Positions 1-34,948 of a stretch of 34,948 nt of DNA are shown in pieces; the first letter of the stretch is position 1, and every line of letters begins with the position of its first letter. The notes beneath the pieces are model-generated. The model was given only the letters and a program-made list of their open reading frames with translations. It did not search any database and was not told the origin of the DNA. The stretch covers positions 1 to 34,948 of the forward strand of contig CANRFU010000012.1 in the NCBI GenBank assembly GCA_947629975.1, read 5' to 3'. The DNA is from an uncultured Oscillospiraceae bacterium (GTDB lineage Bacteria; Bacillota; Clostridia; Oscillospirales; Oscillospiraceae). The translations under genes were made by a program, and so were the position numbers.

Positions 1-74
1 GTGCCAGGAGTCCCCTGGCCTTCCGGCAGCACCTCCATCTTTTTGCTTAGGTCCAACTTTTTGTCCGCAGGCCC
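1..74. repeat. 74-bp perfect inverted repeat, left copy (partner at 34872-34945)
   Basis: gtgccaggagtcccctgg...ttgtccgcaggccc is the exact reverse complement of the last ~74 bases of the window. Confidence 0.95.
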
Positions 75-190
75 CCGATAGAGGCATCCGCAAAAACTTC
101 CCCGCATAAAGCAAACACCCGCCCAAATTCTGCGTCACCGATTCAAAGAAAACCTCCCGAACGTACCGCCCCATAACATCCCGCTTTACG

Positions 191-226
191 CCCCTCCGGG
201 ACCTCGTCCCGAAGGGGCTAATTTTT
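191..226 (+). terminator. Rho-independent terminator-like hairpin with T tract
   Basis: CCCCTCCGGGAC-ctc-GTCCCGAAGGGG followed by ctaattttt. Confidence 0.5.
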
Positions 227-314
227 CTGACTGTGGTCATTTATGTGGTCAGGCCGAAAAAACGCAAAAATTCCCAAAATAATCCTGCGAAATAAGTTCC
301 GAAAACAGGAAAAT

Positions 315-343
315 CCGGCCCGAAACTCGTGGTTTCAGGCCGG
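315..343 (-). terminator. Terminator downstream of tRNA-Val
   Basis: CCGGCCTGAAAC/GTTTCGGGCCGG stem on the minus strand followed by attttcctgtttt. Confidence 0.65.
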
Positions 344-347
344 AAAA

Positions 348-424
348 TGGTGGACGATACAGGACTTGAACCTGTGACCTCCCGCACGTCAAGCGGATGC
401 TCATACCAGCTGAGCTAATCGTCC
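348..424 (-). tRNA. tRNA-Val (anticodon GAC), CCA encoded
   Basis: Minus strand GGACGAT-TA-GCTCAGCTGGTATGAGC-A-TCCGC-TTGACGT-GCGGG-AGGTC-ACAGG-TTCAAGT-CCTGT-ATCGTCC-A-CCA folds as a complete cloverleaf. Confidence 0.95.
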
Positions 425-465
425 GTATTTGGTTCCGCCAAGCGCTCACCGCTCAACGGAATTGT

Positions 466-494
466 ATTATATCCGCAAAATGCCTCGTTGTCAA
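466..494 (-). promoter_or_regulatory. Consensus sigma-A promoter for tRNA-Val
   Basis: Minus strand TTGACA-17 nt-TATAAT upstream of the tRNA. Confidence 0.85.
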
Positions 495-553
495 GGGGTT
501 TTCCACATTTCCCTGTCAGAGCGGCCCGGAGAATGCAGCCGCGCTGTGCCGCA

Positions 554-592
554 CGTCAAAAGAGGATACCCAGGGGGTATCCTCTTTTGACG
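554..592. terminator. Bidirectional terminator between tRNA-Val and the TPP enzyme gene
   Basis: 18-bp perfect stem CGTCAAAAGAGGATACCC / GGGTATCCTCTTTTGACG with 3-nt loop. Confidence 0.85.
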
Positions 593-619
593 TATGCTTT
601 TTGGGAGGAAATGGACAGA

Positions 620-2365
620 TCAGTCGGACATCCAGCGGGCGTAGTCCAGATGGGCGTACTTGTCCAGGTATCTTCTGGGCATCTGGAACGCGTCGCGGCG
701 GAAGGGAGGCGCCAGCTGAGTGCCGTCCACCACAAACTCCAGAATGGTGGTGACTTTGGAGGCAAGCGCCCGCTCAAAGGCAGGGCCGATATCCTCCACC
801 CGCTCGATCCGCTCGCCGTTGGCGCCCAGGCCCTTGACTGCGGGGATGAAGCTGACGGGGTTGGGGATGTCCACGCCGATGAAGCGGTTGTTGAAGAAAT
901 CCACCTGGTTCTTCTTCTCCGCGCACCAGGCGCCGTTCCTGAACACACAGGCGATCACGGGGAGATCGTGCTCAATGGCGGAGCTGATCTCATGGATGCT
1001 CATGCCCCAGGCGCCGTCTCCGATGATGCAGACCACGGGGGACTCGGGACTGGCCAGCTTCGCGCCCAGGCCCGCGGGATACGCGAAGCCGGTGTTGCCG
1101 AAGGTCAGGGCGGCGATATGCTTGCGGGGCTTGGTAAAGCGGAAATAGCTGTTGGCGGTGGAGGCCACGTTGCCGATATCCGTGCAGAGGATGGCGTCCT
1201 CGGGCATCCTGCGGCTGAGTTCCAGCAGCACGCGCCGGGGATTCATGGGTACGCCGGGGACCATGGCGAGGTCCTCGATCTCCTTGTCCCAGTCGTCCCT
1301 GAGCTTTTTGATGGCCGCCATTCTCTCAGTGTCCACGGGGCGGGGACCGGCCTTATGCAGCTTCTCCGCGATGACGGCGGCGGTGCTCCTGGCGTCGCCC
1401 ACCAGGGCCACCTCCACCGGGTGCTTCCTGGCGATCTGCTTGGGGTTCACATCGATCTGGATGATCTTCGCGTCCTCGGGGAAATAGTCGATGTCATACT
1501 GGGGCAGAGTACCGAACACGCTCAGCCTGCTGCCGATGGCCAGGATCACATCCGCCTCTTTCACGGCCAGCATGGCGGCCCGGGAACCCATGTACCCGAT
1601 GGGCCCCACCCAAAGAGGATGATCAGACGGGAACGCGTCGTTGTGCAGATAGCTCATGGCCACAGGGGCGGTCAGGTACTCGGCGATGTCCTTTACCCCG
1701 CCGTAGGCATCGGAGTCGACGACCCCGCGGCCGCTGATGATGACCGGCTTTTTGGCCTTCAGCAGCAGCTCCACAGCCCTGTCGATCTCGTCCATATCGG
1801 CCACGGCGTGAGGCTTCAGGGCGCGGTACTTTTTGGGCGGCATGATCTCCTCCACCACCTCGCCATAGAGGTAGTCTCTGGGGATATCCACGAAGACGGG
1901 GCCGCGCTCCGCATACGCGATGCGGAAAGCGGTGCGGAGCACATCACCGGCGCGGCTGGGATGGGGGACCCGCAGAGAGGCCTTGGTGATGGGCTTGAAG
2001 AGGTTCCAGGTATCGCACTCCTGGAAGCCGTCCCAACCCACGGTGGAACTGCCCGCGGAGGGGCCGATCACCACAAGGGGGGTGTGCGCCATATTCGCGG
2101 CCGCCACAGAGGTGACCATATTGGTCAGACCGGGGCCATTCTGAGCGGTGCACACGCCTGCCACGCCGGTGATGCGGGAAAACGCGTCCTCCATATGGGC
2201 GGCGGTCTGCTCGTGCCGCACGGGGATAAACTCGATCCCCGCATCGGGGAACAGGTCCAGCAGGTCCATAAAGGCCGAGCCGACGATACCTGTGACGTGC
2301 TTGACGCCCTCCTGAACAAGCACCTCGGCCATTGCTTCGCTGGGAGTCATCTTTTTCTTCTCCAT
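620..2365 (-). CDS. xsc: Thiamine-diphosphate-dependent enzyme, sulfoacetaldehyde acetyltransferase (Xsc)-like
   Basis: 581 aa; [57 protein letters not shown] and the [14 protein letters not shown] segment resemble Xsc more than generic acetolactate synthase (by recall); TPP site [11 protein letters not shown]. Confidence 0.7.
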
Positions 2366-2485
2366 GATAACGCTCTCCTTTTGTTCATTGATTCAGGACC
2401 GCAAAAAACTTGACTGAAGGACCGCTGTCTATCAAGCTAACAAAACGGTTTTGCCCGTTATGTCCCGAGGTCGCGCCCTCCGCGC

Positions 2486-2511
2486 GCGGCGCCGCCGTCC
2501 GGCGGCGCCGC
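2486..2511. promoter_or_regulatory. Perfect GC-rich palindrome in the divergent intergenic region
   Basis: GCGGCGCCGCCG-tc-CGGCGGCGCCGC. Confidence 0.6.
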
Positions 2512-2556
2512 GGAACACGCAGCCGGCCGGATCTTCCAAAAACCGCCTGCCGCGCA

Positions 2557-2586
2557 TTGACAGAGAGACGCAGTATAATATATAAT
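2557..2586 (+). promoter_or_regulatory. Sigma-A promoter for the IclR-family gene
   Basis: TTGACA-18 nt-TATAAT about 45 nt upstream of the start codon. Confidence 0.75.
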
Positions 2587-2629
2587 GGTGAATCATGATT
2601 CAATAATTAAAATGAAAAAGCAGTAAAGG

Positions 2630-3427
2630 ATGATGCACATGTCAGGCAAGGGGAACCTGTCCAATCAATCCACAGCTGTCGCGTTTTCCGTGCTGGAATA
2701 CCTGGTTGACCGCCCCGCCCCCCAGCGGCTCCGGGAGATCGCCCAGGGACTTGACATGAACGCCAGCACCGCCTCCCGCTACCTCGCCGCGCTGCAAAGC
2801 TGCGGCTACGTCGCCCAGGACCCGGTCTCCAGCTGTTACAGCGTGACCACCAAGCTCTGCGAACTGGCCAACACCATCATGTCTCACGTGGCGGTCTCCG
2901 ATATCGTCCACCCGTATGTGCAGCGGGTATCAGAGTATTTCGGGGAGACGGCGTGTTTCGCCATTGAGCGCAATCACGCCGTGTTCTACGTGGACATCGT
3001 GGTCAGCTCCAGCCGGACGCTGATGAACGTGCAGCGCATCGGCATCTCCGCCCCGCTCCACTGTACCGCCTCGGGAAAGCTGTTCCTCTGCAATCTGAGC
3101 GACGGGGAACTGGAAAACTACTTCGCCCGCTTCCGGCCCCAGCGGTATACCTCCAACACCATCGTCACAAAGGAGGCTATGACCGAGGAACTGCGGAAGA
3201 TCCGGGCGGAGGGCTTCGCCATCGATAACGGGGAAAACGAGGAGGGCATCACCTGTATCTCGTCCCCGATCCAAAACAGCGCCGGGAAGGTGATCGCCTG
3301 TATCAGCATTACGGGTCCCTCATTCCGGGTCATGGAGGAACTGACCGAGGAAAAGCGAAACTATCTTTCCGCTGTGGCGGAAGACCTGCGAAAGATCGTA
3401 CCGGGCGCATTGCGTTTTAATATTTAA
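2630..3427 (+). CDS. IclR family transcriptional regulator
   Basis: 265 aa; N-terminal HTH (LREIAQGLDMNASTASRYLAALQSCGYV) and C-terminal IclR effector domain (PLHCTASGKLFL, GITCISSPIQNSAGKVIACISITGP). Confidence 0.93.
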   Translation: MMHMSGKGNLSNQSTAVAFSVLEYLVDRPAPQRLREIAQGLDMNASTASRYLAALQSCGYVAQDPVSSCYSVTTKLCELANTIMSHVAVSDIVHPYVQRVSEYFGETACFAIERNHAVFYVDIVVSSSRTLMNVQRIGISAPLHCTASGKLFLCNLSDGELENYFARFRPQRYTSNTIVTKEAMTEELRKIRAEGFAIDNGENEEGITCISSPIQNSAGKVIACISITGPSFRVMEELTEEKRNYLSAVAEDLRKIVPGALRFNI

Positions 3428-3724
3428 AATCGAATTTTAATTTCCTGCGCTTGAAATTATACTCTCCCCTCTTTCGTTATGCAATTCTTTTTTTCTGTCT
3501 TTTGCAATTTCGTCAAACCGCACAAGATAGATATTGCTATTTTGTCTATTTCGTCCTGTCCCCTCACTTGGCCATGCGTTTGCGATAAAACCCCCACAGG
3601 GCGGCAGGAGCATTTGGATGTTGCGGAGCAGTTGAGAAAAACAGGCGCGGCGAGCAGATCTATGCGATGCGAAAGAGACATTGAAACGGGTCCTTGCGGA
3701 CGTTCTGCCCAAAACATATTTATG

Positions 3725-3757
3725 CCCCATCCTCGCCTGTTGAGGATGGGGTTCTTT
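3725..3757 (+). terminator. Terminator-like hairpin
   Basis: CCCCATCCTC-gcctgtt-GAGGATGGGG, 10-bp perfect stem followed by ttcttt. Confidence 0.6.
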
Positions 3758-3995
3758 GATAAACTGAGTCCCGTTTCCCTGCGGAATCAGGACTTTTTTC
3801 AGACCGCGGCACAAAAGCGGGATGCGGGGACGGACACGATCCGCTCCGTTCAGATAGCTCCCATAAAATGTCAGCAGTTTTTGCATATTATATGGAAAAA
3901 ACAGACTACAAATAATGCGTTGGTTTTGATAAACTGAGGGTGTTCAAAGGGTGCGTTTTTTGTGATTTATGACAAAGCAATACGGAGGTAAGAGC

Positions 3996-5021
3996 ATGGG
4001 CAGGATCACATGGAAGCGAAGCGTACTGACAGATTTGGACGGTATCTATTGCGTGGAGGTATTTCACACCAGGGACGGCCTGAAAATCGCGGCCGCCTCT
4101 GAGACGCGGGGCGGCTGCTGCAAGATAGTGGATTTTTCGACCCGGGCGGAGGAGATCGTCTGGACGGAGCCGGGTGGCTGCATGAACGTCTCGCAGCTGG
4201 ACGAGAGCGGCGGCATCGTCGGCATCCAGCGCTTCTATATGGGCGCCCGGTGCGAGGACGCCCAGCTGGTGCGCGCGGTCCGCGGGCCGGAGGGCTGGGA
4301 GACCGGCGTGTTGAAGGTCTTGCCTTACGTACACCGCTCCGGCGTGGTCCACCGAAAAGACGGGACCTATGTGGTGGTCTCCACCCTGTGTACCCACCGG
4401 GAGAGCGCCAACGACTGGTCCCACCCCGGAAGGATCCAGGCAATCAGGCTTTCGGAGACCGGCGAAGCGCTTTCGTTCCAGGTCATCCGGGAGGGCGTGA
4501 CCAAAAACCACGGATTCTGGCAGGGCACGCTGGACGGAGAGGAGGTCGTCCTCATCGGAGGCAGCGAGGGCCTGTTCCGGGTCCGCCCGGGGCAGGAGGA
4601 CGGCGCGTGGATCGTGGACCGGCTGCTGGACCGGGAGATCAGCGACAGCGCCGCGGGAGACTTCGACGGGGACGGCAAGGATGAATTGGTCACCTTCGAG
4701 GGGTTCCATGGCGATCTCGCCGCCGTCAACAAGCGGATAGACGGCGTCTGGACCACGGTGTACACGCTGCCGATGCATTTCTCCCACGCCATTTGGGCCG
4801 GGCAGCTGCTGGGCCGCCAGATGTTTGCGGTGGGCTACCGCAAAGGGGACGGCCGGCTGTATCTGGTGGACCACACCGGCGCGGGGTATGAACCCATCCT
4901 GCTGGAGGAGGGCGTGGCCCCCAGCAATGTCCGGGGATTCTGCCACGAGGGCAGATCCTATGTGGTCGCCGCCGCCCGGGACCAGAATCAGGCGGTGCTC
5001 TACGAGCTGGAGGAGAATTAA
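3996..5021 (+). CDS. Cytosolic VCBS/FG-GAP-like beta-propeller protein (paralogue 1), unknown function
   Basis: RBS ggaggt at 3984; no signal peptide; AGDFDGDGKDELVTFEGFHGD calcium-loop-like motif; homologous along its length to 12055-13080. Confidence 0.75.
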   Translation: MGRITWKRSVLTDLDGIYCVEVFHTRDGLKIAAASETRGGCCKIVDFSTRAEEIVWTEPGGCMNVSQLDESGGIVGIQRFYMGARCEDAQLVRAVRGPEGWETGVLKVLPYVHRSGVVHRKDGTYVVVSTLCTHRESANDWSHPGRIQAIRLSETGEALSFQVIREGVTKNHGFWQGTLDGEEVVLIGGSEGLFRVRPGQEDGAWIVDRLLDREISDSAAGDFDGDGKDELVTFEGFHGDLAAVNKRIDGVWTTVYTLPMHFSHAIWAGQLLGRQMFAVGYRKGDGRLYLVDHTGAGYEPILLEEGVAPSNVRGFCHEGRSYVVAAARDQNQAVLYELEEN

Positions 5022-5067
5022 GGAGGGGCCGGTCGGCGCTCCCTTAACATAATGAGAGGGTGGTAGT

Positions 5068-6144
5068 TTGTCTTACATCAGCGAAATTACGAAGGAAGAC
5101 TGGTATCACGCCATCTTTCCGGAATGGGGCACCTGGCTGAACGAGGAGATCGATCAGACCCAGGTGGCGCCCGGGACCTTTTCCATGTGGTGGCTGGGCT
5201 GCACCGGGATTTGGCTGAAGACCGAAAACGACACCAACATCGCGGTGGATTTTTGGGTCGGCCGGGGAAAATACACCCAGGACTGGTCAAAATATCCGCC
5301 CCATCTGGCGGGGCCGGATTTTCAGCTGAACCGCATGGCGGGCGGCCGCCAGCGCTTCCCCAACACCCGCATGATCCCCGTGGTGCTGGACCCCTTTGAG
5401 GTGACGAAGATCGACGCCGTGCTGGTGACCCACAACCACCGGGACCACATCGATCCCTACACCGCCGCCGCCATCCACAACAGGTTCCCGGACGTGCCGT
5501 TCATCGGCCCCCGGTTCGTCACAGACCAGTGGCTGGAATGGGGGCTGCCGGCAGAGGTGGTCCACACCGTGAAGCCGGGCGACAGGATCCAGGTCAAGGA
5601 CACCGAGATTGTGGTGCTGGACTCTTTTGACCGCACGGTGTTCCTCACCGCCCCGCCCGCCGGTCCTCTGGCGGGCCGGTGCCCGGACGACATGGACGTC
5701 CGGTCGGTGAACTACCTGCTGAAGACGCCGGGCGGCAGCTTCTACCACAGCGGCGACTCCCACTTCTCCAACTACTATCTGCGCCACGGCAAACAGCACC
5801 AGATCGACGTGGCCATCGCCTCCTTCGGCGAGAACCCGCCGGGGCTGACGGACAAGATGACCGCTGTGGACGTGCTGCGTATGGCGGAGAACCTGGGCGT
5901 CAAGACCATCATCCCCGTCCACTATGAGACCTGGAGCTGCTTCCTCGCCGACCCCCGGGAGATTGACGTGCTCTATGACATGCGCAAGGAGCGGTTGAAC
6001 TACCGGTTCACCCCGTTCATCTGGCAGGTGGGCGGCAAGTTCACCTACCCGGACGACGTGGGGAAACGCCACTTCATGTTTCCGAGAGGGTTCGACAACG
6101 CGATGGACGAGGAACCCAACATCTATTACAAGTCGTTTCTGTAA
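5068..6144 (+). CDS. ulaG: UlaG-type L-ascorbate-6-phosphate lactonase family MBL-fold hydrolase
   Basis: 358 aa; TTG start; FPEWGTWLNEEIDQTQVAPGTFSMWWLGCTGIWLK, THNHRDHID, SGDSHFSNYY, FIWQVGGKFT align closely with E. coli UlaG as recalled. Confidence 0.88.
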   Translation: MSYISEITKEDWYHAIFPEWGTWLNEEIDQTQVAPGTFSMWWLGCTGIWLKTENDTNIAVDFWVGRGKYTQDWSKYPPHLAGPDFQLNRMAGGRQRFPNTRMIPVVLDPFEVTKIDAVLVTHNHRDHIDPYTAAAIHNRFPDVPFIGPRFVTDQWLEWGLPAEVVHTVKPGDRIQVKDTEIVVLDSFDRTVFLTAPPAGPLAGRCPDDMDVRSVNYLLKTPGGSFYHSGDSHFSNYYLRHGKQHQIDVAIASFGENPPGLTDKMTAVDVLRMAENLGVKTIIPVHYETWSCFLADPREIDVLYDMRKERLNYRFTPFIWQVGGKFTYPDDVGKRHFMFPRGFDNAMDEEPNIYYKSFL

Positions 6145-6205
6145 GCCGCTTTGCATCGCTCATAACGTTAAGCAGCCACAAAATCATGAAAAGGAGAATA
6201 GTATC

Positions 6206-7273
6206 ATGAAAAGAATCGTAAGCATCATTCTTGCCGCCATGATGGTCCTGGCCCTGGCCGCCTGCGGCCCCGCCGCCTCTGACCCCACCCAGGCCCCCAA
6301 CACCCAGGCCCCCAACACCCAGGCCCCCTCCACAGAAGCCCCCACCAATCCCACCGACGCGCCCACTGAAGCGCCCGCCGCCTGGGTGCCCGAGCGGGAC
6401 ATCACCCTGGTCAACCCCTATGAGGCCGGCGGTACCAGCGACATCCCCAGCCGCATCTACGCCGACTATATCAGCCAGCACATGGACGGCCGCATGATGA
6501 ACGTCAACTGCATCGGCGGCGCCGGCGGCGCGCTGGGCGCTCAGGAAGTCATGAACAGCGCCGCGGACGGCTACACCATTCTGGTGGCCCCCGCCGGCTA
6601 CGCCATGAACTACGCCAAGGGCGGCCTGGAGTGGACCTATGAGGCTTTCGACCCCGTCTGCCTGTATGTCACCTCCGTGCTGGCCGTGGCGGTGCGGTCC
6701 GACTCCCCCTATAAGACCTATCAGGATCTGGTGGACGCCGTGAAGGCCGACCCGGGCAACATCAAAATGGGCATCTCCACCGGCGGCCTGCCCCAGTTCT
6801 CCGTGTACGCCATGGAGGCCCATGAGGACATGAAGTTCAACACCGTCGATATCGGCGGCACCTCCGTAAAGGCCACCGAGCTGCTGGCCGGCCGCGTGGA
6901 CGTGATGATCGACTCTCTGGGCGGGATGCAGTCCTACACCGAGTCCGGCGACTTCCGCCTGCTGGCCGTCTTCGCCGACAGCCGGCACCCCGCCTATCCC
7001 GACGTGCCCACCATGCTGGAGCTGGGCTACACCTCTGAGGAGACCTCCGTGATGAGCCAGGTCTTCGGTATCTGGGCCCCCAAGGGCACCCCCGCCGAGG
7101 CCATCGACTATATCGCCGGCCTGTTTGAGGCCGCCGCCAACGACGCGGAGACCGTGGAGAAGCTGAACGCCCAGTGCTACACCGCCAGCTTCATGGACAC
7201 CGATGAATACATGGTATATCTGAAAGACATGTATGAATCCTTCGTCGATTTTGCGAACACCTATGCTGGTTGA
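6206..7273 (+). CDS. tctC: Tripartite tricarboxylate transporter substrate-binding lipoprotein (TctC/Bug family)
   Basis: Lipobox LALAAC; TQAP/TEAP-rich linker; TLVNPYEAGGTSDIPSRI..., GGAGGALGAQEVMNSAADGYTI; followed by TctB and TctA. Confidence 0.9.
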   Translation: MKRIVSIILAAMMVLALAACGPAASDPTQAPNTQAPNTQAPSTEAPTNPTDAPTEAPAAWVPERDITLVNPYEAGGTSDIPSRIYADYISQHMDGRMMNVNCIGGAGGALGAQEVMNSAADGYTILVAPAGYAMNYAKGGLEWTYEAFDPVCLYVTSVLAVAVRSDSPYKTYQDLVDAVKADPGNIKMGISTGGLPQFSVYAMEAHEDMKFNTVDIGGTSVKATELLAGRVDVMIDSLGGMQSYTESGDFRLLAVFADSRHPAYPDVPTMLELGYTSEETSVMSQVFGIWAPKGTPAEAIDYIAGLFEAAANDAETVEKLNAQCYTASFMDTDEYMVYLKDMYESFVDFANTYAG

Positions 7274-7447
7274 CCAGAGGAACTGCGCCGGATAAGACAG
7301 TTGAGCGGCTGCGAAACGGCAACCTTATGATCTGAACAGATCCAATATAGATCCAACGTCCCATCCCCGCCCCCAGGGGCGGGGATGGGACGGACGGCAG
7401 AAGACGGGCGTCTGAACGGCGCCCGCCCGCATCTGCGAGGAGGTACT

Positions 7448-7927
7448 ATGGGAGAAATAATCTTTTTGGTCTTTTTCATTGTGCTGTGCCTGCTGGGCTT
7501 TGGCGAGTCCACTACATGGAAGGTGCTTGAGAACGATACCTCCGGCGGCCCGGCGTTCTGGCCGCGCATCATTATGGCGGCGCTGATCCTGTGCTGCGTC
7601 ATCCGTATCATTATGATTCTGCGCGACAAGGAGGAGTTCAGGAAAAAATTCGTGTTTCTGGACCTGTTCTACGGGCATCGCGGCGTGTTCCTGCTGGCCC
7701 TGGTGCTCTACGCGGTCGGGATCGCCGTACTGGGATTCCTGATCGCCACGATCCTGTTCCTGAACATCATCGTCAGCGTCATGTATTATTTCGCCCGGGG
7801 CACGCTGGGCAAGCCCGTGTTCATCGCCGTGCGCACCGTCTGCCTGTGCGCGGCGGCCTTCGGCGTGTATTACTTCTTTGACTCGATCCTGCGCATCATG
7901 GTGCCCACCGGCATCTTTGGGATTTAG
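7448..7927 (+). CDS. tctB: Tripartite tricarboxylate transporter small membrane protein (TctB)
   Basis: RBS aggaggt; hydrophobic helices; between TctC and TctA. Confidence 0.85.
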   Translation: MGEIIFLVFFIVLCLLGFGESTTWKVLENDTSGGPAFWPRIIMAALILCCVIRIIMILRDKEEFRKKFVFLDLFYGHRGVFLLALVLYAVGIAVLGFLIATILFLNIIVSVMYYFARGTLGKPVFIAVRTVCLCAAAFGVYYFFDSILRIMVPTGIFGI

Positions 7928-7938
7928 GAGGGTGAGAG

Positions 7939-9465
7939 ATGAGCAATTTTCTGGACGCGTTAGGTTCCGTTATGAACCCTGAGGTGCTCCTGCTGATCCT
8001 GGTCGGCACCTTCGTCGGCATCATATTCGGCGCCATTCCCGGGTTGAACACCCCCATCGCCGTGGCTCTGCTGCTGCCCTTCTCCTATAAGCTGGGCACC
8101 ATCCCCGCGGTCGCCCTGCTGCTGGGCGTGTATATGGGCGGCATCTCCGGCGGCCTGGTGTCCGCGATCCTGCTGCGGATCCCCGGCACCGCCGCGGCGA
8201 TCGCCACCACCTTTGACGGCTACCCAATGACAAGAAAGGGCCTGGGGGCGGAGGCCATGGCCATAGGCACCTTCGGTTCCTTCATCGGCGGTGCGTTCAG
8301 CGCCATTGTGCTGGCGTTCCTGGCCGCCCCCCTCACCAAGATCGCCATCCAGTTCGGCCCGTGGGACTATTTCGGCCTGATGGTGTTCGCCCTCAGTCTG
8401 GTCAGCGCGCTGGTGGGCAAAAATGTGCTCAAAGGCTATATCAGTATGCTGATCGGCCTGTTCATCTCCTGCATCGGCCTGTCCTCGCTGGACGGCCTGA
8501 CGAAGCGCTTCACGCTGGGCATGTACCAGCTTGAGGGCGGCGTGTCCATGGTCATCCTCATCATCGGCATCTACGCGGTCCCGGAAATCCTCAGGGCCGC
8601 CGGCAGACTTAAGGAAGATGTGACCACCGCCCACTTTGAAAAAAAGCGCTTCTATGTCCCCGGCAAGGAGAACCGGGGCAAAAAGTTCTGGCCCCTGTGG
8701 CTCCAGTCCAGTATCATTGGCACATTCATCGGCATCATGCCTGGTCTGGGCAGCTCCACCGGCGCCATGCTCTCCTACACAGCCGCCCAGAAGACCTCCA
8801 AAGAGAAGGAAAAGTTCAGCACAGGCTGCGCCGAGGGCATCTATGCCTCTGAGGTGGCCAACAACGCCGTCACCGGCGGCGCCCTGATCCCCATGCTGTC
8901 CCTGGGCATCCCGGGCGACTCGGTCACCGCCATCATCATGGCGGCGCTGATCCTCCAGGGCATTTCCGTGGGACCGCTGCTGTTCACCCAGCATCCCGAT
9001 CTGGTGTACGTGATCGTGCTGGTCACCTTCCTGGCCAATCTGGCCATGTTTGTCATCCAAAGCCTGGGCATCCCCCTGTTCGCCCGCATCGTGCAAGTCC
9101 CCCGCTACTACCTGCTGCCGCTGATCGTGATGTGCTGCGCCATCGGCTGCATCAGCGTGAACAACCGCCTGTTTGACTTCTATCTCATCATCGTGCTGGG
9201 CATTCTGGGCTATGCCATGGAGAACAACAACTATCCCCTGCCGCCCCTGCTGCTGGGCTTCATCCTGGGCTCCGATACCGAGCTGTACCTGCGCCGCTCT
9301 CTGATGTATTACGGCAGCTTCGGCAACTGCATGAAGATGTTCTCCGCCGGCACCGTGCTGGTGATCGCCGCCGTTGTGGTGACGGTGGTGGCGCTGGCCA
9401 TGAAGAGCGAAACGCTGATGTCCAGGCTGCGCCGCAAGGGCAGCGCGGGGACCGGCAAAAAATGA
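7939..9465 (+). CDS. tctA: Tripartite tricarboxylate transporter large permease (TctA)
   Basis: 508 aa; GAIPGLNTPIAVALLLPFSY, GIMPGLGSSTGAMLSYTAAQKTSK, TGGALIPMLSLGIPGDSVTAIIMAAL. Confidence 0.96.
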   Translation: MSNFLDALGSVMNPEVLLLILVGTFVGIIFGAIPGLNTPIAVALLLPFSYKLGTIPAVALLLGVYMGGISGGLVSAILLRIPGTAAAIATTFDGYPMTRKGLGAEAMAIGTFGSFIGGAFSAIVLAFLAAPLTKIAIQFGPWDYFGLMVFALSLVSALVGKNVLKGYISMLIGLFISCIGLSSLDGLTKRFTLGMYQLEGGVSMVILIIGIYAVPEILRAAGRLKEDVTTAHFEKKRFYVPGKENRGKKFWPLWLQSSIIGTFIGIMPGLGSSTGAMLSYTAAQKTSKEKEKFSTGCAEGIYASEVANNAVTGGALIPMLSLGIPGDSVTAIIMAALILQGISVGPLLFTQHPDLVYVIVLVTFLANLAMFVIQSLGIPLFARIVQVPRYYLLPLIVMCCAIGCISVNNRLFDFYLIIVLGILGYAMENNNYPLPPLLLGFILGSDTELYLRRSLMYYGSFGNCMKMFSAGTVLVIAAVVVTVVALAMKSETLMSRLRRKGSAGTGKK

Positions 9466-10127
9466 GCGTGAAATTCGCCCCCTCGCTGCTGTGTATGGAC
9501 CTGCTCCATGTAGAGGACCAGCTGCGCGTGATGAACCGCCGGGCGGACTGCCTGCACCTGGATCTGATGGATCAGCACTTCGTAAAAAACATGGGCCTCT
9601 CCCCCACTTTCGTCAGCGCCATCCGTCCCGCGGCAAAAAAGCCCATTGACTGCCACGTTATGGGCTGGGACCTGCCCTGGTGGATCGACACGCTGGCCGC
9701 CGCCGGAGCGGACGGGATTACCGTCCACGCGGAAGCGCTGGGGGATGACGGCGAGGCCGTGCTTCGGTGCCTTCGCGGCCTGGGCTGCGCGGCCGGGCTG
9801 GCCCTTAGCCCGGACACGCAGCCGGAAGCCGCGGCGCGGTATCTGCCGCTGGTAGACAAGGTGACGGTCATGACCGTCAGGCCCGGCTTTCCGGGGGCGC
9901 CCTTCCTGTGGGACATGCTGCCCAAGATCCGCCGGCTGGCGGCTCTCCGGGCGGAGCGCGGGCTGTCCTTTGAGATCGAGATGGACGGCTCCTGCGCCGA
10001 CGACAATTTCCGCCCCCTGCGCGAGGCCGGCGTCGATGTGTTCGTGGTCGGCGCGGCCGCCCTGTTCGGCCGGGATCCGGACCTGGAGCAGGCATTCGAT
10101 CAGATGGAACGCAGTTTCCTCGGCTGA
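9462..10127 (+). CDS. Ribulose-phosphate / D-allulose-6-phosphate 3-epimerase family protein (AlsE-like)
   Basis: SPSLLCMDLL-like start (APSLLCMDLL), HLDLMD, DCHVM, EIEMDGSC; overlaps the tctA stop (ATGA). Confidence 0.85.
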   Translation: MSVKFAPSLLCMDLLHVEDQLRVMNRRADCLHLDLMDQHFVKNMGLSPTFVSAIRPAAKKPIDCHVMGWDLPWWIDTLAAAGADGITVHAEALGDDGEAVLRCLRGLGCAAGLALSPDTQPEAAARYLPLVDKVTVMTVRPGFPGAPFLWDMLPKIRRLAALRAERGLSFEIEMDGSCADDNFRPLREAGVDVFVVGAAALFGRDPDLEQAFDQMERSFLG

Positions 10128-10170
10128 GCAAACGCGGCCGCGCGCGGCCGAAATGAGCATGGAGGTTGTT

Positions 10171-10980
10171 ATGACCGGTAAGATCATGACGGAATGCCGC
10201 TATTCGGAGGTGAAGAGCAGAAGTTCCCACTTTCACAATGCCTATGAGATGCTGTTCATCCGGGAGGGCGGCGCAGTCATCGAGGTCAGCGGCAAAAGGT
10301 ATCAGGTGGGAGCCAACACGCTCATGTTCTTCAGCAATCTGGAGGAGCACACCGCGAAGGTGGAGCAATTGCCCTACCGCCGCTATTTTGCCAAGCTGGA
10401 CCCGGATGAACTCAACCGGCATCTGTCCAGCCCCTGGCAGCTGTCCATCTTCAAAAACCGGCCCGAAGGCTTTGTCCACTATGTGGGCGTGGAGCGCTAT
10501 GCGGACGAGCTGGACGCCCTGTTCCAGATGCTGCTGCGGGAGGAGCAGGAGGATCAGGCCTATTCCAACGATCTGGTGCTCTCCATTATCCAGCAGATCC
10601 TGATCCTGACCTATCGATGCGATCCCAGCCGTTTCGACGTCTACAACCAAGAGGAGCAGATGAACTGCGCGGAGATCCAGCGGTGGATCGAGGACAATTT
10701 CACCAAAAACATCCAGATCAAGGATATCACAGAAAACTTTTTCATCAGTTCTTCCCATTTTTACCGCTCGTTCAAGCGGGCCACCGGCTATACGCCCAAG
10801 CAGTATCTGATGCTGAACCGCATCTCCTACGCCAAGGAACTGCTGATCCACTCCAGCCTGAGCGTAAGCGAGATCGCCCGGCGGGCAGGCTTTGTGGATG
10901 AGAGCAATTTCATCCGCTACTTCAAACAAAAAATGGGGATCACGCCCAACAAATATCGCAAGTCAATGGAAAGAAGGTAA
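10171..10980 (+). CDS. AraC family transcriptional regulator
   Basis: N-terminal cupin-like segment (HFHNAYEMLFIREGGAVIEVSGKRYQVGANTLMFF) and C-terminal double HTH (SVSEIARRAGFVDESNFIRYFKQKMGITPNKYRK); RBS ggagg at 10161. Confidence 0.93.
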   Translation: MTGKIMTECRYSEVKSRSSHFHNAYEMLFIREGGAVIEVSGKRYQVGANTLMFFSNLEEHTAKVEQLPYRRYFAKLDPDELNRHLSSPWQLSIFKNRPEGFVHYVGVERYADELDALFQMLLREEQEDQAYSNDLVLSIIQQILILTYRCDPSRFDVYNQEEQMNCAEIQRWIEDNFTKNIQIKDITENFFISSSHFYRSFKRATGYTPKQYLMLNRISYAKELLIHSSLSVSEIARRAGFVDESNFIRYFKQKMGITPNKYRKSMERR

Positions 10981-10985
10981 ATTTG

Positions 10986-12053
10986 ATGGGAAAAATCACG
11001 GAAATGAAGGAGAAATTCCCCAACACGCAGTTTTGGGTGGACTCCTGCGCCAAGGCCGACCTGGAATACGCGATCGGTCTGGGGGCCGTCGGCGCGACCA
11101 CAAACCCTGTCATCGTCTCGCAGGTGCTGCAAAAGGAGCTGCCCCAGTGGGAAGACACCATCCGGGAACTGTTCGCCAGCCATCCCCGCGCCACGGAGGA
11201 TGACGTCGCCTGGATGCTGATCGAGAAAATGGGCCTGCGCGGCTGCCAGTATCTGCGCCCCGTCTACGAGGCGACCAACGGCCAGTGCGGGAAGATCTCC
11301 ATGCAAACCAACATCAAATTTTACCATGACTGGGAGAAGATGGCCGATCAGGCGGTCTATTTCAGTTCCCTGGCCCCCAATGTCCAGGTGAAGATGCCCG
11401 TCTCCGAGGCCGGCCTGCGGGCCTTTGAGGAGGCCACCTATCGGGGAGTCAGCATCAACGCCACGGTGTCCTTCAGCCTGGCCCAGGCGGTGGAACTGGC
11501 CAAGGCGGTGGAGCGGGGCCTGGACCGCCGGGAGGCGGAGGGCCTGGACAACTCGGGCATTACGCCTGTCTGCACCATCATGCTGGGCCGCATCGATGAC
11601 TGGCTGAAAAAGGCCGCGGTCCGGGATGGCCTGTCCCCCAGGCCGGAGGCTCTGGAATGGGCCGGCGTGGCGGTGTTCAAAAAGGCGTATCAAATCTTCA
11701 AGGCCCGGGGCTATCGCACCCGCCTGCTGACGGCGGCCTACCGGAATGTCTACCACTGGTCCCAGTTCATCGGCGGCGATGTCTCCATGACCATCACGGC
11801 CGGCAAGCTGAAGCTGTTCGAGAACAGCGCCGTCGAGGTGCGCGCCACCATGGACGACCCGGTCCCGGCCTGCTGGATGGACGAATTGCTCACGATGAAG
11901 GAGTTCCACCGCGCGTACGACGAGGACGGCATGACCCCGCCGGAATTTGAGCGCTACGGCGCGTTCATCACCTGTCTGGAGGGCTTTTTCAAGGGGTATG
12001 ATACCCTGCTCCAGCTGATCCGGCCCTATCAGTTCGGCGAAGCCATGAAGTGA
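10986..12053 (+). CDS. Transaldolase family protein
   Basis: FWVDSCAKADLEYAIGLGAVGATTNPVIV; VQVKMPVSEAGLRAFEEATYRGVSINATVSFSLAQAVELA with Schiff-base lysine position. Confidence 0.88.
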   Translation: MGKITEMKEKFPNTQFWVDSCAKADLEYAIGLGAVGATTNPVIVSQVLQKELPQWEDTIRELFASHPRATEDDVAWMLIEKMGLRGCQYLRPVYEATNGQCGKISMQTNIKFYHDWEKMADQAVYFSSLAPNVQVKMPVSEAGLRAFEEATYRGVSINATVSFSLAQAVELAKAVERGLDRREAEGLDNSGITPVCTIMLGRIDDWLKKAAVRDGLSPRPEALEWAGVAVFKKAYQIFKARGYRTRLLTAAYRNVYHWSQFIGGDVSMTITAGKLKLFENSAVEVRATMDDPVPACWMDELLTMKEFHRAYDEDGMTPPEFERYGAFITCLEGFFKGYDTLLQLIRPYQFGEAMK

Positions 12054-12054
12054 G

Positions 12055-13080
12055 ATGGGCTGGCGAAAGATCGTGCTGGCGCCGCTGGAGAAATGCTACG
12101 CCGTCAGCGCGTTCCGAGCCGGCGGCAGGGAGCGCTTCCTGTTCGCCTCGGAGGTGGAGGCCCCCTGCCTGGCCTTTGACCGGGACACGCTGGAACCGGA
12201 GAAGATCTGGGCCCGGGGCGGCGGGACCATGGCCATGGCACCCATCCCCGGCAGCGGAGATTTCCTGGCCATCCAGAACTTTTTCCCCCCTTTTGCGGCC
12301 GCCGGCTCCAAGCTGGTGTGGATAAGCGGGGATACGGGCCGCTGGCAGACGGAGGACTACCTCCCGCTGCCCTATCTCCACCGCTTCGGGCTGCTCCGGC
12401 AGGGCCAAAAGGTATGGCTGGCGCTGTCCACCCTGTGCCAGAGCAAGGCCGGCCGGGACGATTGGTCGAAGCCCGGCGGGGTCTTTGCCGCGGAGCTGAC
12501 CGCCTCCCCCCGGGAGTCGCCCCGGCTCCAGCCGGTGCTGAGCGGCCTTTTTCGCAACCACGGCTTTTTCACCGGCCGCTTTGCGGGCCGGGAGGCCGTG
12601 GCGGTGGGCAGCGATCAGGGCGTCCATCTCCTGTTCCCGCCGGAGGCGGAGGGCGGGGCGTGGAAGGTCCGCCAGCTCACGCGTCAGCCCACCGGCGAGG
12701 TGTGGCTGGAGGACCTGGACGGAGACGGGCGGCAGGAACTGGTCACCATCGAGGCGTTCCACGGCAGCAATCTGAAGGTATACCATCAGGACGCGGAGGG
12801 GATCTTCCGCCCGGCGTGGCAGCTGCCTGAGAAGCTGAGTTTTGCCCACGCCCTCTGGTGCGGGCCGCTGGAGGACGGTACCTGCGGCCTCTGCGGCAGC
12901 CGCCGCGGGAGAGCGCCGCTGCTTCGGTTCTTCTTCCGGGACGGCGACTATCACACTGAGGAGATCGAGGCAGGCGCGTCCCCGGCCAATGTATGCGTGG
13001 GAGAGTACCACGGGAAGCCGTGTATCCTCTCCGCCAATCACGGACAAGACCAATGCGCCATGTATCTGGCAGAATCATGA
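12055..13080 (+). CDS. Cytosolic VCBS/FG-GAP-like beta-propeller protein (paralogue 2), unknown function
   Basis: 341 aa; LPYLHRFGL, DDWSKPGG, RNHGFFTGRF, DLDGDGRQELVTIEAFHGSN, EAGASPANVCVGE match corresponding positions in 3996-5021. Confidence 0.75.
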   Translation: MGWRKIVLAPLEKCYAVSAFRAGGRERFLFASEVEAPCLAFDRDTLEPEKIWARGGGTMAMAPIPGSGDFLAIQNFFPPFAAAGSKLVWISGDTGRWQTEDYLPLPYLHRFGLLRQGQKVWLALSTLCQSKAGRDDWSKPGGVFAAELTASPRESPRLQPVLSGLFRNHGFFTGRFAGREAVAVGSDQGVHLLFPPEAEGGAWKVRQLTRQPTGEVWLEDLDGDGRQELVTIEAFHGSNLKVYHQDAEGIFRPAWQLPEKLSFAHALWCGPLEDGTCGLCGSRRGRAPLLRFFFRDGDYHTEEIEAGASPANVCVGEYHGKPCILSANHGQDQCAMYLAES

Positions 13081-13109
13081 TATCAGCTATGGCTGACGAG
13101 GAGGTTTAT

Positions 13110-14252
13110 ATGGAACAGTTTACTTTGCCCGAGCGGCAGACCGCCGTGGTGCTGCTCGGCACCAACAATCGCTTTGAGATCCGCCACGATGTGGAGGTCC
13201 CCCAGACCCCCGGTTTCCAAGAGGTCATCGTCAAGGTGATGGCCATCGCCATCTGCGGCACCGACCCTAAACTGCTGAAGGGCAAACCGTATCACTACTG
13301 CCCGGAGGAATATCCGTTCATCATCGGCCACGAGTGGGCGGGCCAGGTCGTAAAGACCGGCCCCGGGGTGTTCAACCTGAAGGTGGGCGACCGGGTGGCG
13401 GGCGAAGCCCACCGGGGCTGCGGCGTCTGTGAAAACTGCAAGGCCGGGCGGTACTCCCTGTGCCTGAACTACGGCAAGGATGAGACCGGACACCGGCACT
13501 ACGGCTTCACCACCACCGGCGCCTACCAGCAGTACGTCCGGTACAGCTGCGGCAGTCTGACCAAACTGCCCGACAACGTCTCCTATGCGGAGGCGGCCAT
13601 GTGCGACACGGCGGGCGTGGCGTTCCACGGCCTGGAGCGGGCCGGGGTAAAGGCGGGCGGGACCTACTGCGTCATCGGCCCGGGTCCCATCGGATTTATG
13701 GCCATGAAGCTCGCCCGCGCCATGGGCGCCGCCCACGTGGTCTGTGTGGGGCGGGGCACCCGGCTGAAGGCGGCCGTGGATCTGGGCGCCTGTGACCCGG
13801 ATATGGCCATCGACTTTGAAAAGCAGGACCCCGTGGAAGAGGTGCTCCGCCTCACCGGAGGGGTGGGGGCCGACAACGTGTGCGAGGCCTCCGGCGCCCA
13901 TAACGCCATGACCCAGGCCATCGAAATGGTGCGCAAGGGCGGCACCATCGCCATGCTGGGCACCCCACCCGAGGGCACCATGGAACCCATCCCCATCAAA
14001 AAGGTGACCTTTAAGGAGTTGGGCCTGTTCGGCAGCCGGGGCAATCCCAATGCCACGGTGGCCGTGGTCAATCTAATGTCCACCGGCCAGCTGAGGGTGA
14101 AGGAAATGATCACCCACACCTATCCGCTGACAGAGTTCGCCACCGGCATCGACACCTTTGTCAACCGCAAAGAGGGCTGCGTGAAGGTGGTCTTCTTCCC
14201 CAACGAGATCCCCGAGGAATACCGGGAGTCCGGCAGGGTAAAGCGGACCTGA
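13110..14252 (+). CDS. Zinc-dependent medium-chain alcohol/polyol dehydrogenase
   Basis: ICGTDPKLLKG, GHEWAGQVVKTGPGVFNLKVGDRVAGE, CGVCENCKAGRYSLC structural zinc, VIGPGPIGFMAMKLARAMGA Rossmann motif; RBS gaggagg. Confidence 0.93.
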   Translation: MEQFTLPERQTAVVLLGTNNRFEIRHDVEVPQTPGFQEVIVKVMAIAICGTDPKLLKGKPYHYCPEEYPFIIGHEWAGQVVKTGPGVFNLKVGDRVAGEAHRGCGVCENCKAGRYSLCLNYGKDETGHRHYGFTTTGAYQQYVRYSCGSLTKLPDNVSYAEAAMCDTAGVAFHGLERAGVKAGGTYCVIGPGPIGFMAMKLARAMGAAHVVCVGRGTRLKAAVDLGACDPDMAIDFEKQDPVEEVLRLTGGVGADNVCEASGAHNAMTQAIEMVRKGGTIAMLGTPPEGTMEPIPIKKVTFKELGLFGSRGNPNATVAVVNLMSTGQLRVKEMITHTYPLTEFATGIDTFVNRKEGCVKVVFFPNEIPEEYRESGRVKRT

Positions 14253-14267
14253 GCCGCGCGCTCGATC

Positions 14268-14298
14268 CCGCGGCCGCACAAACAGCGCGCGGCCGCGG
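14268..14298. repeat. GC-rich inverted repeat
   Basis: CCGCGGCCGC (14268-14277) / GCGGCCGCGG (14289-14298). Confidence 0.7.
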
Positions 14299-14332
14299 AG
14301 GCAGAGGAAATCATCCCGGGAGTTCCGGCAGT

Positions 14333-14380
14333 AAAAAGGACCGCGTGGAGTCGCTGAACACTCCATGCGGCCCTTTTTTG
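14333..14380. terminator. Bidirectional terminator at the end of the catabolic operon
   Basis: AAAGGaCCGCgTGGAGT-loop-ACTCCAtGCGGcCCTTTTTT. Confidence 0.85.
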
Positions 14381-14543
14381 AATATATACTTCATAAAAGT
14401 CATGCTTTTTGAACCAATTGCCCTGTTGACGGCCTCAATATGCTCAGCCACTACGGGTTTACCCTCCGCGCCTGCACCCACGCCACCAGACAGAGCAGAA
14501 CGAGGCGGCTGAAACCATGGGGCCTCATGAAGCACAAGAATCA

Positions 14544-14820
14544 AAACCACTAGTAAACTAGTGGTTTGCTCAGACCCCAGAGGGGTCAGTCCTTGCTGGC
14601 CCCTGTAAGGGGCATCGAATATTATCACCGCATCGCTTGCCCTGCAACCTGTAAACAGGTAATTTATATCAGCTGCTGCGTTGATTTGACGATGTTTCTT
14701 CCCCTCTGCAAAAATCCCCTTGGCCTTTCGTGATGCGGTTGCCAAACCATCATGTTTGGCCTTGGGGATTTTATTTTGCCAAGGCTTTTTTCCACCCCTG
14801 GTAGAACCAGGGGATTTTTT
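14544..14820. other. Hairpin-dense non-coding segment (IS200/IS605-like end remnant or structured RNA)
   Basis: Serial palindromes: AAACCACTAGTAAACTAGTGGTTT, GACCCCAGAGGGGTC, GCCCCTGTAAGGGGC, ACCTGTAAACAGGT, AAAATCCCC...GGGGATTTT, CCCCTGGtagaaCCAGGGG; no convincing ORF. Confidence 0.5.
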
Positions 14821-14836
14821 AAGCTAAAGCACCATG

Positions 14837-14876
14837 AAACGGCAGAGGCCGGGCTTGCGCCCGGCCTCCGCCGTTT
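14837..14876. terminator. Long hairpin downstream of the GH3 gene
   Basis: AAACGGCaGAGGCCGGGC-ttgc-GCCCGGCCTCcGCCGTTT. Confidence 0.75.
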
Positions 14877-15014
14877 GGAAAAGTAGGAGAAAAAACGCGC
14901 ATATCATGCGGTTTTATCAACTTAATCCGACCGCTGATCCATATTACCAGTCAAAGCCCATGGGAAGGCCGTTTCGATTTCGATCAGCAGTCGATTCCAC
15001 GCTGTCGCGCCGGA

Positions 15015-18000
15015 TCAGATCACGATACCGGCGGCCTTCAGGATCAGCGGGAGAAGCGTCGTGAAGAACAGGACCAGGAACGCAATCAGCGCCACGCCGA
15101 TGATGCTCCACATCACGATCTTCTGCTTCTTGGTCATGCCGGGGATGGCGGCGAACTCGCTCTCCGTCATCCTGGCCTTTTTGATCAGGTTGATGCCCTT
15201 CAACACGATGAAGATACCCACGAGGACGTCGACCGCAATCAGGATGACCTTGTACACGGCGATGCCGGAGGTATATTCCGCGCCGTGGGACAGGCCGTTC
15301 ATGGCAAGGGAATTGGCCTGGGCGTAGAGCGCGTTATGCGCGGCTCTCCGCAGCTCGGCGCGGCACCAGTCCTCTTTGGAGTTCGTGAGCTCGTTCTTGG
15401 TCGTAGACAGGATCAAATCGCCGCCTGCGGCCAAAATCTGATCCACCTTCGCCGCGTCAATGTTGCCCTTGTAGTCCGTCACTACCGCGCCCTGGAAGCC
15501 CCATTCGCCTCTGAGCACTTCGGTAATCAGATTGTAGTGCCCTTCCGCGTTCCGGATACCGATGCGGTTCAGAGCAGTCATGATGCCGTGGGTCCCGCCC
15601 TTGACCACCGCACGCTCAAATACCTTCAGGTAAATCTCACGCATGGCCTGCTCATTCGAGAATGTGCAGACATCGCCGCGGTTGGTGTCCTGATCGTTCA
15701 GAGCAAGGTGTTTGACGTAGACATAGACGCCCTTAGACTGCGCTCCCTGGACCTCCGCGGCGCACAGGGTGCCGGCCAGGATGGGGTCTTCGCTGTAGTA
15801 CTCAAAGTTTCTGCCGTCAAAGGGGGTCCGGTGGGTGTCAGCACCCGGCGCATACCAGCCGGCGGTCTGGGTGTTGATGGCGTCGCAGCCGGCCAGGACG
15901 CCGAATTCCTCCAGCAGATCCACTTCCCAAGTGGAGGCAAAGGTGGTCTCAGAGGGGAAGGAGAACGCGTGGCTGCCGGTGATGAAGTTGGAGATAGAGG
16001 CGGGGCCGTCGTACTCATAGGTCTTCGGCTTGTTGATCGCCTCGATCTCGTCCGTGCCGTATCCGGCTTTGCCGAACAGCGTGCTCTGCTCGGAGAGTTT
16101 CATCTCGTCCAGCAGGGAGTCCCACAGCGGGTCATCATAGTCCAGGCCCTTCAGGTCGATGAGTTCTACCCCGTTGGTGCCGGCATAGGTGTAATCGGCG
16201 GCAGCCTTATCATTCCTCCCGGACAGGGCGGGCGCGCCGCTGGCCTCATACCCGGACAGATTATAGGCGTTAATCAGGGCGTCGTTGCCCACCAGGGTCT
16301 GTCTGCCGTTGGCGTCCAGCGTTCCGACGCGCAGGCCGTCGTTGTCCATCATGGCCCAGTTCTGGCGGGTGAGGTACTTGACGGTGCCGGGCATATAGTA
16401 GTTGAGGTCAGAGTCCTCAAAATGGTTCGCCACCTCAACGCCGCTGGCGGCGGTCTTATAGGTTGTGGTGTCCAGCTCCGCCTGGTGGTAGACGGAGACG
16501 AGATCGGCGTTGCCGTCCTCAGTCATGCCGTTCTCCACGGTGTAGCCCTGGGCGGCCAGGACGTTGTTGACCGCGTCGTGGGCGTTTTTGCCCGCGGTGA
16601 TGTAATAGTCGCCCGCGTCCAGGATGTACGACCCATCACCCTCTTCCACGGCATAGGAAACCATATCATACAGATTGAAGGTGACGGTGACGGTCTCCTT
16701 ACCGCCGTTGGCGTCCAGCTCGCCGGTCTTGGCAAAGCCCGCCAGGGAGATGGCGCTCTTTTCAATTCCGTGCTCCTTGTCGTAGTCGGTGTAGGGAGAC
16801 TGATAGTAGATCTCCACCACGTCCTTGCCGGCCCGGTCGCCCACGTTGGTGACGTCCACGGTCACCGTGATGTCGCCCTTTTCATCCGGAGCGGAGACGC
16901 TGTAGTTGGACCACTCGAACTGCGTGTAGGAACTGCCGTAGCCGAAGGGATACTTGACCACCTGGTCGTACTGGAAATCGCCGATGTTCTCCACGCCCAT
17001 CACGCTGTCGGCGTACCTGGTCTCGGCGTAACGATAGCCGATGTAAATGCCCTCGGCGTACACGACGTACTTGATGGGGGTCTCCTTGCCGTTGGCGTCC
17101 AGAATGGTCAGGTCGCCCATGTTCTGCATGGCGGGGACCGACATATTGTCATACCAGTAGGTGTCTACCAGGCGGCCGGAGGGATTGTAATCGCCCTTGA
17201 ACAGCTTGCCCACGGCATTCAGTCCGTTCACGCCGGTGTTGCCCACCCAGACGCAGGCGTCCACGCCGTATTCCTCATTGTCCACCGCGCCCAGCTCCAT
17301 GGGATAGGCGGAGTTGACCACGAGGATGACCTTCTTGAAGCCCTCGCCCTTCAGGGACTTCAGCAGCTCGTCTTCCTCTTTGCTCAAAGAGAGGTAGTTG
17401 CGGTCGGAGGTCCCGCCAAAGCCGGACATATCTCTGGCCAGGTCGGCGCCCTCGCCGCCGGTCCGGCCCACCACCATGATGGCCACATCGCTGTAGCTGG
17501 CATAGGTGCTCTTGACCTCGGCGGTATACTCGGACAGAGGCACCTCGTCGATGGTCCAGTCCTGGCTGGAGGAGCCGGCGCCGTGCTTATGGGAAGAATT
17601 GCGGTAGAACTCAAGCAGGGTCTTGTTCACATTGAAACCGGCGCTCTCAAAGGTGTACTCCCAAGTGCAGGTCTCGTCCAGATCGGAGGAGCCGGAGCCG
17701 GAACCCACGGTCACGATCCCCTTGGAAGACAGGCCGAACAGAGAGATGTTTTCATTCCCCGCCAGAGGGAGCGCCCCGTCGTTCTTCAGCAGGACGACGG
17801 ACTCGGCGGTCACCCGCTCGGTAAACTCCCGCTGGGCACTCTCCAGCGCCTCGGCGGAATCATAGCCGGTCGTAAAATAGACCGAGTCTGAAGTATCCGC
17901 AGGCTGCTTGGTCTCACCGATGTTGCCCAGCAGCCGGCTCAGAGCGCCGTCCCAGGTGAGCGCAGCGGCGTTCGCGACAATCGTTACGATCAGAACGAGC

Positions 18001-18050
18001 ACCAAAACGATACTCCAAATCGCGACATACGTCTTCTTCTTTCGCTTCAT
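15015..18050 (-). CDS. Membrane-anchored glycoside hydrolase family 3 protein with reversed domain order
   Basis: 1011 aa; N-terminal TM; VVLLKNDGALPL (GH3 C-domain hallmark) near the N-terminus, FN3-like middle, then GH3 N-domain motifs (TPFDGRNFEYYSEDP, KHLALNDQ, GAVVTDYKGN); two C-terminal TMs. Confidence 0.88.
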   Translation of the reverse strand: MKRKKKTYVAIWSIVLVLVLIVTIVANAAALTWDGALSRLLGNIGETKQPADTSDSVYFTTGYDSAEALESAQREFTERVTAESVVLLKNDGALPLAGNENISLFGLSSKGIVTVGSGSGSSDLDETCTWEYTFESAGFNVNKTLLEFYRNSSHKHGAGSSSQDWTIDEVPLSEYTAEVKSTYASYSDVAIMVVGRTGGEGADLARDMSGFGGTSDRNYLSLSKEEDELLKSLKGEGFKKVILVVNSAYPMELGAVDNEEYGVDACVWVGNTGVNGLNAVGKLFKGDYNPSGRLVDTYWYDNMSVPAMQNMGDLTILDANGKETPIKYVVYAEGIYIGYRYAETRYADSVMGVENIGDFQYDQVVKYPFGYGSSYTQFEWSNYSVSAPDEKGDITVTVDVTNVGDRAGKDVVEIYYQSPYTDYDKEHGIEKSAISLAGFAKTGELDANGGKETVTVTFNLYDMVSYAVEEGDGSYILDAGDYYITAGKNAHDAVNNVLAAQGYTVENGMTEDGNADLVSVYHQAELDTTTYKTAASGVEVANHFEDSDLNYYMPGTVKYLTRQNWAMMDNDGLRVGTLDANGRQTLVGNDALINAYNLSGYEASGAPALSGRNDKAAADYTYAGTNGVELIDLKGLDYDDPLWDSLLDEMKLSEQSTLFGKAGYGTDEIEAINKPKTYEYDGPASISNFITGSHAFSFPSETTFASTWEVDLLEEFGVLAGCDAINTQTAGWYAPGADTHRTPFDGRNFEYYSEDPILAGTLCAAEVQGAQSKGVYVYVKHLALNDQDTNRGDVCTFSNEQAMREIYLKVFERAVVKGGTHGIMTALNRIGIRNAEGHYNLITEVLRGEWGFQGAVVTDYKGNIDAAKVDQILAAGGDLILSTTKNELTNSKEDWCRAELRRAAHNALYAQANSLAMNGLSHGAEYTSGIAVYKVILIAVDVLVGIFIVLKGINLIKKARMTESEFAAIPGMTKKQKIVMWSIIGVALIAFLVLFFTTLLPLILKAAGIVI

Positions 18051-18086
18051 TGCTGTTTATCCCCCCAACAAAAACTCTGTGTGAGA

Positions 18087-18656
18087 TCAATCGTCCTCAG
18101 TGCTGGCCGCCTCGACATAGCTGAAGGTGCCGTCCTTGTTCAGGGTAACGTTGACCTCGCCGGTCTCCTCGCTGTCCAGGAAGTAGGGAGTTGTGAACAG
18201 GAACAGAGGATTGTGGCCGCCGCCCATGTAGTTGCCGGAGTTGCGGCCGCAGTCGATTTTCTCGTCGCCCTTGGAGAGCTGGCCGGCAGCCACACCGGAG
18301 AAGTACTCCTGCTCAATAAAGGTGCCCCAGTCCACGTTCCAGATCGCGTCGGTGGGAACGGCGAGGGTGACGGTGCCGTCCTTCACGGTATAGGCGCCGG
18401 TAAAGGTGATGTCGAGGTGGATGGTATCCTCATCGACCTTCTTCTCCAGGGAGTAGTTGCCGTCCTTGTCCAGGATGAGGGTGTTGACCTGAGAGGGGAC
18501 GCCGTCTGCCAGAAACGCGGCGTGCTGGGTGTTGGTTGCCACGTCAGCAGCATTGGGGGTAAAGGTGTAGGTGCCCGCCACGTTGTTGCCGCAGCCGGTG
18601 AGCATTACGGAGCAGAGCATTACAAGCGCCAGGATAAGGGTGATCGTCTTTTTCAT
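18087..18656 (-). CDS. Lipoprotein of unknown function
   Basis: MKKTITLILALVMLCSVMLTGCGNN lipobox; RBS aaggag upstream of the start at 18656. Confidence 0.75.
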   Translation of the reverse strand: MKKTITLILALVMLCSVMLTGCGNNVAGTYTFTPNAADVATNTQHAAFLADGVPSQVNTLILDKDGNYSLEKKVDEDTIHLDITFTGAYTVKDGTVTLAVPTDAIWNVDWGTFIEQEYFSGVAAGQLSKGDEKIDCGRNSGNYMGGGHNPLFLFTTPYFLDSEETGEVNVTLNKDGTFSYVEAASTEDD

Positions 18657-18829
18657 GATGTTTTTCTCCTTCATTTTCACATTTTGCATCCTCTGCGGGA
18701 TGTATCCTTATTGTACAAATAAAATTTGAAAAGAGCCGGATCTTTGCAAAAGATGCATAATCCATCGCAAAAAAGAGATGCCGGTTTCACAAACCGGCAT
18801 CATCTTTGCATATTCTGCTGTTAAGTTCC

Positions 18830-20152
18830 TCAGCCCGGCACCGGGATCAGGCAGCGCACCGTAAAGACATGGTCCGCACAGCTCATGACCAGGTTGCCGG
18901 AGTACGTTTCGGCAATGTACTTGATCGACTTGGTCCCGAACCCGTGGGCGCTCTTGTCCTCCTTGCTGGTGACCGGCATCCCTTTGACAAAGGTCGCGTC
19001 GCCCCGGCAGGTGTTTTCGACTACGATCACCACGAAACCGTTTTTCTTTGTCACGCTCACGTCAATGGTTTTCGGGAGGTCCTCCCCCACTTCCGCCAGC
19101 GCTTCGATCGCGTTGTCCAGGGCGTTCCCGAACAGCAGATAAATGTCCGCGGGCTTCATGAAGGAGAGCGCCGCCCCGTCCACAAAGCAGGTCAGCAGGA
19201 TCCCCTCTTTTTTGCAGAGAGCGCTCTTCTCCGTCAGAAGGATGTTCATCGCCTCGTTCCCGGTCTGGAACGCGTCCTGGTAGTTCTCGATCAGCCTCAG
19301 CGTCTCGTCCAGATAGGCGTTCCCATCCCCGTCCGCGTGGGAGTTGACGAGCTCCAGGATCCGATATTTGAAGTCGTGATACTTCGCGTTGAGCGCCTCG
19401 ATGTTCTCTTTGGACTGAATGTATTGCTTTTCGGCCTTTTCGATCAGCTCGTTCATGGCCTTCCTGTCCCGGATCGCCTCGATCAGGTCAATCATTCCAA
19501 ACTGCAGGATCAGGAGCAGGATGGAGCTGAGCGCTCCATAAAACGTATATCCGATGTGGGCGGACATATCCCCGCCCTCTTGATGATAAATCCACGAGGT
19601 AAGCACATTGATAAAAAGCATGGCGAAGAAGAGGAACCCCACCATCGTCGTGGATTCTATGTTGATCTCCCGCAGGTCCTTCCGCAGTTGGGGCCGGATC
19701 TGAAAGTGGAACGTCAGCAGGATCACCATCAAAAGGACAAAGCAGATGATCCTGTACGCCAGGTTCTGGCTGCTGACATTGAAGAATACCGCCAGCAGCA
19801 GATAGCAGTTCTGGGCAAGATGCTGCACGATATAGGCACCTACGGTGAAAAAGACCGCCGCCTTGACCTTCATCTCATAACTCGCAAGCAGAATCAGGAT
19901 CGCCAGAAAGACGATCAGCAGATAATAGGTGGAATACCAGCCCCCAAACGTGAAGATCCATTCGTTCTGGATCCCATTTCCCGTAAGCACATAGTAAATA
20001 CTGCACGGAAGGCAACACAGCAGAGCGAGTCCCACATAGCGGACCCGCCCCCATTTTCTCCATTTCACGTCATAGCAAAAGAACGGAAGGAAAAAGAATA
20101 TCTGATAGTTGAATGAGAAAAATTCGTGGAAAACTATCTCCAGAGCAGTCAC
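18830..20152 (-). CDS. GHKL-domain sensor histidine kinase (AgrC/ComD-like)
   Basis: Multi-TM N-terminus; LNAKYHDFKYRI H-box; LLFGNALDNAIEA N-box; GFGTKSIKYIAETYSG. Confidence 0.87.
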   Translation of the reverse strand: MTALEIVFHEFFSFNYQIFFFLPFFCYDVKWRKWGRVRYVGLALLCCLPCSIYYVLTGNGIQNEWIFTFGGWYSTYYLLIVFLAILILLASYEMKVKAAVFFTVGAYIVQHLAQNCYLLLAVFFNVSSQNLAYRIICFVLLMVILLTFHFQIRPQLRKDLREINIESTTMVGFLFFAMLFINVLTSWIYHQEGGDMSAHIGYTFYGALSSILLLILQFGMIDLIEAIRDRKAMNELIEKAEKQYIQSKENIEALNAKYHDFKYRILELVNSHADGDGNAYLDETLRLIENYQDAFQTGNEAMNILLTEKSALCKKEGILLTCFVDGAALSFMKPADIYLLFGNALDNAIEALAEVGEDLPKTIDVSVTKKNGFVVIVVENTCRGDATFVKGMPVTSKEDKSAHGFGTKSIKYIAETYSGNLVMSCADHVFTVRCLIPVPG

Positions 20153-20871
20153 GTTTCCTCACCACCACTGAAAAAGACTGTGAGCGCATCCATAAAGCTC
20201 TTATACTTTCCCCTGCTGATTTTTAACTCGCTGCCCTTTACCGTTACATGCATGCCCTGCACACTCTCTACATATCTCAGATTGACACAATACGAACTGT
20301 TGCAGCGGCTGAAGTGGTATTTGGCCAGTTTCTCCTCTACCGCAGACATGGACTCCCATGCGGTGACATCCTCATCCAGAAGATGATAGATCGCCCGGTG
20401 CCCCATGCTCTCCACGTACACGATATGGTCTACCGAGATACGCCTCATCTCGGACTTCATGTTCAGCGCGATATAGGCGCCTTCCTGTTTGCTCAACCGG
20501 CCGATCGCCCTTTTCAGTTTTGGCTTGAACACACTGTATTCGACGGGCTTGACCATATAATCCAACGCTCCGACCTCATAGCCCTTGATCGCGTATTGGG
20601 TCAGATTCGTCAGGAAAATGATACCCACCTGGGAATCAAGCCTGCGAATATCCTTTGCCACACTCATCCCATTGCTGTTGGGCATTTTGATATCCATAAA
20701 GATCAAGTCAAAACTGCAATAGCTGAATTTGTCCAAAAACTCAAGGCCGTTTGAAAATGTGGAAATGTCAAAATCCACATTCTCCTCTGCGGCGTATCGA
20801 TTCAAATAGTCCACCGCCTGCTTGCAAAACCGCTCCTCATCTTCCACAACGGCGATCCGCATCTTCAACAC
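20149..20871 (-). CDS. LytTR-family response regulator (AgrA-like)
   Basis: Receiver domain (DLIFMDIKMPNSNGMSVAKDIR, IFLTNLTQYAIKGYEVGALDYMVKP) and LytTR DNA-binding domain (FSRCNSSYCVNLRYVESVQGMHVTVKGSELKISRGKYKSF). Confidence 0.93.
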   Translation of the reverse strand: MLKMRIAVVEDEERFCKQAVDYLNRYAAEENVDFDISTFSNGLEFLDKFSYCSFDLIFMDIKMPNSNGMSVAKDIRRLDSQVGIIFLTNLTQYAIKGYEVGALDYMVKPVEYSVFKPKLKRAIGRLSKQEGAYIALNMKSEMRRISVDHIVYVESMGHRAIYHLLDEDVTAWESMSAVEEKLAKYHFSRCNSSYCVNLRYVESVQGMHVTVKGSELKISRGKYKSFMDALTVFFSGGEET

Positions 20872-21319
20872 CTCTCCCTAAATCAAATGCCTCAAATACG
20901 CTTTTTTTGTATTATACGATGAAAAAGCGCTTCTGTAAAGAGGAAGTCGAATCGGATGCGGCAGAGAAAGAGACTGTGACCGACCCACGGATACATGCCG
21001 CATCTCTCATACCACCGAGAAGCTCATAACGCCAGCCGCGGGCTGCCCTCCGCGTTTTACCCACCCCCTCTCGCAATTTGGGGCCGAACCAAACGCATAA
21101 AACAATAAAACGCCCCGCCGGCAGCCCGATAAGCTGCCAGCGGGGTTCCGCGCACATCTGAAATTGGGCAGTCTCCCGGCCGCATCTCTACCGCAACATG
21201 ACTGTCCAAACTTCCTGTCCTGTCCACATAAGCCCGCCAATCAGTGCAAAAGGTACCACGCCTGAAACAAGAGAGAGGCATACCCACGGCAAATGATAAC
21301 AGTTTGATAACTGTGCGCT

Positions 21320-21353
21320 CCACCCCTGGCTATTCCCGGCCAGGGGTGGTATT
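21320..21353 (+). repeat. Hairpin repeat copy 1 (inverted partner at 32366-32399)
   Basis: ccacccctggctattcccggccaggggtggtatt; 32/34 identity to the reverse complement of the partner. Confidence 0.85.
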
Positions 21354-21382
21354 GTGTGTCGCTGGAAAAGGAGGCGACCACC

Positions 21383-21688
21383 ATGCCAGAGTATCTGAGA
21401 GCACTCCACGAACGGTTCAGCAAAGCGTCACCCGAAGCGATTAGAATACAGCGTGAGCGAGACAGGATCCTCGCCCGCCTACGTGGACAGCTGGGCAAGT
21501 CCCAACGAATCCTGCTTCTCCACCTGCTGGATCTAGAGGACGACCTGCGGGACCAGACCTCGCTGGACAGCTTCCTCGCCGGCATCCGTCTGGCCAGAGG
21601 GATCGAACAGGAGCTGGACGATCTGCCGCCCTACTCCTTCGACGGGGAGAACGAAGAACAAGCGAGGAAACGAAACGGGGGTGACTGA
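21383..21688 (+). CDS. Small hypothetical protein preceding an integrase
   Basis: MPEYLRALHERFSKASPEAIRIQRERDRILARLRGQLG...; directly upstream of the integrase start. Confidence 0.55.
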   Translation: MPEYLRALHERFSKASPEAIRIQRERDRILARLRGQLGKSQRILLLHLLDLEDDLRDQTSLDSFLAGIRLARGIEQELDDLPPYSFDGENEEQARKRNGGD

Positions 21689-21690
21689 CG

Positions 21691-22907
21691 ATGGCAAGAA
21701 AACGCGCCAACGGTGAGGGCAGCATCCGTAAACGCAAGGATGGCCGCTGGGAGGGACAAATCGTGGCAGGCCATAAGGGGAACGGCAAACCCATCTTCCG
21801 CTACGTCCTCGCCCCGACCCAAAAGGAGCTGCTGGCCAAGCTCCACCGGGACGTGGAGCTGGCAGACAGCGGCGGCATGACCTTCGGCGAATGGCTGGAC
21901 CGCTGGCTGGCGGAGTACGCCGCCGGCACCGTGCGGGAGAGCACCCTCCGGGGCCACCGTCATTATATCGACCACTACATCAAGCCCCACCTGGGGCAAA
22001 AGAAGCTGTCCACCCTCACCACCAACGACGTGCAGAAAATGTATAGCTGGCTGAAACAGTTCGGTAGGATCAGAGCGCACCCGACGCTGGGCCATCAGCT
22101 CTCCAACGAGACCATCTGCCACATCCACCGCACTCTGCACCACGTCCTGGACGCCCCCGTGGCCGCTCACCTGATCGTCCGCAACCCGACCGAAGACGCC
22201 ACAGTGCCCAAGCCGGACCACCCGCCCAAGCAGATCCTGAACAACGCCCAGCTGGACCGATTTATGGAGGTCATCAATGGCGACCCCGTCTGGCATGACT
22301 TCTTCTATACCGACGGAAGAAGGGCGGCGGCTATACCACCGGCGAGACGAAAACCGGCAGGGGCAGGCGCAAGATATTGCTTCCCGCCAGCACCGCCGAA
22401 CTGCTGAGGAAACGGAAGCCGTCAGCCCACAGCGAGTGGATCTTCATGCAACCGCTGAAGCCAGGCCAGCCCGTCGATCCCGGCGCGGCTTACAGGCGGC
22501 TGAAGCAGCTCCTGGAGGAAGCGGGCCTGCCCGACATCTCCTTCCACGCCCTGCGGCACACGTTCGCAACACACGCTCTGTCCAGCGGCGTGGACGCCAA
22601 GACGCTGGCGGGCATCCTGGGCCACACCAACGCGGCCTTTACCCTGAACACCTACACCCACGTCACTGACGCCATGAGGCAGTCTGCCGCCGACAAGATC
22701 GATCGGGGCATCGCCAAATGCGAGCCCGCTGCAGGGGCAAGCGCCGCCGGTGAGGGTGTGCCCGCCCCTGGCGACGGAACGCGCCGGAGGCCCGCCTCTG
22801 AGCCGTACAAGGGCAAGATCCGCAAGGCCGGGACAGGATGTGATACCGAAACGAATTTCCGGCCCCTTTTCGGGGGAAAGAGGCCGTTCGATTATTGGAC
22901 AAAATAA
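21691..22907 (+). pseudogene. Tyrosine recombinase/integrase with internal deletion and frame disruption
   Basis: N-terminus MARKRANGEGSIRKRKDGRWEGQIV... in one frame to HDFFYTD; C-terminus GGYTTGETKTGRGRRKILLPASTAELL...HALRHTFATHALSSGVDAKTLAGILGHTNAAFTLNTYTHV in another; the segment expected to carry the first catalytic Arg is missing. Confidence 0.85.
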
Positions 22908-22908
22908 A

Positions 22909-22936
22909 GAGCCACCGTCGTGCGAGACGGTGGCTC
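22909..22936 (+). terminator. Hairpin just after the integrase remnant
   Basis: GAGCCACCGTC-loop-GACGGTGGCTC. Confidence 0.6.
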
Positions 22937-23118
22937 GGCCACAAAGTCCCGCAGGGCGGGGCTTTTCTGAGTTTCGCTATGCAGTCGGTTTTGAGGCAGT
23001 GGTGCGGTTTAGGCAGTCGGTTAGAACGGATTTGCCAGCAATTCCGACGAAAATTCCGCCGTCATAAAGTAGCGTAAGCGCAGAGAGGAAAACTCTCCCG
23101 TTTGTGAGAGGCAAGCAG

Positions 23119-23153
23119 AGCGCCTGTCCGACTTTGTCGGTCGGGCGCGTTTT
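23119..23153 (+). terminator. Terminator
   Basis: GCGCCtgtCCGACtttGTCGGtcGGGCGC followed by gttttt. Confidence 0.65.
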
Positions 23154-23278
23154 TCCGGGCAGCAGCCCGGACCCACTGGGGCGAAAAGTTATCCGTTAGT
23201 ACACAATTTTGCCCTGGATATTTAGCGGGCGTGGTGGTATGTTGTGTGTTTGCCAAAGGGCAGAAAGAGACATGCAGC

Positions 23279-23377
23279 ATGGCAAAACGCAGAGCGAATG
23301 GCGAGGGGAATATACGCAAAAGGCCGGATGGACGTTGGGAAGGTCGGTATATTGCTGGACATGACGAAAACGGAAAG
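23279..23377 (+). pseudogene. Truncated N-terminus of a second tyrosine recombinase
   Basis: MAKRRANGEGNIRKRPDGRWEGRYIAGHDENGK closely matches the N-terminus of the 21691 integrase; similarity stops abruptly. Confidence 0.75.
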
Positions 23378-23532
23378 GCTACCATGCTGTTGTTGGATAA
23401 TAAAACATTCTTTATCAGCCGCGCCCATTGGATGTCAGGGAGGTTTTGGCCTTGCGGAGCGCACGAGATACGGACCTGACCCTTATCGAAGTGCGCAATA
23501 TGGATTTCACCTGCTTCGGCAGATGCCCGTCT

Positions 23533-24471
23533 CTACATCCCCGCGTTGGTGTCCACCCTGAATTCCCGATTCGCATATTTCACATGGTAGAAAAATGGAT
23601 TCTCTACGGCCCACTGGGGGTCATCGTCCGCCTTGGCCTGGTAGTTGCGGTATGCCCGCACAAATCCGGCGTGCAGAGAATCCTCGGCGTCCAGGCGGGC
23701 ACGCACCGCTTCCTCAAAATTCTTATAGCAGCCAAGGTCGTACCGCTTCTTCTGAAACTGGATGACGGCCCGATATGTGCCGCGCCTGATCGGATAGACC
23801 CCGCGGAAACCGGAGCTGTTGTTGCGGGGATTGTTTTGGGTGCTCACCAGCCGCTCCACGCAGGTGTCCTCCGTCAGGTGCAGATAGGTGTGCAGTTTTT
23901 CGCCCGCCTCTTTTGTCAGGCATCCGCAGCTGTGGGTAAAGCCGTTCAGAAGGCTGTAAGCGCTGGTCTCGAATTCCTTCCCGCAGTCGCAGCGGCAGCG
24001 CCATATGGCGCTGCTGCCCTTGTGGGGACCGCGGACGGGATAGAGCGCCACGGCCCGGTCGAAGCGCCGGCCGGTCAGGTCCGCCCCTTTGAAGGCGCTG
24101 TACTGCTTGCAGCCGCAGCTCTTGATGTTCCCCTTCTTCAGATCCAGGGACCGGACCGGGTGGAGTTTCCCGCAGCTGCACCGGCACATCCACCGGGTCC
24201 GTCCGCCGGCGCTTTCCATCCGGTACAGGGCCGTCAGCTCCCCGAAGGTCTGCCCTGTGAGATCCTCTGCCCGCCGTTGGAGCGGATGCGTTTTGGAAAC
24301 GCAGCCGCAATTCGGCGGCTCCGCGCTGTTCAGGCGTCCACTGGAGACCAGGATCTCGCCGCCGCAGTCGCAGCGGCAGCGCCATAAGATACAGCCGTCC
24401 TGGCGCTGTCCGGAGTCCCCAAGGACAGTAAGCCGTCCGAACCGTGCGCCTTGCAGATCGTTTTTCACCAT
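23533..24471 (-). CDS. AP2-domain DNA-binding protein with three Cys-rich repeats
   Basis: NNSSGFRGVYPIRRGTYRAVIQFQKKRYDLGCYKNFEEAVRARLDAE (AP2-like); three repeats of the form W-x-CRCxCG...SCGC; RBS aaaggag. Confidence 0.82.
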   Translation of the reverse strand: MVKNDLQGARFGRLTVLGDSGQRQDGCILWRCRCDCGGEILVSSGRLNSAEPPNCGCVSKTHPLQRRAEDLTGQTFGELTALYRMESAGGRTRWMCRCSCGKLHPVRSLDLKKGNIKSCGCKQYSAFKGADLTGRRFDRAVALYPVRGPHKGSSAIWRCRCDCGKEFETSAYSLLNGFTHSCGCLTKEAGEKLHTYLHLTEDTCVERLVSTQNNPRNNSSGFRGVYPIRRGTYRAVIQFQKKRYDLGCYKNFEEAVRARLDAEDSLHAGFVRAYRNYQAKADDDPQWAVENPFFYHVKYANREFRVDTNAGM

Positions 24472-24495
24472 TTTCCGTCTCCTTTGCCTGCGCCG

Positions 24496-26211
24496 TCATC
24501 TTTCCCGCCGCACCGAAAGATCCTCGACCCGATAGACCCGATCGCACCCGTCAATGACGGACTGCCGATGCGAGACGATGACGATGGTTTTTTCCCCTTT
24601 CAGCGCGTAGATGGAATCCAGAACTTCCGCTTCGGTATCCGCATCCAGGGCGGAGGTGGATTCGTCAAAGATCAGGACCGGGCAGTTCCGGTACAGCGCC
24701 CGGGCGATACCCAGCCGCTGGCGCTCTCCGCCGGACAGGCGGACGCCGCCCTCGCCCACCAGGGTGTCCAGCCCCTCCGGCAGCGCCCGGACCATGGCGG
24801 CCAGGGACGCCCGCTCCAGCGCATCCCACACAGCCGCGTCCGAGACCTGGTCCTCCGGGACGCCGAACGCCACGTTGCTGCGGATGCTGTCGTCCAGCAG
24901 GAAGATAACCTGGGGAAGATAGGCGATTTTTTGCAGATAGCTCCTGCGGCAGTTCGAAATATCCAGACCATCCGCGAAAACCGCGCCCTGCTGAGGCTCC
25001 AGCAGCCCCAGGAGAATGTCGATGAGAGTGGTCTTGCCCACCCCGGAGGGCCCGACGATCCCCACGGAAGCCCCGATGGGGATCTCGATCCCCGCGTCCC
25101 GCAGTACCGGCTCCGGGCGGCCCTCATAGGAAAACGTAATTCCCTTGGCTGTGATATCCCTGGAGAGCGTGATCTCCTGCTGCCGGCCGGCGTGATCCTC
25201 CGCGTGTCTTATATGCTCCCACGCGTCGCAGACGGATTCCACGGAGGGTTTGTTATAGTTCATTTGCGTCAGGCTGGAATTGATGCGGCTGCACGCGGGC
25301 ATCAGGCGCAGCGCCGCCAGCACAAGGGCGGATAAACTGGGCAGGAACAGGAGGATATCCCCGCCTGCCGCCAGCAAAAACACTACATAGAGCAGGACGA
25401 ACAGCACCATGACCCCCTCAATGCAGATCCTCGGCGCCCTGGATAAAAGCTGGCTCAGCGCCTCCGCCCTCGCAAATCCCCAGTCACTGCGGGAATAGTG
25501 ATCGCAGAAGAAATCCTCCGTCCGCCAGGCTTTTATCTCTTTGATGCCATGGACCCCCTGGTTCATCCACTTCAGCCGGGCCGCGTTGGCCGTCCGCCGG
25601 GTCTGTCCGGCCCGCAGGGCCTGCCGCCGTATGAGCACCCGCGTCAGGAAGAAGGATACCGCCGCCCCCAGGAGCACAAACAGGGTCATGACCGGATTGA
25701 CCACCAGGAGCAGCACGCTGATGGAGAGCATGACAAACGCCTCTGTCACGACCTGGAGAAACGCGTTGCAGTAATTGGCGGTCTGGATAATCCCCGAGTG
25801 CAGGAGATTGTTCACCTCCGCCGCGCTGGTCCTCGTGAAGTACTCATAGGGACTGTGGAGCAGGCCGCTGAACAGCTTGGTGGAGAGCTCGTGGCGGAAG
25901 TCCCGGGAGAACCGGGCCAGAACGTAGTTTTCCGCCAGCAGGTAGAGCATTTTGAACAGGTACAGGAAGATCAGGGCGGCCACCAGCGCGGCGGTCAGGG
26001 ATCCCCCCGGCCGCAGACCGGTCCAGCGGCAGAGCCACGCGATGAAGGCGCTTTCCGCCATGCGCCCCTCGTCCACCAGCAGGGAGCAAACGGACACCAC
26101 CAGCGAGATCCCCAGCATCTCCAGAAGAGAACCGAAGAACATAACGGGCAGCAGCGCCAGCAGCTGTCGTCTTCTTTTCCCCTCGATCAAGAGGAAAATA
26201 GTCTTAAACAT
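24496..26211 (-). CDS. ABC exporter, fused transmembrane and ATP-binding domains
   Basis: Walker A GPSGVGKTT, signature LSGGERQRLGIARAL, Walker B VLIFDESTSALD; start chosen at MFKTIFLLIEGKRRRQ; no C39 peptidase domain seen. Confidence 0.92.
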   Translation of the reverse strand: MFKTIFLLIEGKRRRQLLALLPVMFFGSLLEMLGISLVVSVCSLLVDEGRMAESAFIAWLCRWTGLRPGGSLTAALVAALIFLYLFKMLYLLAENYVLARFSRDFRHELSTKLFSGLLHSPYEYFTRTSAAEVNNLLHSGIIQTANYCNAFLQVVTEAFVMLSISVLLLVVNPVMTLFVLLGAAVSFFLTRVLIRRQALRAGQTRRTANAARLKWMNQGVHGIKEIKAWRTEDFFCDHYSRSDWGFARAEALSQLLSRAPRICIEGVMVLFVLLYVVFLLAAGGDILLFLPSLSALVLAALRLMPACSRINSSLTQMNYNKPSVESVCDAWEHIRHAEDHAGRQQEITLSRDITAKGITFSYEGRPEPVLRDAGIEIPIGASVGIVGPSGVGKTTLIDILLGLLEPQQGAVFADGLDISNCRRSYLQKIAYLPQVIFLLDDSIRSNVAFGVPEDQVSDAAVWDALERASLAAMVRALPEGLDTLVGEGGVRLSGGERQRLGIARALYRNCPVLIFDESTSALDADTEAEVLDSIYALKGEKTIVIVSHRQSVIDGCDRVYRVEDLSVRRER

Positions 26212-26247
26212 GAAGGCCTCCGCGCTCTTTAAGGACTGCACCCCCGT

Positions 26248-28338
26248 TTATTGCGCCGGCGTTGCAGGGGGCAGGATGAATTTCTCTCCGAATTTCCGGT
26301 CCCACTCCTCAGATTCAAATTGGAGTCCGGCATATAAAGTCAATTCACCGATATACAGCTTTCCTTCGGCCTCGTAAAAATCCGCTCTGATCTGAGGAAA
26401 TCCTTCAGATAGCTTTCCGGCGATCTTCAACATCTGCCGGAAATGGGGCGGCGGATCATAGTCCTCGCCTCGCCGTCCTTTGCGTATCACAGGTAGCTTA
26501 TTCCAATCTAAGTCATAGAAAGAAGTTGACATATTCCTATCGGAGGCAAACCGATCGGTAATACAGTAGATATACTCTGGCTTTCCGTCAAAGCACAGAA
26601 CCTTGTAATCAGTAAGCTGTCCATTATTACCCACCAACAATTTTTCCGCGATAATTCTGGGCGTTATCCCGAAATACGCCCGAAGATAACCGTTGATTCC
26701 CGTATTCAAGGGGTCCAGCCACTTTTTGACCTCCCGGAACAGCGCCTTTACATCCACGCTCTCCTTATTGCGGATGATCTTTAAATTCATGCCGGAACTG
26801 GAACAGTTGGATTTCAGGCAAAAAGCGTCCGGCAAACTGTCCCAATCCCGCTTAAAGCCGCGCATATCCGTCCACATGCCGTAAAGGGGCGCGGTCCAGC
26901 CTGGCCCCAGCTTTTCCTCGATATAGCCCTTGAACAGGTATTTGTCGTAGAGCCGCGTCAGGTCGGGGTGCTCAAAGAAGAGGCTGTACCAAAGCCGCTT
27001 TTCCGTGAACAGAACCGGGTGCTCCAAATCGAAGGTGTGTCCCTCCCGGCGCTCGTAGTCCCGCATCGCCTTGGCGACCCGCTTCTCCAGCGGCCACTGG
27101 CTGACCGGCTTTTGGAATGGCCGGAGAAGGATGCGCTTCATTTTCCGCGCCGCCAGTCGGAAGAGGTTTTCCCCATCCCGCGGCGCCCAGATCTCCCGCA
27201 GCTTGCCGAAGCTGCGTTTTCTCCTGGCAAAGACGCCCCGGAACAGCCGGGATCCCCAGAAAAACGGGACCGCCCACCGGTGGCGGTACGCAAACGGCGC
27301 GTTTTCGCGGTACCAATTGACATCCGGAAAGATCCAGCGGAAAAGGTATTTTACCCGCGTGCTGCCATTCGCCGCCTTGCCGTCGGGCCGCAGCTTTTTC
27401 AGATCATTCTGGACGTGATGGGACACGGTCCCATAGACGCCGGAGCTCTCCACCCAGGCCAGCATGGCGGCCTCGTCAGCCGTCAGTTCCGCCGCCGGGG
27501 ACTGCGGGCCAAAGAGCTTGTCCGATAAAGACCGGCAATCGCGCTCAAACGCCGACAGACCCAGCTTTGCCAGCTCCCCCGCGATATATCTCTCGTCCAG
27601 CGCCGTCTTCCGCAGGCGGTACAGATAGACGTCCAGCAGGGTGCGCAGCCCCGTGCCGCCTCCGTCGTAGTGCTTGAAGGCGTGGGCCAGGAAATAGAGA
27701 TAGAAATCCTCGTCAGTGAAATGATAGCCGAAGTCGTTGCCCGGGTCCTTGACAAGCCGCTCCCGCACGTCCGCGTAGTAAGCGGCGCAGGCCGTTAAAA
27801 AGCCTCCCTTTCCGTCATCCGAAAACAGCTTCCGATGCAGCTCGAACCGGTAGACGGGCGGTTTTTCATAGCTGTAGTGAGCGCCCGCTTCGGCGAACTC
27901 CCCCGTATAGCCCCGGTCTCTCATGTGATCCCGGACCGTTCGCCAATATGCTGCGTCAAAGAGGATGTCGTTGTCCGAGAACTGCCGGACGCCGTATTGG
28001 GGGTAGAACGCGTTTAAAACGGCGCCCTTGAGGGGCGCGTACCAGATCCCGCGCTGTTCCAAAAAGGCCAGCAGTTCTTTCCGCTCCGCGTCCATGAGGA
28101 TCGTCTTGCGGATGGATTGTTCCTTTGCCGTCCGGAAGCGCTTCGCCGTCCCGGCTGGGCAGAGCGCCATGAGGCCGGTCTGCTCCAGGGCCGCGCACGC
28201 GGCGGCGGACAGCAGATGCCGGTTCGCCGTCTGAAAAAGCGCCTCGAAGTCCGGCGTTTCCGCCGGCTCCAAGGCGGTTTTATGGATCCATGCCGCCAGC
28301 AGGCGGCACAGGGTTTGTCCTGCGTTTTCTCCGGTCAT
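26248..28338 (-). CDS. Fusion of nucleotidyltransferase-like domain (PF14907-type) and TupA-like ATP-grasp domain (PF14305-type)
   Basis: N-half: LKGAVLNAFYPQYGVRQFSDNDILFD, YEKPPVYRFELHRKL, AHAFKHYDGGGTGLRTLLDVYLY; C-half: YLFKGYIEEKLG, SLPDAFCLKSNCSSSGMNLKI, RIIAEKLL, DYKVLCFDGKPEYI, IRADFYEAEGKLYIGELT. Confidence 0.8.
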   Translation of the reverse strand: MTGENAGQTLCRLLAAWIHKTALEPAETPDFEALFQTANRHLLSAAACAALEQTGLMALCPAGTAKRFRTAKEQSIRKTILMDAERKELLAFLEQRGIWYAPLKGAVLNAFYPQYGVRQFSDNDILFDAAYWRTVRDHMRDRGYTGEFAEAGAHYSYEKPPVYRFELHRKLFSDDGKGGFLTACAAYYADVRERLVKDPGNDFGYHFTDEDFYLYFLAHAFKHYDGGGTGLRTLLDVYLYRLRKTALDERYIAGELAKLGLSAFERDCRSLSDKLFGPQSPAAELTADEAAMLAWVESSGVYGTVSHHVQNDLKKLRPDGKAANGSTRVKYLFRWIFPDVNWYRENAPFAYRHRWAVPFFWGSRLFRGVFARRKRSFGKLREIWAPRDGENLFRLAARKMKRILLRPFQKPVSQWPLEKRVAKAMRDYERREGHTFDLEHPVLFTEKRLWYSLFFEHPDLTRLYDKYLFKGYIEEKLGPGWTAPLYGMWTDMRGFKRDWDSLPDAFCLKSNCSSSGMNLKIIRNKESVDVKALFREVKKWLDPLNTGINGYLRAYFGITPRIIAEKLLVGNNGQLTDYKVLCFDGKPEYIYCITDRFASDRNMSTSFYDLDWNKLPVIRKGRRGEDYDPPPHFRQMLKIAGKLSEGFPQIRADFYEAEGKLYIGELTLYAGLQFESEEWDRKFGEKFILPPATPAQ

Positions 28339-29714
28339 ACCGTATCCGTCCGGGCCGGAACGCCCGCTTTCCAGTCCTCGTAGCTGCCCAGTATTCCGCG
28401 GAGGATTTTTTCTTCACGGCGCGCCCGTTCGATGGGGGAACAGTGTTCCGGCCTGTTAGGGCATTTTTTCAGGCGGATACACTGAGGGTAGACGGGGCAC
28501 GCCTTGCAGGCCGCCTCCGGCGGATTTCGCTCCTTCCACTGACGGAGAACTTCTTCATCCACCTTGTCGGAGTAAATGCTCCCCCAAATGGAGTCGTTCA
28601 TACAGCTTGTGCATCCGCATAAAAGGCCCTCTGGGGTCACGGCGGTGGAGCCGCCGCTGTTGTCGGCCATGCAGGAATTGACGGTGATTCCGAGCTTCAG
28701 CGGCGGGCGTGTCGCGACGCCCTTCTTCTCCAGATAAGCTTGCATCAATCGGAGACCTCGGGCATAGGCGCTGCTTTCCTCCTCCGTATAGCCGAAGCGT
28801 TCAATACCCTTGTTTTCAAAAAGCACCGCCAAATAAACGCCAAAGTCCGGCTTCCCGCCGAATCGCTCCGCCAGCTCGTCCGCCAGCGCGTACAGATCAC
28901 CCTCGTTGTCCCCGTCCATGTTCAGCCGCACGGTGACCCGAACGCCCGCGTCCAGCAGCAGGCCGATGTTCCGAAGCACTCGCCGGTACGGACTGCCTTG
29001 GGGGGTCACATAGGACTTTCGCCGGTTGTAGACCTCCTCAGTGCCGTCCATGGTGATTTGCACATCCTTTAAGCTCCAGGCGTTTTTTGCCCGCTGTACA
29101 AGCGCCTCGTCGAAGAGATACCCGTTGCTGAGCATGGTTGAGCGAAATTCCGTCCCCTGCTGCCGCAGACAGTCTGTGATGATGTCGATGACACGGGTGT
29201 TCACCAGCGGCTCGCCGCCGAACCACTCTATGTGGACCGGTTTGCCGCCGCAATGCGCCAAGATATACTTCGCCGTGTCCCTGGCGGTCTGCTCCGACAT
29301 AGAGCTCCTTTTCCAGCCGGATTCAAAGCAGTAGAAGCAGCGTGCGTTGCAGGTCGTGGTGGTGAAAATGGTGTATCTGGTTAAGGCGGTTTCCTTTTCC
29401 CGCACAAAGAGGCCCGCGATTTCTCTTACCTGATCCGCCAGAGCCATGTCGTCCGCCTCAAGAGGGCGGAGGAACCACCTGGCTGCCGGCTCTCCCAAGG
29501 CCGGCGGAACGGGGCCGGGGAGTTTCCCCAGCGCCGCCGCTTCCTCAGCGGACAGCAAAAGAAGCTCCCCGGTCAGGGTGTGATAAAGAAGCACCCCCTC
29601 CGGCCGCTCCACACGCATACAGTGGACGCTGAGCCGGTACGGGGCTCCCTCCTCAACCTTTTGCCGGCCGAGGATCTTTTGGACAGTTTGGATTGGTGAA
29701 ACGACCTGACGCAT
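28335..29714 (-). CDS. Radical SAM/SPASM peptide maturase
   Basis: CNARCFYCFE (CX3CX2C), IEWFGGEPL, QITMDGTEEVYNRRKSY, C-terminal Cys-rich SPASM-like region CGCTSC...CKACPVYPQC; start at MRQVVSPIQ with RBS ggaaga; stop overlaps the next start (ATGA). Confidence 0.92.
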   Translation of the reverse strand: MRQVVSPIQTVQKILGRQKVEEGAPYRLSVHCMRVERPEGVLLYHTLTGELLLLSAEEAAALGKLPGPVPPALGEPAARWFLRPLEADDMALADQVREIAGLFVREKETALTRYTIFTTTTCNARCFYCFESGWKRSSMSEQTARDTAKYILAHCGGKPVHIEWFGGEPLVNTRVIDIITDCLRQQGTEFRSTMLSNGYLFDEALVQRAKNAWSLKDVQITMDGTEEVYNRRKSYVTPQGSPYRRVLRNIGLLLDAGVRVTVRLNMDGDNEGDLYALADELAERFGGKPDFGVYLAVLFENKGIERFGYTEEESSAYARGLRLMQAYLEKKGVATRPPLKLGITVNSCMADNSGGSTAVTPEGLLCGCTSCMNDSIWGSIYSDKVDEEVLRQWKERNPPEAACKACPVYPQCIRLKKCPNRPEHCSPIERARREEKILRGILGSYEDWKAGVPARTDTV

Positions 29715-29824
29715 ATGGTCTCTTCCTTTTTCGTGATTGTCTGGCAATGAAACGCGCCACGAAGCCACAGGGTATGACCCGGCTATTCAGCTTCATCCGA
29801 TGGCGTCAATCGGGTACAATTTCA

Positions 29825-29932
29825 TTATTCAAGTTGTTCAATAACACACTCACAACACTCACTCGCAAAAATGATGTCCTCAGCGTCGATCTCGATGATC
29901 TCCAGAACCGGAGTTTCATATATTTCTTTCAT
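29825..29932 (-). CDS. Putative RiPP precursor peptide, 35 aa (not in supplied ORF track)
   Basis: MKEIYETPVLEIIEIDAEDIIFASECCECVIEQLE; RBS aaaggag 8 nt upstream; sits between an S24/S26 peptidase and a radical SAM maturase, same strand. Confidence 0.8.
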   Translation of the reverse strand: MKEIYETPVLEIIEIDAEDIIFASECCECVIEQLE

Positions 29933-30007
29933 GGTATTTTCTCCTTTCCTATTACCATCAAGTTGTTTTTATGATATATCCTGAACGGGCGGGTCTCCCG
30001 TCCGGTC

Positions 30008-30475
30008 TCAGGCGTTGTTTCGCGGCGCGTCGCCGCCGGGGCCCCGGAGCTTTCTCCTGACCCGTCCGGGCAGGGCCCGGCACCACAGAATGGCCGCCCG
30101 CAGCCAGAACAGATCGCACCACAGGTGAACATACAGCCAGTACCACCGGTCCGCCACCGGGATTTCCTTCCCGTCCCGCACAAAGGCGGTGAGCACGCCG
30201 ACAATCTGCCGGTCGGTGACGCCGTACTCCCGCCACCACTGGTTGTCGCCGCAGAGGACATAGCCGTCCTTCCGCACTTTCAGCACCCGGTGCAGGATGT
30301 ATTTGCCCGAATCCCGCTTGTAGAGGGGCACGTCGTACCGCCGCAGTTTCCCGTTTGGCCGCTCAATGACGAGCAGGTCCCGTTTGGGCCGCAGCATGGG
30401 CAGCATACTGCCGCCCACATTGGTGTAAATCAGGCGCCCCTCCCGGGCCAGCACATCCTCGAAGCGGGTATTCAC
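30008..30475 (-). CDS. S24/S26-type (signal-peptidase-like) serine peptidase
   Basis: VGGSMLPMLRPKRDLLVIER, KYILHRVLKV, GDNQWWREYGVTDRQIVGVL. Confidence 0.8.
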   Translation of the reverse strand: MNTRFEDVLAREGRLIYTNVGGSMLPMLRPKRDLLVIERPNGKLRRYDVPLYKRDSGKYILHRVLKVRKDGYVLCGDNQWWREYGVTDRQIVGVLTAFVRDGKEIPVADRWYWLYVHLWCDLFWLRAAILWCRALPGRVRRKLRGPGGDAPRNNA

Positions 30476-30726
30476 TCCTGGATGGCCCCGATACCCCGCA
30501 GCTTAGCCAGCACCTCCGCCACGTCCTTCTCGATGGTCTCCCGGGGCGCGTCGTACTTTGCCGCCATGGCGTCCACGATCTGCTCCGCCGTGGTGGGCGT
30601 TTTCAGCGCCTCGATGATGAACGCGGCGGTCTTGTTGCTCCGCACGATGCCGGAGAAGCCCTCCGTGGCTACCATGGTGTGCTCGCCGCTGGCGGTGTAT
30701 GTAATGAATGTGTCTTTCAGTTTCAT
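30472..30726 (-). CDS. PqqD-like peptide recognition protein
   Basis: 84 aa; KLKDTFITYTASGEHTMVATEGFSGIVRSNKTAAFIIEALKTPTTAEQIVDAMAAKYD; overlaps neighbours at both ends. Confidence 0.82.
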   Translation of the reverse strand: MKLKDTFITYTASGEHTMVATEGFSGIVRSNKTAAFIIEALKTPTTAEQIVDAMAAKYDAPRETIEKDVAEVLAKLRGIGAIQE

Positions 30727-31466
30727 GGATATTCTCCTTCGCTCATCGCCTCATAGGCCACCCGGGCCGCCTCCAAATCCGGGGTACACCGCAGCCGGTA
30801 CAGCCGGACGGTTTTGGAAAGGGTATCCGTCAGGGCCAGCGTTCGCCGCAGCTTCTCCGGGTCGACGGGCCGGTAGCTCTGCCGCCACAGCACAGGCCAC
30901 GCCTCCTTCGGGGAGATGGGCTCGATGGTGTTGTCCGGCCCCCGCTCCAAAACGCAGATTGCCCTCAGCGGGACGGAGATATTGCGGCTCAGGTGGTGTT
31001 TGCCGTCCCAGGGCGTACCCCAGACGGTGACGCCCGCGCCGGAGATCTCCAGCAGCGGTTTGTCGTCGTTCACCATGACGGCCCGCTCGCCCAGCAGCTC
31101 CCGCCACAGGCGGGCGTGGGTGGATTTCCCCGTGCCGCTTTTGGCGGCGAAGAGATAGCACGCCCCGTCCACCGCCACGGCGGAGCCGTGGAACAGCAGG
31201 ACGCCGTCTTCGAGCAACGCCTCCGCCAGCTTGCGGTAGACCGCCAGCGTCTCCAGATACGCGTCGTGGCCGGGCCGGCCCTGTCCACCGCCGGTTTCTC
31301 CGGCCGCCGAACGCCGCCGCTCGTCGTCGATGTCGCTCTGGCTGACGGACAGAAAGAGCGACGGGCTGTCCTCCGTCCGGTACTCGCCGCACATGGTGTG
31401 TACCAGGGGGTACAGGGAGCTGATCTCCACCGTGCGGCCCGCGAATCGGTAAACATGTCTTTCCAT
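30723..31466 (-). CDS. HPr kinase-like P-loop protein
   Basis: Walker A AAKSGTGKSTHARLW, LLFHGSAVAVDGACYLF, VNDDKPLLEI, GTPWDGK; first gene of the RiPP-like operon. Confidence 0.82.
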   Translation of the reverse strand: MERHVYRFAGRTVEISSLYPLVHTMCGEYRTEDSPSLFLSVSQSDIDDERRRSAAGETGGGQGRPGHDAYLETLAVYRKLAEALLEDGVLLFHGSAVAVDGACYLFAAKSGTGKSTHARLWRELLGERAVMVNDDKPLLEISGAGVTVWGTPWDGKHHLSRNISVPLRAICVLERGPDNTIEPISPKEAWPVLWRQSYRPVDPEKLRRTLALTDTLSKTVRLYRLRCTPDLEAARVAYEAMSEGEYP

Positions 31467-31800
31467 TTTCCGTTTAACTTTGCGTGGTACTCCCTTTCGT
31501 GAGGATCAGGACTGTTTCCGGCCCTGACAGACGGCTCACGCCATGGGTCCTAACGTCCGGGCCACCGCGGCGGCCTCCACACGTTCGCCTTATGTGCAAA
31601 TTGCTTGAACAGAAAGGTGTACTTTTTTGATACTACCGATTTCTCAAAATAGAGCCATGAGTTTACAAAAAATCCTCACCAAATGCCACAGACGGGGGGT
31701 TGACTTTCCGCCGTTACAGTGATAAACTACAATCGTTATTGAGTTTCCATAAAGTACACATTCCTGTAAAAATGCCCACTATTGCAGCGTTTTAGTGCTT

Positions 31801-32256
<456 letters not shown>

Positions 32257-32365
32257 TTACGGGTCAATTCCAACTGTGTTTTCTTTGCTCAGGTGGCGTT
32301 TTGGTGAACTGTTTTAGGGGTGCTTTCAGGCGATCTGGTATGGAGATTCCCTTCCCAATGGCACA

Positions 32366-32399
32366 AATATCACCCCTGGCCCGGAATAGCCAGGGGTGG
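32366..32399 (-). repeat. Hairpin repeat copy 2 (inverted partner at 21320-21353)
   Basis: cacccctggcccggaatagccaggggtgg; reverse complement matches copy 1 at 32/34 positions. Confidence 0.85.
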
Positions 32400-32448
32400 A
32401 ATGCAGAGGTAGCGGCAATCAATAATCCCCCGGCGAAGCCGGGGATTT

Positions 32449-32700
32449 TCATAGACGGGCATAGCCCTTTGGTACTAGCGGCGCGTCACGTCGCGTTGCT
32501 ACGGTCTGACAGCCGCGAAAGCTTGTTACTTGCTGCCCGCAAACGGGCTCTTTAGAAGTTCCCATCGTCAGTTGTTCTCCTGCTTTGTCCTCCTCCAACT
32601 GTTTTCGGATGTATTTCTCTATCTTTTTGTCGTTCTTTCCTACCGTATCTACATAATGCCCCGGCACCAGAATTCCCGGTTCCGATACTTATATCGCAGT
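32449..32700 (-). pseudogene. IS200/IS605 TnpA (Y1 transposase) C-terminal remnant with downstream hairpins
   Basis: FWCRG(frameshift)HYVDTVGKNDKKIEKYIRKQLEEDKAGEQLTMG resembles the C-terminal helix region of Y1 transposases; hairpin ATCCCCCGGCgaaGCCGGGGAT at 32424-32447. Confidence 0.75.
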
Positions 32701-32939
32701 TGTGGAAACTTTTCATATATCATTGGGGGTTGCGAACAAAAACCTGGACCGTGAGGGGGCAGTGAAATTAAATGTACTCACAGGAAGGCCGAAATGAAAA
32801 CAGTACTCTGTGTATCGAGCCACGATTCAGCGAAAATCAGTAAGCGTAAAACGTAGCGGCGGAGATAAAGGTAATCGGTCGTGTCGGTCGTGTCAAGAAT
32901 TATGCGCAAAAAAGATTTGCAATCCCCGGAGGGATGAGG

Positions 32940-34129
32940 TCAGCCGGCAAGAGAGGCATCCTCTAACGTAACCTCCAAGTGCCTCATGTTCATGTGCTTC
33001 TTGTTGCCCCACTGGGTGCCGGCCACATGGCGCAGCCGGGCACAGACCAGCATCAACGCGGAGTTCCCATCCGGGAAAGCGCCCACCACCCGTGTGCGGC
33101 GGCGGATCTCTCGGTTCAGACGCTCGATCACATTGTTGGTTCGGATGCGCGTCCAATGCTCCGCCGGGAAGTCAAAGTAGGTCAGCGTCTCATCAATACC
33201 GGCCTCGATCTTTTTGGCTGCCTCCTGCAGCTTCATCTCCCTCAGTTCCGCCACCACCAGCCTGGCTTTCTCCCTGGCCGCCCGCTTGCTCTCCTGGGCG
33301 TGGATCGCCTTGAGCATCTTGGACACCAGCTTCATCTTGGAGTGGGGCGTCACGGAGAACACGTTGCGGTAGAAGTGGACTGTACAGCGCTGATATTTGG
33401 CGTCGGGGAACACTTTGCCCACTGCCTCCAGCATCCCCAGGCACTTGTCGCCCACCACCAGCTTCACGCCGTCCAGGCCCCGGCCTCGCAGCCACTGGAA
33501 GAAGTTCACCCAGCTGGCCTTATCCTCCTTCATTCCCTCGGCGGCGCCCAGAACTTCACGGTATCCGTCCTCATTCACCGCGATTGCCACCAGAATAGCC
33601 ACATTTTCAAACTCTCCACCCCAGTTCCGGCGCAGGTAGATACCGTCCACATAGACGTAAGGATAGCGTCCGCCCTGCAGAGGACGGTTCCGCCAGTTCT
33701 CGATATGGACGTATGCTTTCTTGTTCAGCTCGCTGATCGTGGCCGGAGACACTTTGCTGCCTCACAGGGCTTCCGTGATGTCCTCCACACGGCGCACGGA
33801 CACCCCTGCCAGGTACATCTCGATCAACGCTTCCTCCACGCTGCTCTCCCGCCGGCGGTACCGCTCGATGATGGCGGTCTCGAAGGTCACGCCTTTCAGC
33901 CGAGGTACTTTCAGCGTTACATCCCCGGAGGTGGTGGTGAGGTTCCGGCTGTAATGGCCGCTGCGATAGCCCCGGCGCTGCTCACTGCGCTCATAACGGC
34001 CGCCTGGGTCAGTTTTTCTGCCTCGGCGTCCAATAACTCGTTCAGCGTCTCTTCTACGCTCCCACGGACCAGTTCTTTGATTTGCCCCTTGATTACTTCC
34101 TCGTTCAGTTGTACAATTTTCTCGGACAT
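32940..34129 (-). pseudogene. IS256-family transposase, inactivated by a frameshift and a nonsense codon
   Basis: MSEKIVQLNEEVIKGQIKELVRGSVEETLNELLDAEAEKLTQA | GRYERSEQRRGYRSGHYSRNL...VRRVEDITEAL * GSKVSPATISELNKKAYVHIENWRNRPL...; frame change near 34009 and TGA at 33762-33764. Confidence 0.9.
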
Positions 34130-34272
34130 GGTTTGCTTTCTCCTTTCGAATGGTGTGTCGCGACTTCATTCTACCAGAGATTGCAAACCCTGTCCTTTTA
34201 TTTTCTCAATTTCCGCAATTTATTGTACTTTATCATGTTTTTCCCCTCCTTACCACAAAATTCAGAGAAAAA

Positions 34273-34313
34273 CCGGGAACTGCATTTGAGGCGTAAACCT
34301 CGGCAGTTCCCGG
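34273..34313 (+). terminator. Strong hairpin upstream of the excisionase-like gene
   Basis: CCGGGAACTGC...GCAGTTCCCGG, 11-bp perfect stem with nested GAGG/CCTC. Confidence 0.65.
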
Positions 34314-34392
34314 TGTTCCGTAAGAATGATATGTTTTTGAGAGGGACGAGAGGGGCAAACAAGGCGCTAAATAATCAATGGGAGGTTTTACT

Positions 34393-34614
34393 ATGCAGAA
34401 CGAAGATTTCTATGAGGAACTGGACACACGGAAGCAGGATCAGTTCCCGGTGGTACTGACGGCGGCAGAGGCCATGGATGTGCTGGGCGTAGGGAAGAAC
34501 ACCATGTATCGGCTTCTGAACTCTGGGCGTCTGCCCGCTGTGAGGATCGGGAGGGCGCGGAGGATCGCAGGAGATGCCTCGTCGAATTTTTGTTACGCCA
34601 ATCGCATAGCATGA
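34393..34614 (+). CDS. Excisionase/HTH-type DNA-binding protein, probably truncated
   Basis: VLTAAEAMDVLGVGKNTMYRLLNSGRLPAVRIGRARRIAGDA is a MerR/Xis-like HTH; normal family C-terminus replaced; RBS ggaggt. Confidence 0.78.
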   Translation: MQNEDFYEELDTRKQDQFPVVLTAAEAMDVLGVGKNTMYRLLNSGRLPAVRIGRARRIAGDASSNFCYANRIA

Positions 34615-34734
34615 CATCATGACATCAATGACATATGATACATACAAATTATAATTTTTAGTGAACTCGCAAAAATCTACCCGGCATTTTCTTTGAAAAA
34701 TCACTTTCTAATGTCATTGATGTCATTTGTCATG
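34610..34734. repeat. Imperfect inverted repeat containing ATGACATCAATGACAT
   Basis: ATGACATCAATGACAT at 34619-34634 and its exact reverse complement at 34711-34726, with extended similarity on the outer side and an extra ATGACATC unit at 34611. Confidence 0.85.
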
Positions 34735-34871
34735 AATTGCCGCGCCAAAGTAGAATCAGCTTTTTAGGCCTCAATTCCACGATGAATGATATAACATTTT
34801 TGGTGCAATGCTTAAGGAAATCCCTTCTTGTGAAATATGCTATTGCATCAACGCTTGTAAATGTACCAGTT

Positions 34872-34945
34872 GGGCCTGCGGACAAAAAGTTGGACCTAAG
34901 CAAAAAGATGGAGGTGCTGCCGGAAGGCCAGGGGACTCCTGGCAC
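34872..34945. repeat. 74-bp perfect inverted repeat, right copy (partner at 1-74)
   Basis: Exact reverse complement of bases 1-74. Confidence 0.95.
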
Positions 34946-34948
34946 CCA

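Follow-up and report, generated by a model that had tools for sequence, protein, structure and literature searches.

The 35-residue open reading frame (ORF) described here, located in a 34,948-nucleotide stretch of DNA from an uncultured Oscillospiraceae bacterium (the window), most probably encodes a RiPP precursor whose core cysteines would be modified to thioethers by the radical SAM enzyme encoded next to it. The gene itself is confirmed; all of the chemistry we infer from sequence. The peptide belongs to a large, apparently unnamed family of gut-bacterial precursors in which a constant leader is followed by a variable tail (Table 1).

Table 1. Features of the window and, in the last line, loci of the wider leader family.
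Feature	Location	Strand	Evidence or remarks
Precursor peptide gene	29825..29932	(-)	Translation; leader HMM from other loci; homologues directly before the radical SAM gene in L012, L013, L014
Ribosome binding site AAAGGAG	29941..29947	(-)	8 nt from ATG; sequence
Leader, residues 1-24, MKEIYETPVLEIIEIDAEDIIFAS	29861..29932	(-)	Column counts; dN/dS 0.04-0.31
Variable core, residues 25-35, ECCECVIEQLE, with Cys26/Cys27/Cys29	29828..29860	(-)	Sequence and length not conserved by position among relatives
HprK-like kinase	30723..31466	(-)	NCBIfam ScmC TIGR04249 2.6e-5, HprK_rel_B 2.1e-4, both below cut-off
PqqD family protein	30472..30726	(-)	PF05402 2.3e-17, 63.5 bits vs cut-off 23.4
S26 signal-peptidase-like protease, Ser-His type	30008..30475	(-)	TIGR02228 3.6e-4, below cut-off
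Radical SAM/SPASM maturase	28335..29714	(-)	PF04055 2.8e-15; CX3CX2C; seven invariant C-terminal Cys
NTP_transf_5 fused to TupA-like ATP-grasp	26248..28338	(-)	PF14907 8.5e-40, PF14305 4.8e-33
ABC transporter	24496..26241	(-)	PF00005 7.5e-26, PF00664 3.6e-12; L014 homologue in same position
Giant-protein loci	L047, L048, L049, L061, L063-L065, L067, L071, L076, L078-L080, L082, L084, L086		

Translation of the frame gives MKEIYETPVLEIIEIDAEDIIFASECCECVIEQLE followed by a stop codon. The initial annotation had placed this ORF, with its AAAGGAG, between a peptidase gene and a radical SAM gene on the same strand, and both coordinates and order were borne out: the S26-type peptidase gene stops at 30008 and the radical SAM gene starts at 29714, 110 nt from the end of the short ORF, a spacing identical in the relative L012. 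A frame this short, and lacking annotation, could have arisen by chance. A leader HMM trained on 18 homologues, the window's own peptide being left out, gave a score of 39.2 bits (E = 1.6e-11 over 851 six-frame stretches of the window), versus 3.5 bits for the runner-up frame of the window and 8.0 bits as the best result from 20 shuffled windows. The leader is under purifying selection and the core is free to vary: dN/dS over leader codons 2-24 was 0.04-0.31 in all six comparisons, whereas the tails vary both in sequence and in length. For the window's leader the values were 0.31 against L012, 0.05 against L013 and 0.07 against L014, and 11 of 14 differences from L013 and 10 of 16 from L014 fell at third codon positions. 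The leader HMM score, the purifying selection and the homologues in many genomes rule out a chance ORF, a reading to which we attach practically no weight.

Among 25 aligned leaders, a set chosen in part by a pattern containing D-I-S, Asp19, Ile21 and Ser24 were each found in 25/25, Tyr or Phe at position 5 likewise in 25/25, Glu11 in 21/25 and Pro8 in 16/25; Y5, P8, L10, E11, D19, I21 and S24 of the window peptide agree with conserved family columns. The division into a leader and a core proposed in the initial annotation stood, the former being conserved and the latter variable, but not its confinement of the leader to the N-terminal half: conservation extends to Ser24, and the core therefore comprises about 11 residues. 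In all 16 tabulated Cys-bearing cores, the first Cys lies at most four residues after Ser24. The leaders matched no family in NCBIfam, and in the literature searched we found neither the leader motif in print nor a description of the gene set.

In GTDB genomes, the three nearest relatives encode radical SAM proteins with 72% (L012), 65-66% (L013) and 56-58% (L014) identity to that of the window, preceded by the peptides MKEAYETPELEIILIDEEDIIFSSGGTCSDVCTDGECSLE, MKEKYETPVMEIIEIEEEDIIFASSGCAEGLPDT and MKEKYEAPVVEIIAIDKEDIIFASGGSCGE, respectively. Since peptides of the same kind precede the radical SAM gene in all three and the leader dN/dS is low, the ORF is conserved, and neither of the outcomes named beforehand as counting against it (no conservation, or frame-breaking substitutions) was observed. 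The prediction that a conserved leader would be paired with a variable core beside a radical SAM gene likewise held, as seen in the HMM, the dN/dS values and the relatives' tails. L014 keeps the order HprK-PqqD-S26-peptide-rSAM-rSAM-NTP-ABC. A tandem pair of radical SAM genes follows a single precursor at L013:941-3689 and L014:4611-7374; the window has one. L012:4398-8044 keeps the precursor, the radical SAM enzyme and the ATP-grasp, and here the adjoining HprK, PqqD and S26 homologues and the NTP domain are absent.

The 110-nt gap, equal in the window and L012, could also suit an ORF that regulates the radical SAM gene, as a leader or attenuator, rather than encoding a substrate, and the spacer has a good fold in L012 (z -4.2) and a moderate one in L014 (z -2.1). 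However, it is unstructured in the window (z 0.4) and shows little structure in L013 (z -1.0), the amino-acid sequence of the leader is conserved and the RNA is not, and homologues occur far from any radical SAM gene. Based on the spacer z-scores, the protein-level conservation and these remote homologues, we rejected the attenuator, which we consider very unlikely.

The genes run, on the minus strand, in the order HprK-like kinase, PqqD, S26 peptidase, peptide, radical SAM/SPASM enzyme, NTP_transf_5 plus ATP-grasp, and ABC transporter, and the 4-nt overlaps at HprK/PqqD, PqqD/S26 and rSAM/NTP are those of an operon. The HprK-like protein has a Walker A sequence (AAKSGTGKSTH) and an NDDKP region conserved in 15 relatives (alignment A4), and is only weakly related to named families. 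The PqqD protein is probably a leader-binding RRE protein, the S26-type protease is the probable leader peptidase, and the ABC transporter is probably the exporter. Ser23, His62 and Asp77 of the protease are invariant in 12 relatives, and its profile matches signal peptidases and SEC11A at about 1e-3; by analogy with SEC11-type signal peptidases, which have this Ser-His arrangement, these residues would be catalytic. The NTP_transf_5/ATP-grasp protein is a possible tailoring enzyme. Its halves are lost separately, the ATP-grasp in L014 and the NTP domain in L012, and neither half looks essential to the radical SAM step because each is missing in one relative. Behind the ABC gene, a protein of about 310-340 residues is encoded in the window (23533-24471, minus strand) and in L014 (L014:10304-11335), with a weak AP2 domain match in L014 and no clear Pfam family for the window copy.

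The radical SAM CX3CX2C motif corresponds to Cys122/126/129, and seven further Cys (348, 368, 403, 406, 412, 418 and 425) are invariant in 20 homologues, a pattern that corresponds to a SPASM domain with auxiliary clusters. The enzyme thus carries both the radical SAM motif and the SPASM-type auxiliary Cys expected of a ranthipeptide or sactipeptide maturase. The nearest solved sequence is CteB (5wgg, 5e-26), followed by 8vpo (TigE) and SkfB. AlphaFold models of the radical SAM and HprK proteins, for which proteins of the window and L012-L014 served as input, reached pLDDT values of 56 and 48, and we used them solely for the overall match of the radical SAM enzyme to RiPP maturases: the fold of its low-confidence model is also closest to these, including CteB and SkfB. 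When compared with the NCBIfam maturase families, the enzyme missed every cut-off (best, TIGR04463, 121.6 of 525 bits; PapB, 73.5 of 340; SCIFF, 56.9 of 425; Clo7bot, 94.2 of 600). We read it as a CteB/PapB-like maturase that would turn core Cys into thioethers. The window resembles the ranthipeptide and sactipeptide systems (CteB-SCIFF, PapB-PapA, SkfB) in having a short Cys-bearing precursor beside a radical SAM/SPASM maturase with auxiliary-cluster Cys, but differs in that its leader matches no NCBIfam family, its radical SAM enzyme falls under all family cut-offs, and its operon adds the HprK-like kinase, NTP_transf_5 and the S26 peptidase, which are not known to occur in those systems.

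We also compared the operon with the SynChlorMet cassette (ScmC, ScmD, ScmE), which includes a PqqD-like member. The HprK-like protein matches ScmC (2.6e-5) and the radical SAM enzyme matches ScmE (3.3e-10), but all window matches lie far below the cut-offs, and that cassette is not known to include an S26 peptidase or NTP_transf_5 protein. Its name was not found in the literature searched.

A profile built from eight such peptides (A1) identified 65 places in 43 of the 401 genomes of the host's family, a few of the weakest being spurious long ORFs. Typing the locus contexts with HMMs of the window's proteins, we found that the HprK-like, PqqD, S26, ABC and NTP_transf_5 proteins recur beside the peptide in about ten loci without a radical SAM enzyme of this type (L066, L069, L070, L071, L072, L080, L081, L083, L084 and L086), with some members missing or beyond contig ends. 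Parts of the gene set occur together with the radical SAM enzyme in the window, L014, L046, L051, L052, L059, L061 and L062, the Cys peptides of L046 lying on contigs other than that of its radical SAM gene; in L085, HprK-PqqD-S26-peptide is followed by a very divergent radical SAM gene and the tail is Cys-bearing. Because the gene set and leader recur without it, the radical SAM enzyme is a module rather than a constant partner. Across several genomes we thus find what is generally expected of a RiPP precursor, namely a short ORF with a conserved leader, a variable core and modifying enzymes adjacent. The tails in the ten loci without the radical SAM enzyme are short, acidic and Cys-free.

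Next, we compared the presence of Cys in the core with that of the radical SAM family in the genome. A core could be recognised in 53 leader peptides, and Cys was present in it in 12/16 where the family was present versus 2/37 where it was absent (Fisher p = 5e-7); 7 of the 12 Cys peptides had served to build the profile, for which Cys was not a selection criterion. With profile members removed, the proportions were 5/9 versus 2/37 (p = 0.0016), bearing in mind that both tests treat related genomes as independent and that the profile was built from peptides linked to the radical SAM enzyme. A genome-level comparison (9/9 versus 2/34) was set aside, as up to four genomes without the enzyme have a borderline Cys peptide. 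The two Cys-bearing exceptions are G272, with a divergent radical SAM gene beside the peptide, and G244, with the Cys far down the tail, and 4 of the 16 leader peptides in radical SAM genomes have no Cys. Outside the host's family, Cys-bearing tails are found at the radical SAM loci of G440 (L061) and G658 (L059/L138, two peptides). In G175, which has a single radical SAM locus, three additional leader peptides with Cys are encoded elsewhere, suggesting action in trans, with one enzyme serving several precursors. Core Cys thus accompany the maturase across genomes, as looked for in ranthipeptide and sactipeptide systems, and this association supports a precursor beside a radical SAM/SPASM maturase.

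Asp or Glu occurs at +2 or +3 from Cys in 18 of 34 cases, compared to 11.2 in shuffled cores (p = 0.0045, in a post hoc test over several offsets). PapB joins Cys to Asp or Glu and tolerates Cys-Xn-Asp with n = 0-6 (PMC9413430). The enrichment and this precedent favor a ranthipeptide product. It is conceivable, as a minority possibility that we take seriously, that the radical SAM enzyme instead acts on the same precursor to make alpha-carbon thioethers (a sactipeptide) or another Cys-dependent change: SkfB and CteB, both among the sequence and fold neighbors, are deposited as sactipeptide-type maturases, and several Cys-bearing cores (L064, L085) have no nearby acidic residue, such that the thioether acceptor may vary. 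The Asp/Glu enrichment 2-3 residues past Cys, albeit weak, speaks against this reading.

The core Glu residues had also been put forward as ATP-grasp substrates, a proposal for which we found no support: L014, although syntenic, lacks the ATP-grasp half, as do most related clusters, and acidic tails without an ATP-grasp neighbor are found in many relatives that lack the radical SAM enzyme. Although the operon resembles those of graspetides in containing an ATP-grasp domain, this domain is TupA-like (PF14305), shares one protein with a nucleotidyltransferase and can be dispensed with in relatives, and is not a graspetide-kind ligase present as a constant partner. We rejected a graspetide on the basis of this domain type and its absence in L014 and most related clusters. 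A different ATP-grasp (PF14397) occurs in a related radical SAM cluster at L062:4830-5969, a second case of an ATP-grasp neighbor.

The recurrence, in about ten loci, of HprK-PqqD-S26-ABC-NTP clusters with the same leader and no radical SAM enzyme suits another explanation, in which the step common to the pathway is the attachment of phosphate, or of a nucleotidyl or glycosyl group, to Ser24 or the tail by the HprK-like and NTP_transf_5 proteins, and the radical SAM enzyme is a late minority add-on. Ser24 is invariant, the HprK-like kinase of phosphorylated lasso clusters modifies a core Ser with the assistance of the PqqD-like B1 protein (PMC10368454), and the nucleotidyltransferase PsmN has been linked to glycosylation (PMC7533575). 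This explanation, which we regard as rather unlikely, leaves the occurrence of Cys mainly with the radical SAM enzyme unexplained, and the invariance of Ser24 may reflect the site of cleavage instead. This explanation and a thioether precursor do not exclude each other.

The operon shares further features with the phosphorylated lasso peptides paeninodin, pseudomycoidin and BsfA, whose clusters combine a YxxPxL leader motif, a PqqD-like RRE, an HprK-like kinase, a nucleotidyltransferase and an ABC transporter (PMC10368454, PMC7533575); relatives additionally show a T-S-G-like junction, and a true lasso precursor would account for the leader motif and the PqqD, HprK-like, NTP_transf_5 and ABC neighbors. 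Lasso leaders follow Y(-17)xxP(-14)xL(-12), with Thr at -2 and Gly at position 1 (PMC10368454). In the window, YxxPxL is present but its Tyr precedes the presumed first core residue by 20 positions, a motif-to-core spacing 3 residues longer; position -2 is Ala, and the core begins with Glu and contains Cys. The B2 protease (PF13471) had no match in the whole genome (G000, 93% complete), and the asparagine-synthetase-like cyclase (PF00733) had none among the seven operon proteins, its genome matches lying on other contigs (C1, C93); the operon has an S26 peptidase and a radical SAM enzyme instead. We rejected a true lasso peptide, which we consider highly improbable, because its defining enzymes are missing. 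With protease and cyclase missing and both spacing and junction different, the window peptide is not a lasso peptide but may share leader recognition with this class.

Mobile elements surround the operon. It is flanked in the window by a resolvase fragment (31801-32247) and a Mutator-family transposase split over two ORFs (32940-34169), and on its other side by a phage-type integrase in two frames (21691-22907). Resolvase DNA with 83% nucleotide identity also lies upstream of the L012 cluster (L012:4592-5234), and an integrase is found upstream of that of L014. Given these flanking genes and those upstream of the L012 and L014 clusters, the cluster may travel with mobile elements. No close relatives were found among viral contigs, phages or plasmids.

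Returning to the thioether-bearing RiPP favored here, we propose that the PqqD-like protein would bind the leader through its YExPxLEI...EDI stretch, and that the radical SAM/SPASM enzyme would then take a hydrogen from a core residue and join that residue to the thiol of Cys26, 27 or 29, the most plausible link being a PapB-type (ranthipeptide) one from Cys to Glu. Further groups, possibly phosphate, may come from the HprK-like kinase and the NTP_transf_5/ATP-grasp protein; the Ser-His S26 peptidase would cut the leader off near Ser24, and the ABC transporter would export the product.

In the wider family, giant secreted proteins of about 600-2500 residues are encoded just upstream of leader peptides. 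Of 34 leader loci, 20 have a same-strand ORF of 550 codons or more whose end lies 13-183 nt upstream, and the upstream proteins of 19 loci share a C-terminal domain of about 130 residues with no Pfam match, ending in ...ALYxYYxAAxxY. Of 30 loci taken from the matches to a profile of this domain, 20 encode a leader peptide in the retrieved flank, and the majority of those 20 had contributed to the profile. Some relatives carry 20-50 copies of the domain; the window's genome and eight further genomes of the genus gave no match to it, and the link to giant proteins concerns the wider family, not the window's operon. Because many members are encoded immediately after giant secreted proteins, the peptide may act on the cell surface or in concert with it; such a pairing of small modified peptides with giant surface proteins we did not meet in the literature searched.

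Together, these data raise the prospect, which we advance tentatively, as something short of the likelier outcome, that peptides with the leader [YF]ExPxxEIIxFxxEDVIxTS form an unnamed RiPP class of their own in gut Clostridia. Such a class would have a core set of HprK-like, PqqD, S26, NTP_transf_5 and ABC proteins and lasso-like leader recognition with no cyclase; the radical SAM thioether step would be a module added in the window's branch, and many members would stand behind giant proteins. The analysis provides a searchable leader profile for a common, unannotated gut-Clostridia peptide family tied to defined enzymes, and links small modified peptides to giant surface proteins. The occurrence of the same leader with and without the radical SAM enzyme and Cys constitutes a natural experiment through which the part played by each enzyme can be tested directly.
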